Assembly (NCBI RefSeq): GCF_002197845.1
Contig: NZ_NIDE01000014.1
Location: 496,001-560,000, forward strand
Direction: 5' to 3'
Source of the DNA: Fimbriiglobus ruber
Lineage (GTDB): Bacteria; Planctomycetota; Planctomycetia; Gemmatales; Gemmataceae
DNA: 64,000 nt
Shown here: piece by piece, positions 1 to 64,000 of the stretch
How positions within the stretch are numbered: position 1 is the stretch's first letter
Layout: every line of letters begins with the position of its first letter
Notes under the pieces: model-generated
What the model was told of the DNA's origin: nothing
Seen by the model: the letters and a program-made list of their open reading frames with translations, nothing else
Databases searched by the model: none
Made by a program: the position numbers and the translations under genes

Positions 1-324
1 TTCCCCGATCGTCTGACCCACTTGCTCGGCCAAGACCGCGATCCGGGGCCGATGGTCCCACGGGACATGACCCATAAACTTCTGAATCCCCTGCCGCTCG
101 TGCTCGTGGAGATAGGCGATCGCTTCCCCAGTCTTCCGCTCCAACGGAGATAACAGTCCGCTCACATACTCGTGGGTGTGCGTCCGCTGTTCCGGCTCCG
201 ACAACGACGCGGCGAATGGGACGACGAACCCGCGCAGCCGTTCCAACAACCCCGTTGTGACCCCCGCGGTGAGTTCCGTTTCGGCCATCATCTCGCGTAA
301 GCGAACGTTAAATCGGTCGTCCAT
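1..324 (-). CDS. IS701-like transposase, N-terminal part (cut by window edge)
   Basis: The frame opens at an ATG on the minus strand (322-324) and stays open for 108 codons to base 1, so only the N-terminus is present. It reads MDDRFNVRLREMMAETEL at the start, then a stretch resembling the N-terminus of IS701-type DDE transposases: 'HEYVSGLLSPLERKTGEAIA', followed by 'GIQKFMGHVPWDHRPRIAVL'. The 'YxxGLLSPLERK' block is the main reason for the call. The catalytic DDE residues lie beyond the window, so whether the element is intact cannot be judged. The terminal repeat was not identified. Confidence 0.7.
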   Translation of the reverse strand, partial: MDDRFNVRLREMMAETELTAGVTTGLLERLRGFVVPFAASLSEPEQRTHTHEYVSGLLSPLERKTGEAIAYLHEHERQGIQKFMGHVPWDHRPRIAVLAEQVGQTIGE

Positions 325-439
325 GATGACTCCCCTCCGTGGCATGGCATGCACGGAAGAGATTGTCCGAAAACCAGTTGCGTGTCGTCAACCCGGGAAA
401 CAGTAGAAATAGGCACGTTGGAAACGTGTCGCCACAACT

Positions 440-886
440 TTAATCCGGCCATCGCCTCACCGCCTCCAACACCCGCGCCGTCCAATTCGGATCGCGTGGC
501 GAAACGACCAGCACGTTGAACCGGTGCCGTCGCCCTTCCTCGGCCACGCCTTCGGAGTCGTCGACGTGCAGGTCGATGCCGAACGCGGGCGGAAACTTCG
601 ACGGCCCGCGGCGGCCGACGGCGCGTTCGTGCCGGTGCTGGTTCACCACTCCCCCGATGCCGACGCCGAAAGTCCGGAACCAGCTTCGCAGGTAGAACCC
701 GCCGCGGTACGAAGTCGTGTAAATCCAGAGTTCGTGGCGACCCGTCTGGAGAGCCCGCATCAGGTCCCGCGTGCCGGCGCGGAGGCGTTCGGGATACCAT
801 AACCGGAGCCACCGCGGGACGTGCCGCTCGACCGGCACGGACGGGTCGCAGACGAGCGTGTCGTCGACGTCAAAGGAGATCCGCAT
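440..886 (-). CDS. HAD-superfamily phosphatase-like protein
   Basis: A 148-aa protein opening MRISFDVDDTLVCDP, with the HAD motif I DVDDTL at about residues 6-11, where the first Asp is the expected nucleophile. A serine/threonine-type motif II is seen in 'LWIYTTSYRG'. A late acidic pair, 'LHVDDSEG' near residue 107, fits motif IV, which binds Mg2+ in this superfamily. The length suggests a small HAD with little or no cap. The ATG at 884-886 was preferred to the TTG one codon upstream because a GGAGA sits at normal distance before it. The substrate is unknown. It is probably monocistronic, since the IS fragment downstream on the same strand is unrelated. Confidence 0.75.
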   Translation of the reverse strand: MRISFDVDDTLVCDPSVPVERHVPRWLRLWYPERLRAGTRDLMRALQTGRHELWIYTTSYRGGFYLRSWFRTFGVGIGGVVNQHRHERAVGRRGPSKFPPAFGIDLHVDDSEGVAEEGRRHRFNVLVVSPRDPNWTARVLEAVRRWPD

Positions 887-889
887 CAA

Positions 890-1327
890 GGCTCTCCGTC
901 GTCACTATTTGACGTTACCGGTTGGTCGGTAATTCCTCCACCGGATCTACGCAGCTTTGGGCCCGCGACAAGTTCGTTCGACTCGCCGCTCAGCGGAACG
1001 AAGGCCCGATCCCAGGAGTGGCGGTCGACACGTCCGTGTCACGCGGGGTTCGGGACCACCCGATCCAGAATCCGAAGGGAATGACCCGGGCGAGAAGGGC
1101 GCCCACACTCTCAAGATACTTGATGTGGGCGGTGCGGGGACGTGTCGGGTTCGGCCCTCGGACCGCGGCCGAACCCGACGATGACGGTGATGTCGCGGTT
1201 CCGGAAGCGGCACGCGAAAGGGGGCCGGATCGGGGTGAACGCCGGCGAACCAAGGACCGGAGCGACGTGTGTCGACAGGTGATCCACCCAGCACCCGGCG
1301 GGGTGGATTTGGCGGCTGATACTGAAC
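890..1327. other. Intergenic stretch, no gene recognised
   Basis: About 440 bases of GC-rich sequence. Open frames exist on both strands but they overlap each other, are arginine/proline-rich as expected for shadow frames in high-GC DNA, and lack a plausible ribosome binding site or a recognisable domain. Confidence 0.5.
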
Positions 1328-1768
1328 TTACTTCATACGGATGTCAATCTTGTTGTCCTTCTCGTCGACGGTGATCTTCAGGGAGGAACTCTTTTTATCG
1401 CGGAACGATGCGGGGACGCGCGCCGCGTTACTCCCCGGAAGTTCTCCGACCTCGCGGGAATCGACCGTTACGACGTATTCGCCCGGGACGAGTCCTTTCC
1501 CGTCTTGGTTCCGGCCCGCGGTGTATTTCCCCTGAGCGTCGACGAGCGACGCCCCGTCGAACCGCAATTTGCTCCCGGCCTCGGCCTGGACGGGGTAAAA
1601 CATCACGATCCCGCCTTTGAGCGGCGTGCCGTCCTCGAACGTCACCGTGCCGTGGACCGGCGAGGGCGTGCCGATGGGGGCCCCGGGCGGCGGCCCCTTC
1701 TCGCCGCAGCCGGAGACGGCGGCGAGGAAGGCGAGGCCGAACATCGATAAGGTTAAGCGGTGAGACAT
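1328..1768 (-). CDS. Small lipoprotein with carboxypeptidase-regulatory-like (transthyretin-like) fold
   Basis: A 146-aa protein starting MSHRLTLSMFGLAFLAAVSGCGEKG: a short basic start, a hydrophobic segment and a lipobox (AVSGC), so probably a lipid-anchored exported protein. The mature part reads 'VHGTVTFEDGTPLKGGIVMFYPV', then 'GASLVDAQGKYTAGRNQDGKGLVPGEYVVTVD', the pattern of the small beta-sandwich proteins that often accompany DUF1559 genes in planctomycetes. The open frame extends 30 codons further upstream, but the signal peptide fixes the start at 1768. It lies 86 bases downstream of the DUF1559 gene on the same strand, probably in one transcript. The role is not known. Confidence 0.75.
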   Translation of the reverse strand: MSHRLTLSMFGLAFLAAVSGCGEKGPPPGAPIGTPSPVHGTVTFEDGTPLKGGIVMFYPVQAEAGSKLRFDGASLVDAQGKYTAGRNQDGKGLVPGEYVVTVDSREVGELPGSNAARVPASFRDKKSSSLKITVDEKDNKIDIRMK

Positions 1769-1854
1769 ATCGCCTTTCGGGTAAGGGCAGACGGAAAGGG
1801 GACGGGCGGGAGACGGCCCGTCCCGATCAAATCCGGAACGGCCGGCGGCCGGGA

Positions 1855-2928
1855 TCAATAGTCGGGGGTCGTTTCCCCGCCCGCGCGCGAGACCAGGGCC
1901 GCGACGGCCGTCGGCTGCATGCTGTCCCGGAGGAAGGCCACGTGCCCGTCGCAGAACACGACCATCGCCCCGCCGGTGTGAAAGCTGAACAGTTCGTCGT
2001 TGGTCCCGCAGTTGTTCGTCGTCAGCCAGTTGCAGGTTGTCGGCCCGTCGGTGCCCGGACTGGTATTGTTGTTGTTGATGATCTTGAACGACGTGCTACT
2101 GGTGTTCAGGAGCGGGTCGCCCGACACCCCGAACCCGCTGTCCTGTTCGCCCCACCGCCAGAACCGCCGGGTCCCAAACGAACCGTCGTTCGCCACGCCG
2201 GCCGAGACCGCCGGGTCGGTGTACGCCGGGTTGGTGACGTAATTCTCGCGGCGGGCGGCGTCCTCGCCGATCATGATCGTGTTCGACGTCCCGTCCGTGA
2301 TCGAGCTGATCGGGTTCTGGATGTTGTCGAGCGCCCCGCGGACCCGGGCGTTCACCTTGTCGCGCAGCCCCGTCGTCTGGCTGATGTCGGTATAAACCGT
2401 CGCCCCGTAGTGAACGTACCCGTACCCTTGCGAGTCCTTCGCCTCGTACGGGTAGCTGGGGCAGATGAACGTCTTGATCACGTTCTTGAACGCCCCGGCG
2501 TGGGTCGCGACGGCGGCCGAGTTGGCGTTATAGAACTGGTTGGGGTCGATCTGTTGGTAAATGTTGTTCTGTTCGATGTACGGGAGCAGGTAGTACCAGA
2601 GGGAGTGGAAGTAAAACCCGGCCGGCGGGGCGACCCCGGGCGTGAGGGGGGAACCGGTGTAGGTCTGCAGGTTCGCGAACCCGGTCCCTGTCCCGGACGT
2701 CCCCTCCCCGGCACCCGGCAGCTTGCCGTACGAACTCTCGTAGTTCATCACCGCGAGCCCGAGCTGCTTGAGGTTATTCGAGCAGGTCGACCGGGCGGCC
2801 GCCTCGCGGACTTTCTGGACGGCCGGCAGGAGCAGGCCGATGAGGATCGCGATGATCGCGATCACCACCAACAATTCGATCAGGGTAAAGGCCGACCGCG
2901 GTCGCGACTTAAAAACAGTAGCAGTCAT
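1855..2928 (-). CDS. DUF1559 prepilin-like protein
   Basis: A 357-aa protein with a type IV prepilin/pseudopilin-like N-terminus: 13 residues, then [20 protein letters not shown] and the usual [25 protein letters not shown]. The N-terminal methylation/cleavage motif suggests processing by a prepilin peptidase and display at the cell surface or in a pseudopilus. The C-terminus carries the H-x9-DG pattern ('[18 protein letters not shown]') and ends [12 protein letters not shown]. The length is typical of the family. The ATG is immediately upstream of the basic leader. The lipoprotein gene at 1328-1768 follows on the same strand. The molecular function of DUF1559 proteins is unproven. Confidence 0.93.
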
Positions 2929-3339
2929 CTAAATCAGCCTCGCAAAAGACCAAAGGATACCAACACAATTGCTTACGCAGCATTTGCGCCGAAAGTTAAG
3001 CTGGCGTATTTAATTATCAAGTAGCTTGATAATTACTGAATGCATTCATTTGGCATGACGAGATTTCAGGCGGGAAGTATCGAATTCGTTGGGCTCCTCG
3101 GCCGGAACACCCTGATTCCATGGAGAGCCGTCGGCCTTCTGGCCATTGATGGATTAACAACCTTTTACGGGTGAAGTCTCTCTGATGCTGTGAAATGCCG
3201 GGGTTTTTGGCGTTCGGGCCGGGAAACACGCTGCGAGTCCCTTTTCGCCCTCCATGCCATTCGCCGTTTGTGCTTGAAAAAGTGCGGCGTTCCGACTCTC
3301 TTTGGGTTTACTACGACTCATCGAGCGAAGGAACGCCGC
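2929..3339. other. Intergenic region between the DUF1559 gene and the ISKra4-type transposase
   Basis: About 410 bases, clearly richer in A+T than the flanks near 2940-3060. It holds the divergent upstream regions of both neighbours and a perfect inverted repeat at 3012-3034. The left end of the transposase element should lie in 3150-3330, but no terminal repeat could be matched to the right side. Confidence 0.5.
3012..3034. repeat. Perfect inverted repeat, 10-bp arms
   Basis: Arms AATTATCAAG and CTTGATAATT are separated by TAG. The AT-rich dyad lies about 85 bases upstream of the DUF1559 start (minus strand) and could be an operator or a small terminator. No T-run follows on either strand. 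Confidence 0.5.
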
Positions 3340-4862
3340 ATGACCCTTTCTATCCCCCTGACCCTCGTCATGGCCACGTGTACGGCCCCCTGCGAATCGG
3401 ACACGCCCAGCCCTCGGGACCGCTCCCTCGACGATCTGTGTACCGCGTCCCGGGACCAACTCCAGGCGCTCGTCGACGCCTTCCGGTCGGAGCCCATCAC
3501 CCCGGCACGGACCCAGCAATTCGAGCACGACGTTCAGAACGCTCTCCGCGGGCTCGGCCGGCACGTCGTCCAGTACACCTACAACCACGTCGAACCGGCG
3601 GCCATCGCCGAGCAACCCCGGCACGCCCAGTTCGCGTGCGAGAGGTACACGCGGGTCGGCGCAAAGACCCCGCAGAACGTGTGGACGGTGTTCGGCCAAC
3701 TGGTCGTCCGGCGGATCGGCTACCGGCCATCCCAGGCGGGCGAACCGATGCTCTTCCCGCTGGCCCACCGGCTGGGATTGATCCACGGGGCGAGTCCGGC
3801 TCTGGCCGCCCGGGCGTGCCAGTTCCTGGCCGAGGCCGGATCCAACCAGCAGCGGGTTCTGGCCCGCCTGCGGACGGACCACGGGGTCGGTTGGGGGGTC
3901 AAGAAGTTGCGCCAGGTGAGTCGGGCCGTGTCGGACGAGATGGCCGAATACCGGCACGACGCCCAGGTCGACCAACTCGTGGCCTGGCTGGTCGCGGCCG
4001 GGGCATCGACCGGCCGACACAAGCCGGTCGTGTGTGTCGGTCGGGACGGGATCACGCTCCGTCTGCGGATGACACGCGGGAGTCTGTACGAGGTGGCCAG
4101 CACGGGCACGGTCAGCGTGTACGACCGCCGGGGGACGCGGTTGGGGACCGTGTACCTGGCGTACGCGCCCGCATCCGGCCAGCCCGCGATGCGTGGGGCG
4201 TTGACGGCCATCATCCGCGACGTGTTGACCCGGTGGGAGGGTCCGTTACCCCGGTGGTGCTACGTGACGGACGCCGGGGACAACGAGACCGGGTACTACG
4301 ACGACGTGCTCAAGGGGATGACGCACCCGCGGACCCAGCAGGTCTTAGAGTGGGTCCGGGTGGTCGATTACTACCACGCGAGCGAGCGGGTGTGGACGTT
4401 GGCGAACGTGTTGTTCGGTGGCGACCGGGGGCCGTGGGGTGGGCGAAGAAGATGCTGAAGTGGATGCTCCAACCGGGCGGGGTGAACCGGGTGCTGCACT
4501 CGGCCGCGGCGTTCCGGGTGGCCCGGACGCTGACCCGGACCCAGAAGAAGGAGTACGACCGGGCGTACGCGTACCTGCGAAACCGGATGGGTCACATGGA
4601 CTACGCGAGATACCGACGGGTGGGTGTTCCGTTGGGCAGTGGAGTAACCGAGGCGGCGTGCAAGACGGTGTTCACTCAGCGGTTGAAGCTCAGCGGCATG
4701 CGGTGGACGAAAGAGGGGGCGCAAGTGATCTTGAACCTGCGGGTGATCCTCCTGAGCGGGGTCTGGGACGTCGTGTATGGGCGGGTCTTGGCCGCACGGC
4801 CGCAGCCCATCATGAGGGGTCACGTCGCTTCGGAGCCAAACGAGCTGGGAATCGCCGCATAA
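3340..4862 (+). pseudogene. ISKra4-family transposase, split by a frameshift
   Basis: The frame beginning at ATG 3340 (MTLSIPLTLVMATC) encodes about 370 residues of an ISKra4-type transposase, including 'YEVASTGTVSVYDRRGTRLG' and the acidic segment 'WCYVTDAGDNETGYYDDVL' followed by 'VRVVDYYHASERVW'. It stops at 4458. From about 4433 the next frame (one base back) continues the same protein: 'WAKKMLKWMLQPGGVNRVLH' through the family-typical 'GVPLGSGVTEAACKTVFTQR', ending at 4862. Adding one G to the run at 4436-4443 would join 'GPWG' to 'WAKKML'. This is therefore either an inactivating one-base deletion, a sequencing slip, or an unusual -1 frameshift. No clear slippery heptamer is present, so decay is preferred. 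Confidence 0.75.
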
Positions 4863-5487
4863 TCAGCGAGTTAGAGAGACTTCAACCCCTTTTACTGTTA
4901 TAGACGAGCAGATGTGGATTATGTGAAGACGAGGAGAGGAAAAAATGAATTCATGAGAATGAAACGGGATTCTCCCCAGCCTCGTCGTTCGTGCGCGGTA
5001 AAAGCGGAGAGCAGTATCCGCCGCAAGCCGATACCGGCAAACAATTTAAAAAGACCGATCCGGGAGAAGCAGGGCTCCGATTCCTGCAAGAGGGCGTCCA
5101 GCCGATTTGAAAAATCCGTGTATTTCTGGTGTGGGAAAAAGTTCGACAATCGTCATTTTAAGGCGAATGCTCTATAACAGAATCGCGCTGGGCTCGCATA
5201 CTGGGGATAGAGTGCGAACGACCTCAACCCACGGAAACTTCATTTCCCGCCACTCTTATCCGTACTCACACATGCTTTCTCAGATATCCCGTTCGGTGGT
5301 CCAACCTCGCAGGCCTTTTTATGAATGGCCAGGCCGTGCGCGGAAGTCTCCAAATCAGCATGTGAGACAAACGAATCGTATCAATTAATAAATATATTGC
5401 CAATTTTCAGGTTGTATAAAAGTACATTGCCTGCGCGGAAAATACAACAATGTGTGCCTGTCATTATGACACTATGCGAGAGCCCCA
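4863..5487. other. AT-richer gap, no gene recognised
   Basis: About 620 bases with lower GC than the window average, between the ISKra4 transposase and thiL. Short open frames of 76-93 codons occur on both strands but overlap each other and show no domain. It probably contains the right end of the insertion element and the thiL promoter region. Confidence 0.5.
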
Positions 5488-6429
5488 ATGAGCGCCGGCG
5501 AATTTGATTACATCCGGTGGATTCGCGGCCGGACGCCCGGCGACCCGCGGGTACTCGTCGGGCCGGGCGACGACTGCGCGGTTCTCGCGCCGCGGGCAGC
5601 CGCCACGCTCGTCACCACCGACATGCTCATGGACGGCGTCGACTTCATTCTCGCCGACGTCGGCCCGCGGGCGGCCGGGCGGAAGGCGATGGCGGTGAAC
5701 CTGAGCGACATCGCCGCGATGGCCGGCGCGCCGACCGCCGTCGTCGTCAGCGCCGCGCTGCCCCAAGTCTCACCGGCGGCCCGCGGAGAAGAAGGCCGCA
5801 CGCTCGCGGAAGAAGTGTTTCACGGGCTGCGGGAAATCGCGGATCGGTTCGACGTACCTATTGTCGGCGGCGACACGAATACCTGGGCCGGCCCGCTCGT
5901 GCTATCGGTCACAGTGCTGGGTGAGGTAACGGGACGGGGGCCGGCGTTGCGGTCGGGCGCGCGGCCGGGGGACTGGGTGTTCGTGACCGGGCCGGTCGGC
6001 GGCAGCATCCTCGGCCGCCACCTCGCGCCGACCCCGCGGATCGCCGAGGGGCAAGCCCTGCATCGCCTGGTCGCGCTCACCGCCACGATCGACATCAGCG
6101 ACGGACTCACGGCCGATTTGAACCACATTCTCGAAGAGAGCCGGTGCGGGGCCGTGCTGTCGGCGGACTCGATCCCGATCCACCCGGACGCGATGGAACT
6201 GGCTCGCCGCACTGGTCGACCGCCGTTAGCCCACGCGCTCGGGGACGGCGAAGACTTCGAGCTGGTGTTCACCGTCTCCCCGGCCGATGGCGCCAAGCTT
6301 TTGCGCGAGCAACCGATCGCCGGGTTGCGACTGGTCAAGATCGGCGAATGCGTGGCGTCCGGGCTGTGGCTGGAGGAGGGGGGAAGTCGTCAACCACTCG
6401 ACCCTGCCGGGTGGGTTCACGCGCTGTGA
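5488..6429 (+). CDS. thiL: Thiamine-monophosphate kinase
   Basis: A 313-aa protein matching the ThiL family, which phosphorylates thiamine monophosphate to thiamine pyrophosphate with ATP in the cytosol, the last step of thiamine biosynthesis. Seen in order: 'VGPGDDCAVL' (about residues 24-33, metal/ATP site), 'TTDMLMDGVDF' (43-53), 'AMAVNLSDIAAMAGAPTAVV' (metal-binding Asp), 'VGGDTNTWAGPLVLSVTVLG', 'ISDGLTADL' and 'HALGDGEDFELVFTV', all typical ThiL/PurM-fold signatures. The length is normal. ATG 5488 has a short GAG upstream and the first conserved residues follow soon after. It appears to be a single-gene unit; the next gene is convergent. Confidence 0.93.
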   Translation: MSAGEFDYIRWIRGRTPGDPRVLVGPGDDCAVLAPRAAATLVTTDMLMDGVDFILADVGPRAAGRKAMAVNLSDIAAMAGAPTAVVVSAALPQVSPAARGEEGRTLAEEVFHGLREIADRFDVPIVGGDTNTWAGPLVLSVTVLGEVTGRGPALRSGARPGDWVFVTGPVGGSILGRHLAPTPRIAEGQALHRLVALTATIDISDGLTADLNHILEESRCGAVLSADSIPIHPDAMELARRTGRPPLAHALGDGEDFELVFTVSPADGAKLLREQPIAGLRLVKIGECVASGLWLEEGGSRQPLDPAGWVHAL

Positions 6430-6432
6430 CGC

Positions 6433-7431
6433 TCACCCCCGCCGGCCGGTCAGACGTCGGCCGACCCAGCGGACGCCGCGGGTCAGTGGCGCCGGGAGCG
6501 CGGAGAGCAGCCAGTAGGCCGCTGTCTTCGCGTCCCAGCCGGACTCGCGGAGAACCTGCCGGAACCGCTCGCGGGCGGTCGGGTAATCCTCGCGGGCGTA
6601 AGCCTTGTACGCGTAGTAAACTGACTCTTCCTTGAGCGATTTCCGCAGGATCGCTTGCTCGGGCGGGGCGACGGCCACCCGGCTCAGGTGGGCCCGGCGG
6701 ACGTCGCAGAACTCGCGGACCATGCGGTCCGTGTCCTTGGTCATTTGGCCGTCGTGGAACGTGTAGATCGCCAGCTCGCCGGGGTGGAACGCGAACATCG
6801 CGCGGGCGGCCATCCGCAGATACAGTTCCCAGTCCCCGGCGGCGTTCAGGGCGGCGTCGAACAGACCCGCGTCGATCACCAGTTCGCGGCGCTGGAGGAC
6901 GGCGCCGGTGAACACCAGATTGCGGCGAATGAGGAGTCGGTAGAAGGCGGTCCGGTCGAAGACGCGGAACGGGCCGTCGGTGGTCGCGGGTAGGGCCGCG
7001 AACTCCGCCCGCCCGGCCCACGCGGCCCACGACTTGTACCCCTCGTCCGGGTTGCCCACCTTGGCGTCCGCGAACACCACGCCGACATCAGGGTGGGTAT
7101 CGAGGAAAGCCACGAGGTCGGCCGCGACGCCGGGCAACCAGAAGTCGTCCGAGTCGAGGTAGGCGATGTACCGGCCGGTGCTGGCGAGGATGCCGGTGTT
7201 GCGGGCGGTCGAAAGGCCCTTGTTCACCTGATAAATGTACCGGACGTCCGGCCCGTTGAGTTGCTCGATCACTTGCCGGGTGTCGTCCGTCGACCCGTCG
7301 TCGACGACGACGATTTCCAGGTCCGGCACCCCGGCCCCGCGGAGCGACGCGAGGCAGCCCGGCAGGAACGAGGCGCGGTTGTACGTGCAAACGATGACGC
7401 TGAGCCGGGGGGCGGGCGGGGCAGTTTCCAT
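6433..7431 (-). CDS. Family 2 glycosyltransferase
   Basis: A 332-aa protein with a GT-A fold N-terminus: 'LSVIVCTYNRASFLPGCLAS' (about residues 9-28), 'EIVVVDDGSTDDTRQVI', 'NKGLSTARNTGI', and the metal-binding 'IAYLDSDDFW' DxD motif near residue 95. A C-terminal region of about 100 residues resembles other planctomycete GT2 proteins that add sugars to surface polysaccharide. No membrane segment is seen, so it is probably cytosolic or peripheral. The acceptor and donor are unknown. It ends 3 bases from thiL, with which it is convergent, and stands alone on this strand. Confidence 0.88.
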   Translation of the reverse strand: METAPPAPRLSVIVCTYNRASFLPGCLASLRGAGVPDLEIVVVDDGSTDDTRQVIEQLNGPDVRYIYQVNKGLSTARNTGILASTGRYIAYLDSDDFWLPGVAADLVAFLDTHPDVGVVFADAKVGNPDEGYKSWAAWAGRAEFAALPATTDGPFRVFDRTAFYRLLIRRNLVFTGAVLQRRELVIDAGLFDAALNAAGDWELYLRMAARAMFAFHPGELAIYTFHDGQMTKDTDRMVREFCDVRRAHLSRVAVAPPEQAILRKSLKEESVYYAYKAYAREDYPTARERFRQVLRESGWDAKTAAYWLLSALPAPLTRGVRWVGRRLTGRRG

Positions 7432-7464
7432 GAGCGGTCGTGAACCCGGTACGGTGGTTTCGCC

Positions 7465-7517
7465 AGTCTTCGCCGCGGCGGGATTTTGCAGGGGCGGAAT
7501 CCGCCGCAGCGAAGACT
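7465..7517. repeat. Imperfect inverted repeat between the glycosyltransferase and zinc-ribbon genes
   Basis: Left arm AGTCTTCGCCGCGGCGGGATT faces a right arm AATCCGCCGCAGCGAAGACT with one mismatch and one bulge around a loop of about 12 bases. It lies just downstream of the 7588-8256 gene, so it may end that transcript, though no T-run follows. It could equally be a REP-like element. Confidence 0.5.
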
Positions 7518-7587
7518 CCGTTGCAAGAGAACTATTTCTCTATAGAAGTCGTTGCGTGACGGAGCCCGCCACAGAGCGGGTTTGGTG

Positions 7588-8256
7588 TTACTTTATGTGG
7601 CCGTATTGGTTGAGCATCATGATTGTGTAGACCACGCCGAGTGCCAGTCCCAGACCCGCCACCCACTTATTCTTTTGGGTCTCCGAATTAAAGGTAGCTA
7701 GCCCGATTCCGCTAAACACAATGGCCAATATCGGAATAATGCCAATGGCATAAAGAAAGACTGAGAGCAGGCCAAGAAGAAAACCGACGATAGCAACCGG
7801 ATTATTGGATTTTTCTACGGACGAGTTGGTAGAAATACTTTGTGCGGGCGCAACGGTCGTATCGGCATCTCCTATCTGAGACTGATCAATGACTTGCTCT
7901 TTGTTGCAAACTGAGCAATAATAACGGTCCCTTAGTTTTTCCGGCGAATCAGTGAGAAGCCGCACAAAAATATTTATTTCTGCCGTCTTCGGTTTAGTCA
8001 GATGATTGCAGTACGGGCAGACAAATGCATCTCCACGTTGGATGTCGGGCCATACCTGACGAAGGTATCCTTCCTTAGATATTTCGCTTATTAAGCGGCT
8101 TAACTGTTCCACTCGAAGTTTGATGTAAAGTGCTTGTGCTTTGGCTGTTTCGCCTTCCATTTCGCAGAACGCACGTCCCCAAATCCCGGCTGCCAGACGG
8201 TTTGACGTGATTTCCTTTGCGGCAAGTTTGTAAAACGCATCCTCGGGCAAAGGCAT
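7588..8256 (-). CDS. Zinc-ribbon membrane protein, unknown function
   Basis: A 222-aa protein. ATG 8254-8256 was chosen because an ACGGAG sits at ideal distance, although the frame is open 36 codons further upstream. The N-terminal 70 residues are helical ('MPLPEDAFYKLAAKEITSNR'). Then comes a zinc-ribbon pair, CPYC...CSVC, in 'FVCPYCNHLTKPKTAEI' and 'YYCSVCNKEQVIDQ'. After a Ser/Thr linker there are two or three hydrophobic segments ('VAIVGFLLGLLSVFLYAIGI', 'PILAIVFSGIGLATF' and 'KWVAGLGLALGVVYTIMML'), like DUF4190-type membrane tails. Its GC content is visibly lower than its neighbours, which suggests recent acquisition. The function is not recognised. Confidence 0.7.
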   Translation of the reverse strand: MPLPEDAFYKLAAKEITSNRLAAGIWGRAFCEMEGETAKAQALYIKLRVEQLSRLISEISKEGYLRQVWPDIQRGDAFVCPYCNHLTKPKTAEINIFVRLLTDSPEKLRDRYYCSVCNKEQVIDQSQIGDADTTVAPAQSISTNSSVEKSNNPVAIVGFLLGLLSVFLYAIGIIPILAIVFSGIGLATFNSETQKNKWVAGLGLALGVVYTIMMLNQYGHIK

Positions 8257-8558
8257 GTTATCTCCGTTGGCTTGCGCTACCTGTGGCCGAAATGAGCGGA
8301 AAAGATCCCCAACGGTGCTAACAATCGTTGTCCGTCGCGGGATACCGCCGCAAGTGTAGTACATGCTGTGGAAAGAATTTGCAGGGCGGAATATTCTCGC
8401 ATCTTGACCCGCCCGGAACGGGAACAGCCATCTGGTATTCGGGCATCCAACTCACATAACACAGAAACAATAATCCGCAGAGGTAAGCGTAAGGCGTTCG
8501 GTAGCAAATAGTTTGTCCATCCCGACTGCCTCTACAATCGTGGCGACCCGCCAACCCT

Positions 8559-8603
8559 AAAACTGGGTTTTCCGCGCAATAAATGCAAAAAATGCTCCCA
8601 GGC
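8559..8603. repeat. Dispersed repeat, copy 1
   Basis: A 45-bp unit beginning AAAACTGGGTTTTCCGCGCA and continuing ATAAATGCAAAAAATGCTCC, ending CAGGC. It is identical to copy 2, 82 bases downstream. The core GCGCAATAAATGCAAAAAAT recurs in reverse orientation near the window's right end. Confidence 0.85.
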
Positions 8604-8640
8604 GGCCACGGCTCGGCAGTCGCGGAGACGCGCCGGTCCC

Positions 8641-8685
8641 AAAACTGGGTTTTCCGCGCAATAAATGCAAAAAATGCTCCCAGGC
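8641..8685. repeat. Dispersed repeat, copy 2
   Basis: This is an exact second copy of the 45-bp unit at 8559-8603, offset 82 bases. The 37-base spacer between the two is not repeated. Confidence 0.85.
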
Positions 8686-8746
8686 AGCACGGCTCGATGG
8701 CCTCGTGGCACGGCCAATCCATTCGGTCCTCTCGGGCGTTGCCCTC

Positions 8747-9550
8747 TCACCCCTCGCTGGCTTCCTGATACCGCTCCGGCGCGTATCGCTTGGCGTACAC
8801 GCCCGTGGCGGCCGCCGGGTCGACGGCCCGCACCAGCACGCCGGCTTGGCCGTAGGGCAGGTGCGCCACACATTCGCCCGTCGGGCCGACGAGGCTGGTG
8901 GCCGACTCCTGGTAGCGCAGCCCATAGTTGACGCTGGCGAAGTAGATCGCGTTCTCCAGGCCGCGGCACATCATCGCCTTCTCGTAATAGGGGTTGGCCG
9001 CCGCCCCCCATTCTGTCAGGCGCGGTCCGGTCTGGTCGCTCCCCGTGTGCTGCGGGTGGAAGACGATCTTGGCCCCGCGGACGGCCGCCCACCTCACCGT
9101 CTCGGGATACCGCCAGCCCTCGTGGCAGATCGCGATGCCGAACTTCACGCCGTTGACCTCGAACGGCTGCCGGGTGTGACCGGGGACGTAGAACGGGTCT
9201 TCGCTCGGGGCGATCTGATTCTTGGTCTGATACCCCATCACCTCGCCGGCGGCCGAGAAGACGACGGCGGCGATCTGTCGGCCCGCGCTCGTGAGCCGTT
9301 CCATGCCGAGGATGGTCGCCACCTTGTACGTTCGCGCCCACTCCGCCACGACACGGAGCACCCGTTCCTGTTGCGCCTCATCGTAGGGCGGGACTTCGAT
9401 GTCCACGCCGCGCAGACCCGGGAGGTACGCCTCCGGGAAGCAGACGACCTCCGCGCCCTGGGCGGACGCCTCGGAGAGCGACTGCCGGACGTTGTCCAGG
9501 CCGTCATCGACTGAACTGGCGACCGGAGGTGAGGCGAGTGCGATGATCAA
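8747..9550 (-). CDS. Carbon-nitrogen hydrolase (nitrilase superfamily)
   Basis: A 267-aa cytosolic enzyme of the nitrilase/omega-amidase fold, hydrolysing a C-N bond of an amide or carbamoyl substrate. The catalytic triad is complete: Glu40 in 'VVCFPEAYLPG', Lys110 in 'GYQTKNQIAPSEDPFY' and Cys142 in 'GIAICHEGWRYPE'. The length is normal. The start is a TTG at 9548-9550 with GGGAG at good distance; an in-frame stop lies shortly upstream, so no earlier start exists. The substrate cannot be named from sequence. No operon partner is evident. Confidence 0.9.
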   Translation of the reverse strand: MIIALASPPVASSVDDGLDNVRQSLSEASAQGAEVVCFPEAYLPGLRGVDIEVPPYDEAQQERVLRVVAEWARTYKVATILGMERLTSAGRQIAAVVFSAAGEVMGYQTKNQIAPSEDPFYVPGHTRQPFEVNGVKFGIAICHEGWRYPETVRWAAVRGAKIVFHPQHTGSDQTGPRLTEWGAAANPYYEKAMMCRGLENAIYFASVNYGLRYQESATSLVGPTGECVAHLPYGQAGVLVRAVDPAAATGVYAKRYAPERYQEASEG

Positions 9551-9743
9551 GGGGCGGCTCCCAGAACCGGCGATTCGACGAAAATTGCATCAGAGTCCGA
9601 CAATTCCGGTCCTTGTTCGGGCTGTCGGCATGACAGATCGAACGAGCGCTTCAAGAGACCGCCGGGACGGCGGTTCCACTGATCAAAGCAAGACGGACGG
9701 TACACCAGGATTGTCGTTTGGAACAACGCCGGTCTGGCTCAAC

Positions 9744-10547
9744 TCACTTGAGAAGTGCCACGACCTTCTCCCAGTCGAGGGACCGCGCCAGTTGCAGCGG
9801 CGTCATGCCGTGGTCTGTGACCGCGTTCTTGTCGGCGCCGGCGGCCAGCAGCACCTTCACCGTGGCCAGGCTGCCCGCGAGCGCTTCCTGGTGCAGCAGT
9901 GTCCACCCCTTGTCGTCTTTCGTGGACGCCAGGGACGGGTCTTCCTTCAACTGGTCCGTCAGGGACGATGCCATGGCTTCGCTCATGGGGTGTTCGTCGG
10001 TGACGGGTTCCCGTTTGCCGAACAACGATTTCAGTAATCCGCCTTTGCCCGGCTCGGGCGCGACGCGGATTTTCGCCGGGTCGCCGAAGTTCAGGCCCCA
10101 GGCGCCGTCGTGTTGCTGGCGTTCCTGCCGGCCCATCCGCGACCGCAGGAGGTTGACCGTGTAACCCCCGAACACCTCGCCGGTGATCGCGTACATCCAG
10201 TCGCTGATCTCGCCGAGCGGGAGCCGGACCGCGTCCCCCTTCTTGACCGACGTCAGCCAGTTCGGGTCGTTCAGAAGGACACCGCTCACGGCCCGGCCGT
10301 CGAAATCGACCTCGGCCAGCCACATGTGTTCCACTTCGGGGTTGTCCGGCGCGCCGGCCGGTTGCTTGCCGTCGGTGAAGGGGGCTTTGACGGCCGCCAC
10401 GTCCAGGGCCGGGATGATGCGCCGCCGCTCCCACGACATTTCCCGCCAGAAGTAGCGAAAGCTCGCGCGGGCGTTCTCGTGAGCCTTTCGCATCTCGGGG
10501 TCGTTTTTATCTGACAGAAAGACCGGGGCCGATTCGGAATCGCTCAT
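9744..10547 (-). CDS. DUF2314 protein with C-terminal ankyrin repeats
   Basis: A 267-aa protein. Residues about 15-145 match the DUF2314 pattern: 'AHENARASFRYFWREMSWER', 'VEHMWLAEVDFDGRAVSGVL', 'LNDPNWL', 'GEISDWMYAI' and 'GGYTVNLLRSRM'. The C-terminal about 70 residues hold an ankyrin-repeat pair ('GWTLLHQEALAGSLATVKVL', then 'GMTPLQLARSLDWEKVVALL'). The ankyrin part is a likely protein-binding module. ATG 10545-10547 (MSDSESAPVFL) was chosen over a start 27 codons upstream because conserved sequence starts soon after it. The protein is probably cytosolic with no signal peptide. The biochemical role of DUF2314 is unknown to me. Confidence 0.82.
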   Translation of the reverse strand: MSDSESAPVFLSDKNDPEMRKAHENARASFRYFWREMSWERRRIIPALDVAAVKAPFTDGKQPAGAPDNPEVEHMWLAEVDFDGRAVSGVLLNDPNWLTSVKKGDAVRLPLGEISDWMYAITGEVFGGYTVNLLRSRMGRQERQQHDGAWGLNFGDPAKIRVAPEPGKGGLLKSLFGKREPVTDEHPMSEAMASSLTDQLKEDPSLASTKDDKGWTLLHQEALAGSLATVKVLLAAGADKNAVTDHGMTPLQLARSLDWEKVVALLK

Positions 10548-11041
10548 GGCCGGATTCTCTCCCGCGAGTGTAAATGAGATACCGGGGTGGACGGGGGGAC
10601 GCTTCTGCATTCCCGACGACGCAAACAAGTAGCGTCCGTGCGGAATGACACGACCGTTATTGTAATGCTGGTCAAGTCGATCTTGGGAGCATGCCGGCTT
10701 GGGTCACTGCACATCGGTGCCACGCACTGGCCACCGCGACCATCCACTGACCACTAACCCGAACCATAGCCCTTGGGAGGCGCCGAACTCCAGACTCACC
10801 TGTCTCGCGTCGAACCACGTCCACGCATGCCAACATCAGTTCGTACAGAGACGGATTGGCACCACGGCCGGGGTCGGGTGGCTAGAGGCCAGGTGGCAGA
10901 TCGTCCGCCGAGCGGTTCGGCAATACCGCAATACCGGACTAACCCCATTTACCGTGGACCATCGCCGATGTCCGCGTAAAATCAGTCAATCTGACAATTA
11001 CCCTGCGTAACTGCTACCTCTTTCCTCTCCGAGGTTGTTTC
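10548..11041. other. Intergenic region, nothing recognised
   Basis: About 490 bases between divergently transcribed genes. It must contain both promoters. A plus-strand frame at 10699-11010 lacks a ribosome binding site and any domain, and I do not consider it a gene. Confidence 0.5.
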
Positions 11042-11446
11042 ATGAGTCGTCTGATGCGGGCGGCGGCCGGTTTGGTCCTGGTGTGGGTAGCGGTGGCTGG
11101 GGCAGGGTGTGCGGCCAAGCTGAACGACGAGCGGTCGTTCTCGCTGCCGGAGGGGTCGGAACCGGACAAGTTGCTCATCCTGAACGCCCAGCCGTCCGAC
11201 CAGACGATCAAGGTCGCGGTGACGGCGTCCGAGCCGGTCGACGTGTACGTGTTCCTGACCAAGGACGTCGCCGAACCCCGCGACGTCGCCGCGGGCGATC
11301 GGGCCAAGAAGGCGCTCGCGTCGAAGACCGGCGTCACCCAGGACACCCTGACGGCCGCCGTCCCGGCCAAGCAGGAGTACAAGGTGCTGATCGGGCTGAG
11401 CGAAAAGTCGAAAAAGGCCGAAGGCAAAGTCAAGATTACGAACTGA
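11042..11446 (+). CDS. Small lipoprotein, unknown function
   Basis: A 134-aa protein with a clear lipoprotein signal, MSRLMRAAAGLVLVWVAVAG ending in the lipobox AGAGC, so probably outer- or inner-membrane anchored. The mature part is short, beta-rich and lysine-rich ('LLILNAQPSDQTIKVAVTAS', 'EPVDVYVFLTKDV', 'KQEYKVLIGLSEKSKKAEGK'). I do not recognise a named family. A run of codons CGA-GGT before the ATG at 11042 provides a weak ribosome site (TCCGAGG). A dyad at 11464-11497 lies shortly after the stop. Confidence 0.75.
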   Translation: MSRLMRAAAGLVLVWVAVAGAGCAAKLNDERSFSLPEGSEPDKLLILNAQPSDQTIKVAVTASEPVDVYVFLTKDVAEPRDVAAGDRAKKALASKTGVTQDTLTAAVPAKQEYKVLIGLSEKSKKAEGKVKITN

Positions 11447-11463
11447 AGACCATGAGACGCGGA

Positions 11464-11497
11464 AATATAGGACGGGTTGGAAAATCCGTTCTATATT
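11464..11497 (+). terminator. Hairpin after the lipoprotein gene
   Basis: Arms AATATAGGACGG and CCGTTCTATATT (11 of 12 pair) flank a 10-base loop, 18 bases past the stop codon. There is no long T-run, so terminator function is tentative. Confidence 0.45.
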
Positions 11498-11735
11498 GCG
11501 GTAGTTCCCGGGCAGACGAATCGGCTCGCAGTGGGGAGAGACTGGGGTCCGAGCCTTGCCGTAGCCGTATTGAGGCACGTCGAAATCCCATCTTTCCGGC
11601 GGCCGCTCAAAGAGTCCGCGCCCGGCGGCTTTTTTGTCGACCGGTTGCGCCCGAAATCGGCGGACCCGGTGAGCGCGGACCTTCGGCGACGCCGAAGGCG
11701 TTTCCCATTTGCCACCGCGTTGACGAGAGACCAGA

Positions 11736-12107
11736 TTGAGCGTCATTACCTGCCCGGCGTGCAACGCATACCTCGGTCTGGCGGCCGCCGGGGCTGCCGA
11801 GTGCCCCCGATGCTCCGCCCCACTGCCAACCGCCCAACCGCCCGCCAACAAGAAGGCTTGGGCCGCAAGGCGGGCCGCGAAGCGGGCCGAATGTAATGAA
11901 CGAAACAACGACCCCGTTGGAGAGCCGCCGAGCGCCGAGCGGGACGTGGTAGTGGGCGGCCTTTGGCTCTGCGGCGGCCTCGCGGTGACCGCGATTTCGT
12001 ACAGCGTCGCGGAAGAGCAAGGTGGCGGCCGGTTCATCCTGGCGTGGGGAGCCATCTTATTCGGCGGGGCCCAATTCCTCCGCGGATTGGTAAAAATGTC
12101 GAGCTAG
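11736..12107 (+). CDS. Zinc-ribbon membrane protein, small
   Basis: A 123-aa protein starting at TTG 11736 (GAGAGACCAG upstream). The N-terminus reads SVITCPACNAYLGL and 'ECPRCSAPLPTA', a CPxC...CPRC zinc ribbon. Then comes a basic alanine-rich linker and two hydrophobic segments ('VVVGGLWLCGGLAVTAISYS', 'RFILAWGAILFGGAQFLRGL'). It is probably an inner-membrane protein with the ribbon in the cytosol. Similar small ribbon/membrane proteins recur in this window (7588-8256, 17462-18001). The function is unknown. Confidence 0.7.
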   Translation: MSVITCPACNAYLGLAAAGAAECPRCSAPLPTAQPPANKKAWAARRAAKRAECNERNNDPVGEPPSAERDVVVGGLWLCGGLAVTAISYSVAEEQGGGRFILAWGAILFGGAQFLRGLVKMSS

Positions 12108-12206
12108 CGGCCGGGCCGCCGCGGTGCTGGTGAAAGGTCGGTCTGCATTTTGCCGGAAGTGGCATACAATCACCGGGGCTGGCCTACCCCCGGAGTCCCT
12201 TTACAC

Positions 12207-13475
12207 ATGCGCCCGATCCTCGCCTCCCTCGCACTTCTATTTTCGCTCGCCGAACTCCCCGCGGCCGACGCGCCGCTCACGCCGGAGCAGGTCTTCGACC
12301 GGCGGATCAAGCCCATCTTTCAGTCGCCGAACCCGTCGAGTTGCGTGCAGTGCCACCTCGCCGGGGTGGACATCAAGAACTACATCCGGCCGTCGCACAC
12401 CGAGACGTTCCTTTCCCTCCGCGACCTGGGCCTGATCGACCTCGACAAGCCCGAGAAGTCCCGCATCCTCGCGCTGATCGAAATGGGCAAGGACGAGAAG
12501 GGCGCGGCGGCCGTCCACCAGGCGAACCGCACCGCCGAGTACGAGGCGTTCGCCGCATGGGTGAAGGCGAGCGCGGCCGACCCGGCGCTGCGGTCCGCCC
12601 CCAAACTCGCGGCGGACAAGCTCGCGCGGCCCGCGCGGCCGGACGAGGTGATCCGCCACGCCCGGAAAGACCGGCTCGTCGAATCGTTCGCGAACACCGT
12701 CTGGCCGATGCGCTTCCGCTGCATGAGCTGCCACTCCGAGGGGAGCGACCAGAGCAAGAAGTTCATCGCCGAATTCGGCGACCGCGTCGCGTGGTTCAAG
12801 GCCGGCGGGCCGGAGGCGACGTTGAAATACCTCATGGACACCAAACTCCTCGACGCGAAGGAGCCCGCGAAGAGCCTGCTTCTGCTCAAGCCGCTGAACG
12901 AGGCGAAGCACCGGGGCGGCCAAAAGTTTGTGGTCGGCGACGAGGGGTACAAGGCGTTCCGGCGGTTCCTCGAAGATTACGCGAAAATCGTCGGCGACAA
13001 GTACGAGAAGGCCGCCGACCTGCCGCCGCCGCTCGCGGACGAGGTGTTCGGGACGGAATCGTGGCTGAAGATCGAGAACACGCCGGCCGAGTGGTCGGGC
13101 AAGTTGCTCGTGGTTCGCGTGCATGCGTGGGATGAGAAAGCCGGGGCGTGGGAGGCCGAACCGGTCGCCACGTCCGACCGCAAGATCGGCGCGGGCAAGC
13201 CGGGGACGCCCGGGACGATCTGGCAACACACCCTGACGCTCCGGGCCGCGAAGGGGTCCGACCGGGCCAAGGCGTGGCGGGCCGGCCGGCCCGCGCTGCC
13301 CGCGGGGAGGTATCTCGTGAAAGTGTACGTCGACGGGGGCGGGACGCTGGACCGCGACTGGACGGCGACCCTGGGCGACGCGGAATACGTCGGCCGGGCG
13401 GAAGTCCGGTCCGCGTGGCCGACCGGGTACGGCAGTATGACGGTCGTTCCGGCCGCCCGTGTGAAGAAAGACTGA
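12207..13475 (+). CDS. Exported protein with two c-type heme CxxCH motifs
   Basis: A 422-aa protein with a signal peptide (MRPILASLALLFSLAELPAA), so it acts outside the cytoplasm. Two heme-binding motifs are present: CVQCH (residues 46-50) and CMSCH (172-176). The layout resembles the cytochrome-like domains found in planctomycete DUF1549/PSD1-type proteins but without those catalytic domains. The C-terminal about 130 residues look like a beta-domain ('LLVVRVHAWDEKAGAWEAEP'). ATG 12207 is 19 codons inside the open frame and is chosen because the signal peptide begins there. A periplasmic electron carrier or heme sensor is plausible but unproven. Confidence 0.8.
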   Translation: MRPILASLALLFSLAELPAADAPLTPEQVFDRRIKPIFQSPNPSSCVQCHLAGVDIKNYIRPSHTETFLSLRDLGLIDLDKPEKSRILALIEMGKDEKGAAAVHQANRTAEYEAFAAWVKASAADPALRSAPKLAADKLARPARPDEVIRHARKDRLVESFANTVWPMRFRCMSCHSEGSDQSKKFIAEFGDRVAWFKAGGPEATLKYLMDTKLLDAKEPAKSLLLLKPLNEAKHRGGQKFVVGDEGYKAFRRFLEDYAKIVGDKYEKAADLPPPLADEVFGTESWLKIENTPAEWSGKLLVVRVHAWDEKAGAWEAEPVATSDRKIGAGKPGTPGTIWQHTLTLRAAKGSDRAKAWRAGRPALPAGRYLVKVYVDGGGTLDRDWTATLGDAEYVGRAEVRSAWPTGYGSMTVVPAARVKKD

Positions 13476-13650
13476 CGGGTCGAAGCGATTCGGGACACAA
13501 GATTGACGAAATGTTAGTACCGGCGTGGCGGATCGAATTTCGCGCCACTTTTCCTGCTGCTTGTTCGATCGCAAACGGTTATCCTGAATTCACGTTTTTC
13601 ATCGTTAGCCTCTCGTCCGCGGTCCTACTCCGTTTTGGGGTTCTTCCATT

Positions 13651-16392
13651 ATGGCCATTTCCGTCACCTGCCCCGGGTGTAAGGCGGTTTACCCGGTGGC
13701 GGAGAATATGGTCGGTAAGTCCATCAAATGTAAGAAGTGCGACGACGTGATACCCGTCGTCGCCCCGGCCGCCGTCGCCCGCCCGGTCGCGGCCGCACGG
13801 GTGGCCCAGGCGGTCCCCGCGAAACCGGTGGCCGCGAAACTGGCTCCCACGGCCAAGGACGACGCCCGCCCGGCCCGGACCGCCCGGCGGCCGCGCGACG
13901 AGGACGAAGACGCGGCCGACGAAGACCGCCCGCGCGACAAAGCCAAGGGTAAGAAACCGGCCAAGAAGGGGCCGCCCATCGTCCTCATTCTCGGCGTCGC
14001 CGTTCTGTTTTTCGTAGTGGTCGGCGGTGGAATTGCGGCGTTCTTCGCGTTCGGGTCGGGCGACAAGCCGACTGAAGTGGTCGTGCTACCCGGCGACGAG
14101 AACAAAGCGTTCGCTCAGGCCATGAACCAGGCGATGGCCCAGGCCGGGCAGACCCCGGCGGGTCCGGGCGCCGCGACCCCGGCCGCGCCGGTCGCCACCC
14201 CGACCGTCGGAAAAAAGCCGGACCCCGCGGCGGCCAAGGCGGAGGTGACGCCGACGCCCGCGGCGCCGAAGCCGCCGGCATCGGCTTATAAGCCCGCCGT
14301 GCCGGTCGCGCGGCCGTCGGTCGCGAGCCTGCCGTCGAGCCCGCCCGCCACGAACCGGGACGCCCCGGAGCCGCTGGCGATGGCCAAGTGCAAGAACGCG
14401 GCCGTGTACATCGAAGTCGAAGACAACAAAGGCGGCGGCGGGTCCGGCAGCGGGTGGTTCGGGCTCGAATCCGGACTCGTCTTCACCAACGCCCACGTCC
14501 TCGGGATGAAGTTGCCGGGCAGCAGCAAGCCGGTCAAGGTGACGATCTTCATCAACCCGGGCACCCCGCAGCAGCGGGAGATCCCGAACGAGCGGCTCGA
14601 GATCCTGGCGGTCGACCGGGACATGGATCTGGCGCTGATGCGGATTCTGAACGAGTCCGACCTCCCGGCCCCGCTCTACACCCGCCCGTCTCGCGACTTG
14701 CGGGACCTGGAAAAGCTCGTCGTCCTCGGGTACCCCGGCGGGCGGCGGTTGTCGGCCGGGAACAAGAGTACCAAGCCGCCGGCCGTGACCGTGACCGCGA
14801 CCAACGTGTCCAGTCTCCGGCAGGACGACAACGGCAACCTGTACTCGGTCCAGGTCCAGGGCGGGATCGTCCACGGGAACTCGGGCGGACCGATCGTGGA
14901 CATGGACGGGAACGTGACGGCCGTCGCCGTCCGCGTCGACCTCGACCGCCAGGGCCGGTTCACCACGGCCGCGTACGGCGTCCCGACCGAGTACGTGACG
15001 GGCCTCCTGGCCGGTCGGGTGGCCGACATCGAGTACGGCCAGGCGTACCGGCAGAGCGGGAAAGTCCACATTCCGGTGACGCTGAACTGCCTCGACCCGT
15101 TCGAGCGGTTGCGGTCCGTCGGCATCGGTTACTGGGTCGGGGACACGTCGAACAAGACGCGGCCGCCGGGGACCGAGCGGACCGGCATGGAGCCGGGCGA
15201 CAGCGAGTTCCAGGAAGCGCCCTTCGCCTACAAGTTCACCAAGGACAAGCAGACCGCGACCGGCGAGCTGGTCTTCCCGGAACTCCCCCCGGGCCGGGCG
15301 TACTGGGCGCAGCCGTTCTTCGCGGCGGCCACGGGCGAGAAGAACTGGCAGGCCGGGAATATGGTCAAGCTCCCCGGGCCGCCGGTCGACCGCGAACCGG
15401 CCGACCTGATCGCCCGGTATAAGATCGGCAGCCGCCGCCCGCTCACCCTGATGAACATGAACACCCTGGACGAACACGAGCAGGGCGAGGGGGAAGAGAA
15501 GAGCGAGCGCCTACTGATCGGGACCGAGCTGAAGGCGTTCGAACACGTCGAGCCGACGACCGGCGGGTCGACCATGGCGATCCTCAAGATCGACTACGAC
15601 TCGCTCAAGCTCCGCCTCGAAAAGGGCGTGCAGAGCAAGGAAGACGTACTCCCCAAGCAGCTCCAGAGCCAGTTGAACAACGGCATCAAGCAGATGCACG
15701 GCGCGGGCCACGTCGATAAGAAGGGCGAGTTGTTCCAGATGGCGACGATCATGCACAAGTCGCTGATGGCGAACCCGCTCCAGTTCGCGATCCTCAAGGC
15801 GTTCAGCGACGACGCGATGGAGACCCTGCAAGCCGCCTCGATCCCGCTCCCCGGGACGCGGGTGGACCCGCTCTACTCGTGGAAATCCGTGAAGACCCTC
15901 CGCTTCCACGTGCCCACCGTGACCGCGCATCCGGACGACGCGGACAGCTCGGACAGCCAGGTGCCCCGGCCCCGGCCGCCCCGCCCGGGCATGCCGCGCC
16001 CGGGCAACCCCAACCCCAACCTCAACCCCGGCGTGCCACGTCCGGGCAATTCCAACCCGGACATGGTGATGCCGGTCCAGCAGCGGGCGACCAAGGAGTA
16101 CCAGTACAAGCAAAACATGACCTACGTGTACCTCGGCTCGCGCATCCGGGCCGGCCAGAAGGAGGCGGTGATCAAGGTGGACGGCGTGATCACGCCGCCG
16201 GACGCCGGCGCCAGCAGTCTGACGAAGGCCAGCGGCCTCCTGCACGGCTACGCCTACGTCGACCTGGACACCGGGATCGTCCTCGAAGCCGACATCACGA
16301 AGGAGTTCGAGATCGACACGTCTAAGGACGGCGTGAGCAAGCAGATCTCCGCGTTCAACACCTACAAGTTGTCCCGCGGCACCGCCCAGTGA
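13651..16392 (+). CDS. Membrane-anchored trypsin-like serine protease with N-terminal zinc ribbon
   Basis: A 913-aa protein. Residues 5-30 form an MJ0042-type zinc ribbon ('TCPGCKAVYPVAENMVGKSI', then CKKC). A basic, disordered Ala/Pro region follows, then one membrane segment (about 109-134, 'PIVLILGVAVLFFVVVGGGI') and a long Ala/Pro linker. A trypsin-like domain is at about 245-455. The triad is visible: His282 in 'FTNAHVLG', Asp326 in 'VDRDMDLALM' and Ser411 in 'HGNSGGPIVD'. The last 450 residues are unfamiliar and include a Pro-rich strip ('RPRPPRPGMPRPGNPNPNLN') near residue 775. The protease domain should lie outside the cytoplasm. A strong hairpin follows the stop codon. The target is unknown. 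Confidence 0.88.
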   Translation: MAISVTCPGCKAVYPVAENMVGKSIKCKKCDDVIPVVAPAAVARPVAAARVAQAVPAKPVAAKLAPTAKDDARPARTARRPRDEDEDAADEDRPRDKAKGKKPAKKGPPIVLILGVAVLFFVVVGGGIAAFFAFGSGDKPTEVVVLPGDENKAFAQAMNQAMAQAGQTPAGPGAATPAAPVATPTVGKKPDPAAAKAEVTPTPAAPKPPASAYKPAVPVARPSVASLPSSPPATNRDAPEPLAMAKCKNAAVYIEVEDNKGGGGSGSGWFGLESGLVFTNAHVLGMKLPGSSKPVKVTIFINPGTPQQREIPNERLEILAVDRDMDLALMRILNESDLPAPLYTRPSRDLRDLEKLVVLGYPGGRRLSAGNKSTKPPAVTVTATNVSSLRQDDNGNLYSVQVQGGIVHGNSGGPIVDMDGNVTAVAVRVDLDRQGRFTTAAYGVPTEYVTGLLAGRVADIEYGQAYRQSGKVHIPVTLNCLDPFERLRSVGIGYWVGDTSNKTRPPGTERTGMEPGDSEFQEAPFAYKFTKDKQTATGELVFPELPPGRAYWAQPFFAAATGEKNWQAGNMVKLPGPPVDREPADLIARYKIGSRRPLTLMNMNTLDEHEQGEGEEKSERLLIGTELKAFEHVEPTTGGSTMAILKIDYDSLKLRLEKGVQSKEDVLPKQLQSQLNNGIKQMHGAGHVDKKGELFQMATIMHKSLMANPLQFAILKAFSDDAMETLQAASIPLPGTRVDPLYSWKSVKTLRFHVPTVTAHPDDADSSDSQVPRPRPPRPGMPRPGNPNPNLNPGVPRPGNSNPDMVMPVQQRATKEYQYKQNMTYVYLGSRIRAGQKEAVIKVDGVITPPDAGASSLTKASGLLHGYAYVDLDTGIVLEADITKEFEIDTSKDGVSKQISAFNTYKLSRGTAQ

Positions 16393-16412
16393 CGCGAGTG
16401 GCGAGGTGAGGC

Positions 16413-16459
16413 AAATGCGAAGACCCCGTGGGGGGAATGCCCACGGGGTCTTCGCATTT
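16413..16459 (+). terminator. Strong hairpin after the protease gene
   Basis: A perfect 20-bp stem (AAATGCGAAGACCCCGTGGG paired with its complement at 16440-16459) and a 7-base loop, 20 bases past the stop codon. The A/T outer pairs give a T-containing 3' side (GCATTTGTC). It could work in both directions. Confidence 0.75.
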
Positions 16460-16753
16460 GTCGGGTTGCTCAAGTGTGATTTTCTCTGGCCGTGTTCGAC
16501 CACCCGAGGGTCCGATCGGCTGTTCCGAAGCGATTCGGGGCTGTGGCGGATTTCGTGGTAAACGATCGCGGGCGGGCGGAAATCAGTCTCAATACCACAC
16601 GCATTATGATCGAAGAATTGATGACCGTGAAGCATCGACCCGACCTGCTCCGCAAGTTCATCCGACAGACGCGGTTGCCCCGCGCCGGCTTCCTTTGTGG
16701 TATAAGTACCCCTTGTGTGCCCAGATGAGTGTCGGCTTTTTATCGAGGCAATA

Positions 16754-17026
16754 ATGCAGGAAGCGCATCGTCAAGCATGTGAAAAGCACTTTGAAGCCAG
16801 GGGCGTGGGGCGAGTTTGCCCGGCCTGCCAACAAAACGGCATGGCGCTCTTCGATTACCCTTTTTTGCTAACCATGGAAGACACGAAGCTCGTCGCTGCT
16901 TTCTGCGCTTTGATGTGTCCGTCTTGTAACCACACGATGCTTTTTTCGATTCGATCCTCGGGTCTTCTGAAGAAGCGGGCCGACGACCCGGAAAACAGAC
17001 CTGAAGAAGTAACAGATCAAGAGTAA
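16754..17026 (+). CDS. Small zinc-ribbon protein
   Basis: A 90-aa protein starting at ATG 16754 (GAGG at proper spacing). Two CPxC pairs, 'VCPACQQNGMALFDYP' and 'LMCPSCNHTMLFS', form one zinc ribbon separated by about 35 residues. The C-terminus is charged (KKRADDPENRPEEVTDQE). No membrane segment is seen. The function is not recognised; it is probably a small cytosolic zinc protein. Confidence 0.65.
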   Translation: MQEAHRQACEKHFEARGVGRVCPACQQNGMALFDYPFLLTMEDTKLVAAFCALMCPSCNHTMLFSIRSSGLLKKRADDPENRPEEVTDQE

Positions 17027-17461
17027 ACCGGGTCAGATGGTCGGGACGGAGACGTTCCCCCCCATTTCCTTTCCGTCTGCCTGCCCCGGACTACGGGATT
17101 TGTACGCCAGTGTGGGCAGCACTGGACGACGGTGATCGTACCGCGCGCCCGGCAAACCGTGGCGGGATCGGTCGCTTGACCACGGCTTTCCGTGCGGAGC
17201 GAGGGGCGTGCGAAGAAGGCGAGCGGCACAGGGGCTTCCACCGTTGTGTCCGTGCGGCGGCTACGAGGTTCCTCAATTCCGCTCACCGGACGCGACATTT
17301 CTCAACCCGTCCGCCGCCAATGACGGGCCGCAGCACACACTTGCAGACGGGATGAAGATTTGCTCGTCCTCCCCCACGCGGGGGAGTATTCTGACCCCTG
17401 ACGCACTCGGTCCGACTGAGTTTCGGACGTCACTAGCGCTCGCTTGTAAAGTGGAGTTCCC
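17027..17461. other. Intergenic region, nothing recognised
   Basis: About 435 bases. A small dyad around CCCCCACGCGGGGG (17375-17388) is the only structure I noticed. Open frames on both strands look like shadows. Confidence 0.45.
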
Positions 17462-18001
17462 GTGGCACAACTCGCCGGGCAGTCGTGCGTGATCTGCCGG
17501 GACCGAATTTCGGGCGATTTCGATTCCCGGTACTGTCCAGTCTGTGGGTGCCCGCACCACATCCGCTGTGGGCGCCCGGCCGAGTCTTCCGAAAACTTGT
17601 GTGTGGGCTGCGGGGCCGGGGCGGACACCCGCGACGCCTTCTCCGGCCGCAAGCAAAAGTCGGTGGCGGTCGACCCGACGCGGCCGGTAACGTGCCCGAG
17701 TTGCAATCGGATCAACCCTCCGAGGGCCGACACCTGCGATTGCGGGTTCCGTTTGTCCCGAACGGCGACGCCGGCGCGGCACCGCCTTCAAGATGTGGCC
17801 AGTCGGAATATCTTCATCGGCATTTTGTTCTTGGTCGCAGGGGCCATCGGAGCAGGTATAGTGCTGCTTCTTGCCCTAAACATTACTTTTCAGATACTCG
17901 TCTTGGCATCGCTAGTGAGTGGATTCAGTCTGATTGCCCGCGGTGTGACCCAGCTGAGCCGCGCCCGGCGACTACCACCGGACGAAAATGGGCGGGCTTG
18001 A
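17462..18001 (+). CDS. Cys-rich (RING/zinc-ribbon-like) membrane protein
   Basis: A 179-aa protein with a GTG start (17462). The N-terminal 55 residues carry eight Cys/His ligands in a RING-like order ('CVICRDRISGDF', 'YCPVCGCPHHIRCG', 'LCVGCGAG'). A second ribbon follows ('VTCPSCNRINPPRADTCDCG'). Two hydrophobic segments close the protein ('NIFIGILFLVAGAIGAGIVL', 'LVLASLVSGFSLIARG'). Its architecture matches a bacterial 'RING-finger plus membrane tail' protein. Catalytic ubiquitin-like activity should not be assumed; structural zinc binding is the safe inference. Confidence 0.7.
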   Translation: MAQLAGQSCVICRDRISGDFDSRYCPVCGCPHHIRCGRPAESSENLCVGCGAGADTRDAFSGRKQKSVAVDPTRPVTCPSCNRINPPRADTCDCGFRLSRTATPARHRLQDVASRNIFIGILFLVAGAIGAGIVLLLALNITFQILVLASLVSGFSLIARGVTQLSRARRLPPDENGRA

Positions 18002-18076
18002 CCGGGCGCCTTGAAGGTCATCGCCCGATGTCCGTCCGCCCGGACTTGCGACTCTGACATACGAGATACCGAACTG

Positions 18077-18457
18077 ATGACTCATTTCATAAGCGGTCAC
18101 CTCGACCTCAGTCCTGCCGAGTTCGACGCGCATTACCGTCCCGCAATCGACGAAGCGTTGGTTCGTGGAGACTCCTTTGTCGCGGGCGACGCACGCGGTG
18201 CGGACGTCTTGGCGCAGAATTATTTGCTCGGGAAGACGAACGCCGTTGTGGTCTACCACATGTTGACCGACCCAAGAAACAACGTGGGGTTTGTGGCGAT
18301 CGGGGGGTTCGAGACCGACGAGCAGCGGGACGTCCGGATGACCGCGGACTCCGACGCGGATATCGCATGGGTCCGTCCCGGCCGCCAGAAATCTGGAACG
18401 CAAAAGAATCTGGATCGTCGGAAGCGGCGGAACCCGGCTGGGGGGCAAAGTGGGTGA
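18077..18457 (+). CDS. SLOG-superfamily-like protein (YspA/DUF2493-type)
   Basis: A 126-aa protein opening MTHFISGHLDLSPAEFDAHY, followed by 'DSFVAGDARGADVLAQNYLL'. The glycine-rich 'GDARGAD' followed by a helix is the hallmark of the Rossmann-like SLOG nucleotide-binding fold (DprA, YspA, DUF2493), which binds nucleotides or nucleotide-derived ligands. The last about 25 residues are basic and probably disordered. ATG 18077 was chosen because the first beta strand starts there. It has no signal and is probably cytosolic. The exact ligand is unknown. The gene starts 75 bases after its upstream neighbour, so co-transcription is possible. Confidence 0.55.
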   Translation: MTHFISGHLDLSPAEFDAHYRPAIDEALVRGDSFVAGDARGADVLAQNYLLGKTNAVVVYHMLTDPRNNVGFVAIGGFETDEQRDVRMTADSDADIAWVRPGRQKSGTQKNLDRRKRRNPAGGQSG

Positions 18458-18503
18458 GGCTCAGTCAACACCGCCCGCCCTTCGCGTGCTGGTCGCGGAA
18501 GAC

Positions 18504-18572
18504 ACCGGCCGAAGCCGGGACTCCAACACCGGGCCCAACGGCTTTGAGGTTGGAGTCCCGGCTTCAGCCGGT
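18504..18572. repeat. Long inverted repeat (REP/MITE-like hairpin)
   Basis: Arms of 24 bases (18504-18527 and 18549-18572) match at 23 of 24 positions around a 21-base loop; the core is GAAGCCGGGACTCCAAC. It lies between a plus-strand stop and a minus-strand stop, so it could serve as a bidirectional terminator. The sequence looks like a dispersed repeat. Confidence 0.65.
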
Positions 18573-18655
18573 CTTTCGTGGCTATCTACCACCAACAATT
18601 TCGCCCCACACTGTATGACAGGATGTTGCGATGTTGCGGGCGGAGCCCGATCGGA

Positions 18656-19747
18656 TTATCTGACCCCGGGGGTCTTGTCCGCCTTGGCGCCCGGTTCGAC
18701 GACGCGGGCGGTGACGAGGACGAGTGTTACCGTCCGCCCCGCTTTGCCGTCCTTGTTCACGGTCTGGGCGGTGACGACCCGGCCCGGCGGGATGGTCAAC
18801 GTCGTGGTCAGGGTCGAGCTGTCGAACGCCGGGTACTCGTCCCCGCTTTCGGGCGCTTTGAGCCCGGAGTCGTTCAGATTCAAATCCACGACGACGGCGT
18901 TCTCCGTCACGGCACGGGCGGTCGCTTTAATCGTCGTTCCGGACTGGTGGTAGGAAATCGACCGCTGGACGCGGGCGCCGATCCCGGGCCCGCCGCCCGC
19001 CGCCCGGCCACCCCCGCCCGGTCCCCCCGGGCCGTCTTTCGCCGCGGGACCGCCACCGGCGAAGCCACCGCCGGTTACACCCCGGCCAGCACCGCCGGCG
19101 CCCGCCCCCGCACGATTCCCTGGCCCGGCCGTTCCGGCACCCGCGCCCCGCGTCACGGAGCCGTCGGGATTGATACTCGCCGGCCCGTCGCCGGCCCCGC
19201 CGCCGAAGGGACCGCCCGCCACGATCGTGGTGCCGGTGACGTACGGCCTGTTGCCGCCGCTGGTCACCGAGGTCGGCAGGCCTTCGGTGGTCGTCAATTT
19301 GAACCGCTGGACGGACGCGCCTTTGCCCAGCGCGTCCAGTTTCGCCGTCAATTCCGCGGCCGGCCCCGCGAGGTCGGGAGCCGCCTGATCACCGCCGTCG
19401 CCCTTCTTCTGAACGATCTCGGCCAGGACGACTTCGACCTCGATCGTCTTCGGCCGCTGGTCGAGTTCGCCGAGGAGCTTGCCCAGGTCGGCGACGGTGC
19501 CCGGACTGCTGCCACTGATGAGCAGGTGGTTGCTGCCCGGGACCACTGAGATTTTGGCGCGGCCCTGGAAGTGGGCGCCGACGGCTTCGGCCAGGGCGGC
19601 CGGGTCGACGTTCCGGACCGTGTACAGGCTGCTGGGCGTGGACGAAGACGCGGTGGCGTCGGGTTTGTTGGGCCGCTGGGCGTGGCCCACCGTCGGCTGA
19701 GCCAGCAGGGCGCCGAGGGTGGCCAGGGCTGCGATGCGCTTGATCAT
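18656..19747 (-). CDS. Exported secretin-N-domain-like protein
   Basis: A 363-aa protein with a signal peptide (MIKRIAALATLGALLAQPTV). Residues about 40-115 match a secretin N1/N2-type domain ('LYTVRNVDPAALAEAVGAHF', 'ISVVPGSNHLLISG', 'DLGKLLGELDQRPKTIEVEV', 'VLAEIVQKKG'), as in GspD/PilQ. A long glycine/alanine-rich stretch follows. The last about 100 residues ('GTTIKATARAVTENAVVVDL') echo the start of a secretin beta region, but the length is far short of a full pore-forming barrel. ATG 19745-19747 sits at the signal peptide. The gene lies just downstream of a DUF1559 gene on the same strand, which fits a pseudopilin/secretin-type surface apparatus. Confidence 0.7.
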   Translation of the reverse strand: MIKRIAALATLGALLAQPTVGHAQRPNKPDATASSSTPSSLYTVRNVDPAALAEAVGAHFQGRAKISVVPGSNHLLISGSSPGTVADLGKLLGELDQRPKTIEVEVVLAEIVQKKGDGGDQAAPDLAGPAAELTAKLDALGKGASVQRFKLTTTEGLPTSVTSGGNRPYVTGTTIVAGGPFGGGAGDGPASINPDGSVTRGAGAGTAGPGNRAGAGAGGAGRGVTGGGFAGGGPAAKDGPGGPGGGGRAAGGGPGIGARVQRSISYHQSGTTIKATARAVTENAVVVDLNLNDSGLKAPESGDEYPAFDSSTLTTTLTIPPGRVVTAQTVNKDGKAGRTVTLVLVTARVVEPGAKADKTPGVR

Positions 19748-19982
19748 GGAGCCGTGATCTCCGGAAGAGGAACTCCACATGAGGAACGAGACCCGCTGTC
19801 GTCTCGCGGACTCACGTTAACCGAATGACGGATGTTCCGCAATTTGCCTGTAACCCGCTTTCCTCTGGCTCTCATCTTCGCGTGCCGGTGGGTCGCCACT
19901 TTCTTTCGCCCGTTCAATCGGCTACGGTCAACGACATCGTCTCGCAAAAGGAACTCGCCAAGAAGGATATCGCGGGCAAGCG

Positions 19983-21026
19983 TCAGTAACTCGGGTCGGC
20001 GATCACTTCGCCGCCGGCGCGGGTGGCCAGGGCCGTCCACGTGGCCGGCTGGACGCCGTTCGCGACGAACCGGACCGACCCGTCGGCGAGGAGGACGTTG
20101 ACCCCGCCGGTGTGGTTGCTCCGGGCTGCCTTGAACCCGACCGCGGTGTACTGCTGCTGGCCGGGGACCGACAGGTTGGCCACGCAGTCGTAGGTCGCGG
20201 GGTTGGGTGTGTAGAAGTGGTTGTAGCTGGCGCAGCGGATCTCGCCGGTCGCCCACAAGTAGCCGCGCTGCTGATCCTGGTTCCACAGATTCGCTCCGGC
20301 GCAAGCGGCCGGCGTGAGCGGCGGGGGGACATTCGCGTACACCTTCCGCGGGTCGCCGGGGATCGGGCCGGACGCCATCGTGGGGCCGTCGCCCAGCGTA
20401 CTCTCGGAAAACGCGGCCGTGTTCGAGAGGCCGTCGGTGATCTCGTTGAAGGTGCCGTTGACCGCCGCGCGGAAGATCCCGTCGGCGTCCCACGGCGAGC
20501 CGTAGGGCGGGCCGCCCGACGTGGCGCCGGAGCCGATGCACGCCCCATAGTTGACCGGCCCGAAAATGGGCACGCCATACCCACCGCAGAGGGGCGTCAT
20601 CTTGTCGCTCGGGCAGAGGAAGATTTTAACCGTCTGTTGCACCGCGAACTGGTTGTCGGGCAAGATGTTCAGCGTCGGCAGGGTAAACATCGGCTCGTCG
20701 AGATTCATCTGGTTGTAGATCGCCGTTTGTTCCAAGTTCGGGCTCAGCTGGGCCAGCACGCTCCAGGAGTAGAAATACGCGGGCACGACGCCGACGTAGG
20801 GCGGCTTGGGCGTGGCCGGGAACACCGACGGGAGGTTCCCTTGCGCACTTTGGTAGTTGTGAAGGGCCAGGCCGAGTTGTTTGAGGTTGTTCTGGCAGCT
20901 GGCCCGGGCGGCGGCTTCGCGGACCTTTTGCACGGCCGGCAGGAGGAGCCCGATCAGGATCGCGATGATCGCGATCACCACCAGCAACTCGATCAGCGTG
21001 AACGCGCGGCGAGTGCGCAAAAGCAT
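19983..21026 (-). CDS. DUF1559 prepilin-like protein
   Basis: A 347-aa protein starting [20 protein letters not shown], with a very short basic leader, the prepilin methylation motif, and [20 protein letters not shown]. The H-x9-DG pattern appears near the C-terminus ('[20 protein letters not shown]') and the protein ends [10 protein letters not shown]. It is expected to be processed by a prepilin peptidase and displayed at the envelope. The secretin-like gene (18656-19747) follows after 235 bases on the same strand; the divergent neighbour is the 1512-aa surface protein. Confidence 0.93.
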
Positions 21027-21454
21027 GCCTCCAAAAACTTGTTGCGGCAGGGGACGGGATCTGCGGGGCGTAACTCAAGTCAGGAAAACAATTCAGAATA
21101 CCCAAAAACCCCAATTTCACACCGCAAAATATCTTGACGTCTGCCCTGTACTCATTACATCAACTACCGTCCACGATACAAGTTCTTGCCGCTAAATTGA
21201 GCCCGCCGAGTGATCGTGTGCGAATAAGCCTTCCCATGTGCCCGAACTGGGGGCTCGTCATTCTCACTCCCAACCCGCATGCCGGTCCGCAACTTGCAGT
21301 GGGCGTGTTATTTCCGACTGGACGCCCCTTCCAGTAACATTCGTGGTCGATGGCTGTTGACCTTGCCGGTGACGAATGGCGGATCGAACGAGACGCAAGC
21401 CGGTCTTTCTGAATCCACAACTTTGAGCCGACACCAAAAATAAGGAGTGCCGGA
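21027..21454. other. Divergent intergenic region
   Basis: About 430 bases separating the start of a DUF1559 gene (minus) and the start of a large surface protein (plus), so two promoters are expected. I see no clear motif. The bases just before the plus-strand start read ATAAGGAGTGCCGGA, giving a good AAGGAG ribosome site. Confidence 0.6.
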
Positions 21455-24400
21455 ATGCTCGGACGAAAGTTCACCTCTCTCGCCTCATTCGTATCTCGCG
21501 CTACCCGCAAGCGGGTTCGCCAGATCGTTCGGCGGCCGCTCGGGATCGAAGCCCTCGAATCCCGCCTGGTCCCCACGGCGTACACGTGGTCTCAAACCGC
21601 CGCAGGGACGTTCGCCTGGAATGATGCCGCGAACTGGGGCGGGGCCGGGTTCCCGAACGCCGCGGGCGACGTCGCGAACGTCACCTCCGCGCTGGCCGGC
21701 AACGAAACGATCAACTTGACCGTGCCCATCACCGTCGGCAGTTTGACCGTCGGCTCGTCCGCGGCGGCCGGCGCCTTCACGATCGCGGCCGGCGGCGGCA
21801 CGCTGACCTTCCAGGACCCCTCCGGGGCGGCCTCGCTCACCGAATCGGCCGACGGCGGCGACACGATCAACGCCCCCATTACCGTCGCCAGCAACCTGAC
21901 GGTGAACACGATCGCGGCGGCCCCCCTCACGGTCATCGGCGGGATCGCCAACGGGACGAATTCGCTGACCGTGGCGGGGACGGGAACGCTCGTTTACAAC
22001 GGGACGGCGTCCGGCTCCGGGCCGGTGACGGTTAACGCGGGCGCCGAGCTGGCGGGCACCGGGTCCGTCGCCCAGGCGGCCGCGCCGTTGATCGCCACGT
22101 CGTACTTCGACAGCGCGGTCTACGAGTTCGATTCCAGCACCGGGGCGATCAAGGCCACCCTGGTGGCGCCGTACACGTCCTCCCTGCTGTCCGGCCCGTC
22201 GGGCGCGACGATCGGGCCGGACGGGAACCTGTACATCAGCAGCCAAAGCAACAACGCCATTCTCGAATACAATTTCAGCACCCAGGCACTCACCACCTTC
22301 ATTCCGTCGACGACCCTGCAGCCGATCGCGACCGCGAACACCGACACCAACTTCGCTCCGGCCGGCCTGCGGTTCGACTCGACTGGCAACCTGTACGTCA
22401 GCCTGAACGGCGGCCAGTCGGCTTCGTCCGGCGGGGCGGTGGTCCGCTTCAGCACCGCCATGGTCGGCGGCGAATTGACCTACGGCGGGACGGCCACGAC
22501 CATCGCCACGGGCCTGATCCAACCGACCGGCCTGGCGTTCGGCACGGCCGCCGGCGACACCAACAACCTGTACGTGAGCAGCACCGCGATCGTCATGGTC
22601 GGCGGCTCGCCGACGGGCGAAGGGGAGGTGTCCAAGATCACCAACGCTCCGGCGGTGGCGACCGCGTCCACGCCCACCGTGTTCGTTCAGCCGGGGAGCG
22701 GCGGGTTGAACTCGGCCGCGGGGCTCGCCTGGGGGCCGGGCGGCCTGCTCTACGTGGTCGACCTGGGGGCGACCTCGTTCCAGGGCAACGTCCTGGCGTA
22801 CAACCCGGACGGCTCGTTCGACAAGATCCTGACGCCGACCGGGACGGGCCAGGCCGGAAACCTCTTGAACCAGTTCCCGTCGGACATCGCGTTCGACACC
22901 GCGGGGCACTTCCTGACGGCGAACCTGGGGCCGAGCTACCCGCCCGCACTGGCCGGATCGATCAACCAGTACAACGACGACGGCACCTTCGACCAAGCCA
23001 TCGTGCAGAGCAGCCAGTTCCCCAGCACGGGGACGAGCGGCCAGTCCGGCGTCTCGCCGTCCCAACTGGCGCTGCTCTCCGCCCCCTCCCTCACCGTCAA
23101 CGGCACGCTCACCCCGGGCGGGGCCACGACCCCCGGCGCCCTGGCCGCGGGCGACGTGAACTTCGCCGCCACGGGCACGTTCGCCGTGACGATCAAGGGG
23201 ACCACGGCCGGGACCGGGTACAGCCAACTCACCTCGACGGGAACAGTCAACCTGAACGGCGCCGCCCTGACGGGCACCGTCTCGGGTACGGTGACGCCGG
23301 GCAGCCAGTACGACATCATTTCTTCGAAGAACGCGGTCGTCGGGACGTTCAACGGCGCCGCCGAGGGAAGCACGATGACGCTGGACGGCCAGCCCTTCTC
23401 GATCACTTACGTCGGCGGAACGTCCGACCACGACGTCGTGCTGACCGCCCTCTCCGCGCCGGCGATCACGAGCGCGAACGCCGCCACCTTCTTCACCGGC
23501 GGCCCCAACACCTTCACAGTGACGGCGACCGGGAGCCCCGCCTCGACGTTCACCGAGACCGGGGCCCTCCCGGCCGGCGTCACGCTGTCATCCGCGGGCG
23601 TCCTGAGCGGCACCCCGACGGCGACCGGGGCGTTCCCGATCACCATTACCGCCAGCAATGGCGTCGGGACGCCCGCCACGCAGTCGTTTACCCTGACGGT
23701 CAATGCGGGCGTGGCGCCGGCGATCACGAGTACGAACACCGCCACCTTCCAGACCGGCACGGTCGGCGTGTTCACGGTCACGGCGACCGGGAGCCCGACC
23801 CCGACGTTCACCGAAACCGGGGCTCTTCCCGCGGGCGTCACGCTCTCCTCGGCGGGCGTACTCAGCGGCAACACCACGACGGCGGGAACGTTCCCGATCA
23901 CCATCACCGCCTCCAACGGCGTCACCCCCGACGCCACCCAGACGTTCACCCTGACCGTCGGCACCGCCCCGACCATCACCAGCGCGGACGCCGCCACGTT
24001 CGCGACCGGCACGACCAACACCTTCACGGCGACGGCGACCGGCAGCCCGACCCCGACGTTCACCGAGACCGGAACCCTCCCGGCCGGCGTCACCTTCTCG
24101 AACGGTGTCTTGAGCGGGACGCCGACGGCGGCCGGGACGTTCCCGATCACCATCACCGCCACCAACGGCATCGGGACGGACGCGACCCAGTCGTTCACCC
24201 TGACCGTCGGCACCGCCCCGACGATTACCAGCGCTGACAACACCGGGTTCGGCACCGGGACGGCCGGCACCTTCACGGTGACGGCGACCGGCACCCCGGC
24301 CCCGACGTTCACCGAGACCGGGGCTCTGCCCGCGGGCGTCACCTTCACGTCGGCCGGCGTCCTGAGTGGCACGCCGACGGCGGCCGGGACGTTCCCGATC

Positions 24401-25993
24401 ACCATCACCGCCACCAACGGCATCGGGACGGACGCGACGCAGTCGTTCACTCTGACCGTCGGGACTCCGCCGGCCATCACCAGCGCGAGCAGCACCACCT
24501 TCGCGACCGGGACGGCCGGCACCTTTACGGTGACGGCGACCGGCACCCCGGCCCCGACGTTCACCGAGACCGGGGCTCTTCCCGCGGGCGTCACCTTCAC
24601 GTCGGCCGGCGTCCTGAGTGGGACGCCGACTGTTGCCGGGTCGTTCCCGATCACCGTCACCGCCACCAACGGCGCCGGGCCGGACGCGACGCAGTCGTTC
24701 ACCCTGACCGTCGGGACCGCCCCGACGATTACCAGCGCGAACGCCGTCTCGTTCACGTTCGGCGCGACCAGCGCGTTCTCGGTGACGGCGACCGGCAGCC
24801 CGACCCCGACGATTACCGAGACCGGCACCCTGCCGGGCGGCGTTACCTTTTCCAACGGCGTCCTGAGCGGGACGCCGACGGCGACCGGGTCGTTCCCGAT
24901 CACCCTCTCCGCCAGCAACGGCATCGGGACGCCCGCCACGCAGACGTTTACCCTGACGGTGAACGGCAACGGCCTCGAGACCAATCTGGTCGTCAGCGGG
25001 CTGACCGACGGTACGGCCACCCTGTACCAGACGAACGCGAGCGGGCAGTACGCGTCGTCGACGGTCCTCAACCCGTTCGCGGACCTCGGGGTGGTGGTCC
25101 GGACGGCGACCGCGGACGTGAACGGGGACGGCATCCCGGACACGATCTTCGTCACCGGCCCCGGCACCCCGGTCCGCTTCGCGATCGTCTCGGGCGCGGA
25201 CAACCACACCCTCCTGGTCGGGCCGACAGCCCCGTTCGGCGGCAGCGAGGACTTCACCGGCGGCGCGTTCGTGGCCGCCGGGGATATTGAGGACGACGGC
25301 CGGGCCGACTTCGTCTTCACGCCCGACGAAGGGGGCGGAGCCCGGGTGACTGTCTTCGCCCTGACCCCGACCGGCCTGTCTACCCGCGCGGACTTCTTCG
25401 GGATCGCCGACCCGAACTTCCGCGGCGGGGCGCGGGTCGCGGTGGGGGACGTGAACGGGGACGGGACGCCGGACATCGTGGTGGCCGCCGGGTTCGGCGG
25501 CGGCCCGCGGGTCGCGATCTTCGACGGGAAGAGCATCACGAGCGGCACGCCGACCCGCCTGGTGCCCGACTTCTTCGCGTTCCCGGGGGCGGACGCCACG
25601 AACCTGCGGAACGGCGTCTACGTGGCCGCCGGCGACGTCAACGGCGACGGCAGCGCGGACCTGATCTTCGGCGGCGGCGACGGCGGCGCCCCGCACGTCC
25701 TGGTGCTCGACGGCAGGACGCTCGTCACGGACGGCGTGACGCAAGCCGAGACGGACCCGCTGGCCAACTTCTTCGTCAACAGCGACACGACGAGCCGCGG
25801 CGGCATCCGGGTGGCGGCCAAGGCGACCGTCGGGAGCGAGGACGCGAGTGTGGTCGTCGGGAGCGGGGCCGGTTTGACCAGCCAGGTTCGCGTTTACCCC
25901 GGGTCGACGCTGACCCCGAGCGGCGAGCCGCCGGTGTCCCAAACCCTCGACCCGTTCGGCGAAACCCTCGCCGACGGCGTGTACGTCGGGTAG
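21455..25993 (+). CDS. Giant secreted protein with putative-Ig and FG-GAP repeats
   Basis: A 1512-aa protein. The N-terminus is long, basic and ends in '[17 protein letters not shown]'; the 'LE(S/D)R.VP' motif marks the start of many large exported planctomycete proteins. Next is an autotransporter-like pattern ('[20 protein letters not shown]'), then a beta-propeller-like or NHL-like region (about residues 210-520). Six tandem putative-Ig repeats of about 85 residues follow at about 665-1168, each with '(G/T)LPAGVT(L/F)' and 'GVLSGTPTA'. The C-terminal 340 residues contain FG-GAP/VCBS units with Ca-binding DxNxDG sites ('[14 protein letters not shown]', '[17 protein letters not shown]'). It ends in GVYVG. 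A surface adhesin or structural role is inferred. Confidence 0.85.
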
Positions 25994-26291
25994 TCGATCC
26001 GTCACGGGCGATCGGCAAGTGAATTGTTCCCTCAAAGCAGCCCCGCAAATGCGGGGCTGTCTCGTTGGCGGAGGTGGTCAGATCGTGACCACACTCGCTC
26101 CTGAATTAGCCACCATTCGAAGATGGCACTGCCGGAGCAGCCGGCAAATGGCCGCAATTCCAGGCCCCTTACTCTTCCCCGCGATGGCGGCGCGCGATTT
26201 GCGATCGCCGACCACACCTGCCCAGCGATTGCCCACCCGCCTTGGCCGCATCGCCCGTTGCTCATCAGACGTTCTGGATTTGGAAGCCTCC
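25994..26291. other. Intergenic region with a terminator
   Basis: About 300 bases between the giant protein and the interrupted DUF1559 gene. It contains a hairpin at 26038-26059. The upstream extension of the downstream open frame lacks a domain before 26292 and is treated as noncoding. Confidence 0.6.
26038..26059 (+). terminator. Hairpin after the giant surface protein
   Basis: A 9-bp perfect GC stem CAGCCCCGC/GCGGGGCTG with an AAAT loop, followed by TCTCGTT. It lies 44 bases past the stop codon at 25993. Confidence 0.7.
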
Positions 26292-26327
26292 ATGCCCCAC
26301 CGTGTTCGCCCCGCGTTTACCTTGATT

Positions 26328-26359
<32 letters not shown>

Positions 26360-26915
26360 CCTGATCGGTCTGTTGTTACCGGCGGTCCAGAAAGTCCGCG
26401 ACGCCGCCGCCCGGGTGAAGTGCCAGAATAACCTCAAACAGATCGGCCTCGCCCTCCATAATTACGAGTCCACGAACAACACGTTCCCCGCGGCCGAAAC
26501 TTATCCCGTCCCGGTTACGGGGAATTTGTCGATTCACGTTCAGATCATGCCCTACGTCGAGCAGGGCAACCTCCAGGCTCAATACCAGGCGGCCGTGCTG
26601 GCCAGTTCGTCGACGGCCAGCAATTCCGCCGCGGCCCAGGCGCTCATCTCGCTGTACGTTTGCCCGAGCGACCCGAACGTGCAGGCCGTCGGCGACGGTA
26701 CGGACGCGAGCGGCAACCCGGTGGTCAAGTACCCGATCACCTACGGCTTCAACTACGGGACGTGGTTCATCTACGACTGGACCCTGCGGCAGGGCGGCAA
26801 CGGGGCATTCGTGGTCAACGCCCCGCAGAGTCCGACCGCGTTCACGGACGGCCTGAGCAACACGCTGGCGGCGGCCGAGGTGAAGGCCCAGAAGTTGTCC
26901 GGCGGCGCGAAGGCG

Positions 26916-26924
26916 GCGGTCGGC
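26916..26924. repeat. Target-site duplication, left copy
   Basis: GCGGTCGGC lies immediately before the left terminal repeat. It is identical to 28629-28637. Confidence 0.9.
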
Positions 26925-28628
26925 TAGGCTGATCGGAAGTTGGGCTTGTCGCGGATTATTCGCGCGATTCTACTTCCGGGAACTGTTTCCCGCTTGTCGG
27001 GCACGAGGCTCGCATGGCAACCGCAACGGCATTCCACACCCCGCCCCGGATTCTGATCCCCAAACTGGTCCGCTCGCGGGACGCCTGGAAAGCGAAAGCG
27101 GCCGCCCGCAAAGCCGAACAGAAAGCCTTGACCATCCGCGTCCGGGATCTCGTCGCGTCCCGCCAACGTCATCGTCAGCGGGCCGAGGACCTGCAACAGC
27201 GGGTCGACCACCTGCAACAACGGGTCGACCACCTCGAACAGGAAGTCGCCCGGTATCGCCCGGATGGGGCCGACGCGGGCGATGTCGCGCCCCCCAAAAA
27301 GATTTGTCCCCCCGCGGCGGCCAATACCCCGTCGCCGTCATCGGTCTCGCCGTCGCCCTCGTCCGGCAGGCCGGGTTGTCGTTCCGCGGAACGGCCGCCG
27401 CGCTGGCCGTCGTGGCCGCCGCCGGGCCGACCGCCCTGGACACCGACCGGACGCCGTGCCCGACCACCGTCCGGTCGTGGGTCGTCCGACTCGGGTACGC
27501 CCACCTCACGCGCCCCCTGGCCCACGACCACTCGTGGGCGTGGCTGATCGACCACACCCTCCAGATCGGTCACCAGAAATTGTTCGCCATCTTTGGCATC
27601 CCACTCGATCAGGTGCCGTTCGGGGTCCGCCCCCTCCCGTTGGCTGATGTGCATCTCCTGGCCCTGGTTCCGATGGCCACCACGAACCGCGCGCAGGTCG
27701 CCACCGCGCTGGCCGACGCGGTCGCCCGGACCGGGCCGCCGCGGCAGATCGTGTCCGACGGGGCGACCGAATGGCGGGCCGGCATTCAGGACTTCCGGGT
27801 CCGGTATCCGGACACCGTCGGGGTGGCGGACGTGACCCACGTCGCGGCTAACCTGCTCAAGCACTACTGGGAGGGCGATCCCCAGTGGGCGGCGTTCACC
27901 CGCCAGATGGCGGCCACCGCGGCGGCGATTCGCCAGACCCGGTCGGCGCACCTGATGGCCCCAACGTTGCGGGCTCGGGGACGGTACCTGAGTGTGGCCG
28001 CGTTCGTCCGGTTCGGCCCGTTCGTTCTGCGGAAGTTGCAGGCCGCGGAACCGGATGCGGACGTGGTGGCGCACTACGGGTGGGTGGCCGGGTACGCGGC
28101 GGCGCTGCCGGTCTGGGCCGACCAACACGCGCTGGCCCAGGCGACCGTCCGGGTGGTCCGGGTCGAGGGGTTCGGCGCCCGGACCCCGGCCCTGGTCGCC
28201 GAGGCGTGGGAACCGTTGGCGACCCGCGACCATCCGACCACGGAACGCTTGCGGAACCGGTTGCGGGCGTACGTCGGTCGGGAGACCCGGGCGGCCCACC
28301 CGGGCGAACGGCTGGTCGGGAGTACGGAGATCGTGGAATCCGCGTTCGGGGTTCTCAAGCGCTTGTCCGGGGACCAATCGGCCAGTGGGTTGACGGGGTT
28401 GAGCGTGGGGTTGGGGGCCATGATCGGGACGACTACCCCGGAGCAGATCCAGGGCGACCTCGAGCGGGTTCCCGAGAAGGTCGTTCAGACGTGGGCGAAA
28501 CAGATGTTCGGGTCGACGGTCCAGTGGCTACGGCGGAAGTTCCTCGGGACCGACTCGGCCCCGGGAAAAACCGTACCAGATCCGGGATGAACCCGAAACC
28601 ACGGCCAGCCTGACTTCCGATCAGCCTA
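26925..28628 (+). mobile_element. Insertion sequence, 1704 bp, unclassified DDE family
   Basis: It is bounded by perfect 16-bp inverted repeats TAGGCTGATCGGAAGT (26925-26940) and its complement (28613-28628); imperfect similarity continues to about 30 bp. The flanks carry a 9-base direct repeat. It contains a two-phase transposase gene. The element lies in the same orientation as the disrupted DUF1559 gene. I cannot assign it to a named IS family; ISNCY-like is a guess from the C-terminal motif. Confidence 0.93.
27014..28590 (+). CDS. Transposase made by probable -1 programmed frameshift
   Basis: The first frame (27014 to a slip site near 27296-27301) encodes about 96 residues: a basic N-terminus and a coiled coil ('QQRVDHLQQRVDHLEQEVAR'). 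The second frame, one base back, runs from there to 28590 for about 430 residues. At the overlap, zero-frame codons CCC AAA AAG end in AAAAAG, a standard -1 slip tract; slipping joins PPKK to DLSPRGGQYPVAVIG. The product would be about 525 aa. Possible catalytic acids: Asp in 'QIVSDGATEW', Asp in 'GVADVTHVAANLLKHYWEGD' and Glu in 'GSTEIVESAFGVLKRLSGDQ'. The family is not recognised with confidence. It mobilises the surrounding element. Confidence 0.8.
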
Positions 28629-28637
28629 GCGGTCGGC
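28629..28637. repeat. Target-site duplication, right copy
   Basis: GCGGTCGGC lies immediately after the right terminal repeat. It matches 26916-26924. Confidence 0.9.
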
Positions 28638-29249
28638 TATTATCGCAACGGCAACAAGCCGAGTACCGCGGCCTCCCCGCCGCCCGCGAGCGCGGCCGCG
28701 CTGGTCGGCAACTACTGCTCCGGCGGCTCGGTCAACAACAACCTGCACCTGAACTATTACAGCGCCCTGGTGCAGCAAGCCGGTTTCACCGCCGCCTTCA
28801 CCCCGAACACGCTCGTGCCGTACCCCTACACCGACGGCAACACGTACGACATCGACTTCGTCTCCAACGGCGAGTCCGCGACGGCCGCCGGCTACACCTA
28901 CGCCGCCGTCACCTCGCGGAGCTTCCACACCGGCGGCGTGAACGTCCTGCTGATGGACGGCTCCGTCCGCTTCGCCAGCAACAGCATCTCGATCACGACC
29001 TGGCAGGCGATCAGCTCTCGCGCCGGCGGCGAGGTTCTGGGCAGCGACTTTTAGGCCTTAAACAAGCGGGTTTTCTTACACATTTTGCACATTGATTCAG
29101 CCGACGAACTCCCCCGGAGCCCGCCGTGGGTGGGGCCTGTTGCACGACACGATGGCTGATCCGGCCCGGCCTCCTCCCTTCCACCCCGTGGCGCGATCGG
29201 CGTGGTCGCGGATCGGGACATCCGGATCCCGATGTCGGTTCGCCCGGCC

Positions 29250-30779
29250 CTACCGCCGCAACCGATCGACCAACCGGAAGAAGATCGCCAGGTGCGGATT
29301 CCAGCTCAGGACCCGCAAGATCCGCCGCCGCCCGGAGGTCACGACCTGGCACGGCAACGACACGAACGCGGTCACGAACGTTCGGAACTCCCACCCGAGC
29401 ACCTGCCGCTTCTCGTCCCGGTGCCGATCCTGCCACCGGCCCGTCGTGTCCGGCAGCATCAACGCCCACCACGCCTTCAGGGACCACGCCAGGGCCGTCA
29501 TCACCATGTACACCCAGTTACTCGCCAGCGTGTCCGTCGGGGCCGACAGAGCCCGCACCCCACCCTTCAACGGGGCGATCAGGTTCTCCTGATGGCATCG
29601 GTCGTTGGCCGAGAAGACGATCTCCGCGGGCGTCCACTCGCGCTCATTCGTGAGGTCAAAGAAGTACCTCGTCTCGTCGAACAACGCCCGCTGCCCTTTC
29701 GTCCGCGCGATGGTCTTGCGGACGACCACCATCCGGTACTCCCGGGCGCACGCGGTCGGGCGGTACGCGAACTCGGCCACGTCCTCGGATTGCAGCCGTA
29801 GGGTCTCGTACTCCCGGTCTCGGACGATCCCGTCCCGGACATCGGCCGGCTTCTGCCGGGTCGCGGTGGCGACCGCGTACCGGGCCGGACGGATCAACCG
29901 CTGCCACGCGGCCGCCGGCAATTCCTCGGCCCGGGCCACCAGATTCGGTTTGGCGTCGTACCCAAATACGAACCGTAGGCCGGCGATCGCGTTCCACCCG
30001 TCGAGGCACGCGGTCTGGGAGAAGTCGGTGTCCCCGCGGAACAGAACCTTCCGGAACCCGGCCTCCAGGCACTGCGTAGCCGCCCGGGTCCGTTCGCCGG
30101 CCGCGCCCTCGTGCGACGGGCGGTTCCCGGGCCGGTTGACGAGGCTCAGAACCTCCCCGGTGTTGGCCAGGGTGAGGACCAGCGGGTGGTCTCCCCACCG
30201 CCCGTCGTACGTGATGTCCGGGCCCTGTTTGGACCGCCCGGCGGTCTCCACGATCGTGCCATCGGCGTCAACGACGGCGAGGTCGAAGAAGGCGTCGGGT
30301 TGCTCGGCCCAGACGCGGCGGCGGGTGCGGTCGAAGGCGTCGAGTCGAGAGCGGGCATCCTTGTCGTGGAATCGTCGGCCGAAGTCGCCGGCGGTCGTCG
30401 GATCCGGGATGCGGGTGGCCCCGAGGGCATCGAGGACGGCCGCGTCGTTGCGAAGGCGGTCGATGTCCTGCCGGCACGTCCCGCCGCACAGGGCGTTGTA
30501 CGCGAGGGTCAGGACGTGATCCGATTCGTGGTACGGGAGGTGCGTCTTGAGGACGTGGACGGCGTCATCAATGTCCCCCACGAGGCCGATCCGGCCGACG
30601 AGTTGGTGGACGAGGCCGATGCCCCCGCAGGGAATGGCGCGCGTCTGATCGGCGACCTCGTAGTGAAGGGTGTGGTCCGAGAGAACGGGTCGGGCGGGCG
30701 ATCCCCCGGTCCGTTTCTGGAGACGGCGTTCGAGACGCGTCTTGTGTTTGCGGAACCAACGCCGGAAAATGGTGTTCAC
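29250..30779 (-). CDS. IS1380-family transposase
   Basis: A 509-aa DDE transposase of IS1380 type. Recognised pieces in order: 'GIGLVHQLVGRIGLVGDIDD' near the N-terminus, 'LTLAYNALCGGTCRQDIDRL', 'RIPDPTTAGDFGRRF', the first catalytic Asp region 'AVVDADGTIVETAG', 'KVLFRGDTDFSQTACLDGW' (second acidic site), 'ANDRCHQENLIAPLKGGVRA' (Glu site) and 'NWVYMVMTALAWSLKAWWAL'. The length is about right and no frame break is seen, so it may be active. The start is GTG 30777-30779 with AAGGA upstream. Terminal repeats and the 4-base target duplication expected for this family could not be identified. Confidence 0.88.
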   Translation of the reverse strand: MNTIFRRWFRKHKTRLERRLQKRTGGSPARPVLSDHTLHYEVADQTRAIPCGGIGLVHQLVGRIGLVGDIDDAVHVLKTHLPYHESDHVLTLAYNALCGGTCRQDIDRLRNDAAVLDALGATRIPDPTTAGDFGRRFHDKDARSRLDAFDRTRRRVWAEQPDAFFDLAVVDADGTIVETAGRSKQGPDITYDGRWGDHPLVLTLANTGEVLSLVNRPGNRPSHEGAAGERTRAATQCLEAGFRKVLFRGDTDFSQTACLDGWNAIAGLRFVFGYDAKPNLVARAEELPAAAWQRLIRPARYAVATATRQKPADVRDGIVRDREYETLRLQSEDVAEFAYRPTACAREYRMVVVRKTIARTKGQRALFDETRYFFDLTNEREWTPAEIVFSANDRCHQENLIAPLKGGVRALSAPTDTLASNWVYMVMTALAWSLKAWWALMLPDTTGRWQDRHRDEKRQVLGWEFRTFVTAFVSLPCQVVTSGRRRILRVLSWNPHLAIFFRLVDRLRR

Positions 30780-31294
30780 TTGAAATCCTTCTGTGGGGCG
30801 GCGGTTCGGGTCGTGTGGTAATGACCAAAACAGCCGAAACGCAGGGGGATTTCAAGCTTTCCCCTCGTCCCTCAAAAAAGCATGGCTCGTAGTTCGCTTG
30901 GTTAAGGTCTAATAGGGCTGAAAAGCACAGGTGTCGGTGTTCCGGGGTACTGGGATGCGGTAGGTCGTGGAGACGGTTCACCGACTCTTTTGGGTCCAGT
31001 CGCCAGGGGAAAAGCCGCTTCAGATCTGTCAGCAAAAATTCGTGTATCAAAACATGTCCGCCCGGCAGATAACAGGTGGGGGGTGGGGGGCCATCGCCGG
31101 TCCCGCTCAGGGAGGGGTATGGAAGCCACTGCGTCCACCAAGGTTGTCTGCCAGGTCCGCCGGGTCGTCCTTCTTCAGGACGGGGCTGGGCTGACGGACG
31201 GGCGACTTCTCGATTTCTTTAGGCGTTCGGCATGTGATAGCGTACCCGCCGACCGATTTCACAACGCCGGGGGCAAGCCGAAGTAGCTTCATCG
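30780..31294. other. Region right of the IS1380 transposase, no gene recognised
   Basis: About 510 bases. It should contain the element's right terminal repeat and leftovers of older DNA. Minus-strand frames here (for example 30902-31141) show no domain. Confidence 0.45.
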
Positions 31295-31384
31295 GTGGGT
31301 AAGCTAATTCCTGCCGAACGCCTTATCGACCACCGGGATGACGCCGCCTTCGCCGCCCTGGTTCGGCGTCACGGGCCGATGGTC
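31295..31384 (+). pseudogene. ECF sigma factor gene remnant, 5' part
   Basis: Reading from GTG 31295 gives 'AERLIDHRDDAAFAALVRRHGPMV', the region-2 start of planctomycete ECF sigma factors (compare 'FRSIVDRHGPMVWGVCSRIL' at 52789). The similarity stops abruptly at 31384. The next residues of such a protein, beginning WNVCCRMLNRQDAEDAF, are found on the same strand at 33597, after the arsenic operon. Confidence 0.75.
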
Positions 31385-31509
31385 ATAGGTCCAGCAATTC
31401 GACCGGCAAGGCGGCGGGGCGAAGATTTCAGGGGCTTTTCAAACGGGGCCGACGATCTTGACGGCCAACAATACATCAGGTAGTGTAGTGATGAAATGAG
31501 GGCCACACG

Positions 31510-31899
31510 ATGAGCGACACGCCGCGGGCGAAGCCGACCTGCACACCTAGGCCAGTCCTGAAGGAGCGGCCCCTTTTAACGCCGATCCAGGCGGGCGGGC
31601 TGGCTTCCGTGTTCAAGGTTTTGGCGAATGACACCCGACTTCGGTTGCTTCATGCGGTTGTCCGGGCCGGGGAAATTTGCGTCACCGACTTGGCGGATTC
31701 GCTGGGGATGAAGCCGCAAGCCGTCTCGAATCAACTTCAACGACTTGCCGACTTGGGGATTCTTGCCTGTCGTCGGGACGGGAAGAGCATCTTCTACCGG
31801 CTGATAGACCTTTGCGTGATGTCTTTGTTGGATCAGGCGCTTTGCTTGACGGAAGAAGCAAGCACGACCATCCGGTCAGCAAAGACCTGTGAAGGATGA
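31510..31899 (+). CDS. arsR: ArsR-family transcriptional repressor
   Basis: A 129-aa winged-helix protein. Helix-turn-helix core: 'SVFKVLANDTRLRLLHAVV', 'CVTDLADSLGMKPQAVSNQL', 'QRLADLGILACRRDGKSIFY'. Cysteines lie in 'EICVTDL', 'LACRRDG', 'DLCVMSLLDQALCL' and near the N-terminus (CTPRP), so the metalloid site may be arranged differently from the classical CVC motif. Family members release DNA when arsenite or a metal binds. It is the first gene of an operon (arsR, aquaporin, DUF6428, arsC) and overlaps the next gene by 4 bases, so it probably autoregulates the operon. Confidence 0.88.
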   Translation: MSDTPRAKPTCTPRPVLKERPLLTPIQAGGLASVFKVLANDTRLRLLHAVVRAGEICVTDLADSLGMKPQAVSNQLQRLADLGILACRRDGKSIFYRLIDLCVMSLLDQALCLTEEASTTIRSAKTCEG

Positions 31900-32594
31900 C
31901 TATGCGGAGGCTTACAGCAGAATGCTTCGGCACGTTCGCCCTGGTGTTCGCCGGGACCGGGGCCATCGTTATCAACGATGTGACGGGAGGAACCATCACC
32001 CACATCGGGGTTGCCTTGACGTTCGGGTTGATCGTCCTGGCGATGATCTACACCGTTGGCGACGTGTCCGGGGCGCACCTGAACCCGGCGGTCACGCTGG
32101 GCTTCTTTGTCGCACGGCGGTTCCCAGGACGTTCGGTCATCCCGTACATCGCCAGCCAGTGCGTCGGGGCATTCTTGGCGACTCTCTGCCTTCGCCTGAT
32201 GTTCCCCGGCCATGCCACGTTGGGGGCCACCGTGCCCCGTGGCGATGCCCTGCAATCTTTCGTCCTGGAAGTCATCCTGACGTGGCTGTTGATGTTCGTC
32301 GTCCTGTCCGTGTCTACCGGGTCGAAAGAAAAGGGCATCACGGCGGGGATAGCGGTCGGGTCCGTCATTGGCCTGGAAGCGCTGTTCGCTGGGCCGATCA
32401 GCGGGGCTTCGATGAACCCGGTTCGTTCGCTGGCCCCGGCGCTCGTGTCGCTTCAGGTTGCGAATCTGTGGGTGTACCTGACGGCCCCCGTCATCGGGGC
32501 TGTCGTCGGCGTCCTGGCCTGTCGGTGCGTGCAAGAACCGGGTTGCTGCTGCCGAGCGGTCCCGACCCAAAGCGAAAGGACATGCGACTCATGA
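31896..32594 (+). CDS. Aquaporin-family (MIP) channel, AqpS-like
   Basis: A 232-aa integral membrane channel with six hydrophobic segments. First NPA box in 'GDVSGAHLNPAVTLGFF'; the second is altered to NPV in 'GPISGASMNPVRSLAPALVS'. Aquaglyceroporins in ars operons (AqpS) let arsenite leave down its gradient, replacing the ArsB or Acr3 pump; no pump gene is present here, which supports that role. The ATG at 31896 overlaps the arsR stop (ATGA). A second ATG at 31902 is also possible. The C-terminus is Cys-rich ('CRCVQEPGCCCRAVPTQ'), which is unusual. Confidence 0.85.
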   Translation: MTMRRLTAECFGTFALVFAGTGAIVINDVTGGTITHIGVALTFGLIVLAMIYTVGDVSGAHLNPAVTLGFFVARRFPGRSVIPYIASQCVGAFLATLCLRLMFPGHATLGATVPRGDALQSFVLEVILTWLLMFVVLSVSTGSKEKGITAGIAVGSVIGLEALFAGPISGASMNPVRSLAPALVSLQVANLWVYLTAPVIGAVVGVLACRCVQEPGCCCRAVPTQSERTCDS

Positions 32595-33013
32595 ACGTGA
32601 AAGAATTCGGCCAGATGTTGGCAGACAACCCGGATGCCTCCTTGAACGTGATGCTTCCGGGTGGCGAGTTCGTACCCGAACACTTCCACGTCACGGAAGT
32701 CGGACGGGTTGACAAGAAGTTCATCGACTGTGGCGGTACTCGCCGGGAATCCCTGTCGTGTAGCCTCCAGGTGTGGGTTGCTAATGACACGGACCACCGG
32801 CTGAACAGCACGAAGCTGAACAAAATCATGAAGTCGGCGGCTACCTTCGTGAACGACGACATGCCCCTGGTGGTGGAGTACGGGAGCGAAACGATAACGA
32901 CCTACCCGCTGGGCGATGTCGAAGTCACCCCGAACGGACTGCTGCTGGTGTTGGGGACCAAACCAACCGCCTGTCTCGCAATGGACAAGTGCGGTGTCCA
33001 GGGTTGTTGCTGA
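32582..33013 (+). CDS. DUF6428 family protein of the ars operon
   Basis: A 143-aa cytosolic protein starting MRLMNVKEFGQMLADNPDAS (ATG 32582, or MNVKEF at 32591). It matches DUF6428 proteins, commonly found in arsenic-resistance operons: 'GGEFVPEHFHVTEVGRVDKK', 'FIDCGGTRR', 'QVWVANDTDHRLNSTKLNKI', and the Cys-containing tail 'ACLAMDKCGVQGCC'. The conserved His/Cys residues suggest metal or metalloid binding, but the role is not established. It overlaps the aquaporin gene end by 13 bases and is followed after 10 bases by arsC. Confidence 0.85.
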   Translation: MRLMNVKEFGQMLADNPDASLNVMLPGGEFVPEHFHVTEVGRVDKKFIDCGGTRRESLSCSLQVWVANDTDHRLNSTKLNKIMKSAATFVNDDMPLVVEYGSETITTYPLGDVEVTPNGLLLVLGTKPTACLAMDKCGVQGCC

Positions 33014-33023
33014 GGGTAACGCA

Positions 33024-33410
33024 ATGAAACGAATCGTGTTCGTGTGTGTCGAGAACTCCAATCGAAGCCAAATGGCCGAAGCCTTCGCACGCATCCACGG
33101 TGCGGGTAAGGTCGAAGCCTTCAGTTCAGGTTCCCGCCCGTCCGGCAGGGTCAACCCGAAGGCAATCGAAGCCATGAAGGAAGTCGGCTATGACTTGACG
33201 ACCCACACGTCGAAGGGGCTGGACGCTTTCAACGGAAAGGAAGTCGAGGTTGCCGTAACGATGGGGTGCGGCGACGAATGCCCGCTGGTCATCGCCGAGC
33301 AGCGGGTAGACTGGAAGATTCCCGACCCCAGGGACATGACCCCGGAAGAGTTCCGGGGCGTGCGGGACATGATCGAAGGGAAGGTTAAAGAACTGTTCGC
33401 AAGCCTCTGA
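33024..33410 (+). CDS. arsC: Arsenate reductase, low-molecular-weight phosphatase type
   Basis: A 128-aa protein. The phosphatase loop C-x5-R is at the start (Cys8 in 'FVCVENSNRSQMAEAF'). 'FSSGSRPSGRVNPKAIEAMK' and 'DWKIPDPRDMTPEEFRGVRD' are the family's later motifs, the latter with the general-acid Asp. A Cys pair in 'TMGCGDECP' fits the thiol relay of thioredoxin-linked ArsC, which reduces arsenate to arsenite. Arsenite would then leave through the upstream aquaporin. It is the last gene of the operon, followed by a rho-independent terminator at 33441-33464. Confidence 0.88.
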   Translation: MKRIVFVCVENSNRSQMAEAFARIHGAGKVEAFSSGSRPSGRVNPKAIEAMKEVGYDLTTHTSKGLDAFNGKEVEVAVTMGCGDECPLVIAEQRVDWKIPDPRDMTPEEFRGVRDMIEGKVKELFASL

Positions 33411-33440
33411 CCAAAGCGACGGAAGCATGTTGACGACGGA

Positions 33441-33464
33441 AGCCGGGCTGGTCCCGGCTTTTTT
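33441..33464 (+). terminator. Rho-independent terminator of the ars operon
   Basis: Stem AGCCGGG/CCCGGCT with a 5-base loop (CTGGT) and a run of six Ts (33459-33464), 31 bases after arsC. A textbook intrinsic terminator. Confidence 0.9.
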
Positions 33465-33489
33465 CGTGCGCCGGTGACTCTATAAGTGC

Positions 33490-33558
33490 ATGAAGATCAT
33501 CATCACGGGCGGGACGGGCTTCGTCGGGCAGCACGTCGCCGAACACTACCTGAAGGCC
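33490..33558 (+). pseudogene. NAD-dependent epimerase fragment
   Basis: ATG 33490 opens 'MKIIITGGTGFVGQHVAEHY' then LKA, the Rossmann start (GGTGFVG) of a short-chain NAD-dependent epimerase/dehydratase. The homology ends near 33558. Only the first beta-alpha unit is left, so it is a truncated scrap within or at the edge of the ars cassette. Confidence 0.65.
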
Positions 33559-33596
33559 CCCAGGCGCTTAGTGACCGGCGAAAATGCCGTCTCATC

Positions 33597-33780
33597 GTGT
33601 GGAACGTCTGCTGCCGAATGCTCAACCGGCAAGACGCCGAAGATGCGTTCAGGCGACATTCCTCGTCCGCAAGGCGGCATCCCTCGTTCCGAGAGCAGGT
33701 TGGGAACTGGCTGTACGGGTTGCCCGCCAGATGGCGTTACAGGTGAGGCGGACCACCGCCATACAAATAGGGGCGAGAGA
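33597..33780 (+). pseudogene. ECF sigma factor gene remnant, 3' part
   Basis: Reading from 33597 gives VWNVCCRMLNRQDAEDAF, then after a one-base shift 'QATFLVRKAASLVPR', and after further shifts 'VGNWLYG' and 'VARQMALQVRRTTAIQIGAR'. These are consecutive parts of region 2 of a planctomycete ECF sigma factor. It starts exactly where the fragment at 31295-31384 ends. At least three frameshifts show it is decayed. Confidence 0.75.
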
Positions 33781-34125
33781 CACTGATGACCGACATGCCC
33801 GGGCCAACCGGGCCTCAAGTGCGACTGATGTCTCCGGTTCACCTCGCTTGTTGCACGTGATTCAGTGGCACGGTGGCGATCATTGCGCCGGCGGGATTTG
33901 CTCCTTTATCTTTGCCATACGGCGAGACATCGTTGTTCCCTCGTCAACTCACAGGGCACTCGCAAACTCGACCGGTACATCCCGCACACGGACGCTGAAC
34001 TCGGTACACGAACCGGTCTCCCACTGTACCACACGCCGTGTGGCGAGCGTAAACCGATCCGATCACTTACGTGGTTGATCCGGTCCACGTGTGAGCAGCA
34101 AATTCTCGCCGATCGCAGTCCCACA
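33781..34125. other. Decayed region, nothing recognised
   Basis: About 345 bases between the sigma remnant and the reverse-transcriptase scrap. No intact frame has a recognisable domain. Confidence 0.45.
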
Positions 34126-34256
34126 GGCCGGTTCGACTGGCGTCTCATCAACCGGTCCTGCGGGATCGTGTCAAAGTCACTCTTCATGTCGCCGTCCACT
34201 ACGTAAACGTGGCCTGCCTTCAGCAGGGTTAACAGATCAGCCCACAAGAGCCGGTA
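34126..34256 (-). pseudogene. Group II intron-type reverse transcriptase fragment
   Basis: On the minus strand the frame reads 'LLTLLKAGHVYVVDGDMKSD' and 'FDTIPQDRLMRR', closely resembling the RT-0/RT-1 segment of group II intron maturases ('VVDADIK.FFDTIPHD.L'). Similarity ends after about 40 residues and the rest of the frame is unrelated. It is a short remnant beside the surface-protein gene. Confidence 0.6.
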
Positions 34257-34287
34257 CTGAAGGCGGAGGCGACGAACGACGCGGGCA

Positions 34288-37200
34288 TCACCCGACGAAC
34301 ACCCCGCCGCTGAACGTGGGGAAGGCGTCGAAGTTCAGGTCCGGAGTGGCGTTCCCGCCCACCAGGTTCTTGCCCAGGTAGGTGGTCACTTCGCTCCCCC
34401 CACCAGTCCCGGCCCCGGTTACCACGTCGGCGTAGGCGTCGCCGTCCAGGTTCGCCACCGCCACCCGGACTCCGTCCCGGTTCTGCGTGTCCCCGGCGAA
34501 GAAGTTCGAGATCGGGTCGGCCATTGCCGCCACCGACCCGCCCGACAGCAGCGTCGCCCCGTTCAGAATCAGGACCCGCGGCCCTCCCCCCGACCCGGCC
34601 CCGAAGACGAGGTCGTCGGTCCCGTCCCCGTTCACGTCCCCGGCGGCCACGTACGCCCCGTTCCGCAGGGTGCTCTCGAACGCAAAGAAGTCAGCCACCG
34701 GGTGGACCAATTGGCCTTGCAGGAGCGAGGCTCCGTCGTACACGCTGATCCGCGGCCCTCCCCCGAAACCGGCCGCGACGACGAGTTCGGTCACCCCATT
34801 CCCGGCCGCCCCATCGACGGCCGCCTGGGCTCCACCGCGGAAGTTCGGGTCGTCGATTCCGAAGAAGTTGGCGACCTCCCGGAAGTCTCCGCCTTCGTAG
34901 ATCTCGACCCGGGGGCCACCGGACACGTCAGGGGTGATGACCAGGTCGGCCTTGCCGCTGCCGGACAGGTCGCCGGCGGCCACGAATACCCCGCCGGTAA
35001 AATTCCCGAACGGCTGGACGTCGAAAAGAACGGCTCCGGTCGTTGGGTCAATGACCTTCACCTCGGCGACTACCCCAGGTCCGGTTCCGACAACCACGTC
35101 GTCGGTGCCGTTGCCCATGAAATCCGCGACGGCAGTCCGGACGCCGCCAGTCGTCCCGGGGAACGGGTCGAGCGTGGCCGCGACCGACCCGTCCGAGTTA
35201 TACAGGGTCACGGTCGACGGCCCACCCACGTCCGACCCGACGGCGAATTGTGGAGCCCCAACCAGGGCGGGGGTCGTAGCCGGCGGGGGAGGAGAGGTCG
35301 GCGGTGGGGACACGGGCGGTGAAGATGGCGGAGGGGAGACGGCCGCCGTAACGGAGACACTTTCTGTCCCCTGGCTGCCAGTGAAGGCCGGCCCACCGCT
35401 GTAAACCGCCGTGATGGTATCCGTACCCACGGCCAGGGATGGGTCGGCCGCAGAGGTGGCCGTGCCGTTGACCACGTTGACCGGCGAGCCGATCGCGTTG
35501 GTCAGACCTGGGCCGGCGTAGAACGTCACGGTCCCCACGCTCGGGCTGCCGCTGACCGACGCCGTGAACGTGATCGACGTGCCCGCCGTGATCGGGCTGA
35601 CGGGCGTCGAGGTGACCGTGGTCGTCGTCGCGGTGTTGACCGTCACACTCTCCGTTCCCTCACTGGGTGCGAATCCCGTCCCGCCAACGTAGACCGCGGT
35701 GACGGTATCCGCACCCGCGGCCAGGGATGTGGCGGCCGCAGAGGTCGCCGTGCCGTTGACCACGTCGACCGGCGAGCCGATCGGGTTGGTCAGACCCGGT
35801 CCGGCGTAGAACGTCACGGTGCCCACACTCGGGTTGCCGCTGACCGACGCCGTGAAGGTGATCGACGTGCCCGCCGTGATCGGGCTGACGGGCGAGGACG
35901 TAACCGTGGTCGTCGTCGCGGTGTTGACCGTCACACTCTCCGTCCCCTGGCTGCCGGGGAACCCCGTCCCGCCGCTGTAGACCGCCGTGACGGTATCCGC
36001 ACCCGCGGCCAGGGATGTGTCGGCCGCGGAGGTCGCCGTGCCGTTGACCACGTTGACCGGCGAGCCGATCGGGTTGGTCAGGCCCGGGCCGGCGTAGAAC
36101 GTCACGGTCCCCACGCTCGGGCTACCGCTGACCGAGGCCGTGAAGGTGACGGGGGTGCCGGATGTGACCGGGCTGACGGGTGAGGACGTAACCGTGGTCG
36201 TCGTTCCGGTGACGGTGACGCTCTCCGTCCCCTGGCTGGGTGTGAACCCCGTCCCGCCGCTATACACCGCCGTGATCGTGTCGTCGCCCACCGGCAAGTT
36301 GGCGTCCGCCGACGTGGTGGCCGTGCCGTTGACCACGTTAACCGGCGAGCCGATCGGGTCCGTCAGGTTCGGGCCGGCGTAGAACGTCACGGTCCCCACG
36401 CTCGGGCTGCCGCTGACCGTGGCCGTGAAGGTGATCGGCGTACCTGCCGCGATCGGGCTGGCGGGCGTCGAGGTGACCGTCGTCGTCGTCGCGGTGTTGA
36501 CCGTCACACTCTCCGTTCCCTGGCTGCCGGGGAACCCCGTCCCGCCGCTGTAGACCGCCGTGACGGTATCCGCACCCGCGGCCAGGGATGTGTCGGCCGC
36601 GGAGGTCGCCGTGCCGTTGACCACGTTGACCGGCGAGCCGATCGGGTTGGTCAGGCCCGGGCCGGCGTAGAACGTCACGGTCCCCACGCTCGGGCTACCG
36701 CTGACCGAGGCCGTGAAGGTGACGGGGGTGCCGGATGTGACCGGGCTGACGGGTGAGGACGTAACCGTGGTCGTCGTTCCGGTGACGGTGACGCTCTCCG
36801 TCCCCTGGCTGGGTGTGAACCCCGTCCCGCCGCTATACACCGCCGTGATCGTGTCGTCGCCCACCGGCAAGTTGGCGTCCGCCGACGTGGTGGCCGTGCC
36901 GTTGACCACGTTGACCGGCGAGCCGATCGGGTCTGTCAGGTTCGGGCCGGCGTAAAACGTCACGGTGCCCACGCTCGGGCTGCCGGCGACCGAGGCCGTG
37001 AAGGTGACGGGGGTACCCGATGTTACCGGGCTGACGGGTGAGGACGTGACCGATACCGTCGGCACCAGTGTCAGATCGTCCATCGCGAAGAAAGCCGGGG
37101 TGTTCATCCCGAATGTGCCCGTGTCCGAAGACGTTTCGCTGAAAACCAGCGTCTTCGCCGTCGCCAGGGAACTGAGATCGGCCGATTGCCAGGTGGTCAA

Positions 37201-38130
37201 GACCGAGCCATTATTCGCCAAGTAGAAGGGGACTGTTCCCACCACATTACCGGATGCGTCTTCCCCGGTAATCGTGAGCAGGAACCAGTCGTTCGGCCCG
37301 AACTTCTTCGCGAAAGAATCCCCGTTGAGCATCGAGAGCGCCGCGTACGTCGTGTTGGTGAACATCGCGGACTGGACTTGCATTCCGTTGGGGATCGTGA
37401 TGGCCGTCGCGGGGCTGGAAATGTAAGCCACCGCGTAGGTCCCGGAGCCTCCAGGGGCCGTTCCCGGGTAGGCCCCGTACTGGTAGGTGTAATCCGAATC
37501 GTTGGGGTAGTTCGGGTATAAGGCGGTGTTGGTATAGTTGACGTTGGTGTATGCCCAGCCAGTCCAAGAATCGTAAGTCGTGTCGTAACTGTTATTGAAG
37601 TTGGCGCCTCCACTGGTGAACCCGCCTGAGCCGTCGGAGCCGTTCCAGTACGAGTTTGATGCCAGTGAAAGATCTGAGAAATTGACATCGGTGGTGCCGT
37701 CATTCACCGTCGTCGTGCCGGTACTGGTGGCGAAGTTAGAATCCCCGCTGTACACCGCAGTGAGGTCGTGAGCGCCCTCGGTTGTGAAGGTCGCGGACAG
37801 GGTCGCCGCGAAAGTGACCGGGCTGCTACCGACCTGTGACACGGGAGCCGTGCCAAGGGGGGTGGTGACGCCGTTCGAGACGTCCGAGAAGGCGACCGTT
37901 CCCGTGGGCGTCGCGCCTGCGGGCACGCTGACCGTGGCCGTCAGCAGGTCTGCCACATTGCTTGCTACCGGAGTGTACTGGGCGGCGAGGGTCGTGGTCG
38001 AACTTGCGGGTTGAGTTCGATCCTCGAATACCTCCACGGTCGGCTTGATTGACGGAAAAGTTTTATGGATTGGGTACTTGACCTGCTTGGCCTTGCGACC
38101 TGCCGTCCACATGAGTAAGCGAAATGACAT
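34288..38130 (-). CDS. Giant secreted protein with DUF4465-like domain, Ig-like repeats and FG-GAP repeats
   Basis: A 1280-aa protein. The N-terminus contains 'PTVEVFEDRTQPASS', the planctomycete export-associated motif. An Ig-like unit comes first (about 45-143). Residues about 150-357 match the DUF4465 pattern: 'NSYWNGSDGSGGFTSGGANF', 'FTNTTYAALSMLNGDSFAKK', 'DWFLLTITGEDASGNVVGTV', 'GTFGMNTPAFFAMDDLTL'. Then six Ig-like repeats of about 95 residues ('SGSPSVGTVTFYAGPGLTNP'), a Pro/Ser linker, and a C-terminal FG-GAP/VCBS block ending in FSGGVFVG. ATG 38128-38130 follows AGAGGAGAC. It lies downstream of a riboswitch-led DUF1559 gene on the same strand (185-base gap). A surface ligand-binding role is inferred. 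Confidence 0.85.
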   Translation of the reverse strand: MSFRLLMWTAGRKAKQVKYPIHKTFPSIKPTVEVFEDRTQPASSTTTLAAQYTPVASNVADLLTATVSVPAGATPTGTVAFSDVSNGVTTPLGTAPVSQVGSSPVTFAATLSATFTTEGAHDLTAVYSGDSNFATSTGTTTVNDGTTDVNFSDLSLASNSYWNGSDGSGGFTSGGANFNNSYDTTYDSWTGWAYTNVNYTNTALYPNYPNDSDYTYQYGAYPGTAPGGSGTYAVAYISSPATAITIPNGMQVQSAMFTNTTYAALSMLNGDSFAKKFGPNDWFLLTITGEDASGNVVGTVPFYLANNGSVLTTWQSADLSSLATAKTLVFSETSSDTGTFGMNTPAFFAMDDLTLVPTVSVTSSPVSPVTSGTPVTFTASVAGSPSVGTVTFYAGPNLTDPIGSPVNVVNGTATTSADANLPVGDDTITAVYSGGTGFTPSQGTESVTVTGTTTTVTSSPVSPVTSGTPVTFTASVSGSPSVGTVTFYAGPGLTNPIGSPVNVVNGTATSAADTSLAAGADTVTAVYSGGTGFPGSQGTESVTVNTATTTTVTSTPASPIAAGTPITFTATVSGSPSVGTVTFYAGPNLTDPIGSPVNVVNGTATTSADANLPVGDDTITAVYSGGTGFTPSQGTESVTVTGTTTTVTSSPVSPVTSGTPVTFTASVSGSPSVGTVTFYAGPGLTNPIGSPVNVVNGTATSAADTSLAAGADTVTAVYSGGTGFPGSQGTESVTVNTATTTTVTSSPVSPITAGTSITFTASVSGNPSVGTVTFYAGPGLTNPIGSPVDVVNGTATSAAATSLAAGADTVTAVYVGGTGFAPSEGTESVTVNTATTTTVTSTPVSPITAGTSITFTASVSGSPSVGTVTFYAGPGLTNAIGSPVNVVNGTATSAADPSLAVGTDTITAVYSGGPAFTGSQGTESVSVTAAVSPPPSSPPVSPPPTSPPPPATTPALVGAPQFAVGSDVGGPSTVTLYNSDGSVAATLDPFPGTTGGVRTAVADFMGNGTDDVVVGTGPGVVAEVKVIDPTTGAVLFDVQPFGNFTGGVFVAAGDLSGSGKADLVITPDVSGGPRVEIYEGGDFREVANFFGIDDPNFRGGAQAAVDGAAGNGVTELVVAAGFGGGPRISVYDGASLLQGQLVHPVADFFAFESTLRNGAYVAAGDVNGDGTDDLVFGAGSGGGPRVLILNGATLLSGGSVAAMADPISNFFAGDTQNRDGVRVAVANLDGDAYADVVTGAGTGGGSEVTTYLGKNLVGGNATPDLNFDAFPTFSGGVFVG
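35911..36986 (-). repeat. 573-bp internal tandem duplication in the surface-protein gene
   Basis: The segment from about 35911 to 36413 is repeated nearly base-for-base at 36484-36986, an offset of 573 bases (191 codons, two Ig-like units). Copies differ at only a few positions, far less than other repeat pairs in the same gene, so this duplication is recent. Confidence 0.85.
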
Positions 38131-38315
38131 GATGTCTCCTCTGGAGGGAATTACGTTCTTAAGGGCTTAACTGGAGCGCGATGAGTCAACACCGCCGCAC
38201 AACAAAACTGCGTCTCACCACTGGGTGGCCGAACAGGATTTTCTGGACACTGCTGACACCTGAGGCCTGCCGATCTGCGAGCCGAGTGGCGGCTGTCGGC
38301 GGGGACATCTGCCCA

Positions 38316-39299
38316 TCAATAGGAACCCGCAATCACCTCGCCGCCGTCTCTCGTGCTCAAGGCAGTCAGAATGTCGGGCGTGAGGGTGTTGGCCAGAAAG
38401 TGGACCGAGCCGTCGACGAAAAGGGCGTTCGCCCCGCTGGTGTGATTGCTGGAAATACCCCAGGTTCCGGCGATCCCTTTGCCCGGCCCCCGGTCGGTCA
38501 CGGGTAAATTCGACCCGTCCGGGTAGACGGAGTTCGGGGCGTCGTTGTAGCCGTTCAGAGTGTTGATCGCGTACGCCGCGTTGTTGTAATGCGGACGCCC
38601 GTGAATCCACACGCCCCGTCCGAAGTTCACCGTCTCCACCACATCAATGGTCCCAGAGGTGCCGTCCGTGAAGTCGGTGATGCGGAGGCACAGACGTTCC
38701 GCGAATCCGCCGTGGTCCTCCAACTGAGCCAAGGCGGGGGCGGCCTGGTAGAGTCGTACCGAGCCGTTTAGCCCGTTGTAGTCGATGACGGCGAACTGGA
38801 GCGTTGGGTCGGTCAACGGCAGGGAATGTGGTGCCTTTTCGAGGCCGTAGACGTGCTGGGCCGAGGGGCAAAGATAGACGGAGATCTGAGTCTGCCCCAG
38901 TGTGAGGTTTGGCTCCTCGTCGATGGGGGCGCTCATCGCTAGCCCCTGGTACAAGTTCCCCTGTTCGAGATACGGCAGGATCGCGGCGAACACGCCAGGA
39001 CGGTACGGGCCGGAGTTCAGGAGGGCGACTGGGATCGCGGCCGCGGGCGTGCCGTCCGGGTAGCCCACGAGCGACGTCCCGACTGGAAAGTGGCTGTTGG
39101 CGTCGTGGTAAGTTTGCAGGGCGAGCCCGATTTGCTTCAGGTTATTCTGGCACTTCGCCCGCGCCGCTGCCTCGCGTACCTTCTGGACGGCCGGGAGGAG
39201 TAAGCCGATCAGGACCGCAATGATTGCGATCACGACCAGAAGTTCGATGAGTGTAAAAGCAGAATGCCGGAAGTGGGGCGGGGAGCAGCGAACACGCAC
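38316..39299 (-). CDS. DUF1559 prepilin-like protein under a cobalamin riboswitch
   Basis: A 327-aa protein. The start is taken as GTG 39297-39299, six bases after a perfect AGGAGG; this leaves a 13-residue leader ([13 protein letters not shown]) before [20 protein letters not shown] and [20 protein letters not shown]. The open frame continues about 60 codons further upstream, but that part belongs to the riboswitch leader. The C-terminus has H-x9-DG ('[20 protein letters not shown]') and ends [10 protein letters not shown] cobalamin riboswitch lies about 130 bases upstream on the same strand, and the giant DUF4465-like protein lies downstream. It is likely an envelope-displayed pseudopilin-like protein whose synthesis responds to B12. 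Confidence 0.9.
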
Positions 39300-39355
39300 A
39301 GGCACCCTCCTGCCGGGTCGGGCAGTCAGTGAGGGCTCCAAAACCAGTGTGCGTG
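39293..39355 (-). promoter_or_regulatory. Possible start-codon-masking hairpin (riboswitch expression platform)
   Basis: On the minus strand CACGCACA (39355-39348) is perfectly complementary to TGTGCGTG (39300-39293), which spans the GTG start codon. The AGGAGG ribosome site lies in the loop next to the stem. Such pairing could hide the start when the riboswitch aptamer is bound. Inference only. Confidence 0.45.
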
Positions 39356-39425
39356 ATTCACACGCCCGTTGCGTGCGTGAAGAAATCTTGTGCCCGCTCG
39401 GTTCCGGAGCATAGCGGCGAAAGCA

Positions 39426-39685
39426 ACGACAGGCAGGTCTTCTGGCTCTCGGCTCGAACGGACCGGTTCGCCTTCCCACCGAGTTAGAATCTCAAGGAGA
39501 GAGGATGGCAGTTGGCGACGGGTCTAACCCGCGCTCGCCTCAGCCCTCATCTACCCTCGCTGATCCCTTCCCGGCAGTGGCATCTTGAACCGGGCCTCAC
39601 CGATTACAGTGGCGGCCCCGCGCCGGATTTGCACCGGCTTCCCTCTTCGTTCGCCGACGGCTGAACGCCGCCCGGCAAAACCTGT
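39426..39685 (-). ncRNA. Cobalamin (B12) riboswitch
   Basis: Read on the minus strand, the conserved aptamer blocks appear in order: GAGGGAAGCCGGTGCAAATC then CGGCGCGG; GCCACTGTAATCGG; GATGCCACTGCCGGGAAGG; and the 3' signature CGAGAGCCAGAAGACCTGCC. These match the cobalamin riboswitch core (AGGGAAnnnGGUGnAAnUCC, the ACUGUAAUCGG element, the GnnGCCACUG element and GAGCCAGnAGACCUGCC). The segment between the last two blocks is long (about 120 bases), within the known range for a variable arm. The gene it precedes is the DUF1559 gene at 38316-39299. The nearest plus-strand gene is on the wrong side. Confidence 0.95.
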
Positions 39686-39888
39686 CCCTCAGAGTCTATG
39701 TCCCTCTCTGTCCAGGACAAGCCCGAGCCAGATCAGCCAGATCCGAGGGGTCTGGCAGTGTGCCACCGCGAGCAGCGTAAGTTCCCCTGCAGCTCGCTCG
39801 ACGGTGGCACTATGAGGACGGAAAGTGCTTGACCCCGCGTGCCGCCCGGTTTAATGTCATTTCACGTCCCCTCCCTAACGTCTTTGGC

Positions 39889-40296
39889 ATGACGGTTCCT
39901 TCCTATTCCTGGGCGTTGCGCGTCACGGGCGTCGTCGCCGCCCTCGTGCTGGGGATGTCACTGACTTCACAGGTTGCAACGGCTTCGTGTGGCGATTACG
40001 TGACGATCGAAGGACAGGCTCGCAACCGCCACGATTCACCCGCACACAACGATCACGAAAATCCCGGGGCTCCCCACTCGCCGTGCCACGGGCCCAATTG
40101 CTCGAACGGCCCGAGCGTCCCGGTGATTCCCCTCGGTGTCCCGGTCGGGTCCGTCGCGACGCCCGAAGAGTGGGCCGCCCAGTTTACGGGTGAACTCACT
40201 TCAGATGACGGAATGAATCCCGCTTCCTACCCTTCGTCCGGCGGGCGGGCGATTCACCTCCCGCGCTCCATCTTCCATCCCCCTCGGCCGGCGTAA
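39889..40296 (+). CDS. Small exported protein, unknown function
   Basis: A 135-aa protein starting MTVPSYSWALRVTGVVAALV, with a signal-peptide-like segment ending near TASC. The mature part begins 'CGDYVTIEGQARNRHDSPAH', is rich in His and Pro, and contains 'SPCHGPNCSNGPSVP'. Three Cys and several His could bind metal or form disulphides. I do not recognise a named family. ATG 39889 was chosen over a start 20 codons upstream because it begins the signal peptide. It is transcribed away from the riboswitch and precedes the deiodinase-like gene by about 225 bases. Confidence 0.65.
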   Translation: MTVPSYSWALRVTGVVAALVLGMSLTSQVATASCGDYVTIEGQARNRHDSPAHNDHENPGAPHSPCHGPNCSNGPSVPVIPLGVPVGSVATPEEWAAQFTGELTSDDGMNPASYPSSGGRAIHLPRSIFHPPRPA

Positions 40297-40521
40297 GCTC
40301 TTCGCAAAATCAGTCGTTTGCTAACGTCCCGGCGGGCGTCGGTCCGGCACATCATTCTCACCTCGTCGTGAGAGTGTGATGTCGTGATTTTTGTCGCCTG
40401 GACGTGGACAGGTGATTCCTCCGGTGTGCTTTCTCATCATGCCTTCCCTCCCACGCGGATTGACTCCGCAGTATGGTGGGTTGAGGGCGTGACAACCCAC
40501 CTTATTTGGGGTCAAACAATC

Positions 40522-41808
40522 ATGCGCCTCGGTCTATTTGCGTGCGGCGTTTTTCTGTTCCTCATCGCCGCTATTCCGTCATCTGCTGCCGATCCCGCGC
40601 CGGCCATGCCGTCACCCGCCAAGGTCCAACCTCCGCGCCTGCCGCCCGGGTTCGACGCGGACAAACTTACCGACCCGCAAGAGGCGGCCAAGGTCGCGGA
40701 CTGGGTCGAAAAGGAATACGCGGGTAGTCCGCAACCCGAATCGGTGCGGATGCTCGTCGCGATCCTGCGAAAAGGAGCCCAGATTGGCGGGCAGGACGGG
40801 TGGTTCCGGCCGGCCGAGACGCGATACACCTGGAAGTGGCTGGTCGGTCAGCAGGGACTCGCCGCCGACGCGAAGGCGCTGCCGGCGGGTAAATTCCACG
40901 GCTCGCCGGCACTCTTCGACCGACTCGACCGCGACGGCGACGGGGCGATCACGCCGGGCGACCTGGACTGGTCGGACCGGAATCCCGACGTCCAGCAACT
41001 CGGCATGGTGAGCCGGCTCTTCCGCCGGATGAACACGGCCGGGAACGGGAAGCTGACCCGCGAGGATCTCGACGAGTTCTTCAAGAAGGCGGCCCGGGGC
41101 AAGGACCACATCACCCCCGACGACCTCCGCCTGCTGCTGTACCCCCGGGGCGGATACCTGCCGGGCGACATGCCGAGTACGCCGATGTTCACCCGGGGGT
41201 TCCTCGCGGGCGAGATCGGGTCCATGAGTGAAGGCCCGCGACCGGGTGTCGCGACCCCCGATTTCACGCTGAAGACAGTGGACGGGAAGGACACCGTAAC
41301 GCTCTCGAAACTCGTCGGGCCGAAACCCGTCGTTCTGGTGTTCGGGAACTTCACCTGCGGACCGTTCCGGGCCTTGTACCCCGAAGTCGAGGCGGTCCAC
41401 GACCGGTTCAAAGACGACGCGACGTTCCTGATGGTCTACGTCCGCGAAGCCCACCCCACCAACGGCTGGGTCATGGCCTCGAACACCCGGGCCGGCGTCG
41501 CGGTCAAGCAACCCACGTCGTTCACGGAGCGCGTCGACGTGTGCAAGCAGTTCTGCCAGAAACTCAAGCCCGCGATGCCGGTGGTGGTGGACGAGATCGA
41601 CGACCCGGTCAACACCCTCTATAGCGGCGTGCCGGCCCGGTTGTACGTGATCGACACGAAGGGCAGGGTGGCCTACCAGAGCGGCCGCGGGCCGTTCGGG
41701 TTCCGGGCCGGCGAGATGGAACAGGCGCTCGCCATGTGCCTCCTGGAAACCAAACCCGCGAAGGAACCGGCGTCCGCCCCCGTCGGCCGCGCCCCGGCCG
41801 ACCGGTGA
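40522..41808 (+). CDS. Exported EF-hand / deiodinase-like redox protein
   Basis: A 428-aa protein with a signal peptide (MRLGLFACGVFLFLIAAIPS). EF-hand-like loops occur at about 136-147 ('DRDGDGAITPGD') and 171-182 (NTAGNGKLTRED). The C-terminal thioredoxin-fold domain (about 240-410) resembles iodothyronine deiodinase-like proteins: 'VVLVFGNFTCGPFRALYPEV' has Cys279 where deiodinases carry selenocysteine, and 'FLMVYVREAHPTNGWVM' matches the EAH..(D/N)GW motif. Its reaction is unknown; peroxide or other redox chemistry outside the cytosol is plausible. ATG 40522 was chosen at the signal peptide. The AhpD-like selenoprotein candidate follows after 46 bases. Confidence 0.8.
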   Translation: MRLGLFACGVFLFLIAAIPSSAADPAPAMPSPAKVQPPRLPPGFDADKLTDPQEAAKVADWVEKEYAGSPQPESVRMLVAILRKGAQIGGQDGWFRPAETRYTWKWLVGQQGLAADAKALPAGKFHGSPALFDRLDRDGDGAITPGDLDWSDRNPDVQQLGMVSRLFRRMNTAGNGKLTREDLDEFFKKAARGKDHITPDDLRLLLYPRGGYLPGDMPSTPMFTRGFLAGEIGSMSEGPRPGVATPDFTLKTVDGKDTVTLSKLVGPKPVVLVFGNFTCGPFRALYPEVEAVHDRFKDDATFLMVYVREAHPTNGWVMASNTRAGVAVKQPTSFTERVDVCKQFCQKLKPAMPVVVDEIDDPVNTLYSGVPARLYVIDTKGRVAYQSGRGPFGFRAGEMEQALAMCLLETKPAKEPASAPVGRAPADR

Positions 41809-41854
41809 TGGCTGCGCGGGGACGAAACGACCGACCGCCGACAGAGGAGACGAC

Positions 41855-42436
41855 ATGCCCTGGATCAACTTCGTGCCCTACGACCGGGCCGACGGCGACT
41901 TGAAGAAGGCGTATGAGGCCATCTACTCGGTTTACCCGGGGGAATACCGCGACCCGGTCCCGTCGCTCGTCAAGCCGGACGGGACCGAGGACAGCATCGT
42001 GGCCGTCCACAGTCTGATCCCCGAGGCGATGCGGCACATGATGTCTGGCCTGGGCGTTCTCCTGCAACCGAACCTGCCGCTGACGCGCCGCCAGCAGGAG
42101 ATGATCGCCGCGGTCGTGTCCGTTCACAACAGGTGCTTTTACTGAACGGAAAGCCACATCGAGTTCCTCCGCCGGGCCAGCCTGGACGACGAACTCGCCG
42201 CCGAGTTACGGCGGGACTACACCCGGGCCGACCTCTCCGAGGCGGATCGCGCCATGCTCGACTTCGCCGTCCGCCTGACCGCGGCGGCGTACAAACTCAC
42301 GCCCGACGACGTGGCCCGGTTGCGGGCCGTCGGGTTCGACGACACCGGCGTCCTCCAGATCACGCTGATCGCCTCGTGGTTCAACTACATCAACCGCGTT
42401 GCCGACGCGCTGGGAGTGGGCCGGCCCGACCCCTGA
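41855..42436 (+). CDS. AhpD-like protein with in-frame UGA, probable selenoprotein
   Basis: Codons from ATG 41855 read [20 protein letters not shown] onward. '[19 protein letters not shown]' is followed by TGA at 42143-42145 and then, in the same frame, '[20 protein letters not shown]' to the stop at 42434-42436. This is a complete 193-residue carboxymuconolactone-decarboxylase/AhpD-type protein if UGA is read as residue 97. In relatives the active site is C-x-x-C (as in CHYC); here it would be C-F-Y-U, with UGA exactly at the second Cys. A hairpin 15 bases after the UGA could be the SECIS. The alternative is a nonsense mutation, but the downstream part shows no decay. Role: thiol/selenol peroxidase-like redox enzyme, substrate unknown. 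Confidence 0.75.
42160..42197 (+). promoter_or_regulatory. Candidate bacterial SECIS hairpin
   Basis: CGAGTTC (42160-42166) pairs with GAACTCG (42191-42197); inside, CCGGG pairs with CCTGG (one G-U) around a CCAG tip, with a 5x5 internal loop between. It begins 15 bases after the UGA codon. Opening the top pair gives the loop GCCAGC, which starts with the G typical of bacterial SECIS loops. Tentative. Confidence 0.45.
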
Positions 42437-42463
42437 AATGATTCCTCCGCGAGACAGATATCC

Positions 42464-44746
42464 ATGTTCAAGATCCTTTCTCACCTGGCGACCTGGCCGA
42501 CCGCCGGGATCGTGTCCCTGCTCGCCCTGGTCGGTGGCGGTCTTTACTATGTGACCGGCACGAGCCCGCCGGTGGTGGACGCCGTCGCGCCGCCGCCGTC
42601 GTTGCAATACAAGCCCCGCATGCCAATCGACAGCGGCGGCTACGGCATCGTCACCAGCAAGGTCAAGCCGTGGCCGCCAACAGCCTCCCTCGAAGAGGTC
42701 GCCGACTCTTACCGGAAAGTTGGCCCGCGCCTCCTTGAGGTTCTTGAGAAGGAAATGGCCAGCCCGTTGTTTCCCGCCCGGCTCCTGTCTCAGGGGCGGC
42801 TCGTTCGCGCCAGCCTTCTGAACTACGAGGGGCAACCGGCCAAGGCGTACGAGACCCTGTCGGAAGCGCGGACGGGAATCGAGGCCGACGCCGAGCTCGC
42901 CCGGGAGTGGTTGTACACGTTCATTTATTACCAGGGTCTGACGGCGCTGCGTCGCGGGGAGACGGACAACTGCGTGCTGTGCCGGGGCGAGAGTTCGTGC
43001 ATCCTTCCGATCGCGGCGGCGGCCGTCCACACCCAGCCGACGGGGTCGCGGCTGGCGATCCGCCACTTCACCGAATACCTCGACCGGTTCCCGGACGACC
43101 TGGAAGTCCGGTGGCTGCTGAACATCGCCCACATGACGCTCGGCGAACATCCCGCCAAGGTCGACCCGCGCTACCTGGTCTCCCTCGACCGGTACAACCA
43201 CTCGGAGTTCGACATCGGTCGGTTCCGGGATGTTGGGCATTTAGTCGGGGTGAACCGGCTCAACCAAGCGGGGGGCGGGATTCTGGAGGACTTCGACGGC
43301 GACGGTCTCCTGGATCTCGTCGTCAGTTCGTTCGACCCGACCGAGCCGATGGCGTATTACCGCAATAAGGGTGACGGGACGTTCGAGGACCGGACCAAGG
43401 AGGCGGGGATCGCGAACCAGGTCGGCGGCGGGTTGTATTGCGTACAGGCGGATTACAACAACGACGGCCACCCGGACGTATTCGTCTGTCGCGGGGCCTG
43501 GATACAGCACGCGGTGCGGCCGAGTCTCCTGCGCAACAACGGGAACGGGACGTTTACCGACGTGACGGAGGAAGCCGGCCTCCTCGACCCGGTGAACTCG
43601 ATTTCCGCGTCGTGGGCGGACTACGACAACGACGGCCACCTCGACCTGTACGTCTGCAACGAACGGGGTCCGTGCCGGCTGTTCCACAACCGGGGGAACG
43701 GCACGTTCGAGGAGGTGGCAGCGAAGGCCGGCGTGACCGGCGGCCCGGCCGGCGGGTGGAAGGGGGCGGCGTGGCTCGATTACGACAACGACGGCTACCC
43801 CGACCTGTTCGTCAACAACCTGAACGCCACCGCGGCGCTGTACCGGAACAACCGCGACGGCACCTTTTCGGACGTCACGCTCAAGATGGGGATCGACGGC
43901 CCGAAGGAAGGGTTCTCGTGCTGGGCGTGGGACTTCGACAACGACGGGTACCTGGACATCTTCGCCACCTGCTACCAGCGCACACTGGGAGATGTCGTGA
44001 AGGGCCTGATGGGCCAGCCACACGGGTGCCAGTCGAGCAAGTTGTATCGCAATCTGGGCGGGAAAGGGTTCCAGGACGTGACGAAGGAAGCCGGCCTCGA
44101 CATGGCGTTCTCGACGATGGGCAGTAACTTCGGCGACTTCGACAACGACGGCTACCCGGACTTCTACCTGGGCACCGGCGACCCGTTGTTGAGCACGTTA
44201 ATACCGAACCGGATGTTCAAGAACGTGGGCGGGAAGCGGTTCGCGGAGATCACCGGGACGTCGGGGACGGGACACCTGCAGAAGGGCCACGGGGTCGCGT
44301 GCGGTGACTGGGACCGCAACGGCACGGTCGACGTCTTCATCGAGATGGGCGGGGCGATTAACGGGGACAAGTACCACAACATTCTGTTCCAGAACCCGGG
44401 CCAGGGGAACAACTGGCTGTCGGTCAAGCTCGTCGGCCGGAAGACGAACCAGTCGGCGATCGGGGCTCGGATCAAGGTGCAGACGGCCGGCCCCCAACCG
44501 TTGACGGTCCACCGGCACGTGTCGAGCGGGAGTAGCTTCGGGGCCAACCCGCTCGAGCAGCACGTCGGGCTGGGTAAGGCGGACCGGGTCGCGGTGGTCG
44601 AGATCTACTGGCCGACGAGCGGGACGACGCAGGTGTTCCGGGACGTGCCGGTGAACCGGGGGATCGAGGTGACGGAGTTCGCCACCGACTACAAGACACG
44701 CGAGTGGAAGCCGATCCCGCTGCCCAAGGATGGCGGCGGAAAATAG
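42464..44746 (+). CDS. CRTAC1-like FG-GAP/UnbV protein, copy 1
   Basis: A 760-aa protein. One N-terminal membrane or signal segment ('WPTAGIVSLLALVGGGLYYV'), then a helical TPR-like region (about 70-240) containing a Cys cluster 'CVLCRGESSCILPI'. An FG-GAP beta-propeller with repeated 'DYDNDG(Y/H).DL' Ca-binding loops follows (about 265-620). It closes with an ASPIC/UnbV domain ('NWLSVKLVGRKTNQSAIGAR', 'GSSFGANPLEQHVGLGKADR', 'YWPTSGTTQVF'). It is probably anchored to the membrane and faces outward. The start lies 27 bases after the AhpD-like gene, so the two are probably co-transcribed. Two close paralogues follow. Confidence 0.9.
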   Translation: MFKILSHLATWPTAGIVSLLALVGGGLYYVTGTSPPVVDAVAPPPSLQYKPRMPIDSGGYGIVTSKVKPWPPTASLEEVADSYRKVGPRLLEVLEKEMASPLFPARLLSQGRLVRASLLNYEGQPAKAYETLSEARTGIEADAELAREWLYTFIYYQGLTALRRGETDNCVLCRGESSCILPIAAAAVHTQPTGSRLAIRHFTEYLDRFPDDLEVRWLLNIAHMTLGEHPAKVDPRYLVSLDRYNHSEFDIGRFRDVGHLVGVNRLNQAGGGILEDFDGDGLLDLVVSSFDPTEPMAYYRNKGDGTFEDRTKEAGIANQVGGGLYCVQADYNNDGHPDVFVCRGAWIQHAVRPSLLRNNGNGTFTDVTEEAGLLDPVNSISASWADYDNDGHLDLYVCNERGPCRLFHNRGNGTFEEVAAKAGVTGGPAGGWKGAAWLDYDNDGYPDLFVNNLNATAALYRNNRDGTFSDVTLKMGIDGPKEGFSCWAWDFDNDGYLDIFATCYQRTLGDVVKGLMGQPHGCQSSKLYRNLGGKGFQDVTKEAGLDMAFSTMGSNFGDFDNDGYPDFYLGTGDPLLSTLIPNRMFKNVGGKRFAEITGTSGTGHLQKGHGVACGDWDRNGTVDVFIEMGGAINGDKYHNILFQNPGQGNNWLSVKLVGRKTNQSAIGARIKVQTAGPQPLTVHRHVSSGSSFGANPLEQHVGLGKADRVAVVEIYWPTSGTTQVFRDVPVNRGIEVTEFATDYKTREWKPIPLPKDGGGK

Positions 44747-44809
44747 GACACTTCTCGCTCGACGCGGCAATGAAACGGGCAGTTGGTTTGGTCTTCCGAG
44801 CCCGGATGG

Positions 44810-44847
44810 CGGCCGGTTCCCCGGGTGAAACCCCGGGGAACCGGCCG
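44810..44847 (+). terminator. Strong hairpin after CRTAC1-like copy 1
   Basis: A 16-bp perfect stem CGGCCGGTTCCCCGGG with a TGAAAC loop, about 65 bases after the stop. There is no T-run, so it may be a stabilising hairpin or a dispersed repeat rather than a full terminator. Confidence 0.55.
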
Positions 44848-44863
44848 TTCGCCCGACCACGGC

Positions 44864-45011
44864 GGCGTATAAACTGATGCCAGGCGACGGGGCCGGCCTC
44901 CGGGAGGTCGGGTCCGACGTCAGCGTCCCCCAGATCACGCTGATCGCCGCGTGGTTCAATGACGTCAACCGCGTGGCCGACGCTCTGGGCGTGGTCCGCC
45001 CCGATCCGTGA
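44864..45011 (+). pseudogene. Remnant of a second AhpD-like gene (C-terminal end)
   Basis: The frame reads [20 protein letters not shown] and '[20 protein letters not shown]' then GVVRPDP and a stop, closely matching the C-terminus of the 41855 gene ('[20 protein letters not shown]', '[20 protein letters not shown]'). No N-terminal part is present. It sits upstream of the second CRTAC1-like gene exactly as the full gene sits upstream of the first, showing that the pair was duplicated together. Confidence 0.8.
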
Positions 45012-45037
45012 CGCCGGTTCGCCCGAGGCAGGTGCCC

Positions 45038-47329
45038 ATGCGCAAGACGCTCTCCCACCCGGCGACCTGGCTAATCGCCGCGGGCGTGTCCCTGCTCGCC
45101 GTCGGCGCCGGCCTGTACCTCGGGGCGGGCACGACCCCACCGCCGACGGACGTCGTCTCGCCGCCACCGCCGCCGCAACACGAGCCCCGCAAGTCGTTCG
45201 ACACCTCCGGCTTCCTCACCGTCGCCGACAAGCTCAAACCGTGGCCGCCGACGGCCTCCCTGGAAGAAGTCGCCGACTCTTACCGGAAGGCCGGCTACCG
45301 CCTCCTCGGAGTTCTCGATCAAGAAATGGCCAAACCGTCGCTGTCCTCCCGGCAACGAACCCAGGGCCGCCTCGTCCGGGCCGTTCTCCTGAACTACGAG
45401 GGGGAACCGGCCAAGGCGTACCAGGCCCTGTCGGAGGCGCGGGCGGAAATCGAGGCCGACGCCGGGGGCGCCAGAGAGTGGTTGTTCACGTTCATCTTTT
45501 ATCAGGGGGTGACGGCGCTGCGGCGCGGGGAGACGGACAACTGCGTGCTGTGCCGGGGGGAGAGTTCGTGCATCCTTCCGATCGCGGCGGCGGCCGTCCA
45601 CACCCAGCCGACGGGGTCGCGGCTGGCGATTCAGCACTTCACCGAATACCTCGACCGGTTCCCCGACGACCTGGAGGTCCGGTGGCTGCTGAACATCACC
45701 CACATGACGCTCGGCGAGCATCCCGCCAAGGTCGACCCGCGGTACCTGGTTTCCCTCGACCGATACACCCACTCGGAGTTCGACATCGGGCGGTTCCGGG
45801 ACGTCGGCCACCTGGTCGGGGTGAACCGGCTCAACCAGGCGGGCGGGGTGATCATGGACGACTTCGACGGCGACGATCTCCCTGACATCGTTGTCAGCTC
45901 GTTCGATCCGACCGAAGCGATGGTGTTCTACCGCAACAAGGGGGACGGGACGTTCGAGGACCGGACCAAGGAGGCGGGGCTGTCGAACCAAATCGGCGGC
46001 GGGTTGTATTGCGTGCAGGGGGATTACAACAACGACGGCCACCCGGACGTCTACGTCTGCCGCGGGGCGTGGCTGCTTTACCCGGTGCGGCCGAGCCTCT
46101 TACGCAACGACGGGAACGGGACGTTTACCGACGTGACCGCGGAGGCGGGTCTCTTGGACCCGGTCAACTCGATTTCCGCGTCGTGGGCGGACTACGACAA
46201 CGACGGCCACCTCGACCTGTTCGTTTGCAACGAGACCGGCCCCTGTCGGCTTTACCGCAACCGGGGTAACGGCACGTTTGAAGAGGTGGCGGGGAAGGCC
46301 GGCGTGTCCGGCGGCCCGGCCGGCGGGTGGAAGGGGGTGGCTTGGGTCGATTACGACAATGACGGCTACCCCGATCTGTTCGTCAACAACATGACCACCA
46401 CCGCCGCGCTCTTCCGGAACAATCGCGACGGCACCTTCTCCAACGTGACGGCGAAGATGGGGATCGACGGCCCGCGGCAAGGGTTCTCGTGCTGGGCGTG
46501 GGACTTCGATAACGACGGGTATCTGGACATCTTCGCCTCCTGTTACGATCGCGCTCTGGGAGACGTGGTGAAGGGTCTGACCGGCCAACCGCACTCGCGC
46601 CGTTATTCGAACAAGTTGTACCGCAATCTGGGCGGGAAGAAGTTCCAGGACGTGACCAAGGAGGCTGGCCTCGACGTGGTCATGTCGCCCATGGGGAGCA
46701 ATTTCGGCGACTTCGACAACGACGGCTACCTCGACTTCTACATGGGCACCGGCGACCCGTCGTTGTTCTTGCTGGTGCCGAACCGGATGTTCAAGAATGT
46801 GGGCGGGAAGCGGTTCGCAGAGATCACCGGGACGTCGGGGACAGGGCACCTGCAGAAGGGTCACGCGGTCGCGTGCGGGGACTGGGACCGCAACGGAACG
46901 GTGGACGTGTTCATTGAAATGGGGGGCGCGGTCAACGGGGACAAGTACCACAACATCCTGTTCCAGAATCCGGGCCAGGGGAACAACTGGCTGTCGGTGA
47001 AACTCGTCGGCAAGAAGTCGAACCGGTCGGCGATCGGGGCGCGGATCAAGGTGCAGACGGCCGGCCCCCAACCGTTGACGGTCCACCGGCACGTGTCGAG
47101 CGGGAGTAGCTTCGGGGCCAACCCGCTCGAGCAGCACGTCGGGCTGGGTAAGGCCGACCGGGTCGCGGTGCTTGAGGTCTACTGGCCGACGAGCGGGACG
47201 ACGCAGGTGTTCCGGGACGTGCCGGTGAACCGGGGGATCGAGGTGACGGAGTTCGCCACCGACTACCGGACGCTCGACCGCAAGCCGATCCCGCTGCCGA
47301 AGGGTGGCGAGCAAGCAATAGGGAGATGA
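45038..47329 (+). CDS. CRTAC1-like FG-GAP/UnbV protein, copy 2
   Basis: A 763-aa paralogue of the 42464 gene with the same order: N-terminal hydrophobic segment ('WLIAAGVSLLAVGAGLYLGA'), helical region with 'ETDNCVLCRGESSCILPIAA', FG-GAP propeller, ASPIC/UnbV tail. Long blocks are identical at protein level, for example 'HTQPTGSRLAI' and 'PLTVHRHVSSGSSFGANPLE'. ATG 45038 has GAGGCAGG upstream and starts the signal segment; the frame is open 10 codons further. No frame damage. The function is unknown; it is probably an extracytoplasmic Ca-stabilised scaffold or binding protein. Confidence 0.9.
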   Translation: MRKTLSHPATWLIAAGVSLLAVGAGLYLGAGTTPPPTDVVSPPPPPQHEPRKSFDTSGFLTVADKLKPWPPTASLEEVADSYRKAGYRLLGVLDQEMAKPSLSSRQRTQGRLVRAVLLNYEGEPAKAYQALSEARAEIEADAGGAREWLFTFIFYQGVTALRRGETDNCVLCRGESSCILPIAAAAVHTQPTGSRLAIQHFTEYLDRFPDDLEVRWLLNITHMTLGEHPAKVDPRYLVSLDRYTHSEFDIGRFRDVGHLVGVNRLNQAGGVIMDDFDGDDLPDIVVSSFDPTEAMVFYRNKGDGTFEDRTKEAGLSNQIGGGLYCVQGDYNNDGHPDVYVCRGAWLLYPVRPSLLRNDGNGTFTDVTAEAGLLDPVNSISASWADYDNDGHLDLFVCNETGPCRLYRNRGNGTFEEVAGKAGVSGGPAGGWKGVAWVDYDNDGYPDLFVNNMTTTAALFRNNRDGTFSNVTAKMGIDGPRQGFSCWAWDFDNDGYLDIFASCYDRALGDVVKGLTGQPHSRRYSNKLYRNLGGKKFQDVTKEAGLDVVMSPMGSNFGDFDNDGYLDFYMGTGDPSLFLLVPNRMFKNVGGKRFAEITGTSGTGHLQKGHAVACGDWDRNGTVDVFIEMGGAVNGDKYHNILFQNPGQGNNWLSVKLVGKKSNRSAIGARIKVQTAGPQPLTVHRHVSSGSSFGANPLEQHVGLGKADRVAVLEVYWPTSGTTQVFRDVPVNRGIEVTEFATDYRTLDRKPIPLPKGGEQAIGR

Positions 47330-47454
47330 ATCCCGGGACGCACCGGTCGTGTAAAATTTGCACACACGATCCCACTACCGTTGACGGGGCGTCTGATGTT
47401 GACCCGGGCCGGCCCCGCCGGCTGAAATGCCACCCGCGTACATTCGAGAAGCCG

Positions 47455-49725
47455 ATGACCAAAACCTTCTCCCGCACGATGGTCTGGCGAACCGCCGGGG
47501 TCGTTTGCCTGCTCGCGGCCGTCGGCGGCGGCCTGTATTTCGGGACCGGCACGGCACCGCCGGTGACGAGCGCCGCCCCGTCGCCCCCGCCGCAATACAA
47601 GCCCCGCAAGCCGTTCGACACGGCCGGATACGCCACCATTACGTCACTGATCAAACCCTGGCCGCCCTCGGCCTCCCTCGAAGAGGTCGCCGACTCCCAC
47701 CGAAAGATCGGCTACCGGCTGCTCGGAGTTCTCGATCAGGAAATGGCCAACCAAGTGCTGTCCTCCCGGCAACGAACCCAGGGCCACCTCGTCCGGGCCG
47801 CCCTCATGAACTACGAGGGGGAGCCGGCCAAGGCGTACCAGACCCTGACGGAGGCGCGGGCGGAAATCGAGGCCAGTGCCGGGATCGCCGAAGAGGTGCT
47901 GTACACGTTCATTTATTACCAGGGTCTGACGGCGCTGCGGCGCGGGGAGACGGACAACTGCGTGCTGTGCCGGGGCGAGAGTTCGTGCATCCTTCCCATA
48001 GCACCGGCGGCCGTCCACACCCAGCCGACCGGGTCGCGGCTGGCGATCCGCCACTTCACCGAATACCTCGACCGGTTCCCCGACGACTTGGAGGTCCGGT
48101 GGCTGCTGAACATTGCCCACATGACGCTCGGCGAATATCCCGCCGGGGTCGACCCGCGGTATCTGGTTTCCCTCGACCGGTACACCCACTCGGAGTTCGA
48201 CATCGGGCGGTTTCGGGACGTCGGCCACCTGGTCGGGGTGAACCGGCTCAACCAGGCGGGGGGGGCGATCATGGACGACTTCGACGGTGACGGGTTGCTC
48301 GATCTCGTCGTCAGTTGTTTCGACCCGACGGAGCCGATGGCGTTCTACCGGAACAAGGGGGACGGGACGTTCGAGGACCGAACCAAGGAGGCGGGGCTGT
48401 CGAACCAGGTGGGCGGCGGGTTGTACTGCGTGCAGGCGGATTACAACAACGACGGCCGCCCGGACATCTACGTCTGCCGCGGGGCGTGGCTGAACGACGT
48501 GGTGCGGCCGAGTCTTCTGCGCAACAACGGGAATGGGACGTTTACCGACGTGACCGCGGAGGCGGGTCTGTTGGACCCGGTGAACTCCATCTCCGCGTCG
48601 TGGGCGGACTACGACAACGATGGCTATCTTGACCTGTTCGTCTGCGTCGAGCGGGGCCCGTGTCGGCTCTACCGCAACCGGGGCACCGGGACGTTCGAAG
48701 AGGTGGCGGTGAAAGCCGGCGTGTCCGGCGGTCCGGACGGCGGGTGGAAGGGGGCGGCCTGGGTCGACTTCGACAACGACGGCTACCCCGATCTGTTCGT
48801 CAACAATCTGAGAAGCACCGCGATACTCTATCGGAATAATCGGGACGGCACCTTCTCCAACGTCACGGCGGCGATGGGCATCGACGGCCCGAAGGAAGGG
48901 TTCTCGTGTTGGGCGTGGGACTTCGACAACGACGGGTACCTGGACATCTTCGCCACCTCCTACAACCGCACGCTCGCGGACGTAGTAAAAGGCTTGATCG
49001 GCCAACCGCACTCGCGATATCCCAACAAGTTGTATCGCAATCTGGGCGGGAAGGGGTTCCAAGATGTCACGAAAGAAGCCGGTCTCGACATGGTGTTCGC
49101 GACGATGGGGAGCAATTTCGGCGACTTCGACAACGACGGCTACCTCGACTTCTACCTGGGCACCGGCGACCCGATGTTGAGTACATTGGTGCCGAAGAGG
49201 ATGTTCAAGAACGTGGGTGGGAAACGGTTCGCGGAGATCACCGGGTCGTCGGGGACGGGTCATTTGCAGAAGGGTCACGCGGTCGCGTGCGGGGACTGGG
49301 ACCGCAACGGGACGGTGGACATCTTCATCGAAATGGGCGGGGCGATTAACGGGGATAAGTACCACAACATCCTGTTCCAGAATCCGGGCCAGGGGAACAA
49401 CTGGCTATCGATCAAGCTGGTCGGCAAGAAGACCAACCGGTCGGCGATCGGGGCTCGGATCAAGGTGCAGACGGCCGGTCCGGAGCCGCTGACGGTCCAC
49501 CGGCATGTGTCGAGCGGGAGCAGCTTCGGGGCCAACCCGCTCGAACAGCACGTCGGGCTGGGCAAGGCGGACCGGGTCGCGGTACTTGAGGTCTACTGGC
49601 CGACGAGCGGGACGACGCAGGTGTTCCGGGACGTGCCGGTGAACCGGGGGATCGAGGTGACGGAGTTCGCGACCGACTACAAAACACGCGAGTGGAAGCC
49701 GATCCCGCTGCCCAAGGGGAATTAG
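47455..49725 (+). CDS. CRTAC1-like FG-GAP/UnbV protein, copy 3
   Basis: A 756-aa third paralogue. It starts MTKTFSRTMVWRTAGVVCLL; ATG 47455 was chosen because the hydrophobic segment follows directly, although the frame is open 43 codons upstream. It has the same Cys cluster ('CVLCRGESSCILPIAPAAVH'), propeller and UnbV tail. Differences from copies 1 and 2 are concentrated in the N-terminal 150 residues and in the propeller loops facing outward ('AWLNDVVRPSLLRN', 'NLRSTAILYRNNRDG'), as expected if the three recognise different partners. It is followed after 27 bases by the gene at 49753. Confidence 0.9.
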   Translation: MTKTFSRTMVWRTAGVVCLLAAVGGGLYFGTGTAPPVTSAAPSPPPQYKPRKPFDTAGYATITSLIKPWPPSASLEEVADSHRKIGYRLLGVLDQEMANQVLSSRQRTQGHLVRAALMNYEGEPAKAYQTLTEARAEIEASAGIAEEVLYTFIYYQGLTALRRGETDNCVLCRGESSCILPIAPAAVHTQPTGSRLAIRHFTEYLDRFPDDLEVRWLLNIAHMTLGEYPAGVDPRYLVSLDRYTHSEFDIGRFRDVGHLVGVNRLNQAGGAIMDDFDGDGLLDLVVSCFDPTEPMAFYRNKGDGTFEDRTKEAGLSNQVGGGLYCVQADYNNDGRPDIYVCRGAWLNDVVRPSLLRNNGNGTFTDVTAEAGLLDPVNSISASWADYDNDGYLDLFVCVERGPCRLYRNRGTGTFEEVAVKAGVSGGPDGGWKGAAWVDFDNDGYPDLFVNNLRSTAILYRNNRDGTFSNVTAAMGIDGPKEGFSCWAWDFDNDGYLDIFATSYNRTLADVVKGLIGQPHSRYPNKLYRNLGGKGFQDVTKEAGLDMVFATMGSNFGDFDNDGYLDFYLGTGDPMLSTLVPKRMFKNVGGKRFAEITGSSGTGHLQKGHAVACGDWDRNGTVDIFIEMGGAINGDKYHNILFQNPGQGNNWLSIKLVGKKTNRSAIGARIKVQTAGPEPLTVHRHVSSGSSFGANPLEQHVGLGKADRVAVLEVYWPTSGTTQVFRDVPVNRGIEVTEFATDYKTREWKPIPLPKGN

Positions 49726-49752
49726 CCGGTCAACCCATTGAAGGACGGTCCC

Positions 49753-52497
49753 GTGAAACTTCTCTTCTGCCTATCTGGCCTTTTGGTTCTCGTTCTCGAC
49801 CTGACTGGAGCGGCAGCCGACTCGTTCCCGCCCGCCCGTACCGCCCTCGACCGCTTTTACGCCGAACGCCTCAAGCGGCCGTTCATCCAGATGCCGGACG
49901 CGCCGGAATATAAACCTTTTCCTCCACCCTGGGCGGCCCCGCTCAAACAACTCGCGTCCGAGACGGCCGACGACCGCCGCGCCGCGACCGCGTACTTGCG
50001 GGCACTGCTCATCCTCACTCTGGAAGACGAGCAGTCCGGCCAGGCCCCGTGGCGGAACACGCCCTACTGGGGTGGCGGCGCGGACGTGCCCGCGCGCGAC
50101 CTGCGGAAGGAGGTCGCCGACGAACTCGCCAAAGCGAAGCCGTCCGCCGAGGTGCTGCCGGTGCTGCGGTGGTATTTGGAGAACGAGCCGGCTGACCGAT
50201 TCCTGAGCCCGGTCGTCGCGGCGCTGGGCAAGGTGGACGGGGAAGCGGCTGGTACGCTTCGCGCGGATCTGGCGACCAAGCCGCACCCGAACGCGGTCGT
50301 GGTTGCCGCGGCCCTTCGCCAGATCGCGGCGAGTAAACAGGTCCTCCCCGCCGAGACAGTCGCGGCACTCTGCCACCACCACCGGGCCGCGATCCGCGAC
50401 GCCGCCCGCGCGCTCAACACGCGGCAGGATGGGAAGAACCCCGGCGCGTTCGACGCGGCCAAGACCATTCGCACCGAGCCGGTGGCGAAGTTAATGGGCC
50501 GCGTTCTCGAACTCCTGCCCGATTTGCCCGCGGCTAAAGCCGAGTTCGTGACCGTCACCGTCCGCCACCTCGACGACAAGATGATGGAACGGAAGAAGCA
50601 TGAGGACCAGGGTTGGCTGGTCAAGAAGGACGCCGCGACCGTGGAAATTTACACGCCCTACGGGCGCACACATACCTACCGCGACAAGGAGAAGACCACG
50701 ACCTCGGTGGGGACGCCGTCACCCGACGGGCGGGGCATTTCGTTCAGCGAAGTCGCGGTCGTTACGGCCGTCAGCGTCACGCCCACGGACCCGGCGGATG
50801 TGGTGAAAATCGTGGTCGAGTCGCGGAAGAAGGGGAGCGCGGGAAACGACTTGTCCGAGCAGGGTGGGCTCACGGGCCAGTTCCGCGGGTCGGGGGCGAC
50901 ACTCTTCGAGGCGATGCTCGGGGCCTGGCTCTTTCGCGCCGGCCGGGACGCGGACGCGGCCCGGGTCATCCTCCCCGCGCTCGATTCGCTCTACCGCGAC
51001 GAACACCTCGTCCACATGGTCCGCGATCAAATGGGCGAGCTGGTCGGTCAGAAAATGCTCGTCGCGTTCGTCGGCGACCGCGACTACGGGGCCGCCCTTG
51101 GGCACGCCCGACAGATCAACGAGAAATACCCCGACACGCGCTTCCACGACTACGCGAAGGAACTGGCCGTCCAACTCCCGAAGCGGGCGGACGATTTCGC
51201 CAAACTCAAACTGCCGACCCCGGTGGAGTGGACCGCCCTCAAGAAGATGCTCACCCGCGACCAGCAGATCGACTTTCTGTGCGAACGGATGCGTCTCCTG
51301 AACTGCTTCCAGATGGGCCAACCGGGCGGCTACAGTTCTGGCGAGACACAATACGCCGAACCCCGCGGCCTGTCCGACGACGCCGCATGGGGGCGAGGTG
51401 GGGGAGATACCGTTGTCATCAATCCTCTGACCGAACTCACCGGGCAGGCCGGCTGGTTGGTCGAGAAGGGGCCGCGGTCGAAGGGACTGGAGTTAGCGCC
51501 CCGGGACATCCCGCGCCTGAGCAAGTACCTGCGGGACGACTGGTACATGCTGATCGTCAGCTTCTGGCGAGATTTCTCCCCAGAGCGTAACCTGGCCGGC
51601 ACGCGGCGGCAATTCACCTCGATCATTGACTCGATCGCACACAGGGATATCTGCCACGTTGACCAGTGGAAAGACACCACGCCCGCTACGATTGACCGGG
51701 AGATCGAGCGCATCAACAAGTGGGCCGCGGAGAACGCGAATAAGACGAGTAACCAGGTAGAGTGGGAAGCCCTGGAAGAAGCCCTCACCGGGGAAGCGAA
51801 GTGGTATGACTTGGAAAGTCGTTTCGAAAGGCTGCTCGCGGCAAAGGAACCACGGGTTTTCGGCGTGATGAAACGGCTCCTGGATCAAGGTGATACCGAC
51901 GCGCAGACCAAGTACGGGGTACTGCATCTTTACCTCGAACACGACGCGAATCGGGCAAAGGATCTGGCCCCCAAATACCTGACGGACAAAGACGAATTGT
52001 TACGCTTGACCGCGGCCCTGATCGTCTTCAAAACCGGGGACAAGACGAAGGCACGGGCGATCCTTGGCAACGAGGTCGCAGTGGGCAGCGCGTGGTCGGC
52101 CGCGGCAAACGCGCTGTTGGAGGACGACTCGCCGGAATCGAAGAAGGATCTGGCCCGGTTGTTCACGAACCGCCACCTGCCGCACGACCGGTACGGGGGG
52201 CGGCCCAAGTTGCTGGCTCGCTGTGCCGCGGCCGGGCTGAAGGAGCCGTACACGTTCTACCTGAAATTGCTCGACGTCAATAAGAACCAACTTCCGAGCG
52301 TGAACGAGAAGGGGGAACCATCGGGGACGTCGTATTACGAACCGTCAGTGGCGGAATCGTTTGCCGCCGAACTCGCGAGCGAGTTCGCCCCGGACGACGC
52401 GACTGTCAAGGACATCGCGAAAAAGTTTCCGAAAACAAAGGACCAGATTCTACACCTGAAGAAGTGGCTCCAGTCGCGGGCGCAATCAAAAGACTGA
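49753..52497 (+). CDS. Large exported protein, unknown function
   Basis: A 914-aa protein with a signal peptide (VKLLFCLSGLLVLVLDLTGA). GTG 49753 was preferred over a TTG 15 bases upstream because the signal begins there. The sequence is mostly helical with HEAT/armadillo-like stretches ('VVAALGKVDGEAAGTLRADL', 'AVVVAALRQIAASKQVLPAE', 'LRLTAALIVFKTGDKTKARA') and few Cys. No catalytic motif is recognised. It follows the third CRTAC1-like gene so closely that it is probably in the same operon, and may act with those proteins outside the cytoplasm. Confidence 0.75.
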   Translation: MKLLFCLSGLLVLVLDLTGAAADSFPPARTALDRFYAERLKRPFIQMPDAPEYKPFPPPWAAPLKQLASETADDRRAATAYLRALLILTLEDEQSGQAPWRNTPYWGGGADVPARDLRKEVADELAKAKPSAEVLPVLRWYLENEPADRFLSPVVAALGKVDGEAAGTLRADLATKPHPNAVVVAAALRQIAASKQVLPAETVAALCHHHRAAIRDAARALNTRQDGKNPGAFDAAKTIRTEPVAKLMGRVLELLPDLPAAKAEFVTVTVRHLDDKMMERKKHEDQGWLVKKDAATVEIYTPYGRTHTYRDKEKTTTSVGTPSPDGRGISFSEVAVVTAVSVTPTDPADVVKIVVESRKKGSAGNDLSEQGGLTGQFRGSGATLFEAMLGAWLFRAGRDADAARVILPALDSLYRDEHLVHMVRDQMGELVGQKMLVAFVGDRDYGAALGHARQINEKYPDTRFHDYAKELAVQLPKRADDFAKLKLPTPVEWTALKKMLTRDQQIDFLCERMRLLNCFQMGQPGGYSSGETQYAEPRGLSDDAAWGRGGGDTVVINPLTELTGQAGWLVEKGPRSKGLELAPRDIPRLSKYLRDDWYMLIVSFWRDFSPERNLAGTRRQFTSIIDSIAHRDICHVDQWKDTTPATIDREIERINKWAAENANKTSNQVEWEALEEALTGEAKWYDLESRFERLLAAKEPRVFGVMKRLLDQGDTDAQTKYGVLHLYLEHDANRAKDLAPKYLTDKDELLRLTAALIVFKTGDKTKARAILGNEVAVGSAWSAAANALLEDDSPESKKDLARLFTNRHLPHDRYGGRPKLLARCAAAGLKEPYTFYLKLLDVNKNQLPSVNEKGEPSGTSYYEPSVAESFAAELASEFAPDDATVKDIAKKFPKTKDQILHLKKWLQSRAQSKD

Positions 52498-52788
52498 CTT
52501 TGCGGTCGGTGATCCGAGCGACGAACCGACCGAGAGGCCGTAATTCCCGCACGCCCACTATTCACCCGGTAGACATTTCAAATTGTCTAATCTTCGGGCC
52601 AGATCGAATGAAATCTGGGGCTACGCGGAAACAATGGGCTCATTCCATTACGGCCCAAACTTCCGATCACACATCGACTTCCGGATCGTCAGCTGCGTGC
52701 GAACGGTTGAAAAACGAAAATATGGTGAAAATTGGGACCGGCCCGTGCAAGTAGTACGGTAGGTGACTGGTTTCCACCCGGGGGATTC
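52498..52788. other. Intergenic region with an ECF-type promoter candidate
   Basis: About 290 bases. The part from 52724 on matches the upstream region of the second sigma-WD40 gene (58416-58478). The rest is AT-richer and without recognisable features. Confidence 0.6.
52724..52756 (+). promoter_or_regulatory. Promoter-like motif of sigma-WD40 gene 1
   Basis: GGTGAAAATT (52724-52733), 17 bases, then GTAGTA (52751-52756), ending 32 bases before the ATG. The same pair with a 16-base spacer lies upstream of the duplicate gene. It may be an ECF-type promoter read by the sigma factor itself. Confidence 0.5.
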
Positions 52789-55700
52789 ATGGGACACGGC
52801 CCCGCGCTCCTGACCCGTTTCATTCGCCGGCTGGCCGATGACCGGGTGGCGGCGCCGACCACCGCGGAGCTGCTCGACCGGTTCGTCGCGAGCCGCGATG
52901 AGGACGCCTTCCGCAGCATCGTCGATCGGCACGGGCCGATGGTCTGGGGGGTCTGCTCGCGGATCTTGCGCCAGCCCCAGGACATCGAAGACGCGTTCCA
53001 GGTGACGTTTATCGTGCTGGCCCGACGGGCTGCTGTCGTCCGCCCATCGGAGATGCTCCCGGCGTGGCTCCACGGGGTGGCCCGGCGGTCTGCCATCCGT
53101 GTGATGCGACTCTCCGCCCGCCGCCGTGAAGTGCAAGTGAACACCATGCCGAACCCCGCCGCGAACCTGGCCAACGACCTGGTCGACCTGCCGGTGATCC
53201 TCGACGAGGAACTCGGGCGGCTCCCGCCGAAGCTCCGGCAGACGGTCGTCCTGTGTCACCTCCAGAACCGGACGTACGCCGACGCCGCCCGGGAGATGGG
53301 GTGTTCGATCGCGTCCGTGGCCAAGCGGCTCGATCAGGCGGCGGTTCGACTCCGCGACCGGCTCACCCGCCGCGGGTTGGCTCCCGTCGCGTGTACCGCC
53401 TGGGCGCTGGCGGCCTGGGCGCCGGAGGCGGCGGCCGTTTCCGCGGGTGTGGCCGACCGGACCATTGCGGCCGCCCTCGGCGTCGGTGCCGGAGCGGCAG
53501 CGACTCCGGTCGCCGTGGCCGCCGCGAATGACATTGTCGGCTCGATGACGCGGTTTAAACTTCGGTTTCTCGCGGTCGCGCTGGCCCTCGCCGGGGTCGG
53601 AGCGACCGCCGCCGTTCAGTTCACGGCCGCCCCGGTCCAGCCGGAACTGCCGCCGCCCCGAGCCGCCGCCCCGGTTCGGGGCGACCGGTTCGGCGACCCG
53701 CTCCCGGACGGGGCCGTCGCCCGGATCGGGACCGTTCGCTTCCGGACCGGCAAGACGCCGTGTGCTGGCGGGGTCGGATTCCTGGCTGGCGGAAAGACGG
53801 TGGTCGCGGCCTACTGGACCGGTTCCGTCGTATTCTGGGACGCGGCCACCGGGCGGGAAACGGCCCGGCTCGACGGCCCGCCCGGGGTGGCGGCCCTCGC
53901 GGTCTCGGCCGACGGCCGGCGGTTGGTCGTGGCCGGAAAGGAGATCTGGGCCTGGGACGTCACCCCGCAGGGGGTCGTGTCGCTCTGGAAAAAGCCCAGC
54001 CCGAACGGGGCGCGGGTCGACGGCATGGCCCTCAGCCCGGACGGCAAGACTCTGGTCTGCGGGTCGCGAACCGGCGGACATTTGTTCGACGCCGCGACCG
54101 GCGATTTGCTCAAACCACTGGCGGTCAAGTCCCCGCGGCTGATGGCGTTCGCGGCGGGCGGGCGGGCGCTGGTGGTCGCCGGGGAGGGCTCGATCCACGT
54201 TTACGACCCGGCGACCGGGGACGAGCGGCGGCAGATCCATTTCCCCGAGCGGGTCGTCGTCCAGTTGGCCGTCGCCCCGGACGGCTCCCGGGTGGCGGCG
54301 GCCGGGGGTAAATCGTTCTGGATCTGGGACGCCGCGACCGGCCGGGAACTGGCCACCGTTTCCTCCGGGTCTGGCGATCCCGCGATAATGCTTTTTAGTC
54401 CGACGACCGCGCTGTTCTTCTCGCCCGACGGTCGGATTCTGTTCGACGTCGACGGCGAACGAATCCACTACCGCGACCCGGCGACCGGGTCGGAGACCCG
54501 GCCGGCGGTGACCGCGCCGCACGCACAGTCGCGCACCATGGTGATTCCCGCCGTCTCCCCGGACGGGAAGCTGATGGCCTTCGCCATCGGCGGGGCGGTG
54601 GGGGTGTGGCGGACCGATACCGGGGCCGAGATCGGGCCGGCCGGTGGGCCGTACGCCGATGTCACGTCCCTGGCGTTCACCCCGGACGGGCAAAACCTCG
54701 TCACCGCGGCCTTCTTCAACCACTTCGAAATTTGGAACCCGGCGACCGGGGCGCCGGTCCGCCGACTGACCGTGCCCGCGTCGGGGTTGGTCGTGGGGTC
54801 GCTGGTCGTTGCCCCGTCCGGGGAGGTGGAAACCGTCTTCTCCCGGTACGGGGGAAACGCGGGCAACCGGGTGGGGGTCGCCGGGTGGAACCCCCAAACC
54901 GGAGGAAGCGCGACCGACCGGCCCGGAGTTCCTTCGGCGGTGGCCAAAGCTCGGACCCTGCCCACGCCCGCCGCCGCATTGTCCGCCGACGGCCGCCGGG
55001 TGGTGTGGGCGCACGAAACGGCCCTGGTCGCCGTCGATTGGGCGACCGGAGCCGAGATTCGACGCGTCGACACGAAAATGCCGGTCGCCCATCCGACCGT
55101 CTCGGCAGACGGCGAGACGGCGGCGGCGTACGCCACGAAGGAGGGTGTGGCGTCGGTCTGGGATCTCGGGACCGGCCGCGAGCGGATGCGGGTGTCGGCC
55201 CGCCTGACGGGGTCGACGCTGGGACTGTCGCCGGACGGGCGGTGGCTGGCCGGCGTGGAAGGTGATCCCAAAGGACCGCGCGCCATCCAATTATGGGAAG
55301 TGGCTTCCACCCGATCCGGTCCGCGGTTCCCCTTCGACCACCAGGCGGTCGTCCGGCTGGCTTTCTCCCCGGACGGCCGGTTGCTGGCGGCGGGGGGAGT
55401 GGACGGCGCGGTTCGGGTGTGGGATCTGGCGAGCGGGACGGAAGTCCGGCACTTCACCGGGCACGGCAGCCAGGTTCAAGCCCTGGCCTTCTCCCCGGAC
55501 GGGAAGCGACTGGCGTCCGGCAGTTCCGACGCCACCGCCCTGGTTTGGGACACCGGGTTGCTGCTCCGGTGGCCGCTGGCCGAGGCCCGGTCGTGGGAGC
55601 CGACGGACGCGCAGTGGCGCGGGCTGGGGAAGGACGACCCGGACCCGGCAGCCAGAACCACGTGGGCGCTAGTGGCGGCCGGGGATGCCGCGGTCCCCTT

Positions 55701-56115
55701 CCTGCGGGCCAGGCTGCGGCCGGCCGCACCGCCGGCGGCCGACCGGGTGGCTGCCCTGATCGACCAGCTCGGGTGCGACCGGTTTGCCGATCGCGAACGT
55801 GCGACGAACGAATTGGCCGGACTGGGGGTTGCGGTCGAGCCGGCCCTCCGGGCGGTGGCCACGACGGCGGACCCGGAAACCCGCCAGCGCGTCGACCGGC
55901 TACTCGCTCGACTCGCCCCGACCCAGTCGCCAGATCTGTTGGCCGCCGTCCGCGGGATCGCGGCCCTGGAGCGGATCGGTACCCCGGCGGCAGCCCGGGC
56001 GCTAAAAGAAGTGGCCGCCGACCGCGGGCAGCATCCCGTGATCGTGGCCGAAGCCGAGGCCGCGGGCCGGCGGTCGGCCGCGCGGCCCGGTCACGCGGCC
56101 CTTTCGGGTTCCTGA
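52789..56115 (+). CDS. ECF sigma factor fused to membrane segment and WD40 repeats, copy 1
   Basis: A 1108-aa protein. Sigma region 2 at about 30-105 ('LLDRFVASRDEDAFRSIVDR', 'RQPQDIEDAFQVTFIVLARR') and region 4 at about 138-195 ('ELGRLPPKLRQTVVLCHLQN', helix-turn-helix 'TYADAAREMGCSIASVAKRL'). A hydrophobic segment at about 258-276 probably crosses the inner membrane. Then WD40/YVTN-like blades ('VWDLASGTEVRHFTGHGSQV', 'ALAFSPDGKRLASGSSDATA') to about residue 930 and a helical C-terminal part with Ala/Arg-rich repeats. The sigma half faces the cytosol and the WD40 half the outside, suggesting direct sensing without a separate anti-sigma factor. ATG 52789 follows GGGGG. It leads a three-gene module. 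Confidence 0.9.
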   Translation: MGHGPALLTRFIRRLADDRVAAPTTAELLDRFVASRDEDAFRSIVDRHGPMVWGVCSRILRQPQDIEDAFQVTFIVLARRAAVVRPSEMLPAWLHGVARRSAIRVMRLSARRREVQVNTMPNPAANLANDLVDLPVILDEELGRLPPKLRQTVVLCHLQNRTYADAAREMGCSIASVAKRLDQAAVRLRDRLTRRGLAPVACTAWALAAWAPEAAAVSAGVADRTIAAALGVGAGAAATPVAVAAANDIVGSMTRFKLRFLAVALALAGVGATAAVQFTAAPVQPELPPPRAAAPVRGDRFGDPLPDGAVARIGTVRFRTGKTPCAGGVGFLAGGKTVVAAYWTGSVVFWDAATGRETARLDGPPGVAALAVSADGRRLVVAGKEIWAWDVTPQGVVSLWKKPSPNGARVDGMALSPDGKTLVCGSRTGGHLFDAATGDLLKPLAVKSPRLMAFAAGGRALVVAGEGSIHVYDPATGDERRQIHFPERVVVQLAVAPDGSRVAAAGGKSFWIWDAATGRELATVSSGSGDPAIMLFSPTTALFFSPDGRILFDVDGERIHYRDPATGSETRPAVTAPHAQSRTMVIPAVSPDGKLMAFAIGGAVGVWRTDTGAEIGPAGGPYADVTSLAFTPDGQNLVTAAFFNHFEIWNPATGAPVRRLTVPASGLVVGSLVVAPSGEVETVFSRYGGNAGNRVGVAGWNPQTGGSATDRPGVPSAVAKARTLPTPAAALSADGRRVVWAHETALVAVDWATGAEIRRVDTKMPVAHPTVSADGETAAAYATKEGVASVWDLGTGRERMRVSARLTGSTLGLSPDGRWLAGVEGDPKGPRAIQLWEVASTRSGPRFPFDHQAVVRLAFSPDGRLLAAGGVDGAVRVWDLASGTEVRHFTGHGSQVQALAFSPDGKRLASGSSDATALVWDTGLLLRWPLAEARSWEPTDAQWRGLGKDDPDPAARTTWALVAAGDAAVPFLRARLRPAAPPAADRVAALIDQLGCDRFADRERATNELAGLGVAVEPALRAVATTADPETRQRVDRLLARLAPTQSPDLLAAVRGIAALERIGTPAAARALKEVAADRGQHPVIVAEAEAAGRRSAARPGHAALSGS

Positions 56116-56291
56116 TTCTCGGCCAGTTGGTTGGTCCGAATTGACGTCGACGACTTGCGGTTCAGTTCAGCCGGCCCGGGTTTCCGGTGCCGGCTCCGGT
56201 GGGCGAGTTCTCTCTCCTCGAACGCCAACCGGCCTCCCCTGCGGGCGGCCGCCACTCATCCCGGGGCGAGAGCCCCGACCCGGAGGACGGT

Positions 56292-57017
56292 ATGCGTTCG
56301 GTTCTTACCCGATCGTCTCGCGGCGCATTTACCCTGATCGAATTGCTCGTCGTCATTGCCATCATCGCCATCCTTATCGGGCTCCTGCTGCCGGCCGTGC
56401 AGAAGGTCCGGATGGCCGCCAACAAGGCCCGATCGTCGAACGACTTGAAACAAATGGTTCTCGGCGTCCATAACTTCGAGAGCGCCAACGGGGTGCTGCC
56501 GGTGAGCAGCGTCATTACGGTGGAAGACCCGACCATGTCCGGGTACGTGCATTACCAGATCTACCCGTACGTCGAGCGCAACTCGGCCGTGTACCGGTGC
56601 GCCGCGGACCCGTCGAGCGAGACGGCCAGCACCGTCACGAGCTATATGCAGAACGGAAACGTTTTCACGAGCCCCGCACTCCGGATCGTGCAACTCACGG
56701 CCGGGACGTCGAACCTGCTGGCTTTCGGCCCCATTTACCGGAATTGCAACGGAACCTTGGTCTTGTGGGAGCAGACGCTGTCGCAAGGCCTCGTACCCAA
56801 TATCGGCACGTTCCCCACTACGGTGACCAACCCGGTGCTGTATCAAGTCCCGTCCACGAGTTGTACGACCGCCGCGTTCGTGACCCCGTTCCCGATCGCC
56901 CTGTTCGCGTTCTGTGACGGGAGTGTCCGGGGGCTCGGCGCGGCGGCCACGACGACGACGTTCATGAACCAGATCATGAACCCCACGAACGCCCAACCGG
57001 TCACGTTCCCGGATTAA
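56292..57017 (+). CDS. Short DUF1559-type prepilin-like protein, copy 1
   Basis: A 241-aa protein starting [20 protein letters not shown], with the prepilin motif and [20 protein letters not shown]. It is shorter than the other DUF1559 proteins here and lacks the His of H-x9-DG, keeping only '[11 protein letters not shown]'; it ends [12 protein letters not shown]. It is probably processed by prepilin peptidase. GGAGGA precedes ATG 56292. It lies 176 bases after the sigma-WD40 gene and about 85 bases before the hydrolase gene, in the order repeated at 61929. Confidence 0.85.
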
Positions 57018-57101
57018 CGTACCTCTCTGGCGGCCGTCTCGATCATTCTCATTTCCTCTCATCCTTGGCCCCGCCCGCGCGGGCGTTCGGAGACTGTGCG
57101 C

Positions 57102-57995
57102 ATGTCCGCGAAGAAGGTCGGGTTAACGCTGGTGGGATTACTTTTGTGCGTGGGGTCCGTCGGGGCGTTCTGGCTCCTGTTGCGGCCGCGGGACACGACC
57201 GGATTGGTTTACACCACGCCGGCCGGTGGCGACCCGCTCACCCTCGACATCGACTACCCGTTGGCCGCGCGGGGGCCGCTCCCGGTCGTCGTGTTCGTAC
57301 CGCACGACCCGAACTGGCACCCGGACTTCAAGCAAGAGGATCGCATCCGGCTGGCGATCGAGGTGTTCACCCGGGCCGGGTACGCGGTCGCGACGATTCA
57401 CTACCGGAGCCCCGGGAAGACGCCGTTCCCGGGGCCAATTCAGGACGGCAAGGCGGCCGTGCGTTTTCTCCGAGCGAACGCGTCCAAGTACGGACTGGCC
57501 GCGGACCGGATCGGGGTGATGGGGGCGTCGGCGGGCGGGTACGGGGCGTGCATGCTTGGGACGACCGGGCCGGCGGACGGGTTCGACCCGCCGGACGGCC
57601 CGGCCGACGTGTCGTGCCGGGTCCAGGCGGTGGCCGCGCTGGCGGCCCCGGTCGACTTGACCAAGAAGACGTGGCCGGACCTGGCCGAGAAGATGTACCT
57701 GAGGCCGTTCCTGGGGGCCGGTTACGACGAGAACCCGGCCGCGTACCGGAAGGCGTCGCCGGGGACGTACGCGACGCCGGACGACCCGCCGTTCCTGCTC
57801 CTGCACTCGCCGTCGGACGGGGTCGTCAACATCGCCCACTCGCGGGCGTTCGCCGACCAGTTGAAACGCGGCGGGGTGGAGGTCGTACTCACCGAACTGT
57901 CGTCCGGCGTGACCGTTCACATCGCCAAGGGTCAGGAGCTGGAACAGACGATCCAACAGGTCGTCCCGTTCTTCGACAAGTACCTCAAGCGATGA
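57102..57995 (+). CDS. Exported alpha/beta hydrolase, copy 1
   Basis: A 297-aa protein. An N-terminal membrane or signal segment ('VGLTLVGLLLCVGSVGAFWL') precedes an alpha/beta-hydrolase domain of the dienelactone hydrolase/acyl-esterase type: 'PVVVFVPHDPNWHPDF' (oxyanion region), 'GYAVATIHYR', nucleophile Ser143 in 'GVMGASAGGYGA', late Asp in 'LLLHSPSDGVVN' and His in 'GVTVHIAKGQE'. The triad is therefore complete. It probably acts outside the cytoplasm on an ester, substrate unknown. ATG 57102 was preferred to GTG 57096 because the second copy has the same spacing from CGGAG. Confidence 0.85.
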   Translation: MSAKKVGLTLVGLLLCVGSVGAFWLLLRPRDTTGLVYTTPAGGDPLTLDIDYPLAARGPLPVVVFVPHDPNWHPDFKQEDRIRLAIEVFTRAGYAVATIHYRSPGKTPFPGPIQDGKAAVRFLRANASKYGLAADRIGVMGASAGGYGACMLGTTGPADGFDPPDGPADVSCRVQAVAALAAPVDLTKKTWPDLAEKMYLRPFLGAGYDENPAAYRKASPGTYATPDDPPFLLLHSPSDGVVNIAHSRAFADQLKRGGVEVVLTELSSGVTVHIAKGQELEQTIQQVVPFFDKYLKR

Positions 57996-58108
57996 CCGGC
58001 GGCCCGGTCGCGGAGCGGACGAGACGAGTTCGCTGCCGCACTCGGCCGGCGTCTGGGATCGACTGGGGTGTGTTTAACGCGAGAGTTGCCCAACGCCGGC
58101 GTGCTACA

Positions 58109-58143
58109 GAAGCCCCCGCGTCCTACAAGGGAACGGGGGCTTC
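58109..58143 (+). terminator. Intrinsic terminator after the first module
   Basis: Stem GAAGCCCCCG/CGGGGGCTTC (10 bp) with a 15-base loop, then TTCGTTTC, about 110 bases after the hydrolase stop. Confidence 0.7.
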
Positions 58144-58415
58144 TTCGTTTCCAGACCCGTCGATTCGCGAACTTCAACTACACGGGATTGCGGACCGTGC
58201 CCAGGCTCTGAAAACTGAATCGCTCGTAGTTAATCCCCAAATACAACCCGTCTCCGAGTGAATGGATTACGCCCACATCGGCATATCATGCGATCTCACG
58301 CCCAGTCTCGGGAACGGATTTGGACCTCGCGCCGATAAAATCGCGAACCGAACTACTGCTCCTACATTGATTTCCGGCCGGCCGGCCGGGGTCGACGTGA
58401 AAAATGCGAAAATCG

Positions 58416-58447
58416 GGTGAAAATTCGGGATGTCCCGAACAGTAATA
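58416..58447 (+). promoter_or_regulatory. Promoter-like motif of sigma-WD40 gene 2
   Basis: GGTGAAAATT (58416-58425), 16 bases, GTAATA (58442-58447), ending 31 bases before the ATG. The spacer contains a small dyad CGGGATGTCCCG. It matches the motif at 52724-52756. Confidence 0.5.
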
Positions 58448-58478
58448 GGGTCAGTGACTGACCTCCACCGGGGGATTC

Positions 58479-61400
58479 ATGGGACACGGCCCCGATTTAC
58501 TCACCCGCTTTTTCCGCCGCCTCGCCGACGACCGGGTGGCGGCGCCGACCACCGCGGAGTTGCTCGGCCGATTCGTCGCGAGCCACGACGAGGAGGCTTT
58601 CCGTACCATCGTCGACCGGCACGGGCCGATGGTCTGGGGGGTCTGCTCGCGGGTTCTGCGCCAGCCCCAGGATATCGAAGACGCATTCCAGGCGACGTTC
58701 ATCGTGCTGGCCCGTCGGGCCGCCGGCATCCGCTCGCCGGAACTGCTGCCCGCGTGGTTGCACGGGGTAGCCCGGCGGTCCGCCATCCGGGTGATACGAC
58801 TCTCCGCCCGGCGCCGGGAAGTGCAAGTGAACACCATGCCGAACCCCGCCACGAACCTGGCCAACGACCTGGTCGACCTGCCGGTGATCCTCGACGAGGA
58901 ACTCGGGCGGCTCCCGCCGAAACTCCGGCAGACGGTCGTCCTGTGCCACCTCCAGAGCCGGACGTACGCTGACGCCGCCCGGGAGATGGGATGCTCGATC
59001 GCGGCTGTGGCCAAGCGACTGGAGCAAGCGGCGGCTCGGCTCCGGGATCAGCTCACCCGCCGCGGGTTGGCCCCGGCCGCGTGTACCGCCTGGGCGCTGG
59101 CGGCCTGGGCGCCGGAGGCGGCGGCCGTCTCTTCGGGCGTGACCGACCGGGCCATCGCGGCCGCGCTCGGGGCGGCTTCCGGCGCCACGGCGACCCCGGT
59201 GGCTGCGACCGTGGCCAACGAGATCCTCGGGGCGACGTCGCGGTTCAAGCTTCGCCTGCTCGCGGTCGTGATGGCTCTTGCGACCGGAGCCGGGGTCACG
59301 GCGGCGTATCAGTTTACCGCCGCGCCAGCTCAGCCGGCGCCGCAACCCAAGCAAGCCGCTCCGGTCCGGGTCGACCGGTTCGGCGACCCGCTCCCGGACG
59401 GCGCCGTCTCCCGCCTCGGGACGGTCCGCTTCCGGACGGGCCTGACGCCGTGTGCGGCTGGCGTCGGGTTTCTGGCCGGCGGGAAGACACTGGTTTCTGT
59501 TTACGTAACGGGGCTCGTCGTTTTCTGGGACGCGGCTACCGGGCAGGAAACGTCCCGGCTCGACGGCCCGCCCGGGGCGAACGCCCTCACAGTCTCGGCC
59601 GACGGGCGCCGGCTGGTCGTGGCCGGCAAGGAAGTGTGGGCCTGGGACATGACGCCTCAGGGGCCGGTGTCACTCTGGAAGAAGCCGAGCCCGAACGGAG
59701 AAACCGTCAACGCGGCTGCCCTCAGTCCGGACGGCAAAACCCTGGCCTGTGGGTCGCGGAGTACCGGGCACCTGCTCGACGCCGCCACCGGCGAGTTGCG
59801 CGGCCCGCTGGGAGTGAAGTCCCCCCGGCTCGTGACGTTCGCGGCGGATGGTCAGACACTGGTGGCCGCCGGCGAAGGCCCGGTTCACGTCTTCGATCCG
59901 GTTAGTGGCGAAGAGCGCCGGCAACTCGCATTCCCCGAGGGATGGGTCGCGCAACTGGCGATCTCTCCGGACGGCACGCGGGTGGCAGGAGCGTCGGGGA
60001 ACCTGATCCGGACCTGGGACGCGACGACCGGCCGCGAACTGGCCAAGGTGAAGTACGAGGCGCAGATACCGACCTCACACTTTTACTACCCGGCGTCCGT
60101 CCTCTTTTTCTCGCAGGACGGCCGGACGTTGATCGAGGCCGGCTGCGAACACATTCGCCATCGCGACCCGGATACTGGGATGGAGAACCGGCCGGCCACG
60201 AAGGCGGCCCACCTGCTGCAGCCGTTCTTCCTGGACTATGCCCCCATCATCCCTGCCGTGTCACCGGACGGGAAGCTGGTGGCGCTGTCTACCGGCGGCC
60301 GGCTCATTGGCATGTGGCGGACTGACACGGGGGCGGAAATTGGCCCGTCCGGCGGGCCGTATGGCGAAGTCACCGCCATGAAGTTCACCCGAAACGGGAA
60401 GGAACTCGTGACCGCGGCTGGACTCGACCACTTCCAGACCTGGAACCTGGCGAGCGCGGAGCCGGTCCGTCGGTTGACCATGCCGGTGCCGCGGATGGGC
60501 GTCGGGTCGTTCGTCGTCACGCCGACCGGAGAGGTGGGGGCCGTCTTCAGCCGGCTCCGGTCCGACGGCAGCCGGTTCGGGGTCGTTGAGTGGAACGCCC
60601 AGACCAGCGGCGTCGGCTCCGACCAGCCCGTGGTCCCGGCAGAACTGGACAAGTCGAAAGCCTGGATTCCCACCCCCGCCCTGACCGAAGACGGACGACG
60701 GATCGTGTGGGGCTTCGAGAAGTTCCTGATCGTCGTCGACCGGGCCACGGGCGCCGAGGTTCGCCGCATCGATACGAAGGTGCCGGTGTTCGCCGTGGTC
60801 GTGTCGGCGGACGGCGAGACCGCGGCGACCCACGCCTTGAAAGAAGGCGAACTCGCGGTCTGGGACCTCGGCACCGGAAAAGAACGGATGCGGCTGACGA
60901 ACCGCCCGATCAAGTTCGCGGCGCCGTTTGCCCTCTCGCCGGACGGCCGCTGGCTGGCCTGCGTCGACGGCGAGGAGAACGGGCCGCGGAGCGTTCAGTT
61001 GTGGGAACTAGCGTCCCGGCGGGCCGGCCCCCGGTTCCCCATCGGGACGGCGTCGATCCTCCCACTGACCTTCTCGCCGGACAGCCGGTTCCTCGCGGCC
61101 GGGGAGGCGAGCGGTACGGTCCGGGTGTGGGATCTGGCGGCAGAAACGGAGGCCCGACAGTTCGCCGGACACCGCGGCCCGATTCATTCCCTGGCCTTCG
61201 CCCCGGACGGTCAACGACTCGCGTCAGGTAGTGGTGACGCCACCGCCCTGGTCTGGGATCTCGGCCCGGTGCTCGGATGGCCCGCTCCGGCGGTCCGCTC
61301 GTGGGAGCCGACGGACGCACTCTGGCGCGGACTCGGGAAGGACGACCCGGGCCCGGCAGCCAGGACCGCTTGGGCCCTGACGGCGGCCGGCGACGCCGCG

Positions 61401-61820
61401 GTATCGTTCCTGCGGGGCAAGCTGCGGCCGGCCCCGGCTCCGTCGGCCGACCGGGTGGGGGCACTGATCGAGCAACTGGGAAGCGACCGCTTTATCGACC
61501 GCGAGCGGGCGATGGCGGAACTGACCACCCTGGGAATCGTGGCCGAACCGGCCCTGCGGGCGGCTACGACCCAGGACCCCGAGACCCGGCAACGGATCGA
61601 TCGGCTACTCGGCCGGCTCGCGACGACGCTGTCGCCGGAACTACTGGCCGCCGTCCGCGGGATCGCGGCCCTAGAACGAATCGGCACCCCGGCCGCGGCC
61701 CGGGCACTGAAGGAAGTCGCCGGCGAACGCGGGCAGCATCCTACGATCGCAGCCGAGGCCGAGGCCGCCGGACGGCGGTTGTCCGCCCGGCACGATGGTT
61801 TACAACGCACAGGTTCTTGA
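58479..61820 (+). CDS. ECF sigma factor fused to membrane segment and WD40 repeats, copy 2
   Basis: A 1113-aa paralogue of the 52789 gene with the same order: region 2 ('LLGRFVASHDEEAFRTIVDR'), region 4 ('TYADAAREMGCSIAAVAKRL'), membrane segment ('FKLRLLAVVMALATGAGVTA'), WD40-type blades and helical tail. The sigma parts are nearly identical to copy 1, so both may read the same promoter. The blade surfaces differ more ('KVKYEAQIPTSHFYYPASVL' has no clear equivalent), suggesting different inputs. No frame damage. It leads the second three-gene module. Confidence 0.9.
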   Translation: MGHGPDLLTRFFRRLADDRVAAPTTAELLGRFVASHDEEAFRTIVDRHGPMVWGVCSRVLRQPQDIEDAFQATFIVLARRAAGIRSPELLPAWLHGVARRSAIRVIRLSARRREVQVNTMPNPATNLANDLVDLPVILDEELGRLPPKLRQTVVLCHLQSRTYADAAREMGCSIAAVAKRLEQAAARLRDQLTRRGLAPAACTAWALAAWAPEAAAVSSGVTDRAIAAALGAASGATATPVAATVANEILGATSRFKLRLLAVVMALATGAGVTAAYQFTAAPAQPAPQPKQAAPVRVDRFGDPLPDGAVSRLGTVRFRTGLTPCAAGVGFLAGGKTLVSVYVTGLVVFWDAATGQETSRLDGPPGANALTVSADGRRLVVAGKEVWAWDMTPQGPVSLWKKPSPNGETVNAAALSPDGKTLACGSRSTGHLLDAATGELRGPLGVKSPRLVTFAADGQTLVAAGEGPVHVFDPVSGEERRQLAFPEGWVAQLAISPDGTRVAGASGNLIRTWDATTGRELAKVKYEAQIPTSHFYYPASVLFFSQDGRTLIEAGCEHIRHRDPDTGMENRPATKAAHLLQPFFLDYAPIIPAVSPDGKLVALSTGGRLIGMWRTDTGAEIGPSGGPYGEVTAMKFTRNGKELVTAAGLDHFQTWNLASAEPVRRLTMPVPRMGVGSFVVTPTGEVGAVFSRLRSDGSRFGVVEWNAQTSGVGSDQPVVPAELDKSKAWIPTPALTEDGRRIVWGFEKFLIVVDRATGAEVRRIDTKVPVFAVVVSADGETAATHALKEGELAVWDLGTGKERMRLTNRPIKFAAPFALSPDGRWLACVDGEENGPRSVQLWELASRRAGPRFPIGTASILPLTFSPDSRFLAAGEASGTVRVWDLAAETEARQFAGHRGPIHSLAFAPDGQRLASGSGDATALVWDLGPVLGWPAPAVRSWEPTDALWRGLGKDDPGPAARTAWALTAAGDAAVSFLRGKLRPAPAPSADRVGALIEQLGSDRFIDRERAMAELTTLGIVAEPALRAATTQDPETRQRIDRLLGRLATTLSPELLAAVRGIAALERIGTPAAARALKEVAGERGQHPTIAAEAEAAGRRLSARHDGLQRTGS

Positions 61821-61928
61821 TTCGATTGTTTCGGTGAACGAGTTCCTCCCCCTCGAACGCCACCCGGCCGCTCGCACGGTCGGCCCACTTATCTCGCTCG
61901 GGGCGAGAGCCCCGGTACGGAGGACGTT

Positions 61929-62672
61929 ATGCGTTCGGTTGTTTCCCGGTCGCCTCGCGACGCGTTCACATTGATCGAATTGCTGGTCGTCATCGCCATC
62001 ATCGCCATCCTCATCGGGCTCCTGCTGCCGGCCGTGCAGAAGGTCCGGCAGGCCGCCAACAAGGCCCGGTCGTCCAACGACATCAAGCAGATGACCCTCG
62101 GGTTGCACTCTTACGAAAGTGCCTACGGCGGCTTCCCGCTGACCTGGGTGTTCTGCTCGGACGACCCGACCGCGATCGGGTACGTGCATTACCAGATCTA
62201 CCCGTTCGTCGAGACCAACTCCAACGTCTACCGGTGTTCCGCGGACCCGTCGAGCGAGACGGCTCCCACCATCACGAGCTACTTGCAGAACGACAACTTG
62301 TTCCCGATCCTCACGCCCATGAAGATCGTGCAGATCACGGCCGGAACCTCGAACGTGTTGGCTTTCGGCCCGATCTACCGGAACTGCAATGGCAGCCTCG
62401 TGACCTGGCGGACGAACACGTCGGACGGTTTGTTCCCCGACCTCTACGACGGGACGAATTTCGGCCAGTTCGCCGCGACCGTGACCGACCCGATCCGGTC
62501 CCAGGTTCCGACCTCGCAGTGTACCCAAAGCCGGTTTGTCACGCCGTTCCCGATCGCGCTGTTCGGGTTCTGCGACGGGAGCGTCCGCGGGCTCGCCCCG
62601 GGCGTGACCGCGGCGTTCATGAACCAGATCATGAACCCCACGAACAGCCAACCGGTCACCTTCCCGAATTAA
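61929..62672 (+). CDS. Short DUF1559-type prepilin-like protein, copy 2
   Basis: A 247-aa protein starting [20 protein letters not shown], then [20 protein letters not shown]. It ends '[18 protein letters not shown]', almost the same as copy 1 at 56292. The middle differs ('[20 protein letters not shown]' versus '[20 protein letters not shown]'). ATG 61929 follows GGAGGA. The same family-level reading applies: prepilin-peptidase-processed envelope protein. Confidence 0.85.
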
Positions 62673-62761
62673 CGGACACACCTCGCTGGCGGCCTCCCCC
62701 GTTCCTTCTCCAAAATCCATTATCACCCTGCCCGGGCGGGGACTGATCGGAGTACGCAGTC

Positions 62762-63658
62762 ATGACCGCGAAGAGGGTCGGGTTAACGCTGGCGGGGTTG
62801 CTCTTGTGTGTCGGGTCCGTCGGGGCGTTCTGGCTCTTGTTGCGCCCGCGGGAAACGACCGGGCTCGTCTACTCCACCCCGGCCGGCGGTGAACCGCTGA
62901 CGCTGGACATCGATTACCCGCTGGTCCGGAACGGGGCGCTGCCGACGGTCGTCTTCGTCCCGCACGACCCGAGCTGGCACCCGGACTTCAAGAACGACAA
63001 CCGCATCCGGCTGGCGATCGAGGTGTTTACTCGGGCTGGGTACGCGGTCGCGACGATCCACTACCGGAGCCCCGGGAAGACGCCGTTCCCGGGGCCGGTT
63101 CAGGACGGCAAGGCAGCCGTGCGCTTTCTCCGGGCGAACGCGCCCCGGTACGGGCTGTCGCCGGATCGGATCGGGGTGATGGGAGCCTCGGCTGGCGGGT
63201 ACGGGGCGGCCATGCTCGGAACGACCGCCCCGGCCGACGGCTTCGACCCGCCCGACGGTCCGGCCGATGTGTCGTGTCGGGTGCAAGCGGTGGCGGTCCT
63301 GGCGGCCCCACTCGACCTGACCAAGAAGACGTGGCCGGACCTGGCCGAGAAGATGTACATGAAGCCGTTCCTGGGAGCCGGTTACGACGAGAACCCGGCC
63401 GCGTACCGGAAGGCATCGCCGGGGACCTACGCGACGCCGGACGACCCGCCGTTCCTGCTCCTACACTCGCCGTCCGACGGCATCGTCAACATCGGCCAGG
63501 CCCGGGCGTTCGCCGACCAGTTGAAGCGGGGCGGGGTCGAGGTCGAATTCATCGAACTCCAGTCCGCCGCGGCGTCCACACACGTTCCCAAAAACCAGGA
63601 ACTGGAACAGACGCTTCAGCAGGTCGTCCCGTTCTTCGACAAGCACCTGAAGAAGTGA
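62762..63658 (+). CDS. Exported alpha/beta hydrolase, copy 2
   Basis: A 298-aa paralogue of the 57102 gene, opening MTAKRVGLTLAGLLLCVGSV (membrane or signal segment). The nucleophile Ser is in 'GVMGASAGGYGAAMLG' and the Asp in 'LLLHSPSDGIVNIGQ'. The His region is changed to 'QSAAASTHVPKNQELEQ', still offering a His. The catalytic domain is highly conserved with copy 1; the C-terminal lid region differs. It is the third gene of the second module. CGGAG lies 9 bases before the ATG. Confidence 0.85.
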   Translation: MTAKRVGLTLAGLLLCVGSVGAFWLLLRPRETTGLVYSTPAGGEPLTLDIDYPLVRNGALPTVVFVPHDPSWHPDFKNDNRIRLAIEVFTRAGYAVATIHYRSPGKTPFPGPVQDGKAAVRFLRANAPRYGLSPDRIGVMGASAGGYGAAMLGTTAPADGFDPPDGPADVSCRVQAVAVLAAPLDLTKKTWPDLAEKMYMKPFLGAGYDENPAAYRKASPGTYATPDDPPFLLLHSPSDGIVNIGQARAFADQLKRGGVEVEFIELQSAAASTHVPKNQELEQTLQQVVPFFDKHLKK

Positions 63659-63759
63659 TTGGCGGCCGGTGCGGCCGGTCTGTCGATCTGCGGCCGGCGG
63701 AAGCGTTCGACAGTCGATAGTTGTCCCTGCCGGCAACCTGTGGAACTCCTCGCCGGAGT

Positions 63760-63797
63760 ATTTTTTGCATTTGTTGCGCTGAAACCCCGGTTTTAGG
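63760..63797. repeat. Dispersed repeat, copy 3 (inverted)
   Basis: ATTTTTTGCATTTGTTGCGC followed by TGAAACCCCGGTTTTAGG. The reverse complement shares the core with the repeats at 8559 and 8641 (one base differs in the core). Confidence 0.8.
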
Positions 63798-63838
63798 AAC
63801 AGCGGGTTTTGCACCTGCCGAGTCAGGGTGCCTTGGGG

Positions 63839-63878
63839 CATTTTTTGCATTTATTGCGCTGAAACCCCGGTTTTAGGG
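63839..63878. repeat. Dispersed repeat, copy 4 (inverted)
   Basis: GCATTTTTTGCATTTATTGC followed by GCTGAAACCCCGGTTTTAGG. It is offset 80 bases from copy 3. The reverse complement contains GCGCAATAAATGCAAAAAAT exactly as at 8559. Confidence 0.85.
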
Positions 63879-64000
63879 TCGGCGCATCGCCACAGGTAGT
63901 CAGACAGGCCGCTCTGACCCACGCCGCAGTGGCGCTGGGGCGTCAGCAGTGAAAGATGAAGCATTTCGGCAAGACTTTTTGCAACGCCTCCACAGCAGCG

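Follow-up and report, generated by a model that had tools for sequence, protein, structure and literature searches.

AhpD-like proteins with a CxxU active site are an already known selenoprotein family. A 2026 review lists an “AhpD-like protein, TIGR01926, CxxU” (PMC13188914), its reference 59 being the Sargasso Sea paper, in which 27 AhpD-like CxxU sequences were reported in 2005 (PMC1088965); elsewhere, 299 and 70 sequences have been assigned to two AhpD-like families (PMC2398784). The catalytic relay of Mycobacterium tuberculosis AhpD comprises Glu118, Cys130, His132, Cys133 and His137, with Tyr in place of His132 in PA0269 (PMC3141380). As for the recoding signal, reviews place the bacterial SECIS element directly after the UGA, mostly with 16 to 37 nt to its loop. 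The same 16-37 nt range from UGA to loop is among the bSECISearch constraints, and a subset of bacterial SECIS elements fails this rule, all as given in the review (PMC13188914). Among titles and abstract openings in the open-licence literature, we found no description of a displaced, two-part or spacer-hairpin bacterial SECIS, which is weak evidence of absence.

Here, we analyze a gene of this family in a 64,000-nt stretch of the Fimbriiglobus ruber genome (contig NZ_NIDE01000014.1, positions 496,001 to 560,000), hereafter the window. The unexpected part is the layout of the recoding signal. The best explanation, to which we give a probability of roughly 0.75, is an AhpD-like protein with selenocysteine at position 97 (Sec97), in which the second of two downstream hairpins (H2) would be the SelB site and the first (H1) a spacer.

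The AhpD-like gene and its in-frame TGA

The gene lies at positions 41855-42436 of the forward strand and would encode 193 residues, including Sec97. Its ATG at 41855 follows, after five bases, an AGGAG that is probably the ribosome-binding site (41845-41849, forward strand). The sole in-frame TGA is codon 97 (42143-42145), after which 96 sense codons lead to a TGA stop at 42434-42436. As the original prediction held, this UGA coincides with the second Cys of the AhpD C-x-x-C motif, in the context RCFY-TGA-TESH. The protein has a match to Pfam CMD (PF02627) and scores above the curated TIGR01926 (“peroxidase-related enzyme”) cut-off (109.2 versus 81.8 bits), with Sec at the same CxxC position as in the AhpD-like TIGR01926/COG2128 CxxU family. 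TIGR01926 is also matched by all 28 members of one sequence set (A5) at E 0.001 or better, the cut-off score being given for the F. ruber protein. Two profiles of the related domain with a Sec site, NF041238 (AhpD_rel_CFYUT; 67.3 versus a cut-off of 175 bits) and NF053654 (YciW-related (seleno)protein; 25.5 versus 310 bits), match weakly, and membership in either was rejected; none of the 95 family genomes has an NF041238 match above the 175-bit cut-off.

An AlphaFold model based on 28 aligned sequences is all-helical, with a mean pLDDT of 95.3. Its top Foldseek match is 6k40, an alkyl hydroperoxide reductase AhpD (TM 0.80, 28% identity), and the predicted fold is shared with the AhpD-type structures 6k40, 3c1l and 2oyo, the latter two having Cys at the place where the F. 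ruber protein has Sec. All five relay positions are filled, with spacing as in AhpD: Glu82 (42098-42100; AhpD Glu118), Cys94 (42134-42136; Cys130), Tyr96 (His132), Sec97 (Cys133) and His101 (42155-42157; His137), each codon on the forward strand. Because the relay residues keep the AhpD spacing, Sec appears to replace the second redox Cys. The Sec97 selenolate would attack a hydroperoxide or disulfide and Cys94, the probable resolving Cys, would resolve it; we consider this the likely natural mechanism.

The second active-site codon is TGA in all 110 related loci, which were pooled from a search of the 95 family genomes (L016-L045) and a scan of named genome contigs (L046-L125). These loci represent 93 distinct genes, in 93 distinct 400-nt contexts, because the contigs repeat genomes of the first search. 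Our script was able to report Cys codons at the Sec position and found none in the 110 loci, and the scan patterns give TGA no advantage, since the sole pattern spanning the codon reads Cys. Cys occurs at this position in the alignments only in the distant relatives 3c1l and 2oyo. The original prediction had argued that the placement of the UGA is no accident and had suggested asking homologues whether they carry Cys or UGA; both points were decided in favor of a conserved TGA. The family genomes contain 25 genes of at least 61% identity, the F. ruber gene included, each with the internal TGA. Two loci contain a further stop codon inside the aligned stretch, a TAG in L038 and a second TGA in L039. 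The named-contig scan gave 251 relatives, and the named records among the best 80 of these 251 come mostly from Planctomycetota and Acidobacteriota, with others from Armatimonadota, Gemmatimonadota, Latescibacterota and two Chloroflexota-labelled metagenome-assembled genomes (MAGs); among these 80 are a Gemmataceae MAG (L046, 85%), Limnoglobus roseus (L050) and Gemmata sp. (L054), relatives from which the family was taken to be Gemmataceae. The anticipated conservation of the 96-codon continuation is borne out by dN/dS values of 0.08-0.23 over the first 92 codons past the UGA in eight comparisons; for genes of unequal length, values 5' of the UGA are not dependable, since the two halves were cut to size unaligned.

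The four components of the Sec machinery for which a genome check had been proposed are all encoded in F. ruber above their cut-offs: selA (557.4 bits), selD (361.8 bits), selB (362.6 bits with its neighbours in frame) and tRNA-Sec (70.7 bits; called SeC by ARAGORN, anticodon tca). Sec insertion would use these genome-encoded SelA, SelB, SelD and tRNA-Sec. Past its cut-off, selA is found in 85 of the 95 family genomes and in 24 of the 25 with a window-type gene, the exception (G013, 65% complete) having a fragment; being nearly universal in the family, selA agrees with the Sec reading and does not discriminate.

These sequence comparisons indicate that the gene almost certainly encodes a selenoprotein in which UGA codon 97 specifies Sec. 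What had been called a probable new selenoprotein is upheld as a selenoprotein, with its TGA kept and Sec machinery encoded, but not as a new family, the TIGR01926 CxxU proteins having been reported earlier. By the annotation rule for TGA alone, the gene would count as broken, the TGA having arisen by mutation or through an error in sequencing, with a product that stops at residue 96. Decay does occur nearby, as seen in a C-terminal remnant of 71% identity at 44844-45008; however, the same-codon TGA in every locus and the constrained reading frame past it leave this account a negligible probability. If the UGA were instead decoded as a residue other than Sec, by suppression or a change of code, selection on the downstream frame would be kept too. 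Against such decoding, TGA serves as the terminator here and in 57 of 108 counted genes, the genome encodes tRNA-Sec and the sel genes, and the UGA substitutes exactly for the redox Cys and is followed by selected RNA hairpins, so that we consider it very improbable.

A deiodinase-related protein with EF-hands (40384-41808, forward strand; NF038285, 501 bits) ends 46 bases 5' of the selenoprotein gene and has Cys in the motif NFTCGPF, at the place where animal deiodinases have Sec. Downstream on the forward strand are three tandem FG-GAP/UnbV-type genes (42464-44746, 45008-47329 and 47326-49725), of which the last two each share 83-84% identity with the first. The remnant at 44844-45008, also on the forward strand, shares 81% DNA and 71% protein identity with the selenoprotein gene over 56 residues, without the UGA part, and sits between two FG-GAP genes, as if the gene end and an FG-GAP gene had been duplicated together. 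Deriving a function from neighbours was rejected: within flanks of at most 6 kb, often shorter, around the best 80 of 251 relatives, an upstream deiodinase-like gene is present in 1 of 80 loci and a downstream FG-GAP-type gene in 12 of 80, where identity is mostly close to 30%.

Selection on two abutting hairpins after the UGA

A hairpin starting at the 15th base past the UGA, as had been predicted, is present. This hairpin, H1, spans 42160-42197 of the forward strand and is closed by the stem CGAGUUC/GAACUCG. Abutting it, further 3' of the UGA, is H2 (42198-42214, forward strand), CCGCCG[AGUUA]CGGCGG, with a folding energy of -10.2 kcal/mol alone and its loop 58-59 nt past the UGA. We applied the published bacterial SECIS constraints directly. 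The 5-nt loop and 6-bp stem of H2 lie within the allowed 3-9 nt and 4-16 bp, its loop AGUUA has G within the first two positions (G in the second, followed by U), and its energy is below the limit of -7.5 kcal/mol. In these respects H2 resembles the bacterial SECIS model; it differs in that its loop is 58 nt from the UGA in linear distance, outside the range of 16-37 nt, a distance that shrinks to about 20 nt once H1 is omitted. The placing of the conserved-loop hairpin of F. ruber, 58-59 nt past the UGA and behind another hairpin, may set it apart from the described AhpD-like CxxU family.

The stretch earlier proposed for a SECIS scan, 42143-42210, covers H2 only in part. The fold of 42143-42205, a stretch that cuts H2 in half, does not differ notably from those of dinucleotide shuffles (z -1.02), 29 of 200 of which do equally well. 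For the 40 nt that begin at the UGA, folding is poorer than in shuffles (z +1.11), and H1 taken by itself (42160-42197) is conspicuous, at z -3.47. Rfam returned two matches at 42100-42300, both far below gathering scores.

The window gene belongs to a clade of 29 distinct genes; 25 of them come from the family genomes, and the others are L049, L051, L056 and L057. The last two come from Chloroflexota-labelled MAGs and have the planctomycete layout, suggesting transfer or mis-binning. As placed in this analysis, H1 starts 14 nt past the UGA in all 29 genes. Its closing stem is well kept, and its interior and its length (38 to 65 nt) are variable; the apical loop is not conserved: only 8 of 29 genes have a G within its first two bases, and in the F. 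ruber gene it reads CCAG. The GUU of the H2 loop (42205-42207, forward strand) is kept in 28 of 29. Its UU comes from a Leu codon that reads TTA or TTG in all but one of the 29 genes, and of 140 positions compared, none has a stronger synonymous bias; in the 26-gene set, TTR accounts for 95 of 535 Leu codons, counting 25 at H2. By a strict rule, a G-loop hairpin is found at 38-90 nt in 24 of 29 genes, the other five having no passing hairpin at H2. At 16-37 nt, such hairpins are found in 9 of 29 genes, at scattered places, and are absent from 20, the F. ruber gene (L016) among them.

Pair counts and resampling were performed on 26 of the 29 clade genes; L026, L029 and L030, which carry an insert, were left out and inspected separately. 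On average, 6.69 of 7 H1 pairs form versus 5.62 under codon-preserving resampling (sd 0.14; maximum 6.08; 0 of 1,000 as high), and 5.54 of 6 H2 pairs versus 3.66 (sd 0.20; maximum 4.23; 0 of 1,000 as high), in tests that treat related genes as separate. Pairing is complete in 18 of 26 genes for H1 and in 16 of 26 for H2; a seventh, innermost H2 pair forms in only 10 of 26. When 44 nine-codon windows were scanned, again by codon-preserving resampling, the minimum fell over H2 at codons 18-26 (mean z -1.63), where 22 of 26 genes were below -1 and none above 0. Among 20 fourteen-codon windows, the minimum fell over H1, starting at codon 5 (mean z -1.66; 18 of 26 below -1). Separately, codons 33-41 past the UGA (42242-42268) showed the second-lowest folding, with a mean z of -1.12 and 15 of 26 genes below -1, for which we offer no explanation.

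Covariation points the same way, in figures that relatedness among the genes inflates: 90.1% of cells are paired, whereas letter shuffles average 85.4%, none of 500 reaching the observed value, and sliding the helices gives 34-48%. Four pairs, two per helix, have both partners changed, in 10 cells altogether; as many such pairs occur in 6 of 500 shuffles, and 35 of 500 shuffles had as many further pair types. RNAalifold on the gapped 29-gene alignment missed H1 and H2 and returned a weak 4-bp stem without covariation; in this alignment, the 27-nt insert of three genes had shifted the columns. A covariance model of H1 and H2 recovered all 25 known genes in the 95 genomes at E 2.9e-18 or better, plus three weak matches at E 0.004-0.007. 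Two of the latter, in G053, lack a TGA where one would be expected, and the third, in G007, covers H1 only.

Recoding signals in sister genes and within single genomes

Sister genes of the same protein subfamily carry their hairpin elsewhere. Across L067-L125, which are 59 distinct genes and belong mostly to Acidobacteriota, the sequence GCAGAGTTTCTGCG at codons +5 to +9 is invariant, its bases being kept although the amino acids permit other codons, and codons +5 and +9 take ranks 1 and 2 of 140 positions in synonymous bias. The hairpin has 7 bp and a GUU loop starting 17 nt past the UGA, a position such as the published bacterial SECIS model asks for. Its 14-base core, within bases 11-27 past the TGA and present in several phyla, is a strikingly conserved SECIS candidate in itself. 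A G-loop hairpin is present at 16-37 nt in 59 of 59 sister genes and at 38-90 nt in 10 of 59, the latter being the chance level for the count in the window clade. The sister-gene hairpin and H2 thus share the GUU loop and a stem of 6-7 bp, but, unlike H2, the sister-gene hairpin is near the UGA and has no spacer hairpin. A sister-type hairpin at codons +4 to +9 of the F. ruber gene was considered and rejected, this gene having no G-loop hairpin in the canonical range and its 40 nt from the UGA onward folding less well than shuffled sequence.

Within the window clade, the length of H1 varies. L026, L029 and L030 carry a 27-nt insert inside H1, which makes it 65 rather than 38 nt long with the closing stem kept. 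H2 still abuts H1 in these genes, its loop now being 85 nt past the UGA versus 58, and with H1 left out, the distance from the UGA to the H2 loop is 20 nt for both the 38-nt and the 65-nt H1. Since the three genes form one small clade, they count as one event.

A second, longer AhpD-like type (CxYU-xGH) has a GGUC-loop hairpin 26 nt past the TGA in 15 of the 16 genes retrieved (L156-L171; all but L170), which were taken from weaker TGA-bearing matches in the family genomes. The exact GGUC-hairpin pattern has 37 matches in 33 of the 95 genomes, the genes having been checked for part of them, and the reversed control has none; the F. ruber genome has no match to this pattern. Three loci (L041-L043) fail the strict hairpin rule and by eye have a GGUC loop, with one mismatch, 25 nt past the UGA. 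Thirteen family genomes hold both a window-type gene and genes with the usual GGUC hairpin. In 12 of the 13, as in the F. ruber genome, a single SelB scores above the cut-off, and one SelB therefore probably serves both the displaced and the GGUC signals. In G008, selB (G008:C3:432847-435031) is in two pieces, neither above the cut-off alone, reflecting a frameshift, an error or a real split.

In a tree whose bootstrap had not converged, all 29 displaced-layout genes group in a single clade (93/91), and the 59 genes with the proximal hairpin need two changes. Because the other types show usual distances, the displaced layout looks derived.

Readings of the recoding signal

How might a GUU hairpin this far from the UGA act? 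We propose that SelB would bind the GUU loop of H2, in place of the hairpin that sister genes carry near the UGA, and that H1 would fold out the extra 38 nt, bringing H2 to an effective distance of about 20 nt, which is normal. On the sequence evidence, H2 is probably the displaced SECIS and SelB site. We also lean, with some reserve, toward the broader description of a two-part displaced SECIS across the clade, in which the GUU hairpin lies 58 to 86 nt past the UGA and the gap is taken up by the folding of a variable H1 (38 or 65 nt). The hairpin pointed out in the original prediction is real and probably the spacer, and the likelier SelB site is the next hairpin at 42198-42214. Assigning this role to H2 has to contend with a loop that the published model, with its 16-37 nt, would not admit, with the five clade genes that lack a strict-rule hairpin there, and with the nine that have a G-loop hairpin in the canonical range. 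The seventh H2 pair that most genes lack, the RNAalifold outcome and the good folding of codons 33-41 also weigh against it.

One rival reading is that H1 itself is the SECIS and that H2 only stabilizes the structure or causes a pause. H1 is in the usual place, its apical loop (31 nt past the UGA) falls inside the 16-37 nt range, it is selected as RNA, and atypical bacterial SECIS elements are allowed for in the review (PMC13188914). Yet its apical loop is the part that is not conserved, G appearing in the first two positions in so few genes and CCAG standing here; its length ranges from 38 to 65 nt; and loop conservation is seen in H2, with its GUU. We therefore consider H1 an unlikely SECIS. 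Somewhat more plausible, though still doubtful, is that both hairpins act, H2 as the SECIS and H1 as a stimulating element beside the UGA, akin to the redefinition elements that occur in some eukaryotic selenoprotein genes. The uniform start of H1 and its preserved closing stem would suit such a role, but the closing stem alone is well kept, and the interior and length vary. We favor H2 as the SelB site, with H1 as its proposed spacer or perhaps a stimulator.

The window clade offers a concrete, testable case, a GUU hairpin about 42 nt further out and behind a kept hairpin. The contrast is at hand in the sister genes with a hairpin in the usual place, whose 14 invariant bases, kept despite synonymous freedom, make a ready reference element, and in genomes where both kinds of signal occur. 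Should the proposed reading be true, bacterial Sec insertion would measure position in the folded RNA and not in nucleotides, which would bear on the distance tolerance of SelB and the ribosome. The 16-37 nt rule would then miss a class of genes, which would explain overlooked selenoprotein genes.
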